Below are positions 1 to 64,000 of a stretch of DNA of 64,000 nucleotides, piece after piece. This DNA comes from Caulobacteraceae bacterium PMMR1 (GTDB lineage: Bacteria > Pseudomonadota > Alphaproteobacteria > Caulobacterales > Caulobacteraceae). The position numbers and the translations under genes were made by a program. The notes under the pieces are model-generated. The model was given only the letters and a program-made list of their open reading frames with translations. It was not told the DNA's origin and did not search any database. The first letter of the stretch is position 1, and each line of letters starts with the position of its first letter. The stretch spans positions 2,046,001 to 2,110,000 of the forward strand of contig JPOM01000001.1 in NCBI GenBank assembly GCA_000733915.1, written 5' to 3'.

Positions 1-157
1 CGCTTGGCTCCACCACCGCAGGGGCGGCAAGGGCGGCGGGTGCGGCGGCCTTGGCGGAGGGCGCCCTGCGCGGGGCCGCCAGGGAGGGCGAGGCCGCCTG
101 GAGCGCGATCAGCGCCGCTGTCGCCATCCCGAGCCCGCTGAACCGAATCTCACGCAT
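1..157 (-). CDS. Secreted protein, 5' part only (possible cyclophilin-type peptidyl-prolyl isomerase)
   Basis: The ATG at 157 overlaps the coaD stop by 8 bases (ATG at 157-155, TGA at 152-150), so the gene is co-transcribed downstream of coaD. The visible 52 codons encode a short basic start, a hydrophobic stretch rich in Ala and Leu (about residues 9-27) ending in a signal-peptidase-like Ser-Leu-Ala-Ala, then an Ala/Pro/Lys-rich linker. The gene runs off the left edge before any catalytic domain. In related Caulobacterales I recall a periplasmic peptidyl-prolyl isomerase with such a leader after coaD, so that is the best guess, but nothing in the visible part proves it. Confidence 0.5.
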   Translation of the reverse strand, partial: MREIRFSGLGMATAALIALQAASPSLAAPRRAPSAKAAAPAALAAPAVVEPS

Positions 158-641
158 CGCCGAACTTCTCCTTCAGGCGCGCCGCCACCCGCGGCGTCAC
201 GAAACTGCAGATGTCGCCGTGCAGCCGGGCGATCTCCTTGACCAGCCGCGAGGCGATCGCCTGATGCCGGGGATCGGCCATCAGGAACACCGTCTCGATG
301 TCGCGGTCGAGCTGCTGGTTCATGGCCGTCATCTGGAACTCGTACTCGAAGTCGGCGACGGCGCGCAGGCCGCGCACGATGACATTGGCCCCCTGCTCCC
401 GGGCGAAGTGCATGAGCAGGCTTTCGAAGGGCGTCGCCACGATCTCGGCCTGGCCGTGCAGGTGCGCCGTCTCGGTCATGACCATGTTCACGCGCTCGTC
501 GAGCGTGAACAGCGGGCCCTTGTCGCGGTTGACCGCCACGCCGATGACCAGCTTGTCCACCAGCTTCACCGCCCGGCCGATGATGTCGAGATGGCCGTTG
601 GTGATCGGGTCGAAGGTCCCCGGATAGAGCCCCACGCGCAT
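150..641 (-). CDS. coaD: Phosphopantetheine adenylyltransferase (CoaD)
   Basis: Transfers AMP from ATP to 4'-phosphopantetheine, giving dephospho-CoA, the penultimate step of coenzyme A synthesis in the cytosol. The 163-residue product has the usual family length. It opens with the nucleotidyltransferase signature YPGTFDPITNGH, containing the (T/H)xGH motif at residues 14-17, followed by the NRDKGPLFT and EFEYEFQM-type segments (here DFEYEFQM) typical of CoaD. The start at 641 is chosen because the family begins directly with MRVGLYPG; an in-frame upstream ATG at 677 would add twelve unlikely residues. It is divergent from the flaEY-like gene and overlaps a secreted-protein gene downstream. 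Confidence 0.96.
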   Translation of the reverse strand: MRVGLYPGTFDPITNGHLDIIGRAVKLVDKLVIGVAVNRDKGPLFTLDERVNMVMTETAHLHGQAEIVATPFESLLMHFAREQGANVIVRGLRAVADFEYEFQMTAMNQQLDRDIETVFLMADPRHQAIASRLVKEIARLHGDICSFVTPRVAARLKEKFGDA

Positions 642-768
642 TTGAAAACCGCCGCCCCGCGTTGATCGAACCGACACAAATCACAGTCCGGGCGGGCTGA
701 ACAGGGCGGCGGCCCGCGGCGAGCATCCGTTAACGCGCCGTTTGCGGCGCGTGCGCGAAGCTGGCGGC

Positions 769-3477
769 GTGAGCGACATCTCGATCGACAGCTCCACGCT
801 CCTCAGCTGGTTCCAGTCCCGGTCAGGGGTCGGAAGCGGCCTCGGCGTGTCCGGCGCGACCGCGACGCCGACGCCCTCAAGCGCGCCCGTCGCCCCGTGG
901 ACCCGGGGCTCCACCGCGCCCCAGGCCTCCGACCTGGTGAAGCGCGTACTGTCGGGCGCGAGCTTCGTCGACCCCGGCGCCGCCAAGCTGACCGTCCAGG
1001 GCAGGACCGCGACGGAGAGCGCCAACTACAAGGACCTGTTCGCCCTTTACCAGGGCCTGTCGGCCTTGAAGGGGCTGGCCGACCAGGCCGCGGCCGGAAC
1101 CGCGTCCAGCTTCACGGCCCAGAGCCTGGCCCACGCCTTCGCCCGCGGGCTGCAGCAGGTGCAGAGCTTCCTGGCCGCCAACCCGTTCAGGGGCTTCGAT
1201 GTCGAGCAGGGATCGGTGGCCAAGACCGTCTCCGCCGCGGCGACCACGCCTGCGGAGACCGACACCTACCAGACGGGCACGGTCTATCAGGGCGATCCGA
1301 ACGCGGCGGTTCCGGCCTTCGCCGGCAACCCCGCCTTTACGCTGACGGTGACGAACAGCAAGGGCGTGCAGACCCAGGTGGAGTTCGACCTCGCGGAGCT
1401 GAACGGCGCCCCCCCGACCATGGCCAATGTGGTCAACTACATGAACGCCAAGCTGAAGGACGCCGGTCTGGTCAGCCGGGTCTCGCTCGTGCGCACGGCC
1501 GGCCCGAGCGAGGTGCTCGGCACAGGCAAGAACGCCGTCGTCCTGCCGTCCAAGGGCGACCTTTTCGCCTTCAAGATCTCCAGCAGTCCCAACGAGAAGC
1601 TCGCCTTCTCCGCCCCGGACGCCCGACCGGCGCTCTATCTGACGCTAGGCTCAGGGGTGGCGAGCGGGACCAAGGCGGACCAGACGCAACAGCTCGTCAA
1701 GCTCGACAGCGCCGCCGCCGCCGGGGCGAAACCAACCGAGGTGACCGAGCTTGGCGCCGGCGTCAGGGCGGTCCGCGCCAGCGTCCGCGGACCCGACGGC
1801 GGGCTCTGGGTGCTGGCCGACGTGCAGGGGACCGCGCCGGACGGCCAGGCGGTCCAGGGCGCAGGCGACGTGGCGCTGCTGAAGTGCGACTCCACGGGCA
1901 AGCTGGTCGCCAGCCACGAGCTCGGCGCGGCGAACACGGCCTCGGGCTATGCCCTGGCGGTTTCGCCCGACGGCGCGTCGGTCGCGGTGGCCGGCCAGGT
2001 CACCGGCGGCCTCGACCCCGCCCAGCCGCCGAGCTCCACGACCAGCCGCGACGGCTTCGTCGCCGTCTTCGACGCGCAGGGCTCGCCGAAGTGGACGGCG
2101 CGCACGGGGTCGGGATCGGCGGTCACGCCTGGGGCGCTGAGCTTCGCCGCGGACGGCTCGCTCTACCTGGCGGGGAGCACGGCCTCGCCCTCGGGCGTGG
2201 GCAGCTCGACGTTCCTGCAGCGCTACACCGCCTCCGGCGCCCTGGCCTTCACCCAGGCGGTGGCCTCGGGCGGCGCGAACCGGGTCGCCGGCCTGGTCCA
2301 GGACGGCTCGCGCCTCACCCTCGCCGGGGTCGAGAACGGCCACGCGGTGCTGCGCCAGTACGCGCTGCAGCCGAGCGGCGCGCCGAGCCTGACCGCGACG
2401 CGAGACCTCGGGGACCTGCAGGGGGGCGACGTCGCAGGCCTGAGCGCGCTCTCTGACGGCACGCTCGTCCTCGCCGGCACGACCCACAACGGCGCGCTGA
2501 ACGTGGGCGCGAGCGCCAACGCCCTGGCCGGCGCCTCGGCGGGCTTCGTGGCCGAGGTCGCGCCCGACCTGACCAGCCGCGCAGCCGACGCCCTCGCCTA
2601 CCTCGGCGACGGCGCGACGGACCGCACGGTTTCGGCGCTGACCGTCGCCAACGACAGGATCTATGTCGCGGGACAGACCAAGGGCGACCCGGCGCTCGGG
2701 TCCGGCCAGAGCTTCAGTCAGACGGCCTATGCCTCCGAGGTCGACCCGGTCACTGGCGCGGTCGCCTTCACCCAGACGGCGCGGGGTCGCGACGGCCTGG
2801 CCGCGCCCACCACCATCGCCGTCGACCCGAAGGGCGCCTCGGTGCTCGACGCCTTCGGCCTGCCCTCGGGGACCATCGACTACGCCAAGCCGGCGGCGCT
2901 CGACGCCACCACGCCCGTCCGCGCCGGCCAGGACTTCTACGTGCGGGTGGGGTCGGGCGCGGCGGTCAAGGTCGCCATCGAGCCGGGCGAGACCCTGGCC
3001 ACGCTGGCGATCAAGCTGAAGCGGGCCAGCGGCTTCAACCTCTCGGCCCAGGTCACGACGCTGGGCGGCGCGAGCCGGCTCACCTTGACCCCCGGCAGCG
3101 GCCAGCATGTGGAGCTGATCGCCGGCGAGCCCGGGCGCGATGCGCTGAAGGCGCTCGGACTGTCCGAGGGCCTGATCGCCCAGGACGGCGCCACGGGCGT
3201 CCCCGCAAAGCCCGCCTCCGCCAAGCCGACCGACTCGCTGAAAAGCTATTACGCCCTTGGCCTGCCCTCCAACCTGTCGCTGGACACGACCGCCGAGGCC
3301 AAGCAGGCCCAGGCCGCACTGTCCGCGGCCATGACCCAGGTGCAGGGCATCTACCAGGACATGACCACGGCGCCGAAGACGGCGAGTTCGGCCGCGAGCG
3401 GCACGGTCCCGGCCTATCTGACCAACGAGATCGCCAGCTATCAGGCGGCGCCGGCGCGCCTGACCGGGGGCGCGTGA
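769..3477 (+). CDS. flaEY: FlaEY-like flagellar protein with beta-propeller-type repeats
   Basis: A 902-residue protein starting at a GTG (769) with VSDISIDSSTLL, which resembles the start of the Caulobacter flagellar gene product FlaEY as I recall it; an ATG at 742 would add nine unlikely residues. The N-terminal 150 residues and the C-terminal 120 are helical, Ala/Gln-rich and flagellin-like in composition. The middle (about residues 350-650) holds repeats of the kind LAVSPDGASVAVAGQ and AADGSLYLAGST, typical of SBBP or beta-propeller blades. There is no signal peptide. In Caulobacter the flaE/flaY locus affects flagellin expression and filament assembly. A lone TTAA-N7-TTTG sequence at 730-744 weakly resembles a CtrA box. 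The name is a memory-based match. Confidence 0.6.
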   Translation: MSDISIDSSTLLSWFQSRSGVGSGLGVSGATATPTPSSAPVAPWTRGSTAPQASDLVKRVLSGASFVDPGAAKLTVQGRTATESANYKDLFALYQGLSALKGLADQAAAGTASSFTAQSLAHAFARGLQQVQSFLAANPFRGFDVEQGSVAKTVSAAATTPAETDTYQTGTVYQGDPNAAVPAFAGNPAFTLTVTNSKGVQTQVEFDLAELNGAPPTMANVVNYMNAKLKDAGLVSRVSLVRTAGPSEVLGTGKNAVVLPSKGDLFAFKISSSPNEKLAFSAPDARPALYLTLGSGVASGTKADQTQQLVKLDSAAAAGAKPTEVTELGAGVRAVRASVRGPDGGLWVLADVQGTAPDGQAVQGAGDVALLKCDSTGKLVASHELGAANTASGYALAVSPDGASVAVAGQVTGGLDPAQPPSSTTSRDGFVAVFDAQGSPKWTARTGSGSAVTPGALSFAADGSLYLAGSTASPSGVGSSTFLQRYTASGALAFTQAVASGGANRVAGLVQDGSRLTLAGVENGHAVLRQYALQPSGAPSLTATRDLGDLQGGDVAGLSALSDGTLVLAGTTHNGALNVGASANALAGASAGFVAEVAPDLTSRAADALAYLGDGATDRTVSALTVANDRIYVAGQTKGDPALGSGQSFSQTAYASEVDPVTGAVAFTQTARGRDGLAAPTTIAVDPKGASVLDAFGLPSGTIDYAKPAALDATTPVRAGQDFYVRVGSGAAVKVAIEPGETLATLAIKLKRASGFNLSAQVTTLGGASRLTLTPGSGQHVELIAGEPGRDALKALGLSEGLIAQDGATGVPAKPASAKPTDSLKSYYALGLPSNLSLDTTAEAKQAQAALSAAMTQVQGIYQDMTTAPKTASSAASGTVPAYLTNEIASYQAAPARLTGGA

Positions 3478-3541
3478 GCCCGCTCGCGTCGCAAGCGCGG
3501 CGGCTTGCCAGCGCCCCTTGCAGCGGGTAGCGGAGGCCGCC

Positions 3542-4212
3542 ATGAGCGTATGGCAGGACAGGCGCGTGATCCTGGGCGTAGGGACGGCGGCGGTGCTGCT
3601 GGCCGGCGTCTTGATCGCGCTATTCCTCATGCGCGGGCCCAAGCCCTCCGCCCTGCCCGTGGGCCAGCACGGCTCGCTGCTGGTCGAGGTCGGGCGCTCC
3701 GACGCCAAGGTCGATCCCGCCAAGCCGCTGCGCTGCTTCGTCGGCGGGCAGTTCGTGGGCGAGATGACGCTGGCCGCCTGCGCCCAGCGCAACGGCGTCG
3801 CGGCCCAGAAGCTCGACGTGGGGCTGGATCCCGCCACGGGCCAGGTCGCCGCCTCGAACGCAGGCGCCACGCCGCTGCAGCCGATCGCGCCGGCGCCCGC
3901 CGCGGCGCCCCCGCGCTCCGCCCGGCTCCCGACGCGCCGCCCCTGGCTGCGGCGTCCGGCTCCACAGTGACCGGCGACTGCCTGCAGTACGGTCCCGACG
4001 GCTGGCGGCCCATGGGCGGGCCCATGAGCCTCGGCCAGTGCGTGCGCGCCCTTTACGACGGCCGCTGCGTCCGCGCCGGCGACGCCGCCTACGGCCGCTG
4101 GGCGTCCCAGACCCTGCGCGCCGTTCCCGGGCGGGTGGAGGTCTCGTCCGACAACCGGAGCTTCAATCTGCTCCGCGAGCAGAACCCCGACTGCTCCCTG
4201 CCCGCCGGCTGA
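3542..4212 (+). CDS. Membrane-anchored hypothetical protein, interrupted by an apparent frameshift
   Basis: The start at 3542 follows a GGAGG at 3532-3536. The product begins with a charged MSVWQDRR and one transmembrane helix (about residues 10-30), then an extracytoplasmic domain with three cysteines and an Ala/Pro linker. The first reading frame stops at 3970. The coding sequence clearly continues one frame over, from about 3910 to 4212, with a Cys-containing domain (GDCLQYGPDGW, GQCVRALYDGRC, NPDCSLPAG). The shift falls at a run of five C at 3908-3912 and is healed by adding one base, so a sequencing deletion is likely. Restored length is about 223 residues. I do not recognise the family. 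Confidence 0.6.
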
Positions 4213-4233
4213 GCCGCCCCGTGATGGGGAGCC

Positions 4234-4309
4234 TGGTAGGCCCGGCAGGACTCGAACCTGCAACCAGACCGTTATGAGCGGCCGGCTCTAACCATTGAGC
4301 TACGGGCCC
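4234..4309 (-). tRNA. tRNA with CAU anticodon (probably tRNA-Ile2, otherwise elongator tRNA-Met)
   Basis: The minus strand folds into a full 76-nt cloverleaf with encoded CCA: a 7-bp acceptor stem with a G1-U72 wobble, D arm GCTC/GAGC, a five-bp anticodon stem with loop CTCATAA, and T stem GCAGG/CCTGC around TTCGAGT. CAU is shared by tRNA-Met and by tRNA-Ile2, whose C34 is changed to lysidine by TilS. C4-G69 and C5-G68 pairs are present; these are reported TilS recognition features, and the D arm resembles E. coli ileX. That favours Ile2, but the call is not certain. Confidence 0.93.
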
Positions 4310-4443
4310 CGGGGGGCGTGGGGCGCCAGCGCTAGCACGGCCCGCGGTCCGCGCGGAAGTCCCGCCCGCAGCGCCTCGCCGCGCCGGCCCTGAGTCGAAA
4401 GGCCGCTCCCGCCCCGCCGCGAAGCCCGATATGCTGGCCCTCG

Positions 4444-6300
4444 ATGTGGTGGGGACGCCCCAGGCCCGAGACCGCGCTGAAGCGGCTGTTCCAGGAGGAC
4501 CGGCCGCCGGCCGGCGCCGTGCGCGAGGCGCTGCCGGGCGGCGCGGCCCTGTTCGCGGCGGGCGACCCCGCCGAGCACCTCTATTTCCTGCGCAGCGGGC
4601 GCCTGGCCGCCGTGCGCGGGATCGGCCGCCCCGAGCAGATGGTGCTGGGGGTGATCAAGCCCGGCGAGCCGGTGGGCGAGATGTCCCTGATCGCGGGCAC
4701 GCCCCACACCGCGACCGTCGTGGCGCTGCGCGACAGCGTGGTGGACCGCCTGCCCCGCGCCGCCTTCTTCGCCCGCGCCCGCAAGGACCCGGAGGTGCTG
4801 GCCGAGCTCGCCCAGCTGATGATCCGCCGCGCGCGCGAGGTGGAGCAGCATGGCACGCCCGCCTCCGGCTCGGGCGAGCCGACCGTCTTCGGCTTCGCCG
4901 CGCTGAGCCGGCGGGAGCGGGCCCGCGACCTCGCCGAGCGCGTCGCCAAGCTGGCCCGGGAGAGCGGCGCGCGGGTGGTGGTGGTGAGCGGCGCGGAGAT
5001 CGAGGGGCAGCCGCCGGGCTGGGTCGCCTCCCTGGAGCAAAAGCACGACCTGGTGCTGCTAAGCGCGGAGGCGGACGAAGGGGACTGGGCCGCGGTCGTG
5101 GGCCGCCAGGTGGATCGCCTGTTCCTGATCGGCACATCGGACGCCATGCCCCCCGAGCGCGCGCCGATGTTCGCCACCGACGCGCTGCAGCGGCACCGCC
5201 TCGTGGACCTGATCCTGCAGCATCCGGCTCAGCACGGCCCGAGCTCCGGCGCTCAGGCCTGGCTCGACGCCACTCGCGCGACTCGCGTCTTCCACCTGCG
5301 CGAGGGCGATGCGGAGGACCACCGCCGGCTGGCCCGCACGGTGACGGCGACCTCGGTGGGGATCGTGCTGTCCGGCGGCGGGGCCAAGGCCTACGCCCAC
5401 ATCGGGGCGGTGCGGGCGCTCAGGGCCGCCGGCGCGCCGATCGACTACGCCTGCGGCGCCTCCATGGGGGCGGTCGTGGCGGCGGGCGTAGCCATGGGCT
5501 GGGACGACGAGGAGCTCGACGCCCGCGTCCGCCGCGCCTTCGTGGACACCAACCCGCTGGGCGACGCCGCCCTGCCGTTCGTCGCCCTCAGCCGCGGCGA
5601 GGAGGTGAAGCGCCGCCTGGAGGAGCACTTCGGCGACGTGGAGTTCGCCGACCTGCCCCTGCCCTTCTTCTGCGTGTCGTCCAACCTTACCTCGGGCGCC
5701 TACCAGGTGCATGCGACAGGGCGCGTGCGCTGGGCGCTCAGGGCCTCGGTGTCGCTGCCGGGCGTCCTGCCCCCCGTGGTCGAGAACGGCCAGGTGCTGG
5801 TGGATGGGGCGGTGATGCAGAGCCTGCCGGTGGAGGTGATGCGCGCCTGGCACCGAGGGCCGACGGTGGCCGTGGACGTGTCGCGCACCCGGGGCATGTC
5901 GCCCGCGGAGCTGAAGACGCCGCGCCCGCTCTGGAAGTGGTTCGCGACCGGCGAGTGGCGCAAGGGGCCGCCGATCATCTCCGTCCTGATCCGCTCGGCC
6001 ACCGTCTCCTCCACCCGCGACCTCCTGGCGGCCCGGGCCATGGCCGACCTGGTCGTCACGCCCGAGCCGGACGGGGTGGAGATCCGCGATTGGAAGGCCT
6101 ATGCGCCCGCCGTGGCGGAAGGCGAGCGCGCCATGAAGGCCGCGCTCGCCAGCCTGACCCGGCCGGTCCCCCAGCTCCGCCACGCGCGGACGGTCGACGT
6201 CCTGCCCAGCGCGGCTGAGCTCATGGCCGAGCCGGAGTCTGAAGCGGGCGCGGGAGCTGAACCGGGAACCGCCCTGCTCAGCGCCGCTCAGCCCCGATGA
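4444..6300 (+). CDS. Patatin-like phospholipase with N-terminal cyclic-nucleotide-binding domain
   Basis: A 618-residue protein of the neuropathy-target-esterase/RssA type. Residues about 30-130 form a cNMP-binding-like domain (EHLYFLRSGRLAAV, GEMSLIAGTPHTATVVA). A linker follows, and then a patatin hydrolase from about residue 305, with the oxyanion motif SGGGAKAYAHIG, the nucleophile elbow GASMG with Ser near 340, and the catalytic Asp in VDGAVMQ near 454. It probably hydrolyses phospholipid or lysophospholipid esters under control of the regulatory domain. Whether cAMP is really bound cannot be judged. It follows the oppositely oriented tRNA gene and ends near a convergent secreted-protein gene. 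Confidence 0.88.
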   Translation: MWWGRPRPETALKRLFQEDRPPAGAVREALPGGAALFAAGDPAEHLYFLRSGRLAAVRGIGRPEQMVLGVIKPGEPVGEMSLIAGTPHTATVVALRDSVVDRLPRAAFFARARKDPEVLAELAQLMIRRAREVEQHGTPASGSGEPTVFGFAALSRRERARDLAERVAKLARESGARVVVVSGAEIEGQPPGWVASLEQKHDLVLLSAEADEGDWAAVVGRQVDRLFLIGTSDAMPPERAPMFATDALQRHRLVDLILQHPAQHGPSSGAQAWLDATRATRVFHLREGDAEDHRRLARTVTATSVGIVLSGGGAKAYAHIGAVRALRAAGAPIDYACGASMGAVVAAGVAMGWDDEELDARVRRAFVDTNPLGDAALPFVALSRGEEVKRRLEEHFGDVEFADLPLPFFCVSSNLTSGAYQVHATGRVRWALRASVSLPGVLPPVVENGQVLVDGAVMQSLPVEVMRAWHRGPTVAVDVSRTRGMSPAELKTPRPLWKWFATGEWRKGPPIISVLIRSATVSSTRDLLAARAMADLVVTPEPDGVEIRDWKAYAPAVAEGERAMKAALASLTRPVPQLRHARTVDVLPSAAELMAEPESEAGAGAEPGTALLSAAQPR

Positions 6301-6357
6301 ACAGGTCGGGTGAGATCAGGACCTGAGCGGCGCGCGCAAATGGCGCGAGGGAAGGGA

Positions 6358-7128
6358 TCAACGCTGGCTGATGACCTTGACGATCCGCAGCGACGACGGC
6401 CGCCCGGCGACGCCGAGTTCGGGCGCGACGACGATCACGACGGCGCTCCCGTTGACCAGGGCCTGCGGCTCCCGGCCGGAGGCGAACTCCACCTTGTCGT
6501 AGCGGGCCAGGCTCCTGCGTCCGATCTTGCGGCCGGCCACGCGCTGGAACGCTTCTGCGGCCAGGGCGAAGGCGTCGACGAACACGGACGCGTTGGACGG
6601 GTTCACCTCCTGGGCGTCGAAGGCGACCAGGTGCTGGGCGGCGCGGGAGGCGCGCGCGCTGGCCGCCGCCAGGGCCTGGAAGACGGCTTGCGGCCCGATG
6701 AGCGAGGGCAGGCGCACCAGGGCGGGCGACGCGGGCCCCTCCAGCGAGACCGGCACGCCGCCGGGCTGGCGGTCGGTGAACAGGATCATGCCGCCAAGCC
6801 GGGTGGCGCGCACGACCGGCTCGCCCACGTCGTTGCGATAGATCACGTCCCCGCCCGGTCCGCTGGACGGGGTCAGGGCCCAGATCTCCTGGCTATCCTC
6901 GAACCGCATCAGGGCGAGCGAGGGCGAGGAGCGGTCCATCACGAAGCGCCCCGCGCTCTCGGCCTCGTAGCGGGCCACGGGCGGAGCGAGCGGGGTGCGC
7001 CCCCCGAACAGGGCGTCGCGCAGCGTGGAGGCCTGGCCCGCCAGCGCAGGCGCGCTGAGAGCCAGGCTGGCCAGGACGCCTGCGAAGGCGGCCGTGATCG
7101 CCCGATGTCCTGACCCGCACTGAAGCAT
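6358..7128 (-). CDS. Secreted protein, DUF4908-like
   Basis: A 256-residue protein with a clear N-terminal signal peptide (about residues 9-30, ending ALAGQA). The mature part has no catalytic motif I recognise. It reads as a mixed alpha/beta domain with YRNDVGEPVVRATRLGGMILFT followed by a helical Ala-rich part. I recall similar proteins in Caulobacterales under DUF4908, but the assignment is tentative. The gene is monocistronic: the patatin gene converges on it 57 bp away, and phaB lies downstream of its start on the same strand. Confidence 0.6.
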   Translation of the reverse strand: MLQCGSGHRAITAAFAGVLASLALSAPALAGQASTLRDALFGGRTPLAPPVARYEAESAGRFVMDRSSPSLALMRFEDSQEIWALTPSSGPGGDVIYRNDVGEPVVRATRLGGMILFTDRQPGGVPVSLEGPASPALVRLPSLIGPQAVFQALAAASARASRAAQHLVAFDAQEVNPSNASVFVDAFALAAEAFQRVAGRKIGRRSLARYDKVEFASGREPQALVNGSAVVIVVAPELGVAGRPSSLRIVKVISQR

Positions 7129-7263
7129 TGCCGTCTGTTAATCCGCGGATCGGGGCGGATTTTCGGCGTGGCGCCGGCCGGTTTGAGCCTCCCCCGCGAG
7201 TGTTGCGGGCGCGCTACAGATGACGCCGCGGCAGGCTTCCCGGTCTCAGGCGATCGCCGCGGG

Positions 7264-7986
7264 TCAGACGATGTACTGGCCGCCGTTGGCTGTCAGCGTC
7301 GAGCCGGTGATGAAGCTTGCGTCCTCCCGAGCCAGAAACGCCACACAGGCGGCGATCTCCTCCGCCCGGCCCAGGCGGCCGACGGGAATGGCCGCCACGA
7401 TCTTGTCCAGCACAGCCTGGGGCACGGCGGAGACCATCTCCGTGTCGATATAGCCGGGCGCCACGCAATTGACCGTGATGCCCTTGCTCGCCGTCTCCTG
7501 CGCCAGCGCCTTGGTGAAGCCGATCGCCCCGGCCTTGGCGGCGGAGTAGTTGGTCTGGCCCATCTGGCCCTTCTGGCCGTTGATGGAGCTGATGTTGATG
7601 ATGCGCCCGTAGCCTCGTTCGCGCATGCCCTCGATGACCTGGCGGGTCATGTTGAACAGGCTCGCCAGGTTGACGAAGATGACCTCTTCCCACTGCTCGG
7701 GCGTCATCTTATGCAGCATCCCGTCGCGGGTGATACCGGCGTTGTTGACCAGCACGTCGATGGGGCCCAGCTCGGCCTCGACCTGCTTCACGGCCGCCTG
7801 GCAGTCCTCGAACTTGCCCACGTTGCCCTTCACGACCATGACGCCGAGGTCCCGGGCGGCCGCCTGCGCCGCTCCGTCGTTCCCGGCGTAGCCCGCGGCC
7901 ACCTTGAAGCCGTCCGCCTTCAGCCGCGCTGAGATGGCCCGCCCGATCCCTCGCGTACCGCCGGTCACCATCGCCACTCGCGCCAT
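7264..7986 (-). CDS. phaB: Acetoacetyl-CoA reductase (PhaB), short-chain dehydrogenase
   Basis: Reduces acetoacetyl-CoA to (R)-3-hydroxybutyryl-CoA with NADPH, the second step of polyhydroxybutyrate synthesis. The 240-residue product is a classical short-chain dehydrogenase: nucleotide motif TGGTRGIG at residues 8-15, NNAG at 81-84, Ser134 and YxxxK (Tyr147, Lys151). The stretch GQTNYSAAKAG and the C-terminus ITGSTLTANGGQY fit PhaB better than FabG. It lies 111 bp downstream of phaA on the same strand, the usual phaAB arrangement. FabG activity remains the main alternative. Confidence 0.93.
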   Translation of the reverse strand: MARVAMVTGGTRGIGRAISARLKADGFKVAAGYAGNDGAAQAAARDLGVMVVKGNVGKFEDCQAAVKQVEAELGPIDVLVNNAGITRDGMLHKMTPEQWEEVIFVNLASLFNMTRQVIEGMRERGYGRIINISSINGQKGQMGQTNYSAAKAGAIGFTKALAQETASKGITVNCVAPGYIDTEMVSAVPQAVLDKIVAAIPVGRLGRAEEIAACVAFLAREDASFITGSTLTANGGQYIV

Positions 7987-8097
7987 TGCGTCGCTCCTTC
8001 AGGCCGCCGGGCGCGGCCTAGCGGCCATCTAACGGGTGCTGCGCCGAACCCGCAAGCCGTCGGCCCCCGCCGCGGGGGCCTCTGGGCCGAAGCGCCC

Positions 8098-9270
8098 CTA
8101 GCGCTCTACGCAGAGGGCCACGCCCATGCCGCCGCCCACGCAAAGGGTGGCCAGGCCCTTCTTGGCGTCGCGCCGGGCCATCTCGTGCAGCAGCGTCGTC
8201 AGGATGCGCGCGCCGGACGCGCCGATCGGGTGGCCGATGGCGATGGCGCCGCCGTTCACGTTCACCTTCTCCGGATCCAGACCCAGCTCGCGCACGACGC
8301 AAAGCGACTGGGCCGCGAACGCCTCGTTGCTCTCGATCAGGTCGAGTTCGGAAAGCGTCCAGCCCGCCTTTTCCAGCGCCTTGCGGGTGGCCGGGATCGG
8401 ACCCGTGCCCATGATCTCGGGCTCCACCCCGGCGTTGGCCCAGGAGGCGATGCGCGCGAGCGGCTCCAGGCCGCGGCGGGCCGCCTCGTCGGCGGTCATC
8501 AGCACCAGGGCCGCAGCGCCGTCGTTAATGCCCGAGGCGTTGGCCGCCGTCACCGAGCCGTCCTTGGTGAAGGCCGGGCGCAGGCCCGAGATGCCCTCGT
8601 AGGTGGTCCCTGCGCGGATGTACTCGTCCTTGTCGACGACGATGTCTCCCTTCTTGCCCTTGATGGCGACCGGCGCGATCTCGCCGTCGAAGCGGCCGGC
8701 CTTCTGGGCGGCCTCGGCGCGGTTCTGCGACTGGACGGCGAAGCGGTCCTGGTCCTCGCGGGTGATCTGCCAGCGCGCCGCGATGTTCTCCGCCGTCTGA
8801 CCCATGTGATAGCCGTGGAAAGCGTCCCAGAGCCCGTCCTTGATCATGGTGTCGACCAGGCCGAGGTCGCCCATCTTGGTCCCGTTGCGGAGGTGCGCCG
8901 CGTGCGGCGCCTGGCTCATGCTCTCCTGGCCGCCCGCCACGACGATGGCGGCGTCGCCGTTCTTGATCTGCTGGTAGCCCAGCGCGACGGCCCGCAGGCC
9001 CGAGCCGCAGAGCTGGTTCAGGCTCCAGGCGGGGGCCTGTACGGGGATGCCGGCGTTGAGGGCGGCCTGGCGCGCGGGGCCCTGGCCGGCGGCGGCCTGC
9101 AGCACCTGGCCCAGGATCACCTCGTCGACCTCGGCGGCCTCGACCTTGGCGCGCGCGAGCGCCGCCTGGATCGCAGTCTTGCCGAGCTCGGAGGCCGGCA
9201 GGCTCGAAAGCGCGCCGTTGAACGAGCCCACGGGGGTGCGGGCGGCGGAGGCGATGACGATGTCGGTCAT
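8098..9270 (-). CDS. phaA: Acetyl-CoA acetyltransferase (beta-ketothiolase, PhaA)
   Basis: Condenses two acetyl-CoA into acetoacetyl-CoA, feeding PHB synthesis and, in this organism, probably the ethylmalonyl-CoA route. At 390 residues it matches the thiolase II family length. The active-site Cys88 sits in NQLCGSG, the His347 motif is [14 protein letters not shown], and the second Cys377 lies in TLCVGGGMG. It is first in the phaA-phaB pair and is transcribed away from fumC across a 154-bp gap. Thiolases of this type can also work in degradation; the phaB neighbour favours the biosynthetic role. Confidence 0.95.
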
Positions 9271-9424
9271 GGCGGTGCGGGCTCCTTGGCTGGGCGGCGG
9301 TCGGGGAGCGCTTGTCGCACGAGCGCCGCCTGCGCGTCACCCCCCGCGACCCGCCACTGAGCCTTGATCGCGCCTGCAGGCTGCGGCTAGACCCGCGCAC
9401 CTCTCAGGCTTCCGGAGCGCGCCC

Positions 9425-10816
9425 ATGTCCGCCACCCGCGTCGAAACCGACACCTTCGGTCCCATCGACGTGCCCGCGGACCGCTATTGGGGCGCCCAGA
9501 CCCAGCGCAGCCTCGGCAACTTCAAGATCGGCTGGGAGAAGCAACCGGTCGAGATCATCCATGCGCTCGGGGTGATCAAGCGCGCCGCCGCCGAGACCAA
9601 CATGGCGCTCGGCCGCCTCGACCCCACGATCGGCAACGCCATCGTGCAAGCCGCGCAGGAGGTGATCGACGGCAAGCTGAACGACCACTTCCCCCTGGTC
9701 GTTTGGCAGACCGGGTCCGGCACCCAGTCCAACATGAACGCCAACGAGGTGATCTCGAACCGCGCCATCGAGATCTTGGGCGGCGAGCGGGGCTCCAAGT
9801 CGCCGGTGCACCCCAACGACCACGTCAACATGAGCCAGTCGTCCAACGACACCTATCCGACGGCCATGCACATCGCGGCCGCGGTCGGCGTCGCGCGCGA
9901 GCTGATGCCCGCGCTGGAGCACCTGCACGCGGCCCTGAACGCCAAGTCCAAGGCCTTCGCCCACATCATCAAGATCGGTCGCACCCACACCCAGGACGCC
10001 ACGCCGCTGACCCTGGGCCAGGAGTTCTCCGGCTACGCGCACCAGGTCGCCATGAGCGTACGGCGCATCAAGGAGACGCTCTACGGCCTTTACGAGCTCG
10101 CCCAGGGGGGAACAGCGGTCGGCACGGGGCTGAACGCGCCGATCGGCTTTGCGGAGGGGGTCGCCGAGCGGATCGCCAAGATCACCCGCCTGCCCTTCGT
10201 GACCGCGCCCAACAAGTTCGAGGCGCTAGCCGCCCACGACGCCATGGTGTTCAGCCACGGGGCGATCAACAGCGCCGCGGCCGCCCTGTTCAAGATCGCC
10301 AACGATATCCGGTTCCTGGGCTCCGGGCCCCGCTCGGGCCTGGGCGAGCTCGCCCTGCCCGAGAACGAGCCGGGCTCCTCCATCATGCCGGGCAAGGTGA
10401 ACCCGACCCAGGCGGAGGCCCTGACCATGGTCTGCACGCGGGTCTTCGGCAATGAGACGACCCTGACCACGGCGGGGGCGTCGGGCCACTTCGAGCTGAA
10501 CGTCTTCAACCCGGTGATGGCCTACTGCTTCCTGCAGTCCGTTCGGCTCCTGAGCGACGCTGCGATCAGCTTCACCGACCACATGGTGGCCGGGATCGAG
10601 GCCCGGGAGGACAACATCAAGGCCGCGCTGGAGCGGTCGCTGATGCTGGTGACCGCCTTGGCTCCGAAGATCGGCTACGACAACGCCGCCAAGATCGCCA
10701 AGGCCGCCCACAAGAACGGCACCACCCTGCGCCAGGAGGCGGTCGGGGGCGGCTATGTCACCGATGCGGAGTTCGACGCCCTGGTCCGCCCGGAGAAGAT
10801 GATCAGCCCGGGCTGA
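9425..10816 (+). CDS. fumC: Class II fumarate hydratase (FumC)
   Basis: Interconverts fumarate and L-malate in the citric acid cycle without an iron-sulfur cluster. The 463-residue product starts with the FumC-type segment [20 protein letters not shown], has the substrate-binding GSGTQSNMN and SSNDTYPTA motifs, and carries the superfamily signature [13 protein letters not shown] at about residues 316-328. The [13 protein letters not shown] segment distinguishes it from aspartase only by degree, but the overall match is to fumarase. It ends 18 bp from the convergent DUF2256 gene. Confidence 0.96.
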
Positions 10817-10834
10817 TCGTTCCGGGCTGATCCT

Positions 10835-11005
10835 TCAGGGGCGCGCGCCCTTCGCCCGGCAGGCGTCGGAGCAGTAGCGGACCTGGTCCCAGTCCCGCGC
10901 CCACTTCCTGCGCCAGCTAAACGGCCGCCCGCAAGCGGCGCAGAGCTTCGACGGCAGCTCGCCCTTGGCGGGGGCGGAGCCGAGGTTCACGTGCTTGCGC
11001 GCCAT
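10835..11005 (-). CDS. DUF2256 small zinc-ribbon-like protein
   Basis: A 56-residue protein starting at the ATG at 11005. It carries four cysteines in two pairs, [19 protein letters not shown] and VRYCSDACR, which is the DUF2256 pattern (CxxC, GRPFxWRKKW, YCSxxCR). The cysteines suggest zinc binding; the function is unknown. It lies 35 bp downstream of rpoD on the same strand and so may be the last gene of a dnaG-rpoD transcript. The length matches the family. Confidence 0.85.
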
Positions 11006-11040
11006 GGGCGGCGAGGCGTGCGGCGGCCGACCCTCGCGCC

Positions 11041-13005
<1,965 letters not shown>

Positions 13006-13087
13006 GCCTGCCTCCTGACCGGCGCTGCGACATTTTCGCGCGCCCGGTCGACGTTCCATGCCTGACAGACGGCCAACGTCCGTCTTC

Positions 13088-14982
13088 TCAGGGAAAAGAC
13101 ACGCCGTCCGTCCAAAGAGTTCCTGACTTCAAGGCGCGCTTCAGCGCATCACGCTCCGCCTTCAGCCGCCGGAACGCCTCGGGATCGAGACCTTCCGTCG
13201 CAACGGCCTTGGCGTTGGACACGGCGGCTTCGAGGGCCGCCATCCGCGTGATCGCCTCGAACGCCTGCGCCCATTGGAGATCGGCTGCCGGACCTTCGCC
13301 GGCCAGAAAAGGCGCCCCCGAGCGGGCGGCCGCCTTTGAAAGCTCATCCAACAGGGTGCTGTAGCCCGAGCCCGCGAGATGGCGGCCCACCCCGTCAGTG
13401 TCAAGGGAGTCGAAACGCATCCGCAGGGCGATCAGCTCCCGCGCGAGGGGCTGCAGCGCCGGGTCCCCGAACCCGCCCTCCTCCAGCGCTTCAATGTGAT
13501 CGTCCAGGCGGCGGGGCTTCAGCACCGCGCCCAAGGCCACGGCGGCCGTGAGGGGATCGAGGGAGGCGCGCAGCGCGCGGGCTCCGGCCCGGCCCTGCGG
13601 CGTCGGGGTCCGGCGAGCTGCGCCTCGCGCCCCGCCCGCGGCCGCCCAGCTGCCGCGCTGCGACTGGAGCTGACGCGCGGCGTCGCTGACCGTGGCGGCG
13701 GGGCGGGACAGGGTGCGCAGCTGCTCGAAGGCGTCCATGAGCGCCTCGCGGTACATCTGGGCGAGGTCGCGGTCGGGGATCAGGCCGGCGGCCCGCGCAG
13801 GCGCTTCTTCAGCCCGGCGTAGCTCTCCGGCGTGCCGAGCGGCTCGGCGTCCCACTCCCGCTCGAACAGCGCCTCCACGAAGGGGCGCGTGTCGGCGAGC
13901 TGCGCCCTCAGCGCCTGGGGCCCCTGCTCGCGCAGGACGTCGTCGGGATCCTTGCCGCCGGTGACGCGCACGAAGCGGAACGAGCGCCCGGGCTGCAGCA
14001 GCGGCAGGGCGCGCTCTATCGCCCGCGCCTGGGCCCTGAGCCCCGCGGCGTCCCCGTCGAAGGACAGCGTCGGCTCCGGATGCAGCCGCCAGAGCGCCTC
14101 CATCTGCTCTTCGGTGAGCGCGGCGCCGAGAGGCGCGACCGCGGCGACGCCGGCCCGCTGGCACGCGATCACGTCCATATAGCCCTCCACCACGACCAGG
14201 GCGGCGTCCGCCCCGCCGGCGTGCAGCAGCTTGCGCGCCTCGGCGAGGCCGTAGAGCACCGACCCCTTGTGGAAGAGCGGGGTCTCCGGGCCGTTCAGAT
14301 ACTTGGCGCGCGCCCGCGGATCGAGCGCCCGCCCGCCGAAGGACACCACCCGCCCCCGCGCATCGGCGATGGGAAAGATGATCCGGTCGCGGAAGCGGTC
14401 GTAGGGCGCGCCGCCGTCCTCCGGCGCGATCAAGAGGCCCGCCTCGACCAGCTCCGCGGGGCGCGCGCCCTTGGCGACCAGATAGTCCTTCAGCGCGGTG
14501 CGGCCGCCCGGGGCGTAGCCCAGGCGGAAGCGGGTCCACTCCGCCGCCGGCAAGGCGCGCTGTTCGAGGTAGGCGCGGGCGGCCTGGCCCGGCGGGCGCC
14601 TGAGCTCCGCCTCGAACCAGCGGGCGGCGAGCTCCAGCCAGTCCGCCAGGCTCGCGCGCTTGCGCTCCGCCTCGGCGGCGCGGGGATCCAGCGCCGGCAG
14701 GGGCACGCCCGCCTCCGCCGCCAGCCGCTCCACCGCCTCGGTGAAGGAGAGCCGCTCGGTCTCCTGCAGGAAGGTGATCAGGTCGCCGTGCTTGCCCGAC
14801 GAGAAGTCGTGGAAGAAGCCCTTGTCGTCGTTGACGAAGAAGGACGGGCTCTTCTCCTTGTTGAAGGGGCTGAGGCCGACGTACTCGCGCCCCTGGCGGC
14901 GGAGCTTCACCGTGCGCCCGATCACGTCGGACAGGCGCAGGCGGCTTTTCACCTCCTCCAGGAAGCGGTCGTCGAACCTCAT
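13088..14982 (-). CDS. dnaG: DNA primase (DnaG), split by an apparent one-base deletion
   Basis: Makes RNA primers for chromosome replication. The start [15 protein letters not shown] at 14982 matches the family. TOPRIM segments [10 protein letters not shown] and [11 protein letters not shown] are visible. An N-terminal zinc ribbon is not obvious: the region [15 protein letters not shown] is present but the canonical cysteines are not seen. The first frame stops at 13780 just after GLKKRLR. The coding sequence continues one frame over as [16 protein letters not shown] down to 13088, supplying the helicase-binding C-terminal domain. Adding one base near 13788-13798 restores about 631 residues, the normal length. 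Because dnaG is essential, a sequencing error is the best explanation. Confidence 0.92.
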
Positions 14983-15130
14983 GAGGGCTGCGCGCGCCGC
15001 AGGCGGGCGAAGACGACCCGGCCGCCGCAGGGGATGAGTCGCAGACCCGTCGTTCACGCCGCGCACCCTATCAGAAGCCGCCGCGTTCGCCAGCCTTGCC
15101 CCCGCCGCCGGGCCCGGCAAGTCTGCGGCC

Positions 15131-16090
15131 GTGGCCGTCTACACCGACATCACCGACGCGGAGCTGGGCGCGCTGCTGGCCGACTACGCGCTTGGCCGGG
15201 CGACGGCGTTCAAGGGCATCGCGGAGGGGGTGGAGAACTCCAACTTCCTGCTGGAGACCGAGGCCGGGCGCTACATCCTGACGGTCTACGAGCGGCGGGT
15301 GCGCGCGGAGGACCTGCCGTTCTTTCTGGACCTCATGCGCTGGCTGGCCGGGCGCGGCTTCCCCTGCCCCACGCCGCAGCCCGACCGGCAGGGGCGCCTG
15401 CTCAAGACGGTGCGGGGCAAGCCCTGCGCCATCGTGGACTTCCTGCCCGGCCTGTCGGTCCGCCGCCCCAGCACAGCGCACTGTCGGGAGGCGGGCGCCG
15501 GCCTGGCCCGGCTGCACCTGGCGGCGCAGGGGTTCGGGGGCGAGCGCGGCAACGACCTGGGCCAGGCCGCCTGGGCGGGGCTGTTCGCCCGGGAGCGCGA
15601 CGCCGCCGAAGCCCTGAAGCCCGGCCTGGCGGCAACGATCGAGGGCGATCTGACGCACCTGGCGCAGGCCTGGCCGCGCGGTCTGCCCGAAGGGGTGGTC
15701 CATGCGGACCTGTTTCCCGACAACGTCTTTTTCCTTCAGGACCGGTTCGCCGCGGCCATCGACTTCTATTTCGCCTGCCGCGACCTTTTGGCCTATGACG
15801 TCGGCGTCTGCCTGAACGCCTGGTGCTTCGAGCCGGACGGCGGCTTCAACGTGACCAAGGGCCGGGCGCTCCTCGCCGGCTACGAGAGCCTGCGCCCGCT
15901 CACCCGCGCCGAGCGCGCCGCCCTGCCCGTCCTGGCGCACGGGGCGGCGATGCGCTTCTTCCTGACCCGGCTGATCGACTGGACCCGCACGCCCGCCGAC
16001 GCCCTGGTGCGGCCCAAGGACCCGCTGGAGTACGAGGCCAAGCTCGCCTTCTGGCGGTCGAGCCAGGGCCAGCCGTGGCTGCTCGCCTGA
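15131..16090 (+). CDS. thrB: Homoserine kinase, type II (ThrB)
   Basis: Phosphorylates homoserine on the way to threonine. The 319-residue protein belongs to the aminoglycoside-phosphotransferase fold rather than the GHMP kinase family: an N-terminal lobe with [16 protein letters not shown], the catalytic-loop motif [13 protein letters not shown] (Brenner-type HxDxxxxN) and the metal-binding AAIDFYFA. It starts at GTG 15131, divergent from dnaG with a 148-bp gap, and is followed 40 bp later by rnhA, a common alphaproteobacterial pairing. Confidence 0.92.
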
Positions 16091-16130
16091 TCCGCTGGCG
16101 TCCGATCCGAATCCGCCGCACAAGCCCGCC

Positions 16131-16580
16131 ATGACCCCGGTCGTGACCATCTACACCGACGGCGCCTGCCGCGGGAATCCCGGCCCCGGCGGCTGGGGCG
16201 CGATCCTGATCTCCGGCGGCCAGGAGAAGGAGCTGTTCGGCGGCGAGCCCGCCACCACCAACAACCGCATGGAGCTGACCGCCGCCATCCAGGCGCTGGA
16301 GACGCTGAAACGCCCCTGCCAGGTGGACCTCTACACCGACAGCCAGTACGTGCGCCAGGGCATCACCGAGTGGCTGCCCGCCTGGCGCGCCCGGGGCTGG
16401 AGGACGGCCGCCAAGCAGCCGGTGAAGAACGACGACCTCTGGAAGCGCCTGGACGCCGCCCGCGCCCGCCACGAGGTGCGCTGGCACTGGGTGAAGGGCC
16501 ACGCCGGCCACCCCCTGAACGAGCGCGCCGACCGCCTCGCCAACCGCGGCATCGACGAGATGGGGGCCGCGCCCAGGTGA
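16131..16580 (+). CDS. rnhA: Ribonuclease HI
   Basis: Cleaves the RNA strand of RNA-DNA hybrids, removing primers and R-loops. The 149-residue protein has the family length. The acidic active-site residues are visible in order: Asp in [16 protein letters not shown], Glu in NNRMELTA, Asp in YTDSQYV, and the C-terminal Asp in [10 protein letters not shown], with the [12 protein letters not shown] loop. It sits between thrB and a GNAT acetyltransferase and is probably co-transcribed with both. Confidence 0.97.
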
Positions 16581-16614
16581 CGGCGCTGCCCGACGGTTGT
16601 AGCCTTAGGGCGGC

Positions 16615-17190
16615 ATGGCCGTTCTGGACTGGATCGCCCCCGATCAGGGTCTGACGCTGGAGGAGGGGCAGGTGCGCCTGCGCCCCCCGCGGGCGTCCGA
16701 CTACGGCGCTTGGTCGGAGCTGCGCCGGGTCAGCCGCGACTTCCTGCAGCCCTGGGAGCCTACCTGGCCCGCCGACGACCTGACGCGCCCCGCATTTCGG
16801 CGGCGCCTGTCGATCTACGACCGAGACCGGGACCTCGGCCAGGGCTACGCCTTTTTCGTCTTCCGCCAGAGCGACGGCGCCCTCACCGGGGGCATCAACC
16901 TTCGCAACGTGGTCCGCGGCGTCGCCCAGACCGCCTCCATCGGCTACTGGTCCGGCGCGCCCTTCGCGCGGCAGGGGCATACGCTTTCGGCTGTCAGGGC
17001 GGTGACGCGCTTCGCCTTCCTGAGACTGGGGCTGCACCGGCTGGAGGCGGCCTGCTGCCCCGACAACGAGGCCTCGCGGCGCCTGCTCGCCAAGGCCGGC
17101 TTCACCGAGGAGGGTCTGGCGCGGGGGTATCTGAAGATCGACGGCCGGTGGCGCGACCACGTCCTGTTCGGACGCGTGAACGAGGACTGA
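16615..17190 (+). CDS. GNAT-family N-acetyltransferase (RimJ/RimL-like)
   Basis: A 191-residue acetyl-CoA-dependent acetyltransferase. The N-terminal part VRLRPPRASDYGAWSELRRVSR and the C-terminal LHRLEAACCPDNEASRRLLAKAGF are typical of RimJ/RimL enzymes, which acetylate N-termini of ribosomal proteins. The acetyl-CoA-binding Q/RxxG loop region reads APFARQGHTLSAV. The actual substrate cannot be told. The start lies 34 bp after rnhA, so it is likely the third gene of that operon. Confidence 0.85.
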   Translation: MAVLDWIAPDQGLTLEEGQVRLRPPRASDYGAWSELRRVSRDFLQPWEPTWPADDLTRPAFRRRLSIYDRDRDLGQGYAFFVFRQSDGALTGGINLRNVVRGVAQTASIGYWSGAPFARQGHTLSAVRAVTRFAFLRLGLHRLEAACCPDNEASRRLLAKAGFTEEGLARGYLKIDGRWRDHVLFGRVNED

Positions 17191-17210
17191 GCCCCCGCCC
17201 GCGGCCTCAG

Positions 17211-17244
17211 CGATCAGCCGGCCTGGGCGATCAGCCGGCCTGGG
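17211..17244. repeat. 17-bp tandem direct repeat
   Basis: Two exact, adjacent copies of CGATCAGCCGGCCTGGG. The second copy contains the stop codon of the ParA-family gene and part of its last codons, so the repeat lies across the 3' end of that gene, in the short space before the convergent acetyltransferase gene. Confidence 0.9.
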
Positions 17245-17893
17245 CCAGCGCCGGCCGGGGCAGGTCGAGCCGAGCGGCCAGGTCGTCGAACAGGGTCGCG
17301 ATCTCCCGCGCCGCGGTCCCGCGCGGATTGTACTCCGCCACGCTCGCCCCCTGCGCCACCGCCGCCTGATAGTCCGCCCGGGCCCGCAGGCCGGCCCGCG
17401 CCGTAGGCCAGCCGGTGAAGCGGATCGCCTCCAGCGCCTTCAGCACCATGGGATGCTCCGCGCCCTGGCGCGCGCTGGGCGCCTGGCTCAGCACCACCAC
17501 GCCCCTGCGTCCGAGCCGCCGGACCGCCTCCGCGGAATGGGCTGCCGCGGCGATGTCGAGAAACGACGGCCGGGTCACGACCAGGCAGAGGTCGGCCAGG
17601 GCGACCGCCTGCAGCGTCTCGGCCTCCGGCGCGCAGGGGGTGTCCACGATGAGCAGGTCCAGGCCGCTCCGCTCCGCCGCCAGGCGGGTCATGTAGAGCT
17701 TGCCGCCCGAGGTCTCCTGCACCGCCGGCCCGCGCCCGCGCCGCAGCCGCGCCCACTCGCCCGCCGAGCGCTGCGGATCGACGTCGAGAAGCAGCACGCG
17801 CAGGCCCCGCGCCTGAGCCTCCACAGCCAGGTTGACTGCGACCGTCGTCTTGCCCGTCCCGCCCTTGCGGGACATCACCACCAGCGTCTTCAT
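17231..17893 (-). CDS. Orphan ParA-family ATPase
   Basis: A 220-residue deviant Walker-type ATPase. The motif SRKGGTGKTTVAVNLA at residues about 7-22 carries the signature second lysine, followed by VLLLDVDPQRSAGEW (switch I region) and LLIVDTPCAPE (Walker B). No parB-like gene or parS-like repeat is next to it, so it is not obviously a plasmid or chromosome partition pair. Orphan ParA proteins position cellular machines such as chemoreceptor or storage structures, but the cargo here is unknown. The start at 17893 was chosen because the family begins MKTLVV. Confidence 0.85.
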   Translation of the reverse strand: MKTLVVMSRKGGTGKTTVAVNLAVEAQARGLRVLLLDVDPQRSAGEWARLRRGRGPAVQETSGGKLYMTRLAAERSGLDLLIVDTPCAPEAETLQAVALADLCLVVTRPSFLDIAAAAHSAEAVRRLGRRGVVVLSQAPSARQGAEHPMVLKALEAIRFTGWPTARAGLRARADYQAAVAQGASVAEYNPRGTAAREIATLFDDLAARLDLPRPALAQAG

Positions 17894-18092
17894 GCGCCGC
17901 CCCGTCCTGAGGACCGTCCCCACGCCGCCGGACTAGGCGTGTCGTCTACAGGACTATCATTTCAACTGTTGACAAGTCGCGACGACGCGGCGTCCCCGCG
18001 GCGATTCGCCCTCCCGCGCTGGCGCCCGGCGAAGGCGCGTCCCGTCCGAACCTCGCTTGGAAGCGCGCGTTCTGGGCGCCTAGGAGGTGGCC

Positions 18093-18337
18093 ATGGCCAG
18101 GTCGGACGCGGCGGATCGCGAGGCCCTTCCCAAGACAGCGTTCGCCTTCCCAAGGCGCACAAGGCGCCGCTCGAGGACGCGAGCCACGTCCGCAACGCGG
18201 TCGCCCGGTTCAATCAGGTGAAGGGCGTGACCGACGCCGAGCGGGACGAAGCGTGGAAGCGGATCGAGGCGGCGGCCAAGAAGTACGGCGTGGAACTGAA
18301 AGAAAAAAGCTGGCGCGAGATCGGCAAGGGCTCTTGA
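18093..18337 (+). CDS. Small DUF6582-like protein with an apparent frameshift
   Basis: The ATG at 18093 follows AGGAGG at 18082-18087. The first frame reads MARSDAADREALPKTAFAF and then loses frame at the CCC run 18149-18151. One frame over it continues PKAHKAPLEDASHVRNAVAR, FNQVKGVTDAERDEAWKRI and AAKKYGVELKEKSW to a stop at 18337. Joining both with one added base gives about 81 residues, resembling widespread small proteins (DUF6582) with a conserved DASHVRNAxARF core. Function unknown. Its stop overlaps the TTG that could start the NRPS remnant. Confidence 0.6.
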
Positions 18338-19276
18338 TCCAGACTGCGGCCGCCGACGCTCGCCTGGAGCAGATGTTCGAGGCGCAGGCTCAGCTGACGC
18401 CGGACGCCCCGGCGATCTACTTCCGCGGCCAGGTCCTGAGCTATGGCGAACTCGCCGCCGAGGTTGCGCGCTTGGCCGCCGACCCCGCCGCGTTCGGGGC
18501 CGGTCCGGGCGACCTCGTCGGGCTCAACCTCTCTCGCACCCCGAGCCTGGCGGCGGCGGTCCTGGCCGTCCTGAAGACCGGCGCGGCCTACCTGCCGCTC
18601 GACGCGCGCAATCCGCCGGCGCGGACCGCGTTCATGCTGTCCGACAGCGGCTGTGCGATCCTCGTGGTCGACGCCAGCTCCCGAGCGGTCTCCGGCTACG
18701 ACGGGAGCGTCCTCGAACTGGACAATGGCCGGCTTGTGCAGCGTTCCGTCCGCGCGCGCCGACCGGACGGCGGCCGCTCGCCCCTCGCCTATGCCTCAGC
18801 CGCCTGGAGGCGGGCGGTCCGGGGCTGACGCTGTTCTGCGTCGCAGACCTCTTCGGCCAGCCCTTCAACGACCTGAGCCTCGCCCGCCGCCTGGCGCCGG
18901 ATCGGCCGGTCTATGGTCTGTCGCCCGGCCCGCAGGAGGCGAGCTTCGCCCGCACCGGAGACATCGCCGCCCTGACCCGGGGCTTCCTCGACGAGGCGCG
19001 CGCCGTCCAACCCCGCGGCCCCTATCTGATCGCCGGCTATTCGTCGGGGGGCGTCCTAGCCCACGATCTGGCGGTGGCCTTCGAGCAGCGGTGTTCAAAG
19101 GTCCGGTGATCCGCGCCGCTGTCGCAGGCAGCCATCATCAGTTCCTGCGCGAACCGCTCGTCGAAGAGACGGCGCAGCTCGTCCGCGCGTTCCTGACCCG
19201 TCGCGAGACGTTGGGGCCCGCCGGGGCGATCCGCAGCAGGCCCGCCGCCCGCGTGTGCGGCTCAAGCCAAAGCTAG
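18334..19276 (+). pseudogene. Remnant of a nonribosomal peptide synthetase (partial adenylation plus thioesterase)
   Basis: 18334-18828 encodes the start of an adenylation domain (LTPDAPAIYF, LSYGELAAEVARLA, VLKTGAAYLPLDARNPPAR, MLSDSGCAILVVD) and ends after about 150 residues, before the AMP-binding core. From 18822 another frame encodes the start of a type I thioesterase (LTLFCVADLFGQPF, RPVYGLSPGPQE, YLIAGYSSGG with a GxSxG-like nucleophile), stopping at 19109. A third frame from about 19092 holds a thioesterase-like end (SHHQFLREPLVEETAQLVRAFL). Most of a synthetase module (rest of A, the carrier and condensation domains) and the thioesterase middle are missing. The frame changes could partly be sequencing errors, but the missing domains cannot be. 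Confidence 0.7.
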
Positions 19277-19396
19277 GCGCCAGGACAGCCGCGATCGCCT
19301 AAGTCCGCCCCCCGGGCAGAAGGCGCGGCGCCACCTTTGCGATTGCAAGATTCGAACGATCTGCGGTATTTAAGGTGGCCAATCCGGAGTCCGCGA

Positions 19397-19687
19397 ATGA
19401 CACCGCCCTCCCACCTCAGCGGACCCTCAGATTCGCCGTCGGCCTCCCGCGGATCAGCGACTGCCCAGAAGAAGGCCGTCTTAGTTCTTTTATGGATAAT
19501 TTTTCTGTTTATCCTCCTACTTATCCTGCTCGTCGTTCATCATTTAAATGGGGCGCTGGCAATACCCATAGGTATGACAAGCGCTTTCATTGCGAATGCG
19601 ATCTTCAGTCTAGCAAGGGCTTATCTTTTCAATCGCCAAGAAAAGCGTCCCGAGGCTGTAGGGCACCTTTTAAGTAGTATAGACTAA
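19397..19687 (+). CDS. Small membrane protein in a lower-G+C patch
   Basis: A 96-residue protein from ATG 19397 (an in-frame start at 19337 is possible). A Ser/Pro-rich N-terminus is followed by two hydrophobic helices (about residues 27-46 and 52-72) and a basic end with LFNRQEKRPE. Base composition and codon use differ sharply from the neighbours, with many A/T third positions. This suggests recent acquisition, or a real but poorly optimised gene. I do not recognise a family and the coding status is only moderately supported. Confidence 0.45.
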   Translation: MTPPSHLSGPSDSPSASRGSATAQKKAVLVLLWIIFLFILLLILLVVHHLNGALAIPIGMTSAFIANAIFSLARAYLFNRQEKRPEAVGHLLSSID

Positions 19688-20071
19688 ACGTTCAGTGGCG
19701 TTGAAGAGCGCATCCATCATGATAGTGGGCGCTAACGCGTAAAGTTGCTAAACATCCGCCAGTGACTTGGTGATACAGAAGCGCCAGATCACAAGCGCGT
19801 TGAATAAATACATGACAGTAGCAGGAACCCGCAGGGCTGCAGTGAGGGCGAATCTCCCTGCAACATTGCTCGCGCCCCGCTCTCCTGCCGTCACCCGATC
19901 TCGCCGCGGCGGGTGTGGCGGCTCCGCGCTCATCGGCGGCCCCACGCATTAACCTGGCGGCCAAGCTCGAAAAGAACATATTGCGAACGAGAACAAACCG
20001 TGCACTATGGGGCGAGGGGCCCGCGCGGGTCCAAGGCGCCGCGGAGAATCGTGGCAGAGGGAGCTGGGACC
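19688..20071. other. Intergenic region before recA, gene-free
   Basis: This stretch of 384 bases starts in the lower-G+C patch and rises to genome-like composition. Short open frames on both strands look random. The only functional element I can support is the LexA box at 19974-19988; the recA promoter should lie next to it. Confidence 0.5.
19974..19988. promoter_or_regulatory. LexA (SOS) operator upstream of recA
   Basis: The sequence GAAC-ATATTGC-GAAC reads as GTTC-N7-GTTC on the opposite strand, exactly the alphaproteobacterial LexA box. A further GAAC follows at 19991-19994. It lies 84 bases upstream of the recA start, where a repressor could block the promoter. Confidence 0.8.
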
Positions 20072-21142
<1,071 letters not shown>

Positions 21143-21223
21143 GCCCCGCCCCACGACCGGACAGAGGTCCGCCTCGCGCCCGTCGCGCCTCCCCAGCCCC
21201 GCGGCCAGGGCGAGCGGACCTCG

Positions 21224-21262
21224 GGGGCGCCCGCTTCCGCCGCGGGCGCCCCGCTCTCTTCT
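21224..21262 (+). terminator. Probable terminator after recA
   Basis: A perfect 11-bp inverted repeat, GGGGCGCCCGC / GCGGGCGCCCC, with a 7-base loop, followed by the pyrimidine-rich tract CTCTCTTCTT. The T-tract is imperfect, so termination may be partial. It lies 82 bases after the recA stop. Confidence 0.55.
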
Positions 21263-21348
21263 TGGCGCGCGCGGGGCGCGGGGCGCTGCGGCCGCACGCC
21301 GCCGGCGTCTCCGCTAGGTGCTCCCAGGCGCCCCCTCTCGGGCCCGCG

Positions 21349-22359
21349 TCAGGCTGCGCGGCTGACCGCGAAGTCGGCGAGGTCCTCCAGCGCCGCGCGC
21401 CAGGGCCCCGGCGCGAAGCGGGCGAGCGCGCCCTTGGCCTCTTCCGCATAGGTCTGGGCGAGCGTCAGGGTGGCGGCCAGCGCGCCGGTGCCCACGATCA
21501 GCTCGCGGGCGCGGCGGAAGTCGCCCTCTTTCTGCTCGACCCGGGCGATGGTGCGCTCCCAAAAGGCGCGCTCCTTGGCGCCCGTGCGCTGGATGGCCAG
21601 GATCAGCGGCAGGGTCGCCTTGCCCTCGCGAAAGTCGTCGCCGGCGTTCTTGCCCAGCACCTCCGAGGCGCCGCCATAGTCCAGGGCGTCGTCGGCGAGC
21701 TGGAAGGCGAAGCCCAGCTTCTCGCCATAGGTGCGCAGGGCCGCGATGTCGGGCTCGGGCGCGCCGGACACCACCGCCCCGCCGTGGGCGGCCGCGGCGA
21801 AAAGCTCCGCCGTCTTGGCCTTGATGATCTCCAGGTAGATGTCCTGGGTCAGGCGCAGGTCGTGGGCGCGGGTCAGCTGCAGCACCTCGCCCTCGGCGAT
21901 CACGCGGCTGGCGCGGGCCAGGATCTCCAGCGCCCGGAGCGAGTTGGTCTCCACCATCAGCTCGAAGGCCCGCGCGAACAGGAAGTCGCCGACCAGCACG
22001 CTGGAGGCGCCGCCCCAGATCAGGTGCGCGGCCACCTTGCCCCGGCGGAGCTGGCTGCCGTCCACCACGTCGTCGTGCAGCAGGGTGGCGGTGTGGATGA
22101 ACTCCACCGCGGCGGCCAGGCGGATGCAGTGCTCCGACCGGTCGCCGGCCAGGCGCGCCGCCGCCACCGTCAGCAGGGGGCGCAGCCGCTTGCCCCCGGC
22201 CGCGATCAGGTGCTCGGCCAGCTCGGGGATCAGGGCCACGGGGCTCTGCATCCGGGCGCGCACCACGACGTCGACCTGGGCCATGTCCGCCTCCGCCAGC
22301 GCGATCAGCGCGTCGACGGACCCTCGGGGACGGGGCTTAGGCGCGACGAGTGCGTCCAA
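21349..22359 (-). CDS. ispB: Long-chain (octaprenyl-type) polyprenyl diphosphate synthase
   Basis: Extends farnesyl diphosphate with isopentenyl units to make the ubiquinone side chain. It has both aspartate-rich motifs, HDDVVDGSQLRRG (first) and LADDALDYGG (second), plus GGKRLRPLL near the N-terminus and FREGKATLPLI. A TTG at 22359 (LDALVAPKPRPRGSVDAL) gives 336 residues, the usual length for this family. No ATG lies in a better place; the next in-frame ATG, at MAQVDVVV, would cut the first helix. Chain length (C40 or C50) cannot be read with certainty. Confidence 0.88.
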   Translation of the reverse strand: MDALVAPKPRPRGSVDALIALAEADMAQVDVVVRARMQSPVALIPELAEHLIAAGGKRLRPLLTVAAARLAGDRSEHCIRLAAAVEFIHTATLLHDDVVDGSQLRRGKVAAHLIWGGASSVLVGDFLFARAFELMVETNSLRALEILARASRVIAEGEVLQLTRAHDLRLTQDIYLEIIKAKTAELFAAAAHGGAVVSGAPEPDIAALRTYGEKLGFAFQLADDALDYGGASEVLGKNAGDDFREGKATLPLILAIQRTGAKERAFWERTIARVEQKEGDFRRARELIVGTGALAATLTLAQTYAEEAKGALARFAPGPWRAALEDLADFAVSRAA

Positions 22360-22440
22360 ACGCGGGCGCTCCTGCTTCAACGGCGGGCCGAACGGCGCCA
22401 GAACGGCGGACGCAGCCCGCGGACCGGGCGGCACATTGGC

Positions 22441-23280
22441 ATGGGGCCGATGCGGGTCCAAGCCGTGCCTGAGGGAGCCTTTAGCAAGCCCGTGCCGCCC
22501 TTGTCGCCTCCCTTCGAACGCGCCGCCGAGGTCGAGGAGGTCGCGGTCCTGGGCGGTCGGGGGCGGCTCCTGTTTCCGCGCCGGGGCTACCGGGCCGGGA
22601 TGGACGCCGCCCTGCTGGCCGCCGCCGTTGGGCTGAAGCCCGGCGAGCGGGCGATCGAGGCGGGGTGCGGGGCGGGCGCGGCCCTGATCCAGGCGGCGCT
22701 GCGGGCGCCTGGGTCCGCGCTCCTGGGCATCGAGCGGGACGCCGCGGCGCTGGGCCTGGCCGAGGCCGCCGTCGCGCTGAACGACCTTCAAGCCCGCGTT
22801 CAGGTGCGCGCCGGCGACGTGGCTCAGGGGTTCGCCGCGATCGGGTCTGGGGCGCCGGGCGAGCCGGCCTTCGACTGCGCCTTCGCCAACCCGCCCTTCT
22901 TCGACGATCCCTCGGCCCTGCGCGCCCCCTCGCCCGAGCGCCGCGGCGCCTGGATCGCCGACGACGGGCTTCAGGCGTGGGCGAGGTTTCTCCGCCAAAC
23001 GGTGCGCGACGGGGGCCGGGTGGTCGTGATCCACCGGGCGGACCGGATGGCCGACCTGATCGCGCTCTTCTCCCCCCAGGGCGCGGGGCTGGCGATTCGC
23101 CCCGTCCAGCCCTTCGCCGAGCGTCCCGCCAAGCGCGTGCTGGTGCGCTGGATCAAGGGCGCGCGCGCGCCGCTGGCGCTGCTGCCGCCGTTGGTGCTCC
23201 ACGACCGGGCGAGCGGCTCCAAGCACACGCCCAAGGTGGAGGCGATTCTGCGGGGCGAGGCGGCGCTGGGGTGGACGTGA
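22441..23280 (+). CDS. TrmN6-like tRNA1(Val) (adenine-37-N6)-methyltransferase
   Basis: A 279-residue SAM-dependent methyltransferase. The SAM-binding motif reads AIEAGCGAGAALIQAA, and the catalytic NPPF tetrapeptide (FANPPFFDDPSA) marks N6-adenine methylation. The YRAGMDAALLAAA segment before the SAM site is typical of TrmN6/YfiC. Two near starts exist (22441 and 22450). It is divergent from the polyprenyl synthase gene, a neighbourhood I recall in other alphaproteobacteria. The tRNA substrate is inferred from the family. Confidence 0.82.
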   Translation: MGPMRVQAVPEGAFSKPVPPLSPPFERAAEVEEVAVLGGRGRLLFPRRGYRAGMDAALLAAAVGLKPGERAIEAGCGAGAALIQAALRAPGSALLGIERDAAALGLAEAAVALNDLQARVQVRAGDVAQGFAAIGSGAPGEPAFDCAFANPPFFDDPSALRAPSPERRGAWIADDGLQAWARFLRQTVRDGGRVVVIHRADRMADLIALFSPQGAGLAIRPVQPFAERPAKRVLVRWIKGARAPLALLPPLVLHDRASGSKHTPKVEAILRGEAALGWT

Positions 23281-23291
23281 GCCCCCCGGGC

Positions 23292-23861
23292 TCAGGCCTC
23301 CAGCGCATACGCCTTGAGGGCCTCCAGGCACAGCTGAACGCCGGTCACGTCCGCCAGCGGGTCCTCGCAGATGATCACATAGAACCGGCGCGCCTCGGCC
23401 CAGAGCATCAGGTTCTCCGGCAGGCCGAAGTCCTCGATCTCGGCGCCTTCGGGGTCGCGCCAGCGGCCGTCCTCGTCCTGGGCGGCGCCCAGCAGCATCT
23501 CCACGCGCCCCCTAAGGTCCGCCTCCTCTTCGCTGGTCACGTTGGCGTAGGCGAAGACGGGCTTGCCGAGCGCGGCGGCGAAGCCGACCTCGAACGCCGT
23601 GCCAGGGTCGCAGCCCACCCCGCGCCAGGGCGTCAGGTTCGCCACCACGGCGTCGCAGGCGCGAAGGCGCGCCAGCGCCTCCAGATAGATCTCCCGCGCC
23701 ATGGCCTCCGAAGGCTCGGTCTCCACCAAGGGCGCTTCGGCGCCCGTCACGCCCACCAGCCCGGCCTCGGCGCACAGGGCATGCTTGCGCGCCAGGATGT
23801 CCTTGCCGTCGGGGAGGAAGCCGTCGGGCCCTGCGAGATAGACGGCGGCGATCCGGCGCAT
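23292..23861 (-). CDS. Nucleoside 2-deoxyribosyltransferase-like protein
   Basis: A 189-residue protein starting MRRIAAVYLAGPDGFLPDG, the nucleotide-binding start of the nucleoside 2-deoxyribosyltransferase family. It also has CDAVVANLTPWRGVGCDPGTAFEVGFAAALGKPVFAY, in which the Glu of the EVGFA-type motif is the expected nucleophile. Such enzymes exchange bases on 2'-deoxyribonucleosides or hydrolyse damaged nucleotides. It converges on the TrmN6-like gene, with 11 bp between their stops. Confidence 0.85.
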   Translation of the reverse strand: MRRIAAVYLAGPDGFLPDGKDILARKHALCAEAGLVGVTGAEAPLVETEPSEAMAREIYLEALARLRACDAVVANLTPWRGVGCDPGTAFEVGFAAALGKPVFAYANVTSEEEADLRGRVEMLLGAAQDEDGRWRDPEGAEIEDFGLPENLMLWAEARRFYVIICEDPLADVTGVQLCLEALKAYALEA

Positions 23862-23963
23862 GGGCGAGAGCAAGCCCGACCTTGCGCGCCCGGGTCAAGC
23901 CCGCTCAGGACGGAGGCTGGACCGTTGAAGAAGGCTCAGGCCCACGTCCCTGGAACCGCCGTT

Positions 23964-24120
23964 GTGGGGCGAGATCGTGCAGGCCTAGCGTGCGGCGGGC
24001 CGCAGGGCCTGGTTCGCGGCCGAGCCGGCGTTCGACGCGTTCCTGCGCGCACGCTTTAAGGCGACGCACCTCGCCGCGTCCCGGGGCGAACTGGCAGGCT
24101 GGGGCGCGCCAACACGCCGG
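23964..24120 (+). pseudogene. Fragment of a DUF924-family gene
   Basis: In one frame, after an in-frame TAG, this stretch reads RAAGRRAWFAAEPAFDAFL, RARFKATHLAASRGELAGW. It matches the N-terminal part of DUF924 proteins (WFaxDPaFDxxIrxrF pattern, then AxxGELxxW). The protein start is missing and the similarity ends after about 45 residues. No intact frame continues, so this is a relic. The rest of the interval 23862-24188 shows nothing else I recognise. Confidence 0.5.
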
Positions 24121-24188
24121 AGGAGGCGGCCTACCTCGCCCGCCCCGACGCCTTCCGAGGCTGAGCTGGCGCGGGAGCTCCCAGACCG

Positions 24189-24874
24189 TCAGCTGTAGTC
24201 GTCGCCGCCCGGATCGCCGTTGTCGGAGTCGTAGCCAAGACCGCCGTGGTCATAGCCGCCGCCGTCGTCCGACCCGTAGTTGTTGATGGTGACGTTCTCG
24301 GTCGGGAAGCCCCGCCGCCAAAGCCGCCGCCGCCAAAGCCGCCGCGCCCGCCGCCGAAGAGGCCCGACAGCCCCTCAAACAGAAACGCGCCCCCTGCCAC
24401 GCCCGCGGCGGTGGTCCCTGCGCTGCGCAGGAAGGAGCCCAGCCCGCCGCCGCCGGAGAAGGGCCCGGGCTGGCCGGCCTGGGGCAGGTAGCCGGCCCCC
24501 GGCTGGGCATAGGAGGGCTGCGGGGGCGCATAGGCCTGCGGCTGCGGGGGCGGCGCGCCTGCGCCGCCGCTCCCCCACGGCCCTGCCCCGCCGAGGAAGG
24601 AGCCGCCGCCCTGCCCCTGGCCCTCCCGCGCGCCGCCTTGGCCGCCGCTGCGCGCCTGGTCGAGCTGACGTTGCAGCGCCGCGATCTGCTCCTGCGCCTG
24701 GTGCAGCGCCTGGTCGGCCAGGATGGCGTGCTGGACGAGGACATAGCCCGCATCGGGATTGGCGCGGAACGCCTGGTCGATGAGCTGGGCCGCCTCGGCA
24801 TCCTTCAGGCCGCCGCGGGCCTGGTCGAGGTCGGCGAGATAGCGGGTGAGCAGGTTGCGTTCGTCGGGCGTCAT
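24189..24874 (-). CDS. DUF2076 family protein, frameshifted near the C-terminus
   Basis: The N-terminal part, MTPDERNLLTRYLADLDQ through DQAFRANPDAGYVLVQHAIL and a QEQIAALQRQLDQA coiled coil, is typical of DUF2076 proteins. A Gly/Pro/Gln-rich middle and a short hydrophobic segment (GTTAAGVAGGAFLFEGLSGL) follow. The glycine-rich tail loses frame at the run of four C (plus strand) at 24310-24313. Adding one base gives a Gly/Asp-rich end, NVTINNYGSDDGGG to DPGGDDYS, stopping at 24189, the expected tail for this family. Function unknown, probably periplasmic or membrane-associated. Confidence 0.75.
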
Positions 24875-25030
24875 GGCCTTGCGCGATCCGTTGGACGGGC
24901 CTGATCGACCCGCGGCGGAAAGGTAGGCGCGAACCTGCTCCGGCTGAAGGGCCGGGGAGATGACTTTGCTGTCAGGTCAGGCCGCCGGGTCCGGCCGCCG
25001 GGTTGGTCGGCGTCGGGTCAGACGGTCGGG

Positions 25031-26035
25031 TCAGGCCGCCGCGGGGGCTGCGGCGCGCTCGGGCTTGCCCGCCGCGAGCTTCAGCACCGCCGCATAGGAC
25101 GGCTTGGTCTCCATGCGCCGACCCACGCCCTTGGCGCGCAGGATGGCGTGCGCCCGCGCCAACCGCCAGCAGGGCAGGTGCATGAACATGTGATGCTCGA
25201 CGTGGTAGTTGACCCAGTAGGGCGCGATGAACGCCCGCTCGATCAGGCTGGCGCGGGTTGTGCGGGCGTGACGCAGGGGGTCGTCGTTGTCGCTGACGCA
25301 GGCATGCTCGGCGATGTTGCGCAGCCGCGTCACCAGCGGGTACCAGGTCGCCATCGGCAGCAGCCAAAGCGCGAACCACGCCCACCCCAGGCCGAAAAGG
25401 CTGAGCCCGGCGAGGGCGATGCCGTTGGTGATCGCGAACGGCCCCCAGAAGTCCCAGAGGCCCCGCCCGACCTGGCCCCAGGTGAGGCCGCGCGCCTTGC
25501 GGGTCTTGAGCGCCGCGAGCGTGGGCGCAATCCGCTGCTTCCAGAAGGTCTGGCCGGTCAGGTCGCGCACGATCTTCCGCCTGAGCGAGGTGCGCGTGAT
25601 CGGGAACGGGGCGGAGAGGACGAGGTCGGGGTCCTCGGGCTGCTGCGCAAAGCGGTGGTGGGTCAGGTGATAGGGCCGGTAGCGGTGAAGGCTCGCGCCC
25701 ACCGGCGCTCCGCAGAGCCACTCGCCGACAAAGTCGTTGACCTTCAGGCTGCGGTGCAGGGCGGCGTGTGCGGCGTCGTGCATCAGCACCGCAAGGCCGA
25801 GCTGGCGCGCGCCGATGACGGCGACCGCCAGCACGAAGGTCAGCGGATTGGGCCACAGCACGAAGGCGGCGCCGGCCAGCAGGATCACGCCCCAGGCGTG
25901 GACCACCAGCGCCAGCCCTCGCCAGGACGAGCGCACGGCCAGCCCCGCCCACTCCTCGGACGTGAAGAACTCGCGCGGGTCCATGCGGCGGGCGGCGGGC
26001 AACGGGCGCTCCAGCTCGGTCGAGACAGCCTGCAT
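25031..26035 (-). CDS. Membrane fatty-acid desaturase
   Basis: A 334-residue integral membrane di-iron enzyme. The three histidine boxes are visible: HDAAHAALH (residues 86-94), HLTHHR (123-128) and NYHVEHHMF near residue 280. Hydrophobic helices lie at about 40-60, 64-84, 190-210 and 212-230. The family introduces double bonds into acyl chains or oxidises related lipids and carotenoids; the third box favours acyl substrates, but specificity cannot be read. The Ala-rich C-terminus is followed by a GGTCAGGCCGCC sequence also present about 55 bases downstream. The gene is monocistronic. Confidence 0.88.
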   Translation of the reverse strand: MQAVSTELERPLPAARRMDPREFFTSEEWAGLAVRSSWRGLALVVHAWGVILLAGAAFVLWPNPLTFVLAVAVIGARQLGLAVLMHDAAHAALHRSLKVNDFVGEWLCGAPVGASLHRYRPYHLTHHRFAQQPEDPDLVLSAPFPITRTSLRRKIVRDLTGQTFWKQRIAPTLAALKTRKARGLTWGQVGRGLWDFWGPFAITNGIALAGLSLFGLGWAWFALWLLPMATWYPLVTRLRNIAEHACVSDNDDPLRHARTTRASLIERAFIAPYWVNYHVEHHMFMHLPCWRLARAHAILRAKGVGRRMETKPSYAAVLKLAAGKPERAAAPAAA

Positions 26036-26111
26036 TTTGCGCCCGCGGGCCGGCTAGGGCAACAGGCGCCCCCGACGCGGCCTCCAGGCGCCCCGACCCG
26101 GCGTGCGCCCC

Positions 26112-27332
26112 TCAGCCCCGGCCGCCCATGGCGCGGTCCAGGTTCTCCGCCACCTTGTCCAGGAAGCCTTCGGTGGTCAGCCAGGACTGCTGGTCGCCGA
26201 CCAGGAGCGCGAGGTCCTTGGTCATGAAGCCCGCCTCCACGGTCTGGACCGTGACCTTCTCCAGCAGGTCGGCGAAGCGGTCGAGCTCCGCATTGCCGTC
26301 GAGCTTGGCGCGGTGCTTCAGGCCGCGGCCCCAGGCGAAGATCGAGGCCACCGAATTGGTGGAGGTCGGCTCGCCCTTCTGGTGCTGCCGGTAGTGGCGC
26401 GTCACGGTGCCGTGCGCGGCCTCGGCCTCCACGATCTTGCCGTCCGGGGTCATCAGCACGCTGGTCATCAGGCCCAGCGAACCATAGCCCTGGGCCACGG
26501 TGTCGGACTGGACGTCGCCGTCGTAGTTCTTGCAGGCCCAGACGAAGCCGCCCGACCACTTCAGGGCGCTGGCGACCATGTCGTCGATCAGGCGGTGCTC
26601 GTAGGTGATGCCCGCCGACTTGTACTTGTCGGCGAACTCGGCCTCGTAAACCTCCTGGAAGATGTCTTTGAAGCGCCCGTCATAAGCCTTCAGGATGGTG
26701 TTCTTCGTCGACAGATAGCAGGGGTACTTGCGGTCCAGGGCATACGCCAGGCTGGCGCGGGCGAAATCGCGGATGGAGTCGTCGAGGTTGTACATGGCCA
26801 TGGCGACGCCCGAGCCCGGGAAGTCGTAGACCTCGTGCTCGATCACCTGGCCGTCGTCGCCCTGGAACCGGATCGTCAGCTTGCCCTTGCCCGGCACGCG
26901 GAAGTCGGTGGCGCGATACTGGTCGCCGAAGGCGTGGCGGCCGACGATGATCGGTTGCGTCCAGCCCGGCACCAGGCGCGGCACGTTGCGGCAGATGATC
27001 GGCTCACGGAAGATCACGCCGCCCAGGATGTTGCGGATCGTGCCGTTCGGGCTCTTCCACATCTTCTTGAGGCCGAATTCCTTCACCCGCGCTTCGTCGG
27101 GGGTGATGGTCGCGCACTTGACGGCCACGCCGTACTTCTGGGTGGCCTCGGCGGCCTCCACCGTCACCCGGTCGTCGGTGGCGTCGCGGTGCTCCATCCC
27201 GAGGTCGAAATAGGCCAGCTGAAGGTCGAGGTGCGGGAAGATCAGCTTGTCCTTGATCAGGGCCCACATGATGCGGGTCATCTCGTCCCCGTCCATGTCG
27301 ACGATGGGATTGGCGACTTTGATCTTGGACAT
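26112..27332 (-). CDS. icd: NADP-dependent isocitrate dehydrogenase
   Basis: Oxidatively decarboxylates isocitrate to 2-oxoglutarate, producing NADPH. At 406 residues it belongs to the homodimeric eukaryotic-like subfamily common in alphaproteobacteria ([21 protein letters not shown] at the start). It has the [12 protein letters not shown] phosphate/isocitrate-binding segment, the metal-binding [16 protein letters not shown] motif and an NADP-binding GTVTRHYR region. It is divergent from gpmA with 164 bp between them. Confidence 0.97.
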
Positions 27333-27496
27333 CGGGGCGAGGGCCTCTTCGGCGGGTTTCAGGATTGGCCGCGGGCTATAGCGGGCAGGCGCGAACGGGG
27401 GAAGCCGTGGCCCGCGCCGCAGGCCAAGACGCCTTGGCGCGCCCCGCTCGGCCCTGCTATCAGCCCTGGCCTCGCCCCCTCACGCCCGGAGCGCCC

Positions 27497-28207
27497 ATGC
27501 CCCGCCTCGCCCTGCTGCGCCATGGCCAGAGCCGCTGGAACCTGGAGAACCGGTTCACCGGCTGGGTCGACGTCGACCTGAGCGAGACGGGCGAGGCGGA
27601 GGCGGCGCAAGGCGGGCGGCTGATGGCCGAGGCGGGGCTGGCCTTCGACCGCGCCTACACCAGCGTCCTGACCCGCGCGATCCGCACCGCCAACATCGCG
27701 CTGAAGACGTGCGGCCAGCTGTGGATTCCCCTGACCAAGGACTGGCGCCTGAACGAGCGCCACTACGGCGGCCTGACCGGGCTCGACAAGGCCGAGACCG
27801 CCGCCCGCCACGGCGAAGCGCAGGTCACGCTCTGGCGCCGCTCCTACGACGTGCCGCCGCCGCCGCTGGCGCCCGGAGGCGAGTACGACTTCGCCGCCGA
27901 CCGCCGCTATGCCGGGGTCGAGGTCCCGGCCACGGAGAGCCTGAAGACCACGCTGGACCGCGTCCTGCCCTACTGGACCGCCGAGATCGCGCCCAAGATC
28001 GCGGCGGGCGAGACGGTGCTGGTGACCGCGCACGGCAACTCGCTGCGGGCGATCGTGAAGCACCTGTTCCAGGTGTCCGACGAGGCGATCCCGGCGGTGG
28101 AGATCCCCACCGCCAACCCGCTGGTGGTCGAGCTCGACAGCGCCCTTCGACCCGCCGCCGCGCGCTATCTGGACCCGGCCCGGGAGAAACCCCTGCCGCA
28201 GGCGTGA
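27497..28207 (+). CDS. gpmA: 2,3-bisphosphoglycerate-dependent phosphoglycerate mutase (GpmA)
   Basis: Interconverts 3- and 2-phosphoglycerate in glycolysis. The 236-residue protein has the catalytic LLRHGQS motif (phospho-acceptor His9), [15 protein letters not shown], the [16 protein letters not shown] loop and the second-histidine motif [17 protein letters not shown] 27497 is chosen because the family starts two to four residues before LLRHG. A pentapeptide-repeat gene follows on the same strand after 64 bp. Confidence 0.96.
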
Positions 28208-28271
28208 GCCCGCGCACCTCTCGTTAACCGACGCGTCCTAACGCTTGGGCCTGCGTACCAGCAGGCCGGTC

Positions 28272-29522
28272 ATGAGCGCTCCCCAGGCCGCCCCGGCGGC
28301 CGCCCACAGACGACTGACCCAAACGGAGGCGGACGCGATCTGCCTGCGCCACGACCGCCTGTGGCAGGGGCGGCCCGGCGGCGCACGGGCGGTGTTCTCC
28401 CACATGGACCTGAGCGGGCTGGACCTTTCCGGGCGCACGCTCAGCGACGCGGCCTTCGCCGGCGCGACCCTGGTCGGGACCAAGCTTGCCGGCGCAAAGC
28501 TCGACAACGCCGTCTTCTTCGGCGCGGACCTGCAGCTGGCGGACCTGCGCGAGGCCTCGCTGCGCCGCGCCGACCTGCGGGGCTGCTCGCTGCGGGGCGC
28601 GAACCTCTGCGGCGCGGACCTTTTCGAGGCGGACCTGCGCGAGGGCGCCATCGCCGCCTATGATCGCGTGGAGGGCTTCCGCCGCCTGGAGCACGCGGTC
28701 GCCGCCGCCGCGCAGGGCGCGTCGCTCATCGGCGCCAACCTGCAGCGCACCAAGCTGTCCGGCATCATGGCCGTACGCGCCGACTTCACCGACGCGGTGA
28801 TGCGCGACGCCAAGCTGGTGCGGGCGAACCTGAAGCAGGCGACGCTGACGGGCGCGGACCTCGCCGGCGCGGATCTCAGCCACGCCGACCTCTCCGGCGC
28901 GGACCTGACCGACGCGGTGCTGGTGGGCGCGATCACCGCCTCCTGGAAGGTCGAAACCGCGCAGCTGGCCTCGGCCCTCACCGACGAGCCCGCGGGCCTG
29001 GCGCTCTCCAGCCAATCGGTCAACGACATGCTGCGCGCCCACGCCCTGTGGTGCGAGACCGGAGGGGAGCGCGGGCGGCCGTCCCTGTTCGACAAGGCGG
29101 ACCTGCGCAGCCTGGGCTCGATCCGGGGCCTGAACCTGACGGCGCTGTCGGCGCGGGGCGCGGTGTTCTACGGCCTGGACATGGAAGGGGTGCAGCTCCA
29201 GGGCGCGCACCTGGAGGGAGCGGACCTGCGCGCCTGCAACCTGCGGGGCGCGGACCTTCGCGGGGCCCGGCTGACGGGCGCCAAGCTCTCCAACTCCGAC
29301 CTGCGCGACGTCCACCTCGGGCCCCTGCTCATCGCCGCCGACCGCCTGCTCGCCGCCGACCTGACCGGCGCGCGGCTCAAGGGCTGCGACCTCTCCCGCG
29401 CGGACCTGCGACGGGCGGTGCTGACCGACGCGGACCTGGAGCGCGCGAACCTGACCGGGGCGAACCTGCGGCAGGCCGAGATCGAGGGGGCGAACCTGCT
29501 GGGCGTCCAGGGCATCTGCTGA
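28272..29522 (+). CDS. Pentapeptide-repeat protein
   Basis: A 416-residue protein dominated by A(D/N)LxX pentapeptides that should fold as right-handed quadrilateral beta-helices. A first block spans about residues 40-225 (for example LDLSGRTLSDAAFAGATLVG and ADLAGADLSHADLSGADL). A non-repeat insert, about residues 226-285, contains SQSVNDMLRAHALWCETGG. A second block then runs to the end. There is no signal peptide. The insert between two helices occurs in several alphaproteobacterial homologues, but the function is unknown. Similarity to gyrase-protecting Qnr proteins is only by fold. Confidence 0.88.
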   Translation: MSAPQAAPAAAHRRLTQTEADAICLRHDRLWQGRPGGARAVFSHMDLSGLDLSGRTLSDAAFAGATLVGTKLAGAKLDNAVFFGADLQLADLREASLRRADLRGCSLRGANLCGADLFEADLREGAIAAYDRVEGFRRLEHAVAAAAQGASLIGANLQRTKLSGIMAVRADFTDAVMRDAKLVRANLKQATLTGADLAGADLSHADLSGADLTDAVLVGAITASWKVETAQLASALTDEPAGLALSSQSVNDMLRAHALWCETGGERGRPSLFDKADLRSLGSIRGLNLTALSARGAVFYGLDMEGVQLQGAHLEGADLRACNLRGADLRGARLTGAKLSNSDLRDVHLGPLLIAADRLLAADLTGARLKGCDLSRADLRRAVLTDADLERANLTGANLRQAEIEGANLLGVQGIC

Positions 29523-29536
29523 GCCGCCATGGCGCG

Positions 29537-29571
29537 AAAAAGGGGCGGCGCGGACGCCCGCACCGCCCCTT
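29537..29571 (-). terminator. Rho-independent terminator after hsp20
   Basis: On the minus strand the hairpin pairs AGGGGCGG with CCGCCCCT and is followed by TTTTT, 25 bases after the hsp20 stop. The A-run lies only on the other side, so it favours the minus-strand transcript, though the hairpin could also stop the convergent pentapeptide gene. Confidence 0.75.
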
Positions 29572-29595
29572 GAGGCTGAAGCCGAGGCTGCGTGT

Positions 29596-30075
29596 TTAGG
29601 CGGCCCGGGCTTGGTTGGCCGCAGGCGCCTGGTCGATCAGGCTGTCCGAGCGGGTCCCGGTGGAGATCGCGATCGTGCGCGGCTTCAGGGCCTCGGGCAG
29701 TTCGCGACGCAGGGAGATGGAGAGCAGGCCGTCCGCCAGATGGGCGTCGGTCACCACCACATAGTCGGCGAGCTGGAACCGGCGCTCGAAATCGCGCTCG
29801 GCCAGGCCGCGATGCAGGTAGCGCTTGCCCTCGTCATTGACCGACTTGCGGCCTTGGACGGTCAGCAGGTTCTCCTTCACCTCGATGGAGAGCTCGTCCG
29901 GACGGAAGCCCGCCACCGCCATTTCGATGCGGTAGGCGTTATCGCCGACGGTCTCGATGTTGTACGGCGGGTAGCCGGACGCAGTGTCCAGGCGCTGGGC
30001 CGTCTCCAGCAAGCTGGCCAGCCGGTCGAAACCGACAACCGACCGATAGAGGGGGGAGAAGTCGATCGTACGCAT
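29596..30075 (-). CDS. Small heat-shock protein (Hsp20/IbpA family)
   Basis: An ATP-independent holdase that binds unfolding proteins. The 159-residue product starts MRTIDFSPLYRSVVGFDRL, the IbpA-type start, followed by an alpha-crystallin domain (YNIETVGDNAYRIEMAVAGF, LSIEVKENLLTVQGRK) and the I-x-I-like C-terminal motif (RTIAIST). The start at 30075 is preceded by GAAGGAGG. A hairpin in the leader sequesters that ribosome-binding site (separate entry), suggesting heat control at translation. A terminator follows. Confidence 0.94.
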   Translation of the reverse strand: MRTIDFSPLYRSVVGFDRLASLLETAQRLDTASGYPPYNIETVGDNAYRIEMAVAGFRPDELSIEVKENLLTVQGRKSVNDEGKRYLHRGLAERDFERRFQLADYVVVTDAHLADGLLSISLRRELPEALKPRTIAISTGTRSDSLIDQAPAANQARAA

Positions 30076-30113
30076 AAGCAATCCTCCTTCACACAAGCAA
30101 GGTTGCAAAGCCT
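30076..30113 (-). promoter_or_regulatory. Candidate ROSE-type RNA thermometer in the hsp20 leader
   Basis: In the minus-strand RNA, CCUUGCUU (30102-30095) can pair with AAGGAGG (30089-30083) across a 5-base loop GUGUG, leaving one bulged G. This is the layout of the last hairpin of ROSE elements, where a U(U/C)GCU sequence with an unpaired or mispaired G covers the Shine-Dalgarno site until heat opens it. Pairing was done by eye. The remaining leader up to 30394 (shared with thyA) shows no other element I can name. Confidence 0.6.
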
Positions 30114-30394
30114 GCAGAGATCTCCACAAGCTCTATGTGACAGACCTCAGGACGCGCCAAAGCCGCGCCCGGTCCGTGACGACCCGAAGACCGGCATCGT
30201 CACAGCGGATAATATGGAAATGGGCCTGCAACCGCGCAAGCCCTCTCCCCCGAACCGGAATGTGCGTTGCGGCCGGCCTGGATGGGCCCGCTCATCGCCC
30301 GGCCGCACTGCTTCCGGGCGGGACGAGAGCGGCTGGCGGTAAGGCGCGATCGGCGCGTTAATAGGGGGCTCGAATCGGCCGAGGAGTGCACCCG

Positions 30395-31240
30395 ATGTCC
30401 GCCGCCGTCCGCCTCGCCCCCGACCCGCCTGCCCCGCCCGACCACCCGGAGCGGCAGTACCTCGATCTCTTGGCCGACATCTTGGCCAACGGCGTCAGGC
30501 GCGAGGACCGGACGGGCACGGGCGCCCTGGGCGTGTTCGGGCGGCAGATGCGCTTTGACCTCCGCCGCGGATTTCCGCTGCTGACCACCAAGAAGCTGCA
30601 CATGAAGTCGATTGCGCTGGAGCTGCTGTGGTTCCTGCGCGGCGACACCAACGTGCGCTGGCTTCAGGCGCGGGGCGTCAGCATCTGGGACGAGTGGGCG
30701 GGCGCCGAGGGCGAGCTCGGTCCGGTCTATGGCAAGCAGTGGCGGAGCTGGGCGGCGCCGGACGGGCGCTCCATCGACCAGATCGCGCGTCTGATCGCGG
30801 GCCTGCGCGACAATCCCAACGGGCGGCGGCACATCGTGAGCGCCTGGAACCCCGCAGACGTGGACGACATGGCGCTGCCGCCGTGCCATTGCCTGTTCCA
30901 GTTCTTCGTGGCGCAGGGGCGGCTATCCTGCCAGCTCTATCAGAGATCCGCCGACGTGTTCCTGGGCGTGCCCTTCAACATCGCGAGCTACGCGCTGCTG
31001 ACGCACATGGTCGCCGAGGTCGTAGGCCTTAAGGTCGGCGACTTCGTGCACACTCTGGGCGACGCGCACCTCTACCTCAATCACCTCGACCAGGCGCGGC
31101 TGCAGCTGACGCGCGAGCCGCTGCCCCTGCCGAGGCTCAAGCTCGCGCCGCGAGCGGACATTTTCGCCTTCGAGTACGAGGATGTGACGCTCGAGGGCTA
31201 CCAGGCGCACCCGCATATCAAGGCGCCGGTCGCGGTCTGA
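30395..31240 (+). CDS. thyA: Thymidylate synthase (ThyA)
   Basis: Makes dTMP from dUMP using methylene-tetrahydrofolate. The 281-residue protein has the folate-dependent ThyA signature: EDRTGTG, the [12 protein letters not shown] loop, the catalytic Cys164 in [30 protein letters not shown] and [12 protein letters not shown] 30395 is preceded by GAGGAG at 30381-30386 with good spacing; a GTG at 30386 is less likely. Divergent from hsp20. The short proline-rich N-terminal extension is unusual but harmless. Confidence 0.97.
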
Positions 31241-31295
31241 CACGCGGGGCCACCCGCCCCGGCGAGGGTCCTTTGGCGCTCAGCCCTGGGGCGAT

Positions 31296-33152
31296 TCAGC
31301 CCTGGGCGATGAAGCGCGTCACCACCCCGTCCAGGACGTCCAGCGGCATGGCCCCGTTCAGGAGCACCGCGTCGTGGAACTTGCGCAGGTCGAAGCGCGC
31401 CCCCATCGCCGCCCTGGCCTTGGCCCGCAGGCGCAGGAAGGTCTGCTTGCCCACCATGTAGCTGCAGGCCTGGCCCGGCCAGACCACATAGCGGTCGATC
31501 TCGCCCTGGGCGGTCGCCTCCTGATCGCCGAGGGCGTCGATCATGTAGCGGGTCGCCTGCTCGCGGCTCCAGCGCTTGGCGTGCATGCCGGTGTCGACCA
31601 CCATGCGCACCGCCCGGAAACAGGCGTCGTGCAGATAGCCGATGCGGCCCATGGGATCGTCCGTATACATCCCAAGCTCGTCGGCCAACTGCTCCGCATA
31701 GAGCGCCCAGCCCTCGGCATAGGCGTTGAAACCCGCCAGGTTGAAGTCCGTGCCTAAGATCTTCATCGCCGTGGGCAGCTCGGCGGACTCGTTTTCCAGC
31801 GCGCCCTGCAGGTAGTGACCGGGGATGCCCTCGTGAAAGGTCAGGGTCGGGAGCGTCCAGCTCGGCACCTCGGCGGTGTCGCGCAGGTTGATGTAATAGG
31901 AGCCGGGGCGCGAGCCGTCGATGGAGGGCATGACCGCATAGCCGCCCGGCGCGCCCGCCTCGATATAGGCCGGCACGCGCTTGACGACCATGTCGGCCTT
32001 GGGCAGCTGGCCGAACGCCTGGGGCAGGCGGGCGCGGATGGCGCTGATCTTGGCGCGCAGGTCGCCCAGCAGCTTCTCCTTGGCCGCGTCGGTGTTGGGA
32101 TAGCGGAACTTCGGGTCCTCGTAGAGCCCGCGCAGACGCGCGCCGACCGTGCCCTGGGTGTAGCCCTGGGCCTTCAGCGCGGCGTCGAGTTCGGCGGCGA
32201 GCTCCGCCTGCAGCGCCCGGCCCTGCCGGTGCACCTCGTCGGGCGACAGCTCAGATGACGTCAGGTTCTGGCGCAGGGCCTCGCGGTAGAACGCCTCGCC
32301 GTCGGGCAGCCGCCAGGCGCCCGCCTCGTGCGTCGCATGGGGGCGCACCGCCCGGACAGCGGCAATCTGGCGGTCCAGCGCCGGATAGACCTCCTGGTTC
32401 AGCGTCTTGGTCGCGAACGTCGCCCAGTCGCCGCCGGGGCCGGCCCCCTCGATCCCGGCCTCCCGCGCCCGGCGGACCAGGGAGGCGACGAGGTTCGACG
32501 TCTCCGCCGGCGTGGCGCGCAGCGACGTGAGCTGCTTCAGCGCCTTGTCGAGCACGAAATCGGGGGGCGCGAAACCTCGGGCGGAGTCCGCCTTCAGCCG
32601 CGCCGTGTCCTGCTCGATCATCCGGGCGAAGTCGCGCAGCCGGGCGAGATAGGCGTCGCAATCGGTCCGCGTGCGGATCGGATGCTGGCTGTCCAGGAAG
32701 TCCGGGACCTGCTGATAGGCCCCGGTCAGCTGGGTGAGCGCATAGGGCGAGATCTGGCCGGAGGTCTCGTCCCAGGTCGGGAAGGCGCGGCTCGCCTTCT
32801 CCGCCGCCAGCCAGGAGGTGAGGCTCTCCAGCGAGCCGCGGAGCGGGTCTGAGAAGCGCTTCGGCTGGAACCTCAGGGCCTGGGCATGCAGGGCGGCGGC
32901 CCTGGCGGTGAAGGCGGCGCGGCCGGCGTGGCTGCGGTCCGTCAGCCTGTAGCGCACCGCCGCATGCCGCCCGGTGTCCAGGCCCACCGTCGTCGCCTGC
33001 TCCGGCAGGCCCTCCAGCACCATGTCCGCCACCCGGTCGAAGAAGCGGTTCAGCTCGCCCTCGCGGATGTCGGCGGGCATGGCCGAGGCGGGAGCCGCGC
33101 GCGCGGCGGCGAGGGCGGCGGCGGCGGCCATCAGGCGACGGCGGGTGGTCAT
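31296..33152 (-). CDS. Exported DUF885 family protein (putative metallo-hydrolase)
   Basis: A 618-residue protein with a short twin-arginine-like leader (TTRRRLMAAAAALAAARAAPASA). The DUF885 domain fills the rest. It holds HEGIPGHYLQ, a zinc-peptidase-like HExxxGH motif, followed by FNAYAEGWALYAEQLADELG, which could supply the downstream Glu ligand. Many members are annotated only as uncharacterised; peptidase activity is an inference from the motif. It is convergent with thyA and followed, beyond its start, by a TonB-receptor gene on the same strand. Confidence 0.85.
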   Translation of the reverse strand: MTTRRRLMAAAAALAAARAAPASAMPADIREGELNRFFDRVADMVLEGLPEQATTVGLDTGRHAAVRYRLTDRSHAGRAAFTARAAALHAQALRFQPKRFSDPLRGSLESLTSWLAAEKASRAFPTWDETSGQISPYALTQLTGAYQQVPDFLDSQHPIRTRTDCDAYLARLRDFARMIEQDTARLKADSARGFAPPDFVLDKALKQLTSLRATPAETSNLVASLVRRAREAGIEGAGPGGDWATFATKTLNQEVYPALDRQIAAVRAVRPHATHEAGAWRLPDGEAFYREALRQNLTSSELSPDEVHRQGRALQAELAAELDAALKAQGYTQGTVGARLRGLYEDPKFRYPNTDAAKEKLLGDLRAKISAIRARLPQAFGQLPKADMVVKRVPAYIEAGAPGGYAVMPSIDGSRPGSYYINLRDTAEVPSWTLPTLTFHEGIPGHYLQGALENESAELPTAMKILGTDFNLAGFNAYAEGWALYAEQLADELGMYTDDPMGRIGYLHDACFRAVRMVVDTGMHAKRWSREQATRYMIDALGDQEATAQGEIDRYVVWPGQACSYMVGKQTFLRLRAKARAAMGARFDLRKFHDAVLLNGAMPLDVLDGVVTRFIAQG

Positions 33153-33285
33153 GGAGGGACGCTCGCTTCGGGTCTTGGGCCCTTACGGGCCGGGGCCGCT
33201 CAGGCTTCGAGCGGCTGCAGCCTCTCGTCAAGGGACTCGCTCAGCCGGCCCCGAAAGCGGAACGGCCCGAAACGCGAAACGGCCC

Positions 33286-33319
33286 CAAAAGCAAACGGCC
33301 CGGGGTCGCCCCCGGGCCG
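33286..33319 (-). terminator. Terminator after the TonB-dependent receptor gene
   Basis: On the minus strand a perfect 10-bp stem CGGCCCGGGG / CCCCGGGCCG with a GCGA loop is followed by TTTGCTTTT. It lies 34 bases after the receptor stop. Confidence 0.8.
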
Positions 33320-33352
33320 CCGTCTGGGTTCGAGCGGGACGCTCGCGCCCGA

Positions 33353-35809
33353 TCAGTACTTGGCGCGGAGCGTCACGCCGTAGGTGCGCGGCTGGCCCAG
33401 GAAGGCGTCGTAGCTTCCCGCCTGGAACGGCGCGTCGTAAGCGACCTGATAGTAGTGCGTGTCGAACAGGTTCTGCGTCCAGAGCTCCACGCTCCAGCGG
33501 CCGTTCTCGGGGCCGACGCCGACGCGCCCGTCGACGACGGAGTACGCCTTCTGCTTCTTCACCGGGTTCAGGTCCGAGCCGGTGATGTAGTCGGAGTTGT
33601 ACTTCACGCCCAGGTTGGCGCGGCCGACCAGGCCTTCCCCGATCGGACGCTCGTAGGTGGCCGAGAACGACCCCGACCACAGGGGCGCCAAGGACACCCG
33701 CGAGCCCGGCAGCAGCGAGCAGGTCTGCGGGATGGTGGACCCGTAGGCGATCGGGCCGCACTTGGGCCCCAGCACCCGCGCGTCGTCATAGGTGTAGCGC
33801 GTGTTGGCGTAGGTCAGGCCCGACTGGATGCTGAGCCCGCGGAAGGGCCGGTAGAGCAGGTCGGCATCGAAGCCCGTGGAGGTGACCGTCGGAACCGACA
33901 GCACGGTGAAGTAGAGACCGTTGAAGGCGTTCAGCTGGAAGTTGGTGAACTCCTGGTGGAAGATGGCGCCGTTCAGCGACAGCTTGCGGTCCAGCAGGGT
34001 AGTCTTCAGGCCCACTTCGTAGCTGTCGACGAACTCGCCCTTGAAGCTGGTGTCGAGCACGGGGTCGTAGCCGGTCGAGGTCCTCTGCACGACACGGTCG
34101 AGGTTGAACCCGCCGGACTTGTAGCCGCGCGAATAAGACAGGTAACCGAGATACTCGGGGCTGTAGCGGTAGGCCAGCTTCACCGTGCCAGTCGTGGCGG
34201 TCTCCGAGCGGCTCCGGTCGTTCTTGACCCCGTCGAACCGCGGGTTGAACGAGGCCAGGCTCTGGCAGAGCGTGCCGCCGAAGCCATAGAACGGGCTCGC
34301 CGGATTGTTCACCGCGCCGCACGTCGCCCCGTTGTCGGTGTTGGAGTACCGGGCGGTCAGCGACTTGTCGTCGTTGGTGTAGCGCAGGCCGACCGTCAGC
34401 TCGAGCTTGTCGGTGACGTGATAGGTGTCGTTGGTGAAGAGGGCGAAGGTTTCGTCGGTCTGCTTGTAGACGTCGAGCTGGCCCAGGCCCGGCGCGCTGG
34501 GCGCAAGCAGGCCGGCGAAGGTGGCGGGCGGCAGCTTGGTCGCGGCCGAGAACAGCTGGGCGACGTAGCCGCGGTAATCGGTACCGAAGAACAGCGCCGT
34601 CTTCTGCTTCAGGAGCTCGTTGGCGTAGAATCCGCCGACGGTGTAGTCCAGCTTGCCGTAGGTTCCGCTGAGGCGGAGCTCCTGGCTGAATTGCTGGAAT
34701 TGCGTGCCCTGCTGGCCGTTGTCGGGCCGGTAGAAGATGTCGGCGGTGGTGAAGTCGCTGTCCTGGCCCTGCTTGAACTCCCAGTCGCGGACGGCGGTGA
34801 TCGAGGTCAGCTTCGCCCCGTTAAGCTGGGGAACCTTGTAGTTCATCTCCAACGACACGCCGCCGTCGGTGATCTCCTGCGCGGAGCTGCGGTTGGCGAA
34901 CGCCAGGCGGTCGTAGGGGTTGGGCGGATTGCGCAGGCCCGGGTCGGGACTGGCGAAGGCGGCGATCAGCGGCGCGGTCGGACCGTTGTAGATCTGCTCG
35001 CCGACGCAGCACTGCTCCTTGCGGTGCGAGTAGTCGCCGATTAGGCGCGCGTCGAACTCAGCCGTCGGCGTCGCATAGAGCTGGCCGCGGACGGTCCAGA
35101 AGCTGCGGTTGAAATCCTCGCGCGAGGTGCGCGGCCCCTTGCCGACGTCCACGTCGCTGAAGCCGTTGCGCTCGCGGTTGGCGAAGAAGACGCTGCCCGC
35201 CAGCTTGTCGGCCGCGATCGGGCCCGTGACGGAGCCGGAATAGCCGAACTCGCCGAAATTGCCGAAGGTCGCCTCGCCGTTCGCGCCGAACTTGAAGGAG
35301 GGGGCGGCGGTGACGATGTTGATGACGCCGGCCGAGGTGTTCTTGCCGAACAGCGTGCCCTGCGGCCCCTTCAGCACCTCCACGCGGGCGAGATCGCCGA
35401 GGTCGCCGAAGCCGACGCCGTTGCGCGGACGATAGACGCCGTCGATCACGACGCCCACGGAGGACTCAAGGCCCGGGTTGTCGCCCACAGTGCCGATGCC
35501 GCGGATGCGCGCGGTGGTGGAGGCCTCCGAGGAGGTCGAGGTGACCAGCAGGCCAGGGGTCAGGACGGTGAGGTCCTTGATGTCGTGCACGCCGGTGTCG
35601 CGCAGCAGCTGCGCGCCCGCGACCGTGACGACGATGGGCACGTCCTGCAGACGCTGCTCGCGCTTCTGCGCCGTGACGATGATGGTGTCGACCGTGGAGC
35701 CGTTGTCGGTCGCCGCCGGCTGCGCGGACTGGGCGCGGGCCACGCCGGCGCCGAGCAGCGACAGAGCCGCGAGCGAAACGGTCGCCCGCGCAAGAGTGCG
35801 AATGGTCAT
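33353..35809 (-). CDS. TonB-dependent outer-membrane receptor
   Basis: An 818-residue outer-membrane transporter precursor. A signal peptide covers about residues 1-25 (ending GVARAQ), followed by a TonB-box-like DTIIVTAQKR, the plug domain (LQDVPIVVTVAG, GPQGTLFGKNTSAGVINIVT) and a long beta-barrel with repeated YSRGYKSGGFNLD-type strands, closing on LRAKY. The FGKNTSAGV plug type is frequent in Sphingomonadales and Caulobacterales and often takes up plant or lipid-like substrates; the substrate here is unknown. Start 35809 is preferred over 35827 because GGGAGAG lies upstream of it. No adjacent regulator or enzyme points to a ligand. Confidence 0.92.
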   Translation of the reverse strand: MTIRTLARATVSLAALSLLGAGVARAQSAQPAATDNGSTVDTIIVTAQKREQRLQDVPIVVTVAGAQLLRDTGVHDIKDLTVLTPGLLVTSTSSEASTTARIRGIGTVGDNPGLESSVGVVIDGVYRPRNGVGFGDLGDLARVEVLKGPQGTLFGKNTSAGVINIVTAAPSFKFGANGEATFGNFGEFGYSGSVTGPIAADKLAGSVFFANRERNGFSDVDVGKGPRTSREDFNRSFWTVRGQLYATPTAEFDARLIGDYSHRKEQCCVGEQIYNGPTAPLIAAFASPDPGLRNPPNPYDRLAFANRSSAQEITDGGVSLEMNYKVPQLNGAKLTSITAVRDWEFKQGQDSDFTTADIFYRPDNGQQGTQFQQFSQELRLSGTYGKLDYTVGGFYANELLKQKTALFFGTDYRGYVAQLFSAATKLPPATFAGLLAPSAPGLGQLDVYKQTDETFALFTNDTYHVTDKLELTVGLRYTNDDKSLTARYSNTDNGATCGAVNNPASPFYGFGGTLCQSLASFNPRFDGVKNDRSRSETATTGTVKLAYRYSPEYLGYLSYSRGYKSGGFNLDRVVQRTSTGYDPVLDTSFKGEFVDSYEVGLKTTLLDRKLSLNGAIFHQEFTNFQLNAFNGLYFTVLSVPTVTSTGFDADLLYRPFRGLSIQSGLTYANTRYTYDDARVLGPKCGPIAYGSTIPQTCSLLPGSRVSLAPLWSGSFSATYERPIGEGLVGRANLGVKYNSDYITGSDLNPVKKQKAYSVVDGRVGVGPENGRWSVELWTQNLFDTHYYQVAYDAPFQAGSYDAFLGQPRTYGVTLRAKY

Positions 35810-35989
35810 ACGCGAAGTCTCTCCCATGGGTCGGCCCTGATTGGCGAGCAGGCCGATTGCGGCGGCGCGACAGCGCAGCTCAGCGGGGTAAGGTGAGCGT
35901 CGCCCCCTGCGCAGGCAAGCCCCGCAGACTCCCGGGCGGCGTTTGCTTCGCTTTTCGCAAGGCAAGTGTGTCGCCCGTGTAACAGGCGA

Positions 35990-37198
35990 TCAGGCGGCGC
36001 GGAGCCTGGGCGCGCGTCGGACGGCGCTCAAGACCGCCAGGCCGGCGAGCGCCGACCCCAGGCTGCCCGCCAGGACGCCGAGCTTCACCGCGTCTAGGCC
36101 GTCGTCGCGGGCGGGAAAGGCGAGCGCGCCCAGGAACAGGCTCATGGTGAAGCCGACGCCGCACAGGCACGCCACCCCGGCCAGCTCCGCCCAGCTCGCG
36201 CCCGTGGGCCGCCGCGCCAGCCCGAGCCGCACCGCCAGCGCGCAGGCCCCGAAGACGCCCAGCGGCTTGCCGAGCAGCAGGCCCAGCGCCACGCCCACGC
36301 TCACCGGCGACAGCGCCCCCTCGCCCGACAGCCTGTCGAACGTCAGCCCCGAGGCGGTGAAGGCGAAGAGCGGCAGGACGCCAAACGCGACATAGGGGTT
36401 CAGGCCCTCCGCCAGGGTCTCCAGCAGGCCGGGCTGGCCGGGCTTGCGCGGCGAGATCGGCACCGTCATGGCCGCCGCGACCCCCGCCACCGAGGTTGAG
36501 ACGCCCGAGTGTAGGGTGAAGGCCCAGACCGCGACCGCGCCGGCCACGAAGAAGCTGACCGGCGCCTGCCGCCAGCGCGCGAGCAGAGCCATGCACCCCA
36601 GGGACAGGAACGCGCCGAGCAAGGCGGCCTCGTTGGTGTGGCGGGTGAAGAGCGCGCCGATCAGCACCACCGCGCCGAGGTCGTCGGCCACCGCCAGCGC
36701 CATGAGGAAGGTGCGCAGGCTGGTCGGCAGCCCCCGCCCGACCAGCGCCAGCACGGCCAGGGCGAAGGCGATGTCGGTGGCGACCGGCGTCGGCCAACCC
36801 TCGGGACGTCCGCCCGGCCCCAGGTTGATCATGAGGTAGACCAGGGCCGGGACGATCATGCCGCCCAGCGCCCCCAGCACGGGCAGGGCGAGGCGGCGGG
36901 GGCTGGAGAGTTCCCCCCGCAGGATCTCGAACTTGATCTCCAAGCCCAGGACGAAGAAGAAGCCGGCCATCAGCCCCTCCTTCACCCAGTCGGCGATGCT
37001 CAGCGTCTCCGACCAGGCGCCGACCTGGATGGAGGCAGGGCGCGCGAGCCAGGCCTCGTAGAGCGTGCGCCAGGGACTGTTGGCGGCGACCAGTCCGGCC
37101 AGGGCCGCCAGGCCGAGCACCACGCCGCCCGCGGTCTCGGTTTTCAGGAACTCCAGCGTCACGCGCCTGAGGCGCGGCAGGGTCGGGACCTTCGCCAT
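35990..37198 (-). CDS. nhaA: Na+/H+ antiporter NhaA
   Basis: Exchanges two protons for one sodium ion across the inner membrane for pH and salt homeostasis. The 402-residue protein has about eleven to twelve transmembrane helices. Family motifs are visible: LKTETAGGVVLGLAAL, GLMAGFFFVLGLEIK, the ion-binding aspartates in PVATDIAFALAVLAL and LAVADDLGAVVLI, and the C-terminal GVACLCGVGFTMSLFLG. The start at MAKVPTL is chosen because only a short charged leader precedes the first helix in the family. Confidence 0.95.
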   Translation of the reverse strand: MAKVPTLPRLRRVTLEFLKTETAGGVVLGLAALAGLVAANSPWRTLYEAWLARPASIQVGAWSETLSIADWVKEGLMAGFFFVLGLEIKFEILRGELSSPRRLALPVLGALGGMIVPALVYLMINLGPGGRPEGWPTPVATDIAFALAVLALVGRGLPTSLRTFLMALAVADDLGAVVLIGALFTRHTNEAALLGAFLSLGCMALLARWRQAPVSFFVAGAVAVWAFTLHSGVSTSVAGVAAAMTVPISPRKPGQPGLLETLAEGLNPYVAFGVLPLFAFTASGLTFDRLSGEGALSPVSVGVALGLLLGKPLGVFGACALAVRLGLARRPTGASWAELAGVACLCGVGFTMSLFLGALAFPARDDGLDAVKLGVLAGSLGSALAGLAVLSAVRRAPRLRAA

Positions 37199-37252
37199 CC
37201 CCCGGGGCGCTAGCACGCATCCAGAGCCGGCTGAACAGGCGATCGGATCCCG

Positions 37253-38191
37253 TCAGCGCCCCGGCTTGTAGGGGCGTTCGCGCCGCCAGGTCTCGCAGAA
37301 GCGGACGAGCTCCGGGTCGGGGGCATCAGGCAGGACGAGCTGCAGGTGGGCGAAAAGGTCGCCGCGCCGCAGCGTCGCCGCATCGACCGCCCCTCGCCCC
37401 TTCAGGCGCAGCACCGCGCCGGAGTTCGAGCCCGACGGCACCGACAACTTCACCGGACCGTCGGGCGTGGGCGCCTCGACCTTGGCGCCCAGCACCGCGT
37501 CGGGGATCGAGACGGGCAGGTCCATGTGCAAGTCCGCGCCGTCCAGGCGGAAGATAGGGTGTTCGCGCACCCGCAGCTCGATCAGCGCATCGCCCGGGGC
37601 GCCGCCGTTGCGCCCGGCCATGCCCTGGCCGCGCAGGCGCAGCACCTGGCCGGTCGCGGCGCCGCGCGGGATGGTCACCTCCAGCTGGCGGCCGTCGGAG
37701 AAGCTGACCCGGCGCGACGCCCCGGCGATCACGTCCTCGAGGTCCACGTCCAGCCGCGCCTTCACATCGGAGCCGCGGAAGGCGAAGTTGCGCGCGCCCT
37801 GCCCCGCGCGGCCGAACATCTCGCTCAGGATGTCGTCGAACTCGCCGGCGCCCGCCTCGCCATGTCCGCGCCCGCCGCCGCCGTTGTAGAACTCCGCGCC
37901 GCCGAAGCCGCGCCGGAAGGGGTTGCCGCCGCCGCCCCCGAATCCGCCGAACCCTTGCGAGGTCTCGCGTCCGTCGGCGTCGATCTGGCCGCGGTCGAAC
38001 TTGGCGCGCTTCTCCGGGTCGCCCAAGATGTCGAAGGCGGCGGAGACGCGCTTGAAGCGCTCCTCGGCCTTCTTGTCGCCGGGGTTGCGGTCGGGGTGCA
38101 GGTCCTTGGCGAGCTTGCGGAAGGCCTTGCGGATGTCGTCCTCGCTGGCCCCGCGCGCCACGCCGAGCTCGGAATAGGGGTCTTTCGCCAC
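37253..38191 (-). CDS. DnaJ-class co-chaperone (CbpA-like)
   Basis: A 312-residue protein with a J domain at residues 3-70 (helix II/III loop HPD in DLHPDRNPGDKKAEERF). A Gly/Phe-rich linker (about 78-118) and two C-terminal substrate-binding domains follow. The zinc-finger cysteine repeats of true DnaJ are absent, which makes this the CbpA/DjlA-like class II type. It stimulates DnaK ATPase and delivers clients. It is the gene next to the 3' end of the GTA-like cluster, on the same strand, 147 bp away. Confidence 0.92.
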   Translation of the reverse strand: MAKDPYSELGVARGASEDDIRKAFRKLAKDLHPDRNPGDKKAEERFKRVSAAFDILGDPEKRAKFDRGQIDADGRETSQGFGGFGGGGGNPFRRGFGGAEFYNGGGGRGHGEAGAGEFDDILSEMFGRAGQGARNFAFRGSDVKARLDVDLEDVIAGASRRVSFSDGRQLEVTIPRGAATGQVLRLRGQGMAGRNGGAPGDALIELRVREHPIFRLDGADLHMDLPVSIPDAVLGAKVEAPTPDGPVKLSVPSGSNSGAVLRLKGRGAVDAATLRRGDLFAHLQLVLPDAPDPELVRFCETWRRERPYKPGR

Positions 38192-38338
38192 TGGTGAATG
38201 CCCTTGCGCCCGCGCGCCGCCGAACCCTGGAGCCGCGGGGCTCTGCGGCCAAGAGGTAGCGTGATGCGGGCCGAGCGCAAGGGCCTGTGTTGCGAAAATG
38301 CCACACGGAGCCGGGGCTTGGGCGGCAGGTCGGGCGGC

Positions 38339-41300
38339 TCAGGGCGGGGCGTCGGTGCGAACCGTCCGGCGCGCCGCCGCCCCCCAGCCGACGATGGCCG
38401 AGAGCTGGGCGACCTCCAGCGTCACGACAGCGGGCAGGCGGGCGGCGTCGACGGCGCTGAGGATCAGGGACGGCGCGTCGGTCTGGACCTCGTTCAGCGG
38501 GGTCGCGCCGTCGAACAGGCGCACGCGATAGCGCTCGACCTCCTCCGACAGCGGCGCGTCGCCCCCGTCCCAGGCGTCCCCGTGCAGGCGCGTGCGGCGG
38601 ATCCAGCTCAACGCCAGACGCCCGTCGGGCGCGCGGGCCGCCGTCAGATGCGCCGGCGCCAGCGGCCGCCAGGCGATCCCCTGCCAGGCGAAGGCGGCCT
38701 GCGCACTGTTGAGCGCCGTAGGCTGAAGGCCCGCGGGGCGGCGCGCCAGTTAAGCGGCAGGCCGCGCTCGGACTGGGCGAGCTCGGCGCGGGCGAGGGGT
38801 CCGTCCAGCACGACCACCGCCGCCCCCGCAGGGACCCGGGCCGCCATGTCCGCCTCCGTCCCGAGCTGGCCCCGCAGCAGGCGCGAGAGGGTCCAGGTCT
38901 CGGGCGCGACCAGGGCGGCGGCGGCGAACTGCAGCACCTCCCAGGCGCCGGCGGGGGTCTGGATCGCGAGCGCATTGGCGCCGGCCAGCACCTCGGCGTC
39001 CGCTCGGCTCTGCAGCGACGCCCCGCCCTCGACGCGCACGGTGAGCCGGGTCGCCGCGTCCCAGCGCCAGGGCGGCGCGGAGGGCAGGTCGCTCACGCTC
39101 GCGCCCATCCAGGCCGGCTCGGCGATGCGGGCGCGCTCCGGGCCGCCGGGTCCTGTCTGCACCGACATGGCGCGCCAAGGCTCGGCGGCGACGGCGATCA
39201 GGGGGCGGGCGTCGTCTTCGGCCCCCGGCAGCAGCGGCAGGTCGAGCAGCGCGAAGGCCGGCGGGCCGGAGGGCCTCGGCCGGGGCCCGGACTGGAAGCC
39301 GGGGTCGCCGTCGGCCGCGACCGGCGGCTCCGCGCGGGTGAGCCGGGCGGCGGGCCGGGGCCGAGGTCCAGCCGCGTCACGCGCCAGAGCACGTCCCAGA
39401 GCGCGCCCCCGAGCGCGCCCCCGAGCGCGCCCGCCTCGCCCGGCAGGGTCACGAGGTCGCCGACCTCCAGCGCCAGGGCGGCGGCGGGGCCGAGCGCGAC
39501 TTCGGCCGCCTCGTCCTCGGCCAGCGCCCGGGCCAGCGCCCGGGCTGCGGCGGCCTGCGCCCCCGGCCGGTCGAGCGCCAGCGGCAGGTCCAGGTCGTGC
39601 ACGCCGCCGCCGCCTGCGCCCGCCTCCGCCCGCGCCTCGGCCTTCAGGGTCTGGTAGTCCGCCCCCGGATCGACCGCGCGCACGCGCACCGCGTCCGGGG
39701 TCAGGGCGGCGGCGTGGTCGTAGCGCACCGGCGGCGCGCCCGGGTCCAACCCTGCGAGGTCGGCGGCCGTCAGGCGCAGGTCCGCCGGCCGGCTCCGCCC
39801 GAGCGCCGTGATCCGCCCGCCCCGCTCCGCCATGTCGAAGGCGAAGGCGAAGGCCAGCGGCGCGATCTGCTGCGCAAGGCTCAGGGGCCGCTCCAGCACC
39901 GCGCCCTCCACCACGCCGTCTGCGCCGGCGAGATCGCACGCGCCGGGGTCGACGCCGCCCCGCGCCAGCATGGCGCCGACCAGGCTCGCCACGGGCGCTG
40001 CGCCCAGACGGCCGTTCAGCCAGTGCCCCCGCGCCCAGGCGCCCGCGTCGGCCCAGACGTCCGCCCGGGCGGGGAAGTCCGGGTAGGGCCGCGCGTCCCA
40101 GCACCAGGCGGAGAGCCCCTGCACCATCGGCCCGCCATAGACGGAGGACGTGGGATTGCCCGGCGCGCCGGGGGCGAAGTGCGCCAGGATCGCCTCCAGC
40201 GCCGCGCGCTGGCCGGCGTCGTCGCGGACGCCGGTCGAGAACGGCGGCAGGCGGCTCTCCGCGCTCTTGGGGTCCAGGAACAGGTTCGGCGCATTGGCCC
40301 CCTTGTCGATGGCCGCGCAGCCGAACTCGACCAGGCGGATCGGCTTGGAGCCCGGGACCCAGGCGGTGGGCGCGCTCTGGCGGACGCCCGCGCGGCGCTC
40401 GTGGTGCGGGTTGGACCACCAGGCCGCGAGGTCCTTGGGCCGGAACACCCAGGGCTCGCCATAGGCGCCGTCGGCGATCGGGGTGCGGCGCTGGGCTGCG
40501 CGGTCGGCCTCGTTGGCGTAGTACCAGTCGAAAGCCTCGCCGCCGGCGATCCCCGCCGCGAGATAGGCTCGGTCGCGCGGCCCGCGGAAGCCCGCGACAG
40601 CGTCGCGCTCGCCCGGCGCGTCCCGCCAGTCCGTGATCGGCGGATACCAGTCGACGCCGACGAAATCGACGGCCGGGTCGGCCCAGAGGGGATCGAGGTG
40701 ATAGCGCACGTCCCCCGAGCCGTCCGGAGGCTGATGGCCGAAGTACTCGCTCCAGTCGGCGGCGTAGGCCACGGCTGTGGCCGGCCCGAGCATGGCCTTC
40801 ACATCCCGCGCCAGGCGCACCAGCTCGTCCACCGCCGGATAGCCGTCCGCGGCGTCGCGCAGGGTCGTCAGCCCCCGGAATTCCGAGCCGATCAGGACCG
40901 CGTCCGCCCCGCCCGCCGCCTGCGCCAGGGCCGAAAGGTGCAGCACGCAGCGCCGCCAGCTCCACTCCGGCGGCCCGGCATAGGCGACCTCGCCGGCCCT
41001 GACCGTGAAGTCGCCCGGGGCGGCGGACCCGAAGAAGGCGGCGACCTCGGCCCGCGCGCCCGCCGTGCGGTCCGACCCGGTGATCCGCCCCCGCCAGGGG
41101 TAGGCCGCCTGCTCCGCCCCGCCGTAGGGATCGGGCAAGCCGTTGCCGGGCGCGATGTCCATCATCAGGAACGGATAGAGGGTGACGCGCCAGCCCCGCG
41201 CCTTCAGGGCCGCGATGGCCTGGAGCACGGCTTCGTCCGCCGGCGTGCCGCCATAGGCGGGGCCGCCCGCGGCGGTGCGGGAGACGAGATGCGCATCCTC

Positions 41301-42215
41301 CCGCCCCACGCCGCCGGCGCGCCAGGTCACGGGCGCGGTCGCCTTCTCGGCCTCCTCCACGCCCGGGCGCACCTGGCAGCGGCCGGCCCGCAGGTCGGTC
41401 CCGAACCAGGCCACCACCAGCGACACCTCGGTCAGATTGGGCAGGGCGGCGGCGAGCTGGTCGAGGCTGACCTCCAGGTCCGCGCGCCCCTGGCCGGAGT
41501 GGACGTTCTCCGCGGTGGAGCGGGTCAGGCCGTCGCGGCGGAGCACGGGGCCGGTCGCATAGACGAACTCTCCCGCGCCCGGGATCAGGCACACGCCCGT
41601 CAGCCGGTCCTCCAGCGCCGCAGGCGCCCCGTCCCAGCGGGGCCGGCGGAGGATCTCGACATTGATATCGGGGGGCCGGTCGCCATAGGCGTCGAGGGCT
41701 AAGTCCTCGAAAACCAGATAGGCGAGACCGCGGTAGGCGGGGGACGTCCCCTCCACCGCCTCGATCAGCGGATCGGGCGCCTGGTCCTCCGTCCCCAGAT
41801 GAACACGCCAGGTCACGCCGGACAGGTCCATCGCCTTGCCGTTGGCCCAGATGCGGCCCACCCCGTCGATCGGCCCCTCGCAGAGTCCGATGGCGAAGCT
41901 GAGCGAATAGCTATAGGCATAGGTCGTCGGCCCGCCCTTGGAGCCGGAGGTCTGGCGCGCGACCCGCCGCTCCTTGAAGCGCGCCGCCCAGATCACCTGG
42001 CCGCCGACGCGGGCCCGGCCAAAGGCGGCCGCGATCGGCTCGCCCTCGGCCACCGCGGTCAGCTGCAGGCCCTGCAGCCGCCGGCCGACCTCGCGGTCCG
42101 GCTTGAGCGCGTTCAAGGCGGCGTGGTCGATGGCGCGGCCGATGCGGCCGCCGATCGTGCGCCCGACCGGGCCGCCGATGGCCTCGCCCGCGGCGGACAG
42201 AATTACGTGGGCCAT
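38339..42215 (-). CDS. GTA/phage host-specificity tail-tip protein (gp15-like), two apparent frameshifts
   Basis: Similar to the large terminal gene of Rhodobacter-type gene transfer agent clusters. It starts MAHVILSAAGEAIGGPVGRT, as in that family, and contains a TIM-barrel-like region (DFVGVDWYPPITDWRD, AWCWDARPYPDFPARADVWA) followed by the C-terminal tail-tip domains. The reading frame is lost twice, near 39346-39363 and 38728-38737. Each time it resumes in the frame expected after one missing base, once in LTRAEPPVAADGDPGF and once in LNSAQAAFAWQGIAW. Restored length is about 1,292 residues, close to the Rhodobacter homologue's roughly 1,300. A GALGGALGGAL stretch is coded by a 12-bp tandem repeat. 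Confidence 0.82.
39399..39432. repeat. 12-bp tandem repeat inside the gp15-like gene
   Basis: Nearly three copies of GAGCGCGCCCCC in tandem, encoding the Gly-Ala-Leu-Gly repeats of the tail-tip protein. Slippage here would change the protein by four residues without shifting frame. Confidence 0.8.
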
Positions 42216-42216
42216 C

Positions 42217-42678
42217 TCATGGCGCTCCGGGGGGCTGAGAGGCGGGCCAGGCGAAGGCGGCGACGAGGCGGCGCGACCACCAGGCGCCCAGCCAGCTCTC
42301 CACCACCGCGCGGCCCCAGTAGGCGTGGATCATGCGGCCGTGCGGGTCGCGCGCGTCGGGCAGGGCCGACAGAAGGCCGCAGTGGCGCGCGGGCGCCCGC
42401 GCCTGCATGCGGAACAGGAGCACGTCGCCGGGCTGAAGCCCGCTCAGCGGCCGCGGCGGGAACCAGCGCGCGGCGGCCTCCAGCAGCGGCTCGCCCCGCC
42501 CTGCCTCGGCCCAGTCCGGGCGATAGGGCGGCGGCGCCTCCGGCTCCACGCCGTAGAGCGCGCGCCAGACGCCCCGCACCAGGCCCAGGCAGTCGCAGCC
42601 CGCGCCCCGCACGCTCGCCTGGTGGCGGTAGGGGGTGCCAAGCCAGAGCCGCGCCTCCGCAAGCGCAGACGCGTTCAT
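42217..42678 (-). CDS. GTA/phage tail cell-wall peptidase, NlpC/P60 family (gp14-like)
   Basis: A 153-residue cysteine peptidase that probably cuts peptidoglycan during DNA entry. The nucleophile is in GAGCDCLGLVRG (Cys30). Candidate catalytic histidines are in ARHCGLL and GRMIHAYWGRAVVE, and LQPGDVLLFRM is typical of NlpC/P60 domains. Its ATG overlaps the stop of the DUF2163 gene (ATGA), and its own stop lies one base before the gp15-like start, so translation is coupled. This is the position of gp14 in GTA clusters. Confidence 0.9.
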   Translation of the reverse strand: MNASALAEARLWLGTPYRHQASVRGAGCDCLGLVRGVWRALYGVEPEAPPPYRPDWAEAGRGEPLLEAAARWFPPRPLSGLQPGDVLLFRMQARAPARHCGLLSALPDARDPHGRMIHAYWGRAVVESWLGAWWSRRLVAAFAWPASQPPGAP

Positions 42679-43334
42679 CGCCGGCTCCCGCCGTCGTTGG
42701 CCTCGCCCTGGGCCGGAACAGCCGCGAGGAAGTCGTCGCCGGGCAGGTCGGGGAAGCCGCGGAAGTTCGCCGCGTTCTCGAACCGCTCGCGGCAGATGGC
42801 GAAGCGCTTGTCGCAGGCTGCGCCGGCGAACCTGGGATCGGCGAGGTCCACGCGGCAGCGCGCATCGCCGAGCTCGGCGTCGCAGAGGCGGCCGTAGGCG
42901 CGCCCGACCCGCCTCTGCAGCGGGGCCAGCGGCCCGGCCAGGGTCGCGCGCCAGCCCTGGCCGTCGCGGCGCAGGCGGGCGATCGTCCCCTCCCCGAGGC
43001 TGACGCGCTGGGTCGGGTCCGACCAGTCCACCCGCCAGGCCTGCACCCGGGCGCCGTCATAGAGGCCGGCCGCGAGATCGGCGTCGGTCACCGCCTCGGC
43101 CGCCAGCGTCCCCAGCACCTGCGCCTCCCCCGCCTGGCCCAGGCGGCCGCTCGCGCCCTGCGGGCTGAGGCCCGAAGAGGGATCGCAGACGACGCCGTCC
43201 AGGCCGAGCGGCCGGTCGTGGTCGGTGAAGCCGAGCCTGCGCCCGTCCTTGCGCGTCAGGATCCAGCAGGTCGCCAGCCTCGCCGCCCCGCCCTGCAGCG
43301 CCGCGCGCATCGCCTCCGGCACGGGCCGGCTCAA
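42675..43334 (-). CDS. GTA/phage tail protein, DUF2163 family (gp13-like)
   Basis: Opens with WILTRKDGRRLGFTDHD, the DUF2163 hallmark, and ends with CDKRFAICRERFENAANFRG followed by FPDLPGDD, the C-terminal iron-sulfur-type domain of Rhodobacter gp13. A TTG at 43334 overlapping the previous stop (TTGA) is the best start; an ATG eight codons in is possible. At 219 residues it is about 70 shorter than I recall for the Rhodobacter protein. The region between DARCRVDL and AACDKRF that normally holds an insert is only a few residues long. It couples to the NlpC/P60 gene through an ATGA overlap. Confidence 0.85.
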   Translation of the reverse strand: MSRPVPEAMRAALQGGAARLATCWILTRKDGRRLGFTDHDRPLGLDGVVCDPSSGLSPQGASGRLGQAGEAQVLGTLAAEAVTDADLAAGLYDGARVQAWRVDWSDPTQRVSLGEGTIARLRRDGQGWRATLAGPLAPLQRRVGRAYGRLCDAELGDARCRVDLADPRFAGAACDKRFAICRERFENAANFRGFPDLPGDDFLAAVPAQGEANDGGSRR

Positions 43335-43975
43335 GGGCGCACCTCGATCAGGGTGAACGGCGCCACCTCGGCGCGGTCCAGCGAGTGCAGGGTCAGCGCC
43401 GGCGCCTCCGCCTCCAGGCGGACCGCCGTATCGAAGCGGAAGCCGGCGGTGATCGCCGCCCCCGCCGCAGGCGCCGCGGCCAGGGTCACGCGCCCGGAAA
43501 CGGAGTCGGCGGCGAAGGCGCTCGCGTCGAGCTCCGCGCCGTCCACCGCCACCCGCACGCTGCCCGCCACCGGCTTGGCGATCGGGCGGAGGTAGACGTC
43601 CTCGCCCGCCCCATAGGCCTTGGCGAGGGAAAAGAGGCGCGTCGCGCCGTCGCCGGTCCCGATCCGCTGGTCCTGCGGCGTCACGCGGCATCCCGGGGCG
43701 GCGGAGGCCTCGTCGGTCGGGTCGCGCAGGCGGAAGCCCTGCAGCCGTCCTCGCCGCGCCTCGAAGAAGGCGAGCAGCGCCGCGCCGTCCGCCAGCGGCA
43801 GGACGCGCGGGCCGATGCGGAAGCGCCGCCGCCCGTCCGCCCAGGGCGCGATGCGGCTTTCCGCTCCGGACGCCAGGGCCGTCACGGCGACGGCGCGCTC
43901 GAGGCTGACCGTCGCGCCGGGCAGCAGGCGCGCCCAGAGGTCGTCGGGCAGGCTCGCTTCGGCGAAGGACCTCAC
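43331..43975 (-). CDS. GTA/phage distal tail protein, DUF2460 family (gp12-like)
   Basis: A 214-residue baseplate/distal-tail protein. It has the DUF2460 features: a start region SFAEASLPDDLW, the core WADGRRRFRIG with FFEARRGRLQGFRLRDPTD, and the pair YLRPIAKPVAGSVRVAVDG and TLAAAPAAGAAITAGFRFD near the C-terminus. It starts at GTG 43975 overlapping the stop of the upstream ORF (GTGA), even though three tail genes normally lie between them. Length matches the Rhodobacter homologue. Confidence 0.88.
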   Translation of the reverse strand: MRSFAEASLPDDLWARLLPGATVSLERAVAVTALASGAESRIAPWADGRRRFRIGPRVLPLADGAALLAFFEARRGRLQGFRLRDPTDEASAAPGCRVTPQDQRIGTGDGATRLFSLAKAYGAGEDVYLRPIAKPVAGSVRVAVDGAELDASAFAADSVSGRVTLAAAPAAGAAITAGFRFDTAVRLEAEAPALTLHSLDRAEVAPFTLIEVRP

Positions 43976-44315
43976 GCCGCCCTCGGCAGCGCGGTGGCGG
44001 CGCGGCGCGGCTGCGCCAGGCCGATGCGCATCAGGGCGAGCCAGCTCCCGCCCGGGCCGGCCACGGCGTCGCGATAGAGCACGCGCAAGCGGCTCCCCAG
44101 CGCGTCCGCCCCCTCCAACGCGGCGGCGGCGGCGGCGGCCAGGGCGCGGGCGTCGCTGCGGTCGGCTCCGCGCAGGCGCACCGTGACGCTGGCCGCGAGG
44201 CGGTCGTGCCCGGCGTCGGGGCCGAGGCTGAGCGCCGGCGCAGGGGGCGGCGGCTGGCCAGCAGGGGCTGAAGGCGCAGCACGACGGCTGCGGCCAGGGC
44301 GGAGGAGGCGGACAT
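43972..44315 (-). CDS. Short gp8-like (DUF3168-type) head-tail protein, one apparent frameshift
   Basis: The ATG at 44315 begins MSASSALAAAVVLRLQPLLA. The frame is lost near 44243-44256 and continues, as if one base were missing, with PALSLGPDAGHDRLAASVTV, RLRGADRSDARALAAAAAAALEGA and SRLRVLYRDAVAG to a stop at 43972. Restored length is about 114 residues. Its position and pattern (short helix, LGPD with DRL strand, long Ala helix, then a strand) resemble gp8/DUF3168 of GTA clusters, but similarity is weak. It is the only ORF between the gp6-like and gp12-like genes. Confidence 0.5.
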
Positions 44316-44348
44316 GGCGGGTCCTTGCGGTCTTTTTCGGTTGCGGGG

Positions 44349-44903
44349 TCAGAGGCGGGGCAGGCGGAAGGGCGCGAGCAGGCCCTCGGCCAGGTCCGGC
44401 GGCGGCGCCGCCTCGCGGTTCAGGAAGCGCCAGGCGGCGCGGGCGACGACCGCCTGACGGAGCGGCTCCGGCGCGGGGTCGAACCCGGCCGTGTAGTCGA
44501 TCACGACCCCGCCCCCGCTCACGCCGGGATGGGGCCAGGCCTGAGCGACGGGCGCGACCCGCCCCGGTCGCCCCGCCAGGACGCGATAGCGCCGGGGATC
44601 GAGGGTCTGCGCCGCCCCGGACGGATCGGCCGCCGTGATCGTCTCGACGCTGATCAAGGGGCCGCGCAGGAGGCCGAGCGCGCCCTCCCCGTCCGCCGGG
44701 GCGAAGCCGTCGCGCACCTCGCGCCAGCGCGTCGGCGCCAGGGAGACGCCGAGCTCAGCCTCCACCCCCTCCCGCGCCGCCGTGATCAGGCCCGCGAGCA
44801 CCGCGTCCTCGGAGTCGTAGGTCAGGCGCAGCGCCGCCTTGACCTCGGCCAGGCTGACCGGCTCGGAGGGCGCCGCTGCGAGCCGCTCCAGTTGGATCGC
44901 CAT
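44349..44903 (-). CDS. Phage head-tail connector (gp6-like, phiE125 gp8 family)
   Basis: A 184-residue protein with the opening PVSLAEVKAALRLTYDSEDAVL and the helix LITAAREGVEAELG typical of the phage conserved hypothetical phiE125 gp8 family, which forms the adaptor ring under the portal. It ends with LRQAVVARAAWRFLNRE. The start lies four bases after the capsid stop. The next expected gene, the gp7 head-tail adaptor, is absent: only 33 bases separate this stop from the next ATG. Confidence 0.85.
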   Translation of the reverse strand: MAIQLERLAAAPSEPVSLAEVKAALRLTYDSEDAVLAGLITAAREGVEAELGVSLAPTRWREVRDGFAPADGEGALGLLRGPLISVETITAADPSGAAQTLDPRRYRVLAGRPGRVAPVAQAWPHPGVSGGGVVIDYTAGFDPAPEPLRQAVVARAAWRFLNREAAPPPDLAEGLLAPFRLPRL

Positions 44904-44907
44904 CGGC

Positions 44908-46125
44908 TCAGCTCGCGGCGAACTTGAGCAGCTTGATCGCGTCGAAGTTCTGCACGCCGCCGCCGACCCGCTTGGTCACGTAGAACAGCACATAGGGCTT
45001 GGCCGAGTAGGGATCGCGCAGCACGCCGAGCCCCGCCCGGTCCACGATCAGATAGCCCCGGGCGAAGTCCCCGAACGCCACGGCGAAGGCGTTTGCGCCC
45101 ACGTCGGGCATGCTCTCCACCTCGGTGACGGGATAGCCCAGCAGATTGGCGGGCTGGCCGGCGACCGCGGGCGGCGTCCAGACGTAGTTGCCGTCGCCGT
45201 CCTTGAACTTGCGCACGGCTGCGGACGTGCGCCGGTTCATCACGAAGCGGCCCTGGGCCCGGAACTCCGCCCGCGGCGCGTAGATCAGGTCGATGAGCCT
45301 GTCGGCCGGGTTCTCCGCGGGGAAGGCGCCGGCGGCCCCCGTCGCGAGGTAGCCGAGCTGGCCCCAGGCCTGGCTGGCGTCCGGCGCGGGGGTGTAGCTC
45401 AGGAAGCCCTTGGGCTTATTCGCGCCGTCGCCGTTGACGAAGGCGTCGGTCTCCTGGGCGGCGAAGGCGTCCTGGCACTCCTCGGCCAGCCAGGCTTCTA
45501 GGTTGACGAAGCCGTCGTCGAGCAGGGCCTGAGTCGCCGCGGGGCAGGCGAAAAGGTCTGCGGCCGGGAAGTCGAGCTGGTCCAGCGTCGGGGCGGTCGT
45601 CTCGGCGCGCGAGGCCGTCTCCGCCGCCCAGCCCACGACCGGGCCGGCGATGGAGACCGGCTTGCGATAAAGGCTCGTGCCGATGGTGCGCACCGTCGCG
45701 ATCTCGCGGATCGGACTGGCGTGGGTCATGCGCCGGGCGATGGCGCGCTCGACCTCCGGCGGGGCGAGGTAGCCGCCCGAGCCGCCCTCCGACAGGCCCT
45801 TCACCTCCCGCCCCGCCGGCGACTGGCCGGTGCGGAGATAGCGGGCGAAGGCCTCGCCGCCTTCGGGGGAGGACTTCACCTCGGCGCCGCCGGATAGGGC
45901 CGGGCGGTTCAGGGCGGCGGCCTGACGGTCGAGCTTCTGCTGCGCCGAGGCCAGCGCCGCGTCGATGCGGGCGACCTTCTCCTCGAGCAGGACGTCGGGG
46001 GCTGACTTGCGCTCGAGCTCGTCCAGGCGCTGGTCGTTGGCGGCCTTGAACGCCTCGAAGGCGGCGAGCAGCTCGTGCAGGGCGGCGCGGGTCTCGGGCG
46101 AGGGGGCGGCGTGCTTGGTTTCCAT
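44908..46125 (-). CDS. HK97-fold major capsid protein (gp5-like)
   Basis: A 405-residue precursor. Residues about 1-75 form a charged coiled-coil scaffolding region (EAFKAANDQRLDELERK, VARIDAALASAQQKLDRQ). The HK97 shell domain follows, with EGGSGGYLAPPEVERAIARR, the strand pair around VGWAAETASRAETT, FVNGDGANKPKGFLSY and the C-terminal AGLGVLRDPYSAKPYVLFYV. The adjacent protease gene should remove the N-terminal scaffold during head maturation. Length is close to the Rhodobacter GTA capsid precursor. Confidence 0.93.
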   Translation of the reverse strand: METKHAAPSPETRAALHELLAAFEAFKAANDQRLDELERKSAPDVLLEEKVARIDAALASAQQKLDRQAAALNRPALSGGAEVKSSPEGGEAFARYLRTGQSPAGREVKGLSEGGSGGYLAPPEVERAIARRMTHASPIREIATVRTIGTSLYRKPVSIAGPVVGWAAETASRAETTAPTLDQLDFPAADLFACPAATQALLDDGFVNLEAWLAEECQDAFAAQETDAFVNGDGANKPKGFLSYTPAPDASQAWGQLGYLATGAAGAFPAENPADRLIDLIYAPRAEFRAQGRFVMNRRTSAAVRKFKDGDGNYVWTPPAVAGQPANLLGYPVTEVESMPDVGANAFAVAFGDFARGYLIVDRAGLGVLRDPYSAKPYVLFYVTKRVGGGVQNFDAIKLLKFAAS

Positions 46126-46144
46126 GGTCGGGGTCCTTGGCGAG

Positions 46145-46579
46145 TCAGGCGGAAAGCGGGGGCGCGGCGACGCGCAGTCGCGCCGCGGGGAGCAGGGGAA
46201 AGGCGACGATCGAGACCTCGATCAGCTCGATCTCGGTCAGCACGCGCAGCCGGCCGGTGCGGTCCGGCGTGCTGCGGCGCACGTTGAAGCCGATGGACAG
46301 GCCGTCGACCGCGCCGCTCAGCACCAGGCCGGCGGCGAGGCGCGCCTCGGGCGAGGCGCCCTCGATCTGTCCACGGACGAACAGGCCTGCGGCGTCCTCG
46401 GCGACCTCGTGCCAGCGGCCGACGGGCGAGCCGGTCTCGTGCTGGAAGAACATGCCCACGGCGGAGGGCGGGCGCGCCTTCAGGCTCGCGGCGAACGCGC
46501 CCGCTGCGACCACGTCGCCGGCCAGGTCCTCGCGCCAGAACAGCGACGCATAGCCGGCGATGGGCGTCCCCGCCCTCAC
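46145..46579 (-). CDS. HK97-type prohead protease (gp4-like)
   Basis: A 144-residue serine protease of the phage prohead family, starting at GTG 46579 which overlaps the gp3.5-like stop (GTGA). It has the family start IAGYASLFWREDLAGDVVAAGAF, the His-containing GMFFQHETGSPVGRW and the serine motif DGLSIGFNVRRS, followed by LIEVSIVAFPLLPAA. It processes the capsid encoded 19 bp downstream. Confidence 0.92.
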   Translation of the reverse strand: MRAGTPIAGYASLFWREDLAGDVVAAGAFAASLKARPPSAVGMFFQHETGSPVGRWHEVAEDAAGLFVRGQIEGASPEARLAAGLVLSGAVDGLSIGFNVRRSTPDRTGRLRVLTEIELIEVSIVAFPLLPAARLRVAAPPLSA

Positions 46580-46824
46580 CGGCCGCCGCCCCGGCGGTCG
46601 AGCTTGTCCTCGATGCGGACCAGGGCCGCGCGGGTCTCCTCCGACTGCGCCTCCAGGCGGGCGAGGCGCTCGGCCACGCCGCCCTGACGCTCGATCCGGA
46701 CCTCCAGGTCCGCCAGACGCGCCGCCGCGCCCCCGGCCCAGAGCAGCACGCCCGCCGTCTGCAGCAGCAGGGCGAGCGCCAGCCCGGCCTGGCCCTTGTC
46801 GAGCTTGGGGATGTCGAGCTGCAT
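46576..46824 (-). CDS. Small GTA head-region protein (gp3.5-like) with TM helix and coiled coil
   Basis: An 82-residue protein: MQLDIPKLDKGQAG, a hydrophobic helix at about residues 15-35, then a heptad-rich coiled coil (RLADLEVRIERQGGVAERLA). It lies between portal and protease, the position of gene 3.5 in Rhodobacter-type clusters, and is coupled to both (three bases after the portal stop, GTGA overlap with the protease). Function unknown. Confidence 0.75.
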   Translation of the reverse strand: MQLDIPKLDKGQAGLALALLLQTAGVLLWAGGAAARLADLEVRIERQGGVAERLARLEAQSEETRAALVRIEDKLDRRGGGR

Positions 46825-46827
46825 GGG

Positions 46828-47997
46828 TCAGGCGCCCTGCACCGGCGTCGCGCCGAGGCCCGCCATGCGGCGGCGCTCCTCAGGCGTGAGAAAGCTCGCC
46901 GCCTCCAGACGCGCCCAAAGCGCGGCGCGCTCGTCGGACAGGGCGGGCAGCTGATCGAGGTCGGGGCGGACCTCCGCGCCGTCGAACCGCGGCCCGAGCC
47001 AAGCGCTCAGCGCCCGGCCGATCCGCTGCGCCAGCGGCGCCGCCGTCCCGCGCCAGAAGGCGGCGTTGGCCTCCTTGAAGTTGGAGTAGGTCGCGTCGCC
47101 GGGGATGCCGAGCAGGGGCGGCGGCACGCCGAACGCCAGCGCGATCTCCCGCGCCGCGATGTGCTTGCCCTGGGCGAAGTCCATGTCGGCGGGGCTGAGC
47201 GACATCGGCCGCCAGTCGAGCCCGCCCTCCAGCAGCAGCGGCCGGCCCGCGTTCGCCGTCCCGCTCTGCAGGTCCTCCAGCTCCTGCTTCAGCCGCTCGA
47301 ACTGCTCGGGCGTCAGGTGCTCGCCGCCCTGGTAGACCAGCGCGCCGGAGGGCCGCGCGGCGTTGTCGAGCAGGGCCTTGTTCCAGGCCGAGGCGGCGTT
47401 GTGCACGTCGACCGCGAAGGCGGCGGCCTGGAGCGGCGACAGGCCGTAGTGGTCGTCCGCCGGGTTGAACAGCTTCAGGTGCAGCACGGGCAGGAAGCCG
47501 TCCGCCGCCCGCGCGATGCGGACCTTGCGCCCGTCCACGCCGTAATCGTAGGCGGCGGGCCAGCCGTCCGCGCCGGGCGCCACGCTCACCCGGTCGGGGC
47601 GGAGCGCGTAGAGCGCCGTGACCGCGCCCTCGCCCGCCGCTTCCAGGTAGGCGTCGCCGAAGACGGCCAGAAGCCCGGCGAAGCGCTCGATCAGGTCGGG
47701 GCCGGTCTCCTCCGGATTCGGACGGTCGAGCAGGGCCTGCAGCGGGTGGTCCGGCGCGCGGACGCCCTTGGCGAACACCACCAGGGGCGCAGCCGCGACC
47801 GCCTCGGCGATCATGCGCACGCAGCGATAGGCGACAGGGTTGCGGCCATAGCCCTCCCGCGCCAGGGCGGAGGCGTCCCGCGCGGTCCAGGCCGGCTGGC
47901 CGGCGGCGGAGAGCGCGATCAGCCGCCGGGCGAGGCTCTTGCGCTCAGGCGGGGGCGGGGCGGCGACAGGACGTCGCCGCGCCAGGGACGCGGGCAT
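46828..47997 (-). CDS. Phage/GTA portal protein, HK97 family (gp3-like)
   Basis: A portal subunit of about 389 residues. Features: YGRNPVAYRCVRMIAEAVAAAP near the N-terminus, HPLQALLDRPNPEE, NPADDHYGLSPLQAAA, the GALVYQGGEHLTPEQFERLK helix and FGVPPPLLGIPGDATYSNFKEANAAFW, all typical of the HK97 portal family. MPASLARRRP at 47997 is the likely start; an upstream ATG at 48036 is possible. It is the first gene of the cluster. The 190 bases before it hold no coding sequence, so the terminase gene that normally precedes the portal is missing here. Confidence 0.93.
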   Translation of the reverse strand: MPASLARRRPVAAPPPPERKSLARRLIALSAAGQPAWTARDASALAREGYGRNPVAYRCVRMIAEAVAAAPLVVFAKGVRAPDHPLQALLDRPNPEETGPDLIERFAGLLAVFGDAYLEAAGEGAVTALYALRPDRVSVAPGADGWPAAYDYGVDGRKVRIARAADGFLPVLHLKLFNPADDHYGLSPLQAAAFAVDVHNAASAWNKALLDNAARPSGALVYQGGEHLTPEQFERLKQELEDLQSGTANAGRPLLLEGGLDWRPMSLSPADMDFAQGKHIAAREIALAFGVPPPLLGIPGDATYSNFKEANAAFWRGTAAPLAQRIGRALSAWLGPRFDGAEVRPDLDQLPALSDERAALWARLEAASFLTPEERRRMAGLGATPVQGA

Positions 47998-48187
47998 GCG
48001 GGGGCTCCGGACGATCGGGGCGGTCGCCGGGCCCAAGCCCGTATCGCGACCGTTCCAGCAATGTAGCGGAGCTCCGCCCGTGGAGGACTATTTTCCTAGG
48101 TTTGGTCCGCGCCGCCTCGCCCGCTCAAGGGCGCCACGCGCCGCCGGCGTGAAAAGGCTTGGACCTCTGCGCGGATCGCCCCGCAGG

Positions 48188-49465
48188 TCAGCCCCGGCCG
48201 GCGGCGATCTCCAGCACCTCCTGGAAGGTGCGCAGGCCCGGACGCTGCGCCGTGACCAGCACGCCCATGTTGCCAGGGGCGTGACGGTTATCCAGCATCT
48301 TCTCGTGGGCGTCGGGAATGGCGTCCCAGGGGAAGACCTCCGACAGACAGGGATCGATGCGCCGCTCGATGACCAGCTGGTTGGCCGCGGAGGCCTGCTT
48401 CAGATTGGCGAAGTGGCTGCCTTGCACGCGCTTCTGACGCATCCACAGGAAGCGCGCGTCCATGGTCAGGTTGAAGCCGGTGGTGCCCGCGCAGATCACC
48501 ACCATGCCGCCCCGCTTGACCACGAAGACGCTGACCGGGAAGGTCGATTCGCCCGGGTGTTCGAAGACGATGTCGACGTCCTTCCGGCCGGTGATGTCCC
48601 AGATCGCCTTCCCGAACTTGCGGCTCTCGCGCATGTAGTCGGCGAACTCGGGCCCGTTGACCTTGGGCAGCTGGCCCCAGCAGTTGAAGTCCTTGCGGTT
48701 GATGACCGCCTTGGCGCCCATGCTGAGCACGAAGTCGCGCTTGCTCTCGTCGGAGACGACGCCGATGGCGTTGGCGCCGGCCGTGGCGCAGAGCTGGGTC
48801 GCGAACACGCCGAGCCCGCCCGAGGCGCCCCAGACCAGCACATTGTCGCCCGGGCGCAGCACGTGCGGCTCGTGGCCGTAGAGCATGCGATAGGCGGTCG
48901 CTAGCGTCAGCACGTAGCAGCCGGCCTCTTCCCAGGTCAGGTGCTTGGGCCGGTGCATCAGCTGGCGCGACTGCACGCGGCAGAACTGGGCGAAGGAGCC
49001 GTCCGGAGTCTCATAGCCCCAGATGCGCTGGGAGGGCGAGTACATCGGGTCGCCGCCGTTGCACTCTTCGTCGTCGCCGTCGTCCTGGTTGCAGTGGATG
49101 ACGACCTCGTCCCCCGGCTTCCAGCGCTTCACCTTAGAGCCGACGGCCCAGACGATGCCCGACGCGTCGGAGCCGGCGATGTGATAGGGCTGCTTGTGGC
49201 CGTCGAAGGGGCTGATCGGCTCGCCGAGCGCGGCCCAGACGCCGTTGTAGTTCACGCCGGCGGCCATCACGAGCACCAGGCACTCGTCCTCGCCGATGGC
49301 GGGCGTGGGCACGACCTCGACCTGCATGGCCTGGTTGGGGCGGCCGTGTCGCTCGCGCCGGATCGCCCAGGCGTACATCTTCTCGGGCACGTGGAAGGCG
49401 GGAGGCACCTCGCCGACCTCGTAGAGGTCCTTCTCCAGCGGCTTCTCCAGGGTGGCGACGGACAT
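48188..49465 (-). CDS. ccr: Crotonyl-CoA carboxylase/reductase (Ccr)
   Basis: Reductively carboxylates crotonyl-CoA to ethylmalonyl-CoA with NADPH, the key step of the ethylmalonyl-CoA pathway. The 425-residue medium-chain dehydrogenase has VMAAGVNYNGVWAALGEP, the NQDDGDDEECNGGDPMYSPS region and IWGYETPDGSFAQFCRV characteristic of Ccr. The nucleotide-binding VLVWGASGGLGVFATQL and the FEHPGESTFPVSVFVVKRGG segment follow. ATG 49465 begins MSVATLEKPL. It lies 254 bp from mutB on the same strand. Butyryl-type enoyl-CoA reductases are shorter and lack these inserts. Confidence 0.95.
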   Translation of the reverse strand: MSVATLEKPLEKDLYEVGEVPPAFHVPEKMYAWAIRRERHGRPNQAMQVEVVPTPAIGEDECLVLVMAAGVNYNGVWAALGEPISPFDGHKQPYHIAGSDASGIVWAVGSKVKRWKPGDEVVIHCNQDDGDDEECNGGDPMYSPSQRIWGYETPDGSFAQFCRVQSRQLMHRPKHLTWEEAGCYVLTLATAYRMLYGHEPHVLRPGDNVLVWGASGGLGVFATQLCATAGANAIGVVSDESKRDFVLSMGAKAVINRKDFNCWGQLPKVNGPEFADYMRESRKFGKAIWDITGRKDVDIVFEHPGESTFPVSVFVVKRGGMVVICAGTTGFNLTMDARFLWMRQKRVQGSHFANLKQASAANQLVIERRIDPCLSEVFPWDAIPDAHEKMLDNRHAPGNMGVLVTAQRPGLRTFQEVLEIAAGRG

Positions 49466-49719
49466 TGGGCGGCTCCCGTGACCTCTGCGCATGTTGCGTT
49501 GCAAGACCGGCCGGGGCGGCGCAGCCCGCGGAACAGGCCTGTCGTCGGGGGTCGGCAGCCGCCCTCCCCCGCAAGACCTATGCCGTGAAACGCCGGTTAC
49601 CGCGGCTTTGTTGCGGGTGCGAAGGTCCGCCAGCCAAGCCGGCCTGGCAAGCCCTTTTTGCGCCGCAGCAGGGACGGCCCGCGTCGACGGCGGGACGTCG
49701 GCGGCGGGTTCGCGCCGCC

Positions 49720-51897
49720 CTACTCGGCGGCGGCGGGGGCGGGCTGGGCGTAGCCGAGGGCGAGGTTCAGCTTGTCGAGAAGCTCGATGGCCGCCTCGGC
49801 GATCACCGTGCCCGGCGGGAAGATCGCCGTCACGCCAGCGTCGTAGAGGGCCTGGAAGTCCTGCGGCGGGATCACCCCGCCCACGACGGTCAGGATTTCC
49901 GCCCGGCCGAGCTTCTTCAGCTCCGCGATCAACTCCGGCGCCAGGGTCAGGTGCCCGGCGGCCAGCGAGGAGGCGCCCACGACGTGCACGTCCTTCGCCG
50001 CCGCCTCGCGCGCGGCCTCTTCGGGCGTCTGGAAGAGCGGCCCGATCACCACCTCGAAACCGAGGTCGGAAAAGGCGCTCGCGATGACCTTCTGGCCGCG
50101 GTCGTGCCCGTCCTGTCCCATCTTGGCGATCAGGATGCGGGGCGGGCGCCCGTCGGCGCGGGTGAAGTCCTCCACCATGGCCTGGGCGCGCCGGGCGAGC
50201 GCGTCGTCCCGGCCCGCCTCGCGCAGATAGACGCCCTTGATAGAGCGGATCTCGGCACGGTGGCGGCCGAAGACCTTCTCCAGCGCCAGGCTGATCTCGC
50301 CCACGGTGGCGTGGGCGCGGGCAGCCTCCACGGCCAGCTCCATCAGGTTCGCCCCGCCCCGGGCGCCTTCGGTGAGCGCCGCCAGCGCCGCCTCCACGCG
50401 GGCGGGATCGCGCTCGGCCTTCAGCCGCGCCAGCTTGGCCAGCTGCTGCTCGCGCACGGCGGAGTTGTCGACCTTCAGCACCGGGATGTCGTCGGCGCGC
50501 TCGGGCTTGTAGCGGTTGACGCCCACCACGCTCTGGCGGCCGGAGTCGATGCGGGCCTGGGTGCGGGCGGCGGCCTCCTCGATGCGGAGCTTGGGCACGC
50601 CCGCCTCGATCGCCTTGGCCATGCCGCCCAGCCCCTCGATCTCGGCGATGTGCTCCAGCGCCCGCCGGGCGAGGTCGTGGGTCAGCCGCTCGACGTAGAA
50701 GCTGCCGCCCCAGGGGTCGATGACCCGGGTCAGGCCCGTCTCGGTCTGCAGGAACAGCTGGGTGTTGCGGGCGATCCGGGCGGAGAAGTCGGTCGGGAGC
50801 GCCAGCGCCTCGTCCAGCGAATTGGTGTGCAGGCTTTGGGTCTGGCCGCCGGCCGCCGCCATGGCCTCCACGCAGGTGCGCGCGACGTTGTTGAACACAT
50901 CCTGGGCCGCCAGCGACCAGCCGGAGGTCTGGGAGTGGGTGCGCAGCGACAGCGAGCGCGGGTCCTTGGGCGCGAAGGTTTGCTGCATGAGGCGCGCCCA
51001 AAGCAGGCGCGCGGCCCGAAGCTTGGCCACCTCCATGAAGTAGTTCATGCCGATGGCCCAGAAGAAGCTGAGCCGCGGCGCAAAGCGGTCCACGTCCATG
51101 CCCGCCGCCACGCCCGCACGGACGTATTCGATCCCGTCGGCCAGCGTATAGGCGAGCTCCAGGTCCGCCGTCGCCCCCGCCTCCTGCATGTGATAGCCGG
51201 AGATCGAGATCGAATTGAACTTCGGCATCTCCCTGGAGGTATAGGCGAAGATGTCGGAGATGATCCGCATCGAGGGCGCCGGTGGATAGATGTAAGTGTT
51301 GCGCACCATGAACTCTTTCAGGATATCGTTCTGGATCGTTCCTGACAGTTGCTGGTGCGCGACGCCCTGCTCCTCCGCGGCGACGATATAAAGGGCCAGG
51401 ATGGGCAGCACGGCGCCGTTCATGGTCATGGACACGCTCATGCGGTCCAGCGGGATGCCGCTGAAGAGCGTGCGCATGTCCAGGATCGAGTCGATCGCGA
51501 CCCCGGCCATGCCGACGTCGCCCTTCACCCGCGGGTGGTCGGAATCGTAGCCCCGGTGCGTGGCGAGATCGAAGGCGACCGACAGGCCCATCTGTCCCGC
51601 CGCGAGGTTGCGGCGATAGAAGGCGTTGGAGTCCTCGGCCGTGGAGAAGCCCGCGTACTGGCGGATCGTCCACGGGTTGGTGGCGTACATGGTCGGATAG
51701 GGCCCGCGGACGAAGGGCGGCAGGCCCGGATAGCCGTTAAGGAAGTCCAGCCCCTGCACGTCCTGCGGACCATAGGCCGGCTTCACCGGCACGCCCTCGG
51801 GCGTCAGCCACGGCTCGCCCCCGGCCGCAGCGGGCGAAGCGTCGGGCACGGGAGCGGCGTCAAAGTCGAGGGCGGCGAAGTCGGGGAAACGGCTCAC
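49720..51897 (-). CDS. mutB: Methylmalonyl-CoA mutase, large subunit
   Basis: Cobalamin-dependent isomerisation of (R)-methylmalonyl-CoA to succinyl-CoA. The 725-residue protein has the substrate TIM barrel ([40 protein letters not shown]) and a C-terminal B12 domain with the DxHxxG motif in [18 protein letters not shown]. It starts at GTG 51897, overlapping a tiny ORF, and is coupled with mutA upstream, so a two-subunit mutase is likely. Ethylmalonyl-CoA mutase is the main alternative but normally stands alone and is shorter. Confidence 0.95.
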
Positions 51898-51989
51898 GGG
51901 GCGTCGCCCTCCGGCGGCAGCGGGTCGGCGAGACGGCAGGCCGGCTTTGGTGCGGCCGCGGGCGAGATCGTCTCTGCGGCGGGGCTCAT
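51894..51989 (-). CDS. Tiny ORF bridging mutA and mutB
   Basis: A 31-codon open frame with ATG at 51989 overlapping the mutA stop (ATGA) and its own stop overlapping the GTG start of mutB (GTGA). The peptide ([20 protein letters not shown] and so on) has no domain. It could be a translational-coupling element, an unannotated small protein, or a mutB N-terminal extension displaced by an unseen indel. Only the double overlap supports it. Confidence 0.3.
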
Positions 51990-53828
51990 GCCGGCGATCC
52001 TAGCACGTCGAGCGCCTGGTCCAGGACCGCGACGACGTCGGCTCCCGCAAAGACGAAGCCGTCCACGCCCGCGGCCCTGAGCGCAGCCTCCTGCGCGCCA
52101 GGGCGGCCGGCCAGCCAGACCGCCCGCGCCCCCGCCGCCTTCAGCGCGCGGGCGGCGGCCTCCGCCTCCGCGGCATAGAGAGCGTCGGAGCCGCAGATGA
52201 CGGCCAGGGGCGAGAGCGCGGGGGCGTAGCGGTCCGCCGGGCCGGCCTCGGCGGCGATCCCGCCCGCAGCCAGGAGGGTCTGGACAAAGCCGAGGCGCGC
52301 ACTGTGCGCCGCGGCCGTCCCAAGCGCGGCGAGATAAGCCTGCGGGCGCTGGCCTGAGGCTTCGGCCCGGGCGCGCAGCCGCTCGAAGGGGCCGGCCAGG
52401 CGCAGGGGCGCAGCGGCGGGCAGGCGCTGTCCGGCCCGGGCGCGTGCGTGGCCGGCGCGGCCTTGGCGAAGTCGGAGGAGTCGACGGTCTCGACCTCCAC
52501 CCCCGCCGGGGCGAGGTCGGCGAACTGCGAGACGCCGATCAGCCCGGCCTTGCGGGTCGCGATATCGCGCAGGCGCGCCTCGCGCACCCGGGCGACCTCG
52601 CGGGCGACCAGGCCGCCCTCAAGCGCAGCCACGATCCCGCCCTCGGCCTCGATGGCCTGGAACGCGGCCCAGCCCGCGCGGGCGAGCGCCTCGGTGAGCG
52701 CCTCGACGTAGCCCGAGCCGCCTGCGGGGTCGGCGACGCGGCCGAGCGCGCTCTCCTCCATCAGCACCAGCTGGATATTGCGGGCCTGGGTCCGGGCGAG
52801 CTCTGCAGGCGGACCGAGCGGCTGGGTGAAGGGATCGAGGGTGACGGTCTCCGCCCCGCCCAGCGCCGCCCCGAAGGTCGCCGCCGTCAGGCGCAGGAGG
52901 TTTGTCCAGGGGTCGAGGCGCGACAGCATGCGCCGGGACGAGCGCGCTTGCAGCTTCAGCGGCGCCGTGACCTCGCAGGCGGCGGTCAGGCGCGCCCAGA
53001 TCGCCCGCATGGCCCTGAGCTTGGCCAGGGTGGTGAAATACTCGGCGTCCGCCGCGAGGGCCACGGCGATGCGCGCGAAGGCCTGCCCGGCGTCAAGCCC
53101 CGCCCGCACCAGCGCCTTGGCGTAGGCGAGGGCGCAGGCCGCCGCCACGCCGAGCTCCATCGCCTCGCCCCCGCCCGCCTCGTGCACCGCCCGGCCCGAC
53201 GCCAGGCAGGCGGTCGCCAGGGGATAGGTCTCCGCATAGCGCGCTCCGACCTGGGCGGCCTTCACGAGGTGCGCCTCGATCGGGCCTGGGCTCGCCCCCG
53301 CCTCGGCGAAGGCGGAGAGCGGGTCGAGGTCGAACCCCAGCCGGGCCCGCGGCGCGCCCTTGGCCGCGGCAGCCAGCCAGTCCGCCGCCAGCGGCCCCAT
53401 GAAGCCGGCCTCCAGCGCCACGGGGGCGAGGTCGATCAGCACGCCCTCCAGCACGCGGGCGAGGTCGGACGCCTCGGCGGCGGCGATCCCGGTCTCCCCT
53501 GTCGGGTCCAGCCGCAGGAGCAGCGACGCCGCCCCGCTCTGAAGGTCTTTGAGCGCGAGGGCATTTGCGCGGGCGGGGTCGGGATGCGCCACCAGGGTGC
53601 GCAAGATCCAGGGCCGCTCCTTGTCCCGGGGGTCAGGTCGCGGGCGGCGGCGTCCACTGCGGCGCCCCGCGCAGGATAGAGCGGCTGGAGCTTGAGGCCG
53701 TCATAGGTGCGCGCGACCAGGCGCGCCTCGAACGAGGCCCCGTCCAGCGCCTTGTCCACCAGCGCCCGCCACGCCGCCTCGTCGGGGGCAGGGAAGCCGT
53801 CCGCCAAAGCGATCACCTGATCGTCCAA
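51986..53828 (-). CDS. mutA: Methylmalonyl-CoA mutase, small subunit, two apparent frameshifts
   Basis: The non-catalytic partner of the mutase. The frame opens at 53828 with [20 protein letters not shown] and [19 protein letters not shown]. It loses frame at the C/G run 53625-53632 and resumes as [17 protein letters not shown]. It runs through a mutase barrel (RLLLRLDP-type start, [20 protein letters not shown]) and loses frame again near 52433-52440, resuming as [20 protein letters not shown]. It ends with a degenerate B12-like domain ([20 protein letters not shown]) at 51986. Both shifts are healed by one base each, giving about 614 residues, normal for MutA. Confidence 0.82.
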
Positions 53829-54024
53829 TGCCTTCGCCTCCCTGGCGCCGCGCCGGGGCGATCAAGCCGCCGCCTCCGCCCCTGTCAAGCGAGCCCCGGC
53901 ACGCGAGTCCCGGCTAGCGAGCCCTGACCCGCAAGGCTCGTGCGGACGGATCGCCGGCGGGCGGCTGGAACACAGGGCGAACGGGTCCCTGTCGCCGGGG
54001 GCGCGGCGTGCTACATTAGGCGCG

Positions 54025-56411
54025 ATGTCCGCCGACTCGTATCCTCTCGCGTCCGGCCCGGCCGAGGCCGCGCCGCCGCAGCCCCGCATCTCCGACCTCG
54101 CGCGGCCCCGCGGCGCGCCGGCCGCGTCGGGTTATCTGGAGGGCCTGAACCCCGAGCAGCGCCGCGCGGTGGAGACCCTCGACGGCCCGGTGCTGGTGCT
54201 GGCGGGGGCGGGCACCGGCAAGACGCGCGTGCTGACCACGCGGCTCGCGCACATCCTGGCGACCGGGCGGGCGCGGCCCTGGGAGCTGCTGGCCGTCACC
54301 TTCACCAACAAGGCGGCGCGGGAGATGCGCGAGCGTATCGGCCATCTGATCGGCCCGGAGGCGGAAGGCCTGCGCTGGCTGGGCACCTTCCACTCCGTCG
54401 CGGCCCAGATCCTGCGCCGGCACTGCGAGCTGGTCGGCCTGAAGTCGAGCTTCACCATCCTGGACACCGACGACCAGGAGCGCCTGCTCAAACAGCTGAT
54501 CGAGGCGGAGGGTATCGACCCCAAGCGCTGGAGCGCGCGCCACCTGGCCGGCCTGATCGACCATTGGAAGAACCGCGGCTGGACCCCAGACAAGCTGCCC
54601 CCCGTGGAGGGCGAGAGCTTCGCCAACGGGCGCGGGGGGCGCTCTACGGCCTTTACCAGGAGCGGCTGCGGACGCTGAACGCCTGCGACTTCGGCGACCT
54701 GCTGCTGCACAACCTGACCATCTTCACCCGTCATCCGGACGTGCTGGCCGAATATCACCAGCGGTTCCGCTACATCCTGGTCGACGAGTACCAGGACACC
54801 AACGTCGCCCAGTACCTGTGGCTGCGGCTGCTGGCGCAGAGCGCGCGCGACAACCAGCGCAACATCTGCTGCGTGGGCGACGACGACCAGTCGATCTACG
54901 GCTGGCGCGGGGCGGAGGTGGACAACATCCTGCGCTTCGAGCGGGACTTCCCGGGCGCCAAGGTGATCCGGCTGGAGCGCAACTATCGCTCGACCTCGCA
55001 CATCCTGGCCGCGGCCTCGGGCCTGATCCGCACCAACAAGGGCCGGCTCAGTAAGACGCTTTGGACCGAGGCGGAGGGCGGCGAGAAGGTCCAGGTGCGG
55101 GGCGTGTGGGACGGCGAGGCCGAGGCGCGGCTTGTCGCCGACGAGATCGAGGCTTGGAAGCGCTCCGGGCGGCGCTATCGCGAGGCGGCCGTGCTGGTGC
55201 GGGCCTCGTTCCAGATGCGCGCCTTCGAAGAGCGCTTCGTGCTGCTGCAGATTCCCTACACCGTCGTCGGCGGCCCGCGCTTCTTCGAGCGCGCCGAGAT
55301 CCGCGACGCCCACGCCTATCTGCGACTGGTGCAGTCGGAGGACGACGACCTCGCCTTCGAGCGCATCGTCAACACGCCCCGGCGGGGCATCGGCGACACC
55401 ACCGTGCAGAAGCTTCTGCAGGTCGCCCGCGCCAACGGCGTGAGCGCCAGCCTGGCCGCCCGGGGCCTGGTCAACACCGACGAGCTGGCGGCGCGCACGC
55501 GCACGGCCCTGGCGACCTTCCTGCGCGACCTCGACCGCTGGCGGGGCATGGCGGCCTCGATGCGCCACCCCGAGCTGGCCGAGACCATCCTAGAGGAGAG
55601 CGGCTACACCGACGCCCTGCGCGCCGACAAGGGGCCGCAGAGCCAGGGCCGCCTCGACAACCTGAAGGAGCTGGTCCAGTCCATGGCTCAGTTCGAGGAC
55701 CTGTCGGCCTATCTGGAGCACGTTTCGCTCGTGCTCGACCTGGACCGCGACGGGGGCGGCGACACGGTCCAGATCATGACGCTTCACTCGGCCAAGGGAC
55801 TGGAGTTTCCGCTGGTCTTCCTGCCGGGGTGGGAGGAGGGCGTGTTCCCCTCGCAGCGCTCGGTGGACGAGAAGGGCGAGAAGGGCCTGGAGGAGGAGCG
55901 CCGCCTGGCCTACGTCGGGATCACGCGCGCGCGGGAGCAGGCGCGGCTGAGTTTTGCCGCCAACCGCCAGGTCTACGGCCGCTGGACCAGCCAGCTGCCC
56001 AGCCGCTTCATCGACGAGCTGCCCCCCGCCCACGTCGAGGCGTCCTCCGACACCGGCTACTACGGCGGCGGGCCGGGCATGATGGAGGCGAAGAGCCGCT
56101 TCGACGACGCGCCAGCGTTCGGCTCGGGCTACACCTCGCCCGGGTGGCGCCGGGCGCAGGAGCGGGCGGCGAGATCGCCCGCCTTCGTGGGCGGCCGCGC
56201 CTCGCGGGCCCAGGCGATCGAGGGCGAGGGCCGGCTGATCGCCTCCTCCGACCCGGCGGCCGGGTCGGGCGCCTTCAGCCGCGGCGACCGCGTCTTCCAT
56301 CAGAAGTTCGGCTACGGCCAGGTGACCGCGGTGGAGGGCGCCAAGCTGACCGTCGCTTTTGAGACCTCCGGCGAGAAGCGCGTTCTGGACAGCTTCGTCG
56401 AGCGAGGCTGA
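54025..56411 (+). CDS. UvrD/PcrA-type ATP-dependent DNA helicase, one apparent frameshift
   Basis: A superfamily 1A 3'-5' helicase for repair and replication. Motifs in order: Q motif LNPEQRRAVE, Walker A AGAGTGKT (60-67), VTFTNKAAREMRERI (Ia), VDEYQDTN (II), VGDDDQSIYGWRGA (III), LERNYRST (IV), IMTLHSAKGLEFPLVFLPGW (V) and LAYVGITRARE (VI), with a C-terminal Tudor-like GDRVFHQKFGYGQV. The frame is lost in a run of six G at 54634-54639 and continues one frame over with GALYGLYQERL. One added base restores about 795 residues, the usual length. An error in the assembly is likely. Confidence 0.93.
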
Positions 56412-56568
56412 GCTCGGCCCCTCGACTCCCGCCCCGCTTGGCCGGGCGCGGCGGGCGCAACCCATGCCGACCCGCGACCCTGATCCCCGCCGCCATTGCC
56501 AAGCCTATGCGTCCGCCTAACCTCGCGTGCAGCCCCCGTCGTGAGTCGCGCCCTCAGGAGGTCCCCGC

Positions 56569-56970
56569 ATGATCGATCCCTCGACCGCCCTCGCCGCCCT
56601 GCTGGCGATCGCGTTCTACTCCTCGACGACTGACGAAGTAGCGAAGGCCCGCCGGGCGAGCGGCGTCGAGGCTCCGGCCACGACCGGCGACGTCCGGCTG
56701 GAGCGCGCCGTGCGGGTGCAGATGAACACCCTGGAGTGGCTTCCGATCTATCTCGTGGGATTGGTGCTGTTCGCCCAGTTCGTCTCGGCCCCGTTCGCCG
56801 GGTTCCTGGGCCTGGTCTGGCTCACCGGCCGGGTGCTCTATCGGCAGGCCTACATGGCCGACCCCGCCAAGCGGGGGCCCGGCTTCCTGATCCAGACCGC
56901 CGCTTGCGCGGTGCTGATCCTGGGCGCCCTGGTCGGGGCGGCGGCGCGGCTGTTCCCCTTGGGCGTCTGA
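56569..56970 (+). CDS. MAPEG family membrane protein
   Basis: A 133-residue integral membrane protein with about four helices. The segments RLERAVRVQMNTLEWLPIYLVGLVLFA and RVLYRQAYMADPAKRGPGF carry the MAPEG (membrane-associated eicosanoid and glutathione metabolism) signature, including the ExxP-like EWLPIY and the RxxYxxxY-type segment. Bacterial members may conjugate glutathione to hydrophobic compounds, but the role here is unknown. cmk follows 21 bp downstream on the same strand. Confidence 0.85.
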   Translation: MIDPSTALAALLAIAFYSSTTDEVAKARRASGVEAPATTGDVRLERAVRVQMNTLEWLPIYLVGLVLFAQFVSAPFAGFLGLVWLTGRVLYRQAYMADPAKRGPGFLIQTAACAVLILGALVGAAARLFPLGV

Positions 56971-56991
56971 GGCGCTAGACCGGCGCGGGTC

Positions 56992-57657
56992 ATGACGCCC
57001 GCGCTTCCCCCCTTCGTCGTCGCCGTCGACGGTCCCGCCGCCTCCGGCAAGGGCACGGTGGCGAGCGGCCTCGCCCGCGACTTCGCCCTGCCCCACCTCG
57101 ACACGGGCCTGCTCTATCGCGCGGTCGCGCACGCGCTCATCGAGGCCGGGCGGGCGCTGGACGACGCCGCGGCCGCGGCCGGGGCGGCGGCGGCGCTCGA
57201 CCTTTCAGTCCTGGACCGGCCGGAGCTGCGCACCCGCGCTGCGGGCGAGGCCGCCAGCCGGGTCGCGGCGCACCCGCAGGTCCGCGCGGCCCTGCTGGAG
57301 ATCCAGCGCCGCTTCGCCGCCCAGAGCCCCGGCGCGGTGCTGGACGGGCGCGACATCGGCGCCGTCATCGCGCCTGACGCCCCCGCCAAGCTGTTCGTCA
57401 CCGCCCGCCCGGAGGTCCGCGCCGAGCGCCGCTGGCGTCAGCTGGCCGCCCAAGGGGAGGTCGTAAGCCTGGACGAGGTGCTGGCCGACATCGGCCGGCG
57501 CGACGCCCGCGACAGCGGCCGGGACGCCGCCCCGCTGCGCCAGGCCGAAGACGCCGTCTTGCTCGACACCTCCGACATGGATATATCCACAGCCGCCGAT
57601 ACGGCCCGCCGTATCGTCGAGGCGGCGCGCGCCCGCTGGCTGCGGAGCTTCATCTAG
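56992..57657 (+). CDS. cmk: Cytidylate kinase
   Basis: Phosphorylates CMP and dCMP to the diphosphates. The 221-residue protein has the P-loop VDGPAASGKGTVASGLA, HLDTGLLYRAVA, the AVLDGRDIGAVI motif and the lid region around RRWRQLA and RRDARDSGRDAAPLRQAED, all typical of bacterial CMP kinases. rpsA follows, as in most alphaproteobacteria (cmk-rpsA), after a 204-bp gap in which I see no other element. Confidence 0.95.
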   Translation: MTPALPPFVVAVDGPAASGKGTVASGLARDFALPHLDTGLLYRAVAHALIEAGRALDDAAAAAGAAAALDLSVLDRPELRTRAAGEAASRVAAHPQVRAALLEIQRRFAAQSPGAVLDGRDIGAVIAPDAPAKLFVTARPEVRAERRWRQLAAQGEVVSLDEVLADIGRRDARDSGRDAAPLRQAEDAVLLDTSDMDISTAADTARRIVEAARARWLRSFI

Positions 57658-57861
57658 GCCAAGGCCTGGCGAGGTTCTGGAGCGGCAGGCAATCCCATCG
57701 CGCCGGGCTCGCCACGACTGCGGGACCCATTCCCATCCAGCGCCGGCCGGGGCCGGGGGTTCGCGTCCTGACCGCGCCTGCGCTGTTCGGCCCATCCCTG
57801 CCATCCGGCGCGCGGCTCAAAACCGGTCACGGTCCCGTGCGCCCCAGACCTGGAGCAGCCC

Positions 57862-59574
57862 TTGGCTGACGATCTGAGCTCGTTCTCCTCCCCCTCGCGC
57901 GACGAATTCGCCGCGCTTCTCGACGAGGCCCTCGGCGGCGCCGAATTCGCCGAAGGCACCGTCGTGCGCGGCCAAGTGGTCGCGATCGAAAAGGACGTCG
58001 TCGTCGTCGACGTCGGCCTGAAGACCGAAGGCCGCATTCCCGCCCGCGAGTTCGCCGGCCCGGAAGGCAAGCAGCTGCCCAAGGTCGGCGACACCGTCGA
58101 GGTGTTCCTCGAGCGGGTCGAGAACGCCATGGGCGAGGCGGTGCTGAGCCGCGAGAAGGCCAAGCGCGAGGAAGCCTGGACGCGCCTGGAAGCCGTCTTC
58201 GCCCGCAACGAGCCGGTCAACGGCGCCATCGTGGGCCGGGTCAAGGGCGGCTTCACCGTGGACCTCGGCGGCGCCTCGGCCTTCCTGCCCGGCAGCCAGG
58301 TCGACATCCGCCCCGTCCGCGACGTCGGCCCGCTGATGGGCAAGGAGCAGCCCTTCGCCATCCTCAAGATGGACCGGCCGCGGGGCAACATCGTCGTCTC
58401 CCGCCGCGCCATCCTGGAGGAGGCCCGCGCCGAGCAGCGCACCGAGCTGGTCAGCCAGCTGCAGGAAGGCGAAGTCCGCGAAGGCGTGGTCAAGAACATC
58501 ACCGACTACGGCGCGTTCGTGGACCTCGGCGGCATCGACGGCCTGCTGCACGTCACCGACATGAGCTGGAAGCGCGTCAACCATCCGAGCCAGGTGCTGG
58601 CGGTGGGCGACACGGTGAAGGTGCAGATCATCAAGATCAATCCGGACACCCAGCGCATCTCGCTTGGCATGAAGCAGCTGCAGGCCGATCCCTGGGACAG
58701 CGTGGAAGCCAAGTATCCGCCCGGCGGCCGCTTCACCGGGCGCGTCACCAATATCACCGACTATGGCGCCTTCGTGGAGCTGGAGCCGGGGGTCGAGGGC
58801 CTGGTCCACGTCTCCGAAATGTCCTGGACCAAGAAGAACGCCCACCCGGGCAAGATCGTGTCGACCTCTCAGGAGGTGGACGTGGTCATCCTGGACGTGG
58901 ACGGCCCCAAGCGCCGCATTTCGCTCGGGCTCAAGCAGGCCCAGGAGAACCCCTGGGAGAAGTTCCTGCGCGAGCATCCGATCGGCTCGACCGTCGAGGG
59001 CGAGGTCAAAAACGCCACCGAGTTCGGCCTCTTCCTGGGCCTGGACAACGACATCGACGGCATGGTGCACCTGTCGGACCTCGACTGGAACACCGCCGGC
59101 GAAGAGGCCATCGCACGCTTCCACAAGGGCGACATGGTCAAGGCGCGCGTGCTCGACGTCGATGTCGAGAAGGAGCGCATCTCGCTTGGCATCAAGCAGC
59201 TCGGCGGCGATCCCCTGGCCGGCGACGTCTACCGCAAGGGCCAGCGCGTCACGGTGACCGTCACCGAGGTGACCTCGGGCGGCATCGAGGTGAAGTTCGG
59301 CGAGGAGGACGCGCCGGTCACGGCCTTCATCCGCAAGTCGGATCTCAGCCGCGACCGCAACGACCAGCGCCCCGAGCGCTACGCCGTGGGCGACCGCGTG
59401 GACGCCCTGATCACCAACGTGGACAAGGCGGCGCGCCGCATCTCCGCGTCGATCAAGGCGCTGGAGATGGCCGACGAGCGCGAGGCGGTGGAGCAGTTCG
59501 GCTCCACCGACAGCGGCGCCTCGCTGGGCGACATCCTGGGCGCGGCCCTGCGCGAGCGGGCGTCCAAGGAATAG
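57862..59574 (+). CDS. rpsA: Ribosomal protein S1
   Basis: Binds mRNA on the 30S subunit to help initiation on structured or weak ribosome-binding sites. The 570-residue protein has six S1/OB domains. Repeats 3 to 6 share [28 protein letters not shown]- and [29 protein letters not shown]-type cores. It starts at TTG 57862 ([16 protein letters not shown]). A strong terminator follows 43 bases after the stop. Confidence 0.96.
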
Positions 59575-59617
59575 GCCCGGGCCCCTCGTTGCGAGGGGTG
59601 CCGACCTTGATCCGCGA

Positions 59618-59648
59618 GGGCCCGCCCGGGAGATCGGGCGGGCCCTTT
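59618..59648 (+). terminator. Rho-independent terminator after rpsA
   Basis: A perfect 11-bp stem GGGCCCGCCCG / CGGGCGGGCCC with a 6-base loop GGAGAT, followed by TTTGCTTT. Confidence 0.88.
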
Positions 59649-59745
59649 GCTTTGGCTCGCGGCGAGGTCTCGCCTCGCCCCCTTGCCCGCCGTAGGGGAA
59701 ACCCTTGAGACTGGCGGGCGACACTGATGTCCGGAGACCCCCGCC

Positions 59746-60750
59746 ATGGCCCTGCCGCCCGTCCTGCGCGACCGCCTGCGCCTGCCCGCGATCGGCTCGC
59801 CCCTGTTCATCATCAGCCATCCGGCGCTGGTGATCGCCCAGTGTACGGCGGGCGTGGTGGGCAGCTTCCCGTCGCTGAACGCGCGGCCCCTGTCGCAGCT
59901 CGACGAGTGGCTGGCCGAGATCACCGAGACCCTGGCCGACTGGGACCGCAAGCATCCGGACCGCCCCTCCGCCCCGTTCGCGGTCAACCAGATCGTGCAC
60001 AAGACCAACAACCGGCTGGAGGAGGACCTTCAGCTCTGCGTGAAATACAAGGTCCCGGTGGTGATCACCTCGCTGGGCGCCCGCACCGAGGTCAACGATG
60101 CGGTGCATTCCTACGGCGGCGTCACGCTGCACGACGTCATCGACGACCGGTTCGCCCGCAAGGCGATCGAGAAGGGCGCCGACGGCCTGATCCCGGTCGC
60201 CGCCGGAGCGGGAGGCCACGCCGGGACGCTGTCGCCTTTCGCCCTGGTGCAGGAGATCCGCGCCTGGTTCGACGGCCCGGTGGCCCTGTCCGGCGCCATC
60301 GCCACCGGCCGGGCGATCCTGGCCGCCCAGGCCATGGGCGCGGACCTCGCCTACATCGGCTCCGCCTTCATCGCGACGCAGGAGGCCCGCGCCTCGGACG
60401 GCTACAAGCAGATGATCGTGGAAAGCGGGGCTAGCGACATCCTCTACACCAACCTGTTCACCGGGGTTCACGGGAACTATCTGCGCCCCTCCGTCGTGGC
60501 CGCGGGCCTGGACCCGGAGAACCTGCCGGTCAGCGACCCATCGAAGATGAACTTCGGCTCGGGCGGCAACACCGACGCCAAGGCCTGGCGCGACATCTGG
60601 GGCTGCGGCCAGGGGATCGGGGTGCTCAAGGATGTGCCGCCCGCCGGCGTGCTGATCGAGCGCCTCATCGCCGAATACGAGCAGGCCCAGGCCGAGCTCG
60701 CCGCCAAGACGGCGCTGGTGCGGCGGGCGAGCGCAGCGCAGGCGGCATAG
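59746..60750 (+). CDS. Nitronate monooxygenase (2-nitropropane dioxygenase family)
   Basis: A 334-residue FMN enzyme of the NMO/2-nitropropane-dioxygenase family with a TIM barrel. The N-terminal LPAIGSPLFIISHPALVIAQC leads into VVGSFPSLNARPL. The FMN phosphate-binding region is GADGLIPVAAGAGGHAGT followed by ALSGAIATGRAILAAQAMGA and YIGSAFIAT. Class I enzymes detoxify nitronates such as propionate-3-nitronate. Some members are instead enoyl-reductase-like, so the substrate is uncertain. Single gene between the rpsA terminator and the phage-like operon. Confidence 0.9.
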   Translation: MALPPVLRDRLRLPAIGSPLFIISHPALVIAQCTAGVVGSFPSLNARPLSQLDEWLAEITETLADWDRKHPDRPSAPFAVNQIVHKTNNRLEEDLQLCVKYKVPVVITSLGARTEVNDAVHSYGGVTLHDVIDDRFARKAIEKGADGLIPVAAGAGGHAGTLSPFALVQEIRAWFDGPVALSGAIATGRAILAAQAMGADLAYIGSAFIATQEARASDGYKQMIVESGASDILYTNLFTGVHGNYLRPSVVAAGLDPENLPVSDPSKMNFGSGGNTDAKAWRDIWGCGQGIGVLKDVPPAGVLIERLIAEYEQAQAELAAKTALVRRASAAQAA

Positions 60751-60883
60751 GCGAAAGGCGCGGCGGCGGCGGCGAGGCCTGGGCACAGGACGGGCCTGAA
60801 GCGCCGGCTGCCCCCGCCCAATCCGCGCCCCTCCGCCCCGGGGGCAAGCTCCAGGTCACCGATCGACCGCGGAGCGCCTGCCC

Positions 60884-61240
60884 TTGTCCGACACCGCCAC
60901 GCCCCGCCTGGGCCTGCCCTATCTCGCCGCAGCCCAGGCGCAGAAGCATGTCACCCTGAACGCGGCGCTCGCCCGGCTGGACGGGCTGGTGCAGACGGCG
61001 GTGGTCTCGCGCAGCACGGCGGTCCAGCCTGCAGCCCCCGCCGACGGCGCGCTCTACCTCCTGCCCGCCGGCGCGAGCGGCGCGGACTGGAGCGGGCGCG
61101 CCGCGGGCGACCTCGTGCGCTTCGAGGCGGGAGCCTGGAGCGGCCTGCCCGCGCTCCCGGGCCAGCTCCTCTACGTGCTCGACGAGGCCTTGCTGATGGT
61201 GCGCACCGCCGCGGGGCTGCGCAGCGTGAGCCTCGTCTGA
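60884..61240 (+). CDS. DUF2793 phage/GTA-associated protein
   Basis: A 118-residue protein starting at TTG 60884. It matches the DUF2793 pattern: TPRLGLPYLAAAQAQKHVTLNAALARLD at the N-terminus, then ALYLLPAGASGADWSGRAAGDLVRFEAGAW. The domain occurs at the start of phage tail-fibre or GTA-associated proteins in alphaproteobacteria, and I infer a structural role at the tail or fibre. Its stop overlaps the next start (TGATG), marking the first gene of a five-gene operon. Confidence 0.82.
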   Translation: MSDTATPRLGLPYLAAAQAQKHVTLNAALARLDGLVQTAVVSRSTAVQPAAPADGALYLLPAGASGADWSGRAAGDLVRFEAGAWSGLPALPGQLLYVLDEALLMVRTAAGLRSVSLV

Positions 61241-61938
61241 TGGCGCGGGTCCGCATCGAATGGGCGCGGCTGGTCCGCGGCTCCGCCCCCGGCGGGGCGA
61301 CCCTGCATCAGCCCACGGCGCTTTACGGCGCCGCCCAGGTCGTGAACGTGGGCGCGACGCCGCTCAGCGTCGGGCCGGCCCCCAGCTTCGGCGCGGATGG
61401 CGACGTCGCCCTGGCCGGCTATGCGCGGGTCACCTCGCTGAGCGGCGCAGCGCTCCTGGCCTGGGGCGCAGCGCCCTTGGCCGGCGAGGCGAGCGGCTGG
61501 CGCATCGACCCCGGCAGCCCCGCGCTCGTCCCCATTCAGCCCGGCCAGAGCCTGTCGCTGGTCGCCTGCGCCGACCCGCCCGTGGCGGCGACGGACGCAG
61601 CGGTGCAGCAGCTTCACGCCGACCTCGCGGGCGGGCTGACCGTGCTCTCGCCCCAGGCGCCGGTGACCACCGTCCGCACGGTGGCGACGGGGGTATGGCA
61701 GCGGGTCTGGGTCGCGGGCCCGGCCAAGCGGCTGATCCTGGCGCTGCCCAGCGACAGCGGCGCGAGCGGCGACTTCAGCTTCGACGCGACGCTGGCGGGC
61801 ACGACCACCTCCGCCGGGGTGCCGTTCGCGGCCGGGGCCGGGGGCAGCTTCGACTTCGCCGGCGGCGCGATCCCGTCCAGCGACCTCTACGTCAAGGCGA
61901 CCGCAGGGGCGTCCATCATCGTTCAGGTGTTCAACTGA
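61240..61938 (+). CDS. Phage/GTA-associated beta-rich protein, unknown
   Basis: A 232-residue protein with no recognised domain. It is almost entirely short beta-prone segments with Gly/Ala/Ser loops (TLHQPTALYGAAQVVNVGAT, TTSAGVPFAAGAGGSFDFAG) and lacks a signal peptide and cysteine-rich motifs. It overlaps the neighbouring starts on both sides (TGATG), so it is co-translated with the DUF2793 and SGNH genes. By composition and place it may be a fibre or head-decoration protein; this is inference only. Confidence 0.7.
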   Translation: MARVRIEWARLVRGSAPGGATLHQPTALYGAAQVVNVGATPLSVGPAPSFGADGDVALAGYARVTSLSGAALLAWGAAPLAGEASGWRIDPGSPALVPIQPGQSLSLVACADPPVAATDAAVQQLHADLAGGLTVLSPQAPVTTVRTVATGVWQRVWVAGPAKRLILALPSDSGASGDFSFDATLAGTTTSAGVPFAAGAGGSFDFAGGAIPSSDLYVKATAGASIIVQVFN

Positions 61939-63554
61939 TGTCGGGCCAGATCCTCTCCCCGCTGCCCACGCCCCGGCTGAAGAGCCGCCCGCGCCTGGCC
62001 ATCACCGGCGACAGCATCGTGCGCAACATCGCCCTGCGCGGCCCCGACATCGCCCCCTCGGCCGGCTATACCGGCAACGGCGGCTCGGGCTGGGTGACCT
62101 TCGCCGAGAGCGACGTGGGCACGCCCGCGGGCCAGGGCGCGCTGGCCTGGACCGCGGCGACGCGGAGCTTCACCTGGGCGGCGTTCGGCGAGACCGCCGG
62201 TCCGCCGGTGACGATTACCAGCTCGGGCCTTTATGACGTCTACTCCTCCGGCGGCACGTGCATCACCCTCGGCGTCCAGGCCGATCACGCGTCCCTGAGC
62301 GACGTCACCCTCACGCCCACGGTCTCGAACCTGATCTTGCGCCGGCGCAACAGCTATGGCTGGGCGACGGCGCTGCAGTGCCTCTGCCGCGCGGGCTTCG
62401 AGATCGACCGCTGGGGCCTGGCCGGAGGCCAGACCAGCCACATCGCCGACATGGTGCGCCGCCAGATCGCGACCTCGCCGGACCTGGCCGGCATCGACGC
62501 CGTCGTCGATCTGAGCGGGACCAACGACATCGGCGCAGGCGTCGCCGCCGCCGCCGCAGAGGCCGCGCACGTGGACCTGATCCGCCAGCTGGCGGGCCTG
62601 GGCAAGCCCGTCTTCGTGCTCCCGATCCTGCCCCGCAGCGTGGGCAACGAGGGCGCGAGCGGCCAGGCCAAGCTGCAGCACCTGAACCGCGTGCGCGCCC
62701 GGGAGGCCGCCAAGTACGCCAACGTCGCCTTCCTGCCGGTGCACACCGCCTGCACCCCGCTTGCGGCGACCAGCGCCTTCCTCGCGGCGGGCGACAGCCC
62801 CGACCAGCTGCACCCCGGCCCGGGCCTGGCCTACAAGCTCGCCCGCGCGGTGAAGCCCTATCTGCTCCAGGCCTTCCCCGGCATGGGCCGGCAGCGGACC
62901 GTCTACCCCGACATCTACGACGCGACCAACAACCCCAAGGGCAATCTGATCGCCAGCTCGGTCTCGGGCGCCGCTATGGCGGTGGCGCAGTTCGCCGGCA
63001 CGGGCGGGACTCCAGGCGCGGGCAATACGGGCCTGGCGCCCTCCGGCTGGACCGGCTCGCGCTCGGGCGCGATCAGCGCGGCCTTCTCGCGCGGGACCTG
63101 GCCGGCGGGCGACCTTGCGGCCGGGGCCAGCGACGTCTGCCAGATCGACCTCACCGGAGCCGCGGCCTCCACCGACAAGTTCACGCTCCAGCATTCCTCC
63201 GCCTTCAACGGGGTCGCCCAGGGCCAGTGGCTGCAGGCGGCGCTGGAGCTTCGGGCCTTCAACACCGTGGGCCTGCAGCAGCTGGAGCTGCAGCTCTGGT
63301 TCGGGGCCGCAGGCGGCTACGCCATCGGCAACAGCTGGAGCAACCAGTCGGGGTTCAGCGTCGGCCAGATGCTGCCGGACGGGGCCGACGAGATTCTGGT
63401 GATCGAGACCCCGCCGTTCCAGGTTCCCGCCGGGTTCAGCGGCCCGACCCTGTCCCTGTTCGCCTCGACCACCGCCGGCGGTCGCGCCTCCATCCAGCTG
63501 CTGTGGGCGGATCTGCGCATCGTCGATGCGCCCACCCGGCGAAAAGCGGTGTGA
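61938..63554 (+). CDS. SGNH-hydrolase tail-associated protein
   Basis: A 538-residue protein. Residues about 20-310 carry the four SGNH blocks: GDS (24-26) in AITGDSIVRN, a Gly in GLAGGQTSHI, GTND (194-197) in LSGTNDIGAG, and DxxH (289-292) in SPDQLHPG. The remaining 230 residues are beta-rich (QLELQLWFGAAGGYAIGNSW, QIDLTGAAAS) and could bind a receptor or carbohydrate. Phage-borne SGNH esterases deacetylate surface polysaccharides. It overlaps both neighbours (TGATG), in the middle of an operon with holin and endolysin. Confidence 0.85.
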   Translation: MSGQILSPLPTPRLKSRPRLAITGDSIVRNIALRGPDIAPSAGYTGNGGSGWVTFAESDVGTPAGQGALAWTAATRSFTWAAFGETAGPPVTITSSGLYDVYSSGGTCITLGVQADHASLSDVTLTPTVSNLILRRRNSYGWATALQCLCRAGFEIDRWGLAGGQTSHIADMVRRQIATSPDLAGIDAVVDLSGTNDIGAGVAAAAAEAAHVDLIRQLAGLGKPVFVLPILPRSVGNEGASGQAKLQHLNRVRAREAAKYANVAFLPVHTACTPLAATSAFLAAGDSPDQLHPGPGLAYKLARAVKPYLLQAFPGMGRQRTVYPDIYDATNNPKGNLIASSVSGAAMAVAQFAGTGGTPGAGNTGLAPSGWTGSRSGAISAAFSRGTWPAGDLAAGASDVCQIDLTGAAASTDKFTLQHSSAFNGVAQGQWLQAALELRAFNTVGLQQLELQLWFGAAGGYAIGNSWSNQSGFSVGQMLPDGADEILVIETPPFQVPAGFSGPTLSLFASTTAGGRASIQLLWADLRIVDAPTRRKAV

Positions 63555-63766
63555 TGCGGACCTGGCTCCCCCTCGCCTGGCGGGCGTTCCGCGGCGGCTG
63601 GCGGCCGGCGCTCGGCTGGTCGCTGAGCCCGGCGGTGCTCTACGCCTTCGTGGTCGGCCCGGCCCTGCGACGGCCGGCGGACGCCCACGAGCTCACCGCC
63701 CTGGTCGGGCTGGCCGCCGCGCACCTGATCGCCCGGACAGTAGAGAAGACGCGAGGCCTGCCATGA
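63554..63766 (+). CDS. Three-TM-type holin (GTA/phage release holin)
   Basis: A 70-residue membrane protein with at least two hydrophobic segments (WSLSPAVLYAFVVGPAL, LTALVGLAAAHLIA), an N-terminal amphipathic start and the end RTVEKTRGLP. The GWxL...Y.FVV.P...ELTALVGLA...RTVEK..G pattern matches what I recall of the 3-TM holins associated with gene-transfer-agent release. Its start overlaps the SGNH stop and its stop overlaps the endolysin start (ATGA), the classical holin-endolysin pair. Confidence 0.75.
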   Translation: MRTWLPLAWRAFRGGWRPALGWSLSPAVLYAFVVGPALRRPADAHELTALVGLAAAHLIARTVEKTRGLP

Positions 63767-64000
63767 GCCTGGACGCGCTGAAGACGCGGCTGATCGCCGA
63801 GGAGGGCCTCCGGCTGAAGCCCTATCGCGATGGGGCGGGCAAGCTGACGCTCGGGGTCGGGCGCAACCTGGACGACGTCGGGATCAGCCGGGAGGAGGCC
63901 CTGATGCTGCTCGACCACGACCTGGCGCGCACGGCGGCCGAGGTGGACCGGCGCTGGCCCTGGGCGGTGGAGCTCGACGCGATCCGGCGCGAGGCGCTGA
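63763..64000 (+). CDS. GH24 (T4-lysozyme-type) endolysin, 5' part
   Basis: The gene runs off the right edge. The visible 79 codons carry the complete GH24 catalytic triad spacing: Glu14 (EEG), Asp23 (YRD) and Thr29 (KLTLGVGRNL), equivalent to Glu11, Asp20 and Thr26 of T4 lysozyme. ISREEALMLLDHDLARTAAEV is also typical. No signal sequence is seen, so export probably depends on the adjacent holin. Confidence 0.9.
   Translation, partial: MSLDALKTRLIAEEGLRLKPYRDGAGKLTLGVGRNLDDVGISREEALMLLDHDLARTAAEVDRRWPWAVELDAIRREAL

Follow-up and report, generated by a model that had tools for sequence, protein, structure and literature searches.

The hsp20 Gene, Its Orthologues and Its Putative Promoter

The window, that is, the whole stretch of 64,000 nucleotides analyzed here, belongs to a source genome of 2.67 Mb, which set the scope of the genome-wide scans, and carries on its minus strand an hsp20 or ibpA-like small heat-shock gene (29596–30075), an open reading frame of 159 amino acids plus stop. 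A profile search identifies the product as a true Hsp20 (PF00011, 66.6 bits); IbpA is the closest NCBIfam model, at 164.5 bits and under its cut-off of 212, and the best named matches come mostly from Phenylobacterium, so that the Hsp20 relatives probably place the genome in the Caulobacteraceae. The ATG lies at 30075–30073 on the minus strand and is shared by the orthologues, and since ATGCGTACGATCGAC, or a stretch resembling it, also opens the genes of the relatives, this start is regarded as the correct one; a longer frame opening with TTG is also present mechanically in the list of open reading frames. A thymidylate synthase gene runs from 30386 onward on the plus strand, divergent from hsp20 and separated from it by about 310 bases. 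On the other side, convergent with hsp20, a 425-amino-acid pentapeptide-repeat protein (PF00805, 209 bits) is encoded at 28245–29522 on the plus strand.

The comparisons rest mainly on 95 distinct orthologous leaders, of which 30, the one in the window included, came from a search in the same family and 65 from a broader search; for some of the latter, membership of the Caulobacteraceae is presumed, because their records carry no label finer than order, class or phylum. Loci L001 and L003–L005 were omitted on account of overlap with other loci of the same genome, the count of 111 leaders also leaves aside L002 (a duplicate of L007) and L008 (a frame-split paralogue), and the set of 95 further excludes the paralogue L007, the distant loci L112–L117 (five labelled as other groups, and L112 from an alphaproteobacterial MAG of unassigned position) and repeats of the same leader, while nearly identical leaders were retained. 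The genus of the window is represented in the comparison set by one genome.

Between the two divergent genes, a putative sigma32-type promoter (30211–30240, minus strand) comprises CTTGCG at 30240 (−165) and TTCCATATT at 30219, the assignment being derived from motif counts and, for the −10 part, from inspection by eye. A CTTG motif combined with a CCCAT-like stretch is a form of the sigma32 promoter. CTTG[AC] occurs at −170 to −125 in 94 of the 95 leaders, L093 being the exception, vs 522 of 4,750 shuffled upstream stretches, and CTTGAA in the same range in 78 of the 95 vs 60 of 4,750; the window, which has no CTTGAA, holds a weaker copy. In the 45 rows printed, a CCCAT-like stretch often follows the CTTG motif by about 15–17 nt, as judged by eye, and nothing promoter-like was detected in 29900–30450 by a generic scan for sigma70 sites. 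Transcription probably starts near 30200, which would give a leader of about 125 nt before the ATG. According to PMC8119881, the two small Hsps of C. crescentus accumulate only under stresses acting through sigma32.

The Hairpin over the Shine–Dalgarno Sequence

Just ahead of the ATG, the minus strand can form a hairpin, GCAACCUUGCUU-GUGUG-AAGGAGGAUUGC (30078–30106), recognized both in the sequence and in the fold and referred to below as the sensor hairpin. The first-pass annotation had proposed that the Shine–Dalgarno sequence AAGGAGG (SD; 30083–30089, 7 nt ahead of the ATG) pairs with the upstream stretch CCUUGCUU (30095–30102), leaving one bulged G and a loop of five bases, and this pairing is found exactly as described in the minus-strand sequence; the anti-SD stretch contains UUGCU, the ROSE motif as defined in PMC3669281. 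Read along the minus strand, the 5′ arm consists of GCAA (30106–30103), CC (30102–30101), UU (30100–30099), the bulged G (30098) and CUU (30097–30095), the loop GUGUG occupies 30094–30090, and the 3′ arm continues with AAG (30089–30087), G (30086), AGG (30085–30083), a bulged A (30082) and UUGC (30081–30078). The GCAA/UUGC pairing, absent from the earlier description, lengthens the stem by four pairs below.

A variant in which G30098 and G30086 face each other as a G·G mismatch is equally stable (−8.1 vs −8.0 kcal/mol at 37 °C; ViennaRNA). The SD of the window reads AAGGAGG, vs AAGAAGG in most relatives, and it is therefore that a G stands opposite the bulged G; at this place of the SD, a U–A pair forms in 84 of the 94 hairpin-forming leaders and a U–G pair in 10. 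A G–G contact of this kind was reportedly seen in the structure of a ROSE hairpin by Chowdhury et al. in 2006.

The folding energy of the leader lies little below that of shuffled sequences (z of 0.25, −1.0 and −1.4 for 56, 91 and 141 nt, respectively). When the leader is folded together with the AUG, the sensor stands as a separate hairpin and the cost of opening the SD falls from 6.1 kcal/mol at 25 °C to 3.8 at 42 °C and 2.7 at 50 °C; with 12, 20, 30 or 45 coding nucleotides included, it falls from 3.8–6.7 at 25 °C to 2.7–4.3 at 42 °C. Among nine starts of the window, hsp20 ranks sixth in opening energy at 25 °C, five of the eight others, a crude control set of mechanical open reading frames, being costlier. 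Energy is not taken as proof, because the z-scores are weak and the opening energy does not separate hsp20 from these eight starts. ROSE hairpins are described as using non-canonical pairs (PMC3669281), which energy models of the kind applied here do not score.

The hairpin might instead be a constitutive damper of translation, with heat induction proceeding via sigma32 transcription alone, a reading that can draw on several points: heating lowers the opening cost of any SD hairpin, the cost for hsp20 is unexceptional among the nine starts, the context with 30 coding nucleotides shows almost no opening, and the sigma32-like promoter motif is conserved. Nevertheless, such a damper is considered improbable, given that 94 of the 95 leaders retain precisely this imperfection, a bulged G facing the SD, as do tested thermometers, in which perfected pairing locks the hairpin (PMC3669281).

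A further point concerns the coding sequence itself. With 30 coding nucleotides included, the minimum-energy fold swaps the sensor for a pairing between the SD and CUUCUCC in codons 5–9 of hsp20, and the mean chance of the SD being unpaired is 0.20 at 25 °C, 0.22 at 42 °C and 0.26 at 55 °C, which would suit a masking of the SD by these codons and not by the leader. This is scarcely credible, however, for the minimum-energy fold at 30 °C retains the sensor with 3, 12, 20 or 45 coding nucleotides, and CTTCTCC or CTCCTTC appears in the first 33 nt for only 26 of the 95 leaders.

Conservation and Distribution of the Sensor

The sensor hairpin, in its SD/anti-SD part, is present with at least six of seven pairs in 94 of the 95 leaders, that of the window included: the 94 split into 87 leaders with all seven pairs and 7 with six. 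Among 19,000 shuffled leaders, 195 attain six pairs or more and 22 attain seven. The hairpin over the hsp20 SD is not a chance feature. Like the window, 93 of the 94 relatives pair U(U/C)GCU imperfectly with the SD, and L107 alone among the leaders lacks the sensor motif.

Conservation of this degree could also mean that a protein or a small RNA recognizes the block, as DNA or as RNA, with the pairing merely incidental, and the near-invariant sequence GCAACCTTGCTT, found in 71 of the 95 leaders, is what a binding site would be expected to show; ROSE itself was originally interpreted as a site of protein binding (PMC4166951). What is conserved here, however, is two complementary arms, whereas the loops between them vary from 3 to 6 nt, and the upstream hairpin of the relatives carries compensatory changes, which together make a binding site a very unlikely explanation of the block.

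Pattern searches point to the same place. TTGCTTN{2,8}AGGAGG occurs a single time in the 64 kb, at the hsp20 leader (shuffle mean 0.01), and among 106 ATG or GTG codons of the window, these being codons with an SD-like stretch upstream and not confirmed genes, only the hsp20 start has a hairpin of the U(U/C)GCU type in which six or all of the seven pairs form. The stricter pattern CCTTGCTTN{3,7}AAGRAGG has one occurrence in the whole genome, again at the hsp20 leader, and 44 matches in 41 of 118 family genomes, the reversed control pattern giving 5. According to coordinates compared by hand, 37 of these 44 matches precede, by 13 nt at most, the region of their genome that best matches the Hsp20 of the window, and 7 lie elsewhere; in its exact form the strict pattern is absent from 77 of the 118 genomes, and many printed leaders deviate from it by one or two letters. 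Sensor-like matches away from the best hsp20 match are seen at a few places, such as G058:C83 and G117:C11. An order-wide search matched 22 of 150 genomes, 11 of these outside the Caulobacteraceae, and some of the matches away from the best hsp20 or in other families of the order may be due to chance. In a plasmid search, the matches were distant and fell for the most part in hsp20 coding sequence.

Structure and Covariation in the Leaders of Relatives

RNAalifold on a MAFFT alignment of the 95 leaders returned only a five-pair enclosing helix upstream, with the sensor hairpin missing; because the SD of some rows was off by one base in that alignment, it was replaced by a hand-set structure followed by realignment. 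The resulting model, R1, comprises an upstream hairpin and the sensor hairpin, with the structure set by hand from relatives and the sequence of the window excluded. Its seed of 24 was obtained by reducing the 94 other leaders to 35 and removing 11 by eye, on account of a 5′ part poorly aligned in alignment A1, three of these 11 being from Brevundimonas. Over 73 of 117 loci, R1 matches 62 at E < 0.001, 24 of them seed members. Weak matches at the correct place are given by the locus of the window (E 0.16), L092, L107, L112 and L102, and four more weak matches are located elsewhere; in the paralogue L007 and in L113–L117, no match up to E 1 was obtained.

A conserved structure with compensatory changes is present in the leaders of the relatives. 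In the 62 matched leaders, which do not include the window, 93.3% of cells are paired and two-sided changes occur in 9 of 18 pairs, counts that lean towards the structure, since the alignment had been fitted to it. The covariation score is 0.187 vs 0.105, and all 500 shuffles stay below the observed value on every one of five measures; when the partner is slid by one to three columns, pairing falls to 36.5–50.6%. The two-sided changes are concentrated in the upstream hairpin (six of seven pairs, 36 of 46 cells); in the sensor helix, they affect 3 of 11 pairs, namely, the one closing the loop and two of the lower stem, beneath the SD. The SD-core pairing is accordingly supported by conservation and not by covariation, because its pairs are nearly invariant, as is expected when one arm is the ribosome-binding site. 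In the relatives, an enclosing helix around the upstream hairpin (A1 columns 19–23/65–69) shows two-sided changes at all five pairs; it was left out of R1 and is not visible in the sequence of the window.

The 5′ part of the leader in the window differs from this picture. The energy fold places two or three hairpins before the sensor, one of them weak: a predicted hairpin of 12 pairs directly 5′ of the sensor (30107–30134, minus strand) and a further one at 30140–30177 on the same strand, both known from the minimum-energy fold only, whereas the upstream hairpin of the relatives is backed by covariation. This part gives no convincing alignment with the relatives, and the sequence of the 30107–30134 hairpin is not common to them. 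The best R1 match within the window is the hsp20 leader, ending at the ATG (15.6 bits, E 0.027); in the genome-wide scan, it falls short of significance (E 1.12, third among the 16 matches listed), and among the 73 loci it is near background, because the 5′ hairpins of the window differ from those of the relatives. With upstream hairpins so unlike, only the sensor is clearly shared.

Relation to Known ROSE Elements

ROSE-like elements are described as the commonest type of RNA thermometer (PMC3669281), and more than 40 have been predicted in alpha- and gamma-proteobacteria (PMC4166951). The first-pass annotation had expected the Rfam ROSE models to recognize the leader, which they do not: no match at the gathering threshold occurs in the window. 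RF01832 (ROSE_2) scores 15.5 bits against a threshold of 65 (E 2.2); this sub-threshold alignment nevertheless extends from end to end of the model (1–73) at 30144–30069, in register with the SD and the ATG, and the first of its hairpins overlaps the predicted one at 30107–30134. RF00435 (ROSE, threshold 45) gave no match in the window and none at E up to 10 in a scan of 601 nt, and a 27.7 kb scan covering the leader of the window and seven relatives yielded none for either model up to an E of 3. None of 16 orthologous leaders tested, those of the window and L107 included, reaches a ROSE threshold, nor is there an Rfam match in the distant loci L112, L115 and L117. Because all 16 orthologous leaders were missed, the failure reflects the reach of the models more than the element.

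The same genome holds a paralogous hsp20, 50% identical, and here RF00435 is above threshold (47.7 bits vs 45), at 1941–2041 of L007 on the minus strand (near 2183743 of G000:C1, outside the window), directly before the ATG of the paralogue. This element carries the same AAGGAGGAUU as the window, after a UCGCUU arm. Just downstream of the paralogue lies another, different hsp20, and at L004 (G000:C1:2329417–2329700) an hsp20-like match is split between two frames, which may represent a frameshifted pseudogene or a sequencing error.

The ROSE-bearing gene of C. crescentus is reportedly CC2258, as given by Waldminghaus et al. in 2005. The ROSE-like thermometer of that hsp20, CC_2258, otherwise CCNA_02341 (PMC3751524) or sHSP1/IbpA (PMC8119881), resembles the case in the window in that the gene is of the same kind and the bacterium a relative, and C. 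crescentus is listed among the bearers of classical ROSE, whose elements have three to four hairpins (PMC3669281); differences of the window from this kin in the SD and the 5′ hairpins were judged on the leaders of other relatives. The ROSE-like element of Pseudomonas ibpA, as described in PMC3669281, has, like the window, U(U/C)GCU opposite the SD within its 3′ hairpin and, in line with what is predicted for the window, an open AUG, a GC-rich 5′ hairpin and a sigma32-dependent gene; it differs in having two hairpins in leaders of 61–62 nt, where three or four are predicted in about 125 nt for the window. A search for papers treating Caulobacteraceae and RNA thermometers together found none in a limited literature collection, a result that is silent on papers beyond it.

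In summary, the hsp20 leader of the window is most probably a ROSE-like RNA thermometer, with a probability of roughly 0.87, and a response to temperature is predicted for it. It belongs to a small heat-shock gene (PF00011, ATG at 30075) and can pair the SD imperfectly with U(U/C)GCU, around a bulged G, in its 3′-proximal hairpin, the U(U/C)GCU over the SD in such a hairpin being a major characteristic of ROSE (PMC3669281). The predicted 5′ hairpins, the sigma32-like motif and the conservation in relatives also fit the class as characterized in PMC3669281, which has two to four hairpins, at least one of them a stable one 5′ of the sensor, and the original proposal of a ROSE-like thermometer is upheld in this respect. 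Once transcription has begun some 125 nt ahead of the ATG, probably from the sigma32-type promoter, the 30106–30078 hairpin would, at growth temperature, pair the SD with CCUUGCUU and exclude 30S ribosomes. The bulged G (or G·G mismatch), the U–G pair, the bulged A and the A–U pairs would leave this hairpin marginally stable, and it is this marginal stability that is proposed to let it open on heating, so that the Hsp20 chaperone would be made.

More tentatively, and with rather less than even confidence, the Caulobacteraceae hsp20 leaders may constitute a ROSE subfamily beyond both Rfam ROSE models, in which the sensor is an interchangeable module and the 5′ hairpins have been replaced, in the lineage of the window, by unrelated ones. 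The result for the 16 leaders tested suggests that public RNA-family models overlook the Caulobacteraceae branch, and annotation by them would therefore miss such leaders. With the leader in the window, a class of which a related bacterium was already a known bearer gains a further thermometer candidate, one with good support; since the role of the 5′ hairpins of ROSE is described as not fully understood (PMC3669281), the 95 leaders, with a fixed sensor and variable 5′ hairpins, would be useful for studying it.

What the first reader, a model, noticed from the sequence alone, without database searches (positions are those of the whole stretch)
60884..64000. Separate adhesion/lysis operon near the GTA-like cluster
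Five genes (DUF2793, unknown beta-rich, SGNH esterase, 3-TM holin, GH24 endolysin) are joined by TGATG or ATGA overlaps. In Rhodobacter the GTA lysis genes and fibres are encoded apart from the main cluster, and the holin here resembles the GTA-release type. The operon may therefore supply release and receptor-binding functions to the nearby truncated cluster. It could equally be one end of a prophage that continues past the right edge.
Basis: inference. Interest (0 to 1): 0.65.

Follow-up and report, generated by a model that had tools for sequence, protein, structure and literature searches.

The report
Detached GTA fibre-and-lysis operon
Next to ordinary housekeeping genes this bacterium keeps a seven-gene block, descended from a domesticated virus (a gene transfer agent, GTA), that pairs the particle's attachment fibre with a complete cell-bursting kit; relatives carry comparable blocks at their fibre locus, which suggests how many of them release their DNA-carrying particles, although the particle genes in this strain are broken.

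Summary
The operon is real and larger than reported. Seven genes (60884-64749) are chained by TGATG/ATGA overlaps: DUF2793 fibre anchor, beta-rich protein, SGNH esterase, 2-TM holin, GH24 endolysin, Rz i-spanin and an embedded +1-frame Rz1 o-spanin. Housekeeping genes follow, so it is not a prophage end. Its first gene is the unlinked tail-fibre gene of RcGTA-type gene transfer agents: DUF2793 occurs once per genome, in 51 of 52 Caulobacteraceae with a GTA capsid and 5 of 67 without, and in many genera directly behind the same nitronate monooxygenase gene. Lysis genes recur behind it: GH24 in a sister genus (orthologous), a holin-like protein plus M15 endolysin in Brevundimonas (23 of 25 loci), another holin-like family in three genera. 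None was recognised in Caulobacter proper, where C. crescentus uses LypABC instead. In this genome the core GTA is decayed: g9-g11 missing, g8 and g15 frameshifted, terminase 100 kb away and frameshifted. I found no prior description of lysis genes at the Caulobacteraceae GTA fibre locus in the papers searched.

The parts
60884..61240 (+). A: DUF2793 fibre-anchor protein, 118 aa (TTG start); anchor domain only, relatives have about 240-555 aa
   Evidence: PF10983 5.9e-21; 71% identical to the G027 fibre at the same locus; directly downstream of nitronate monooxygenase as in relatives
61240..61938 (+). B: beta-rich protein, 232 aa; N-terminal half conserved at the same locus in G027 and G011, C-terminal half different; likely fibre adaptor or receptor-binding part (inferred)
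   Evidence: 49.6% and 40.3% identity over residues 1-123 and 1-128; no Pfam or PHROG hit; no phage-record match; AlphaFold beta-rich but mean pLDDT 52
61938..63554 (+). C: SGNH/GDSL esterase with C-terminal domain, 538 aa; GDS, GTND and DxxH motifs present; likely receptor-sugar deacylase on the fibre (inferred)
   Evidence: PF13472 5.4e-11; phrog_6102 lipase 8.2e-13; motifs read in the translation
63554..63766 (+). D: holin-like, 70 aa, two hydrophobic segments
   Evidence: phrog_3427 holin 1.9e-4; PF11351 partial, below cut-off; hydropathy
63763..64000 (+). E: GH24 endolysin, 139 aa, continues to 64182 beyond the window. Further operon genes outside the window: F Rz-type i-spanin 64179-64643 (154 aa, one N-terminal TM) and G Rz1-type o-spanin lipoprotein 64441-64749 (102 aa, begins inside F in the +1 frame, lipobox LLSTAC)
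   Evidence: E: PF00959 9.5e-16; E14/D23/T29 invariant across four fibre-locus GH24 proteins with T4-lysozyme spacing; groups with the G027 fibre-locus GH24, support 97/91. F: phrog_2536 Rz-like spanin 0.036, weak, TM at 8-26. G: PF23793 LysC 5.9e-9, phrog_456 Rz-like spanin 2.3e-10
59746..60750 (+). Nitronate monooxygenase gene: the conserved upstream neighbour that marks the locus in relatives
   Evidence: PF03060; same neighbour in most Caulobacter-type loci
38339..48036 (-). Decayed GTA core: portal, g3.5, protease, capsid, connector, g8 (frameshifted), [g9-g11 missing], g12, g13, g14, g15 (two frameshifts)
   Evidence: NCBIfam hits; comparison with intact relatives; no tail tube in the genome

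Best explanation
This is the unlinked tail-fibre locus of an RcGTA-type gene transfer agent, extended into a fibre-plus-lysis operon. In a GTA-producing ancestor the DUF2793 protein would have attached to the particle and, with B and the SGNH esterase, formed the receptor-binding and receptor-trimming end. The holin would have permeabilised the inner membrane and let the GH24 enzyme cut peptidoglycan, and Rz/Rz1 would have disrupted the outer membrane. Shown here: gene content, synteny, co-occurrence with GTA capsids, recurrence of lysis genes at the fibre locus in other genera, and an orthologous endolysin in the nearest genus. Inferred: the biochemical roles, co-expression with the GTA, and use of B and C in the fibre. 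In this genome the core particle genes are decayed, so the operon is probably a recently orphaned part of a dying GTA.
For: DUF2793 occurs in 56 of 119 family genomes, one copy each; 51 of 52 genomes with a GTA-type capsid have it, against 5 of 67 without (Fisher 1.3e-26, phylogeny not corrected). It sits directly behind nitronate monooxygenase in most Caulobacter-like genera. DUF2793 is the published RcGTA tail fibre family (PMC10883770), and the C. crescentus fibre gene is unlinked and induced with the GTA (PMC9632790). At the fibre locus of relatives: GH24 and B in G027, GH24 in a strain labelled C. segnis, a 91-aa TM protein plus M15 endolysin (phrog_465, 6e-61) in 23 of 25 Brevundimonas-type loci, with 12 genomes at 1.7-2.0 kb in an independent search, and a phrog_6637 holin-like protein in three genera. 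Housekeeping genes flank both sides. Lysis genes also follow DUF2793 in 36 of 80 viral contigs (34 of the 48 with more than 1.8 kb downstream), which gives a plausible ancestral order.
Against: The core GTA here cannot make a normal particle, so present function is doubtful. No conserved promoter or IHF-like element was found upstream of A. Genes C, D, F and G were not found at the locus in relatives, so the full cassette is specific to this genome. A has lost its C-terminal half. Co-occurrence counts are not independent along the phylogeny, and no expression data exist.
Confidence: 0.83

Rival explanations
1. The operon is the end of, or a leftover from, an unrelated prophage (fibre plus lysis genes) that happened to insert here.
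For: In viral contigs DUF2793 genes are often followed by lysis genes; the GH24 is phage-type (50% identical to a Marinobacter phage lysozyme).
Against: No other phage gene lies near it and housekeeping genes follow. The fibre gene sits at the same place in many genera, one copy per genome, tied to GTA capsids. B and GH24 are shared at this locus with the nearest genus.
Confidence: 0.05
2. The fibre gene A is GTA-derived, but the B-G part is a foreign replacement brought in from a phage and has no release role for the GTA.
For: C, D, F and G have no counterpart at the locus in relatives; endolysin types differ between genera (GH24, M15, GH108), so cassettes are swapped.
Against: B and GH24 are shared with G027 at the same locus and the GH24 pair groups together (97/91). 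All genes are translationally chained, and lysis-type genes recur at the fibre locus in several genera, which suggests selection for their presence there.
Confidence: 0.1
3. The operon supplies fibre and lysis to a GTA that still works in this strain, with the missing genes supplied elsewhere (compatible with the best explanation on ancestry, differing on present function).
For: A terminase copy exists 100 kb away, and a DUF6456 (GafA/GafZ-type) gene remains. Operon ORFs are intact.
Against: No tail-tube gene anywhere by two searches, one with a working control; the terminase is frameshifted at Walker A, g8 and g15 are frameshifted, and the DUF6456 match is eroded.
Confidence: 0.05

Closest known systems
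RcGTA unlinked loci of Rhodobacter capsulatus (rcc00171 tail fibre; rcc00555/00556 lysis genes)
   Same: DUF2793 tail fibre encoded away from the head-tail cluster; phage-type endolysin and holin for release
   Different: In R. capsulatus the fibre and the lysis genes are at separate loci; here they are one operon, with a GH24 enzyme, a spanin pair and an added esterase
Caulobacter crescentus GTA fibre ccna_02456 and LypABC release system
   Same: Caulobacteraceae DUF2793-type fibre locus, unlinked, induced by GafYZ in C. crescentus
   Different: C. crescentus has no holin or endolysin and lyses through a CARD-NLR-like system (PMC13236601); here the locus has a full classical lysis cassette
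Lambda-type holin-endolysin-Rz/Rz1 lysis cassette
   Same: Order holin, endolysin, Rz, and Rz1 starting inside Rz in the +1 frame
   Different: Sits in a chromosomal GTA fibre operon without a phage genome; Rz1 extends beyond Rz
Alphaproteobacterial (pro)phages with DUF2793 fibre followed by lysis genes
   Same: Fibre followed by endolysin (34 of 48 viral loci with more than 1.8 kb downstream)
   Different: There the module is part of a phage genome; here it stands alone at a conserved chromosomal site

Membership tests
RcGTA-type unlinked tail-fibre locus | DUF2793 fibre-anchor domain | tested here: met
   PF10983 5.9e-21, aligned from the start to about residue 112 with other fibres
RcGTA-type unlinked tail-fibre locus | Orthologous position in GTA-bearing relatives and co-occurrence with the GTA core | tested here: met
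   Behind nitronate monooxygenase in many genera; 51 of 52 capsid genomes carry it
RcGTA-type unlinked tail-fibre locus | C-terminal receptor-binding half of the fibre protein | tested here: not met
   A stops at residue 118 where relatives have about 240-555 aa; B and C may replace it. This bears on function rather than on ancestry.
RcGTA-type unlinked tail-fibre locus | Co-expression under GafY/GafZ or GafA | not testable with these tools
   No expression data; no shared promoter element seen
Functional RcGTA-type gene transfer agent in this strain | Intact terminase, capsid, tail tube, tape measure and baseplate genes | tested here: not met
Lambda-type four-gene lysis cassette | Holin, endolysin, i-spanin, o-spanin in order | tested here: met
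   Endolysin and o-spanin above Pfam cut-off; holin and i-spanin only weak profile hits plus TM and position
Prophage | Integrase, repressor or head genes next to the operon | tested here: not met
   Housekeeping genes on both sides
PF11351 GTA_holin_3TM | Three TMs and a score over the gathering cut-off | tested here: not met
   16.4 bits against 24.8; two hydrophobic segments

The most novel reading that the evidence does not exclude
Across Caulobacteraceae and some other Alphaproteobacteria, the unlinked GTA fibre locus is the particle's release locus: a fibre gene coupled to an exchangeable lysis cassette (GH24, M15 or GH108 endolysins and unrelated holin-like proteins). Caulobacter proper lost it, with LypABC taking over in some species.
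Probability: 0.55. Interest if true: 0.72.

Novelty: new variant of a known kind. Interest (0 to 1): 0.58.

Why it matters
How Caulobacteraceae GTAs leave the cell is an open question: C. crescentus has no holin or endolysin and uses LypABC, which its discoverers found complete in only 4 of 11 GTA-bearing Caulobacter species. A fibre locus that carries an endolysin in nearly every sampled Brevundimonas, and holin-like or lysozyme genes in other genera, gives named genes to delete in culturable strains. The window itself also shows a GTA caught while decaying, with the detached operon still intact.

Tried and rejected
Prophage end: rejected by flanking genes and synteny. Functional local GTA: judged unlikely from missing or broken core genes. 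Promoter and IHF-site comparison upstream of A: nothing shared with relatives. Structure of B: mean pLDDT 52, Foldseek best E 5.7e-3 to seed storage cupins, uninformative. Structure of C: mean pLDDT 35, not searched further. Esterase C in the family: only a weak C-terminal hit in one other genome. First tail-tube search with a single protein lacked a control, so it was repeated with PF06199, where the Caulobacter vibrioides control rang. Sequencing error as the cause of decay cannot explain the missing genes or the moved terminase, but single frameshifts were not checked against reads.

Full report
Location and observation. The window is bases 2,046,001-2,110,000 of a complete 2.67 Mb chromosome. 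The right edge of the window cut the operon: the endolysin ends at 64182, and two more genes follow, an i-spanin (64179-64643) and an o-spanin that begins inside it in the +1 frame and ends at 64749. The o-spanin has a lipobox and passes the Pfam cut-off for LysC, an Rz1-like family. The i-spanin call rests on an N-terminal TM, its position and a weak PHROG hit. The holin is 70 aa with two hydrophobic segments, not a full 3-TM protein.

Surroundings. Upstream are cytidylate kinase, ribosomal protein S1 and nitronate monooxygenase; downstream, on the other strand, are a 359-aa protein without a family hit, PRPP synthetase, and 3-hydroxyacyl-CoA dehydrogenase, thiolase and acyl-CoA dehydrogenase.

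Identity of the locus. DUF2793 is the family of the RcGTA tail fibre (PMC10883770), and the C. crescentus homologue ccna_02456 is unlinked and induced with the GTA (PMC9632790). In 119 genomes of the family, DUF2793 was found in 56, once in each. A GTA-type capsid (E <= 1e-80, excluding two hits under 50% identity) was found in 52; 51 of these have DUF2793. The counts are not corrected for phylogeny. The gene lies directly behind nitronate monooxygenase in G000, G011, G027 and many Caulobacter-type genomes. In Brevundimonas and in genus g14 it lies elsewhere, among other chromosomal genes.

Lysis genes at the fibre locus of relatives. G027 has fibre, B homologue, a 571-aa protein, GH24 and a small 80-aa protein. 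Its GH24 groups with the one here (97/91). A strain labelled Caulobacter segnis and Amphiplicatus metriothermophilus have a different GH24 behind the fibre. Brevundimonas-type loci have a 91-aa TM protein and an M15 endolysin (PHROG 465 endolysin, 6e-61) in 23 of 25 cases with enough sequence. By an independent genome search, 14 of 16 DUF2793-bearing genomes of that genus have the enzyme at high similarity; in 12 it is 1.7-2.0 kb from the fibre start, and in the other two it lies on a different contig. In B. halotolerans the genes overlap by 4 bases each. A holin-like family of about 170 aa (phrog_6637, function unknown) follows the fibre in genomes of three genera. Two further alphaproteobacterial MAG loci have GH108 plus an Rz-like spanin, and M15 plus a lipoprotein. 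About twenty Caulobacter loci with a 245-aa fibre had no lysis gene by these queries. The queries are limited, so unknown holins could be missed.

Release in Caulobacter. C. crescentus has no holin or endolysin (PMC9632790, PMC13236601) and lyses through LypABC, which was detected complete in 4 of 11 GTA-bearing Caulobacter species. The fibre-locus lysis genes are therefore candidates for release in other genera. This is inference; I could not test LypABC distribution.

State of the GTA in this genome. The core has portal, g3.5, protease, capsid and connector, a frameshifted g8, then g12-g15, with g15 broken by two frameshifts. Relatives have tail tube, chaperones and tape measure between g8 and g12; here they are absent. 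No tail tube was found in the chromosome, while the same search rang in Caulobacter vibrioides. The terminase is alone about 100 kb to the right, frameshifted in the Walker A region. A diverged DUF6456 gene (GafA/GafZ family, PMC9638019) remains. The fibre gene has lost its C-terminal half. The operon reading frames are intact.

Mechanism. Most likely the operon once supplied attachment (A, with B and the SGNH esterase) and release (D-G). Catalytic residues of GH24 (E14, D23, T29) are conserved with the relatives, and the esterase has its GDS, GTND and DxxH motifs. Roles are inferred from families. Whether anything still expresses the operon is unknown.

Novelty. In the literature held I found no report of lysis genes at the Caulobacteraceae GTA fibre locus. 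One paper notes rcc00171 and rcc00555 homologues next to head-tail clusters in Methylobacterium nodulans prophages (PMC11409702), which agrees with a phage origin of the fibre-lysis order. Subscription papers are not covered.

Noticed in passing
G000:C1:2212911-2214068 (-), about 103 kb right of the window: A solitary GTA terminase large-subunit gene (58% identical to that of G011) with a frameshift in the Walker A region, displaced from the GTA core and surrounded by unrelated genes.
   Followed up: yes
window 38339-48036 (-): GTA core caught while decaying: tail tube, chaperones and tape measure missing, g8 and g15 frameshifted.
   Followed up: yes
G000:C1:382576-382866 (-): A 373-aa open frame with an eroded DUF6456 match (GafA/GafZ-type GTA activator).
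   Followed up: partly
L175 8392-9211, L129, L183 and other Brevundimonas loci: Operon of fibre, 54 aa, 91-aa TM protein and M15 endolysin with 4-base overlaps (L175), just upstream of flagellin genes.
   Followed up: partly
L122, L126, L133, L107, L097: phrog_6637, a family of unknown function directly behind GTA fibre genes, with C-terminal hydrophobic segments: candidate holin.
   Followed up: partly
L124 and L138: Contigs labelled Verrucomicrobiales and Bordetella MAGs carry Caulobacteraceae-type fibre loci: probable mis-binning.
   Followed up: no
L119 against L121: Two closely similar fibre loci differ by presence or absence of GH24 between the fibre and a shared 134-aa gene: a gain or loss of the endolysin.
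   Followed up: no
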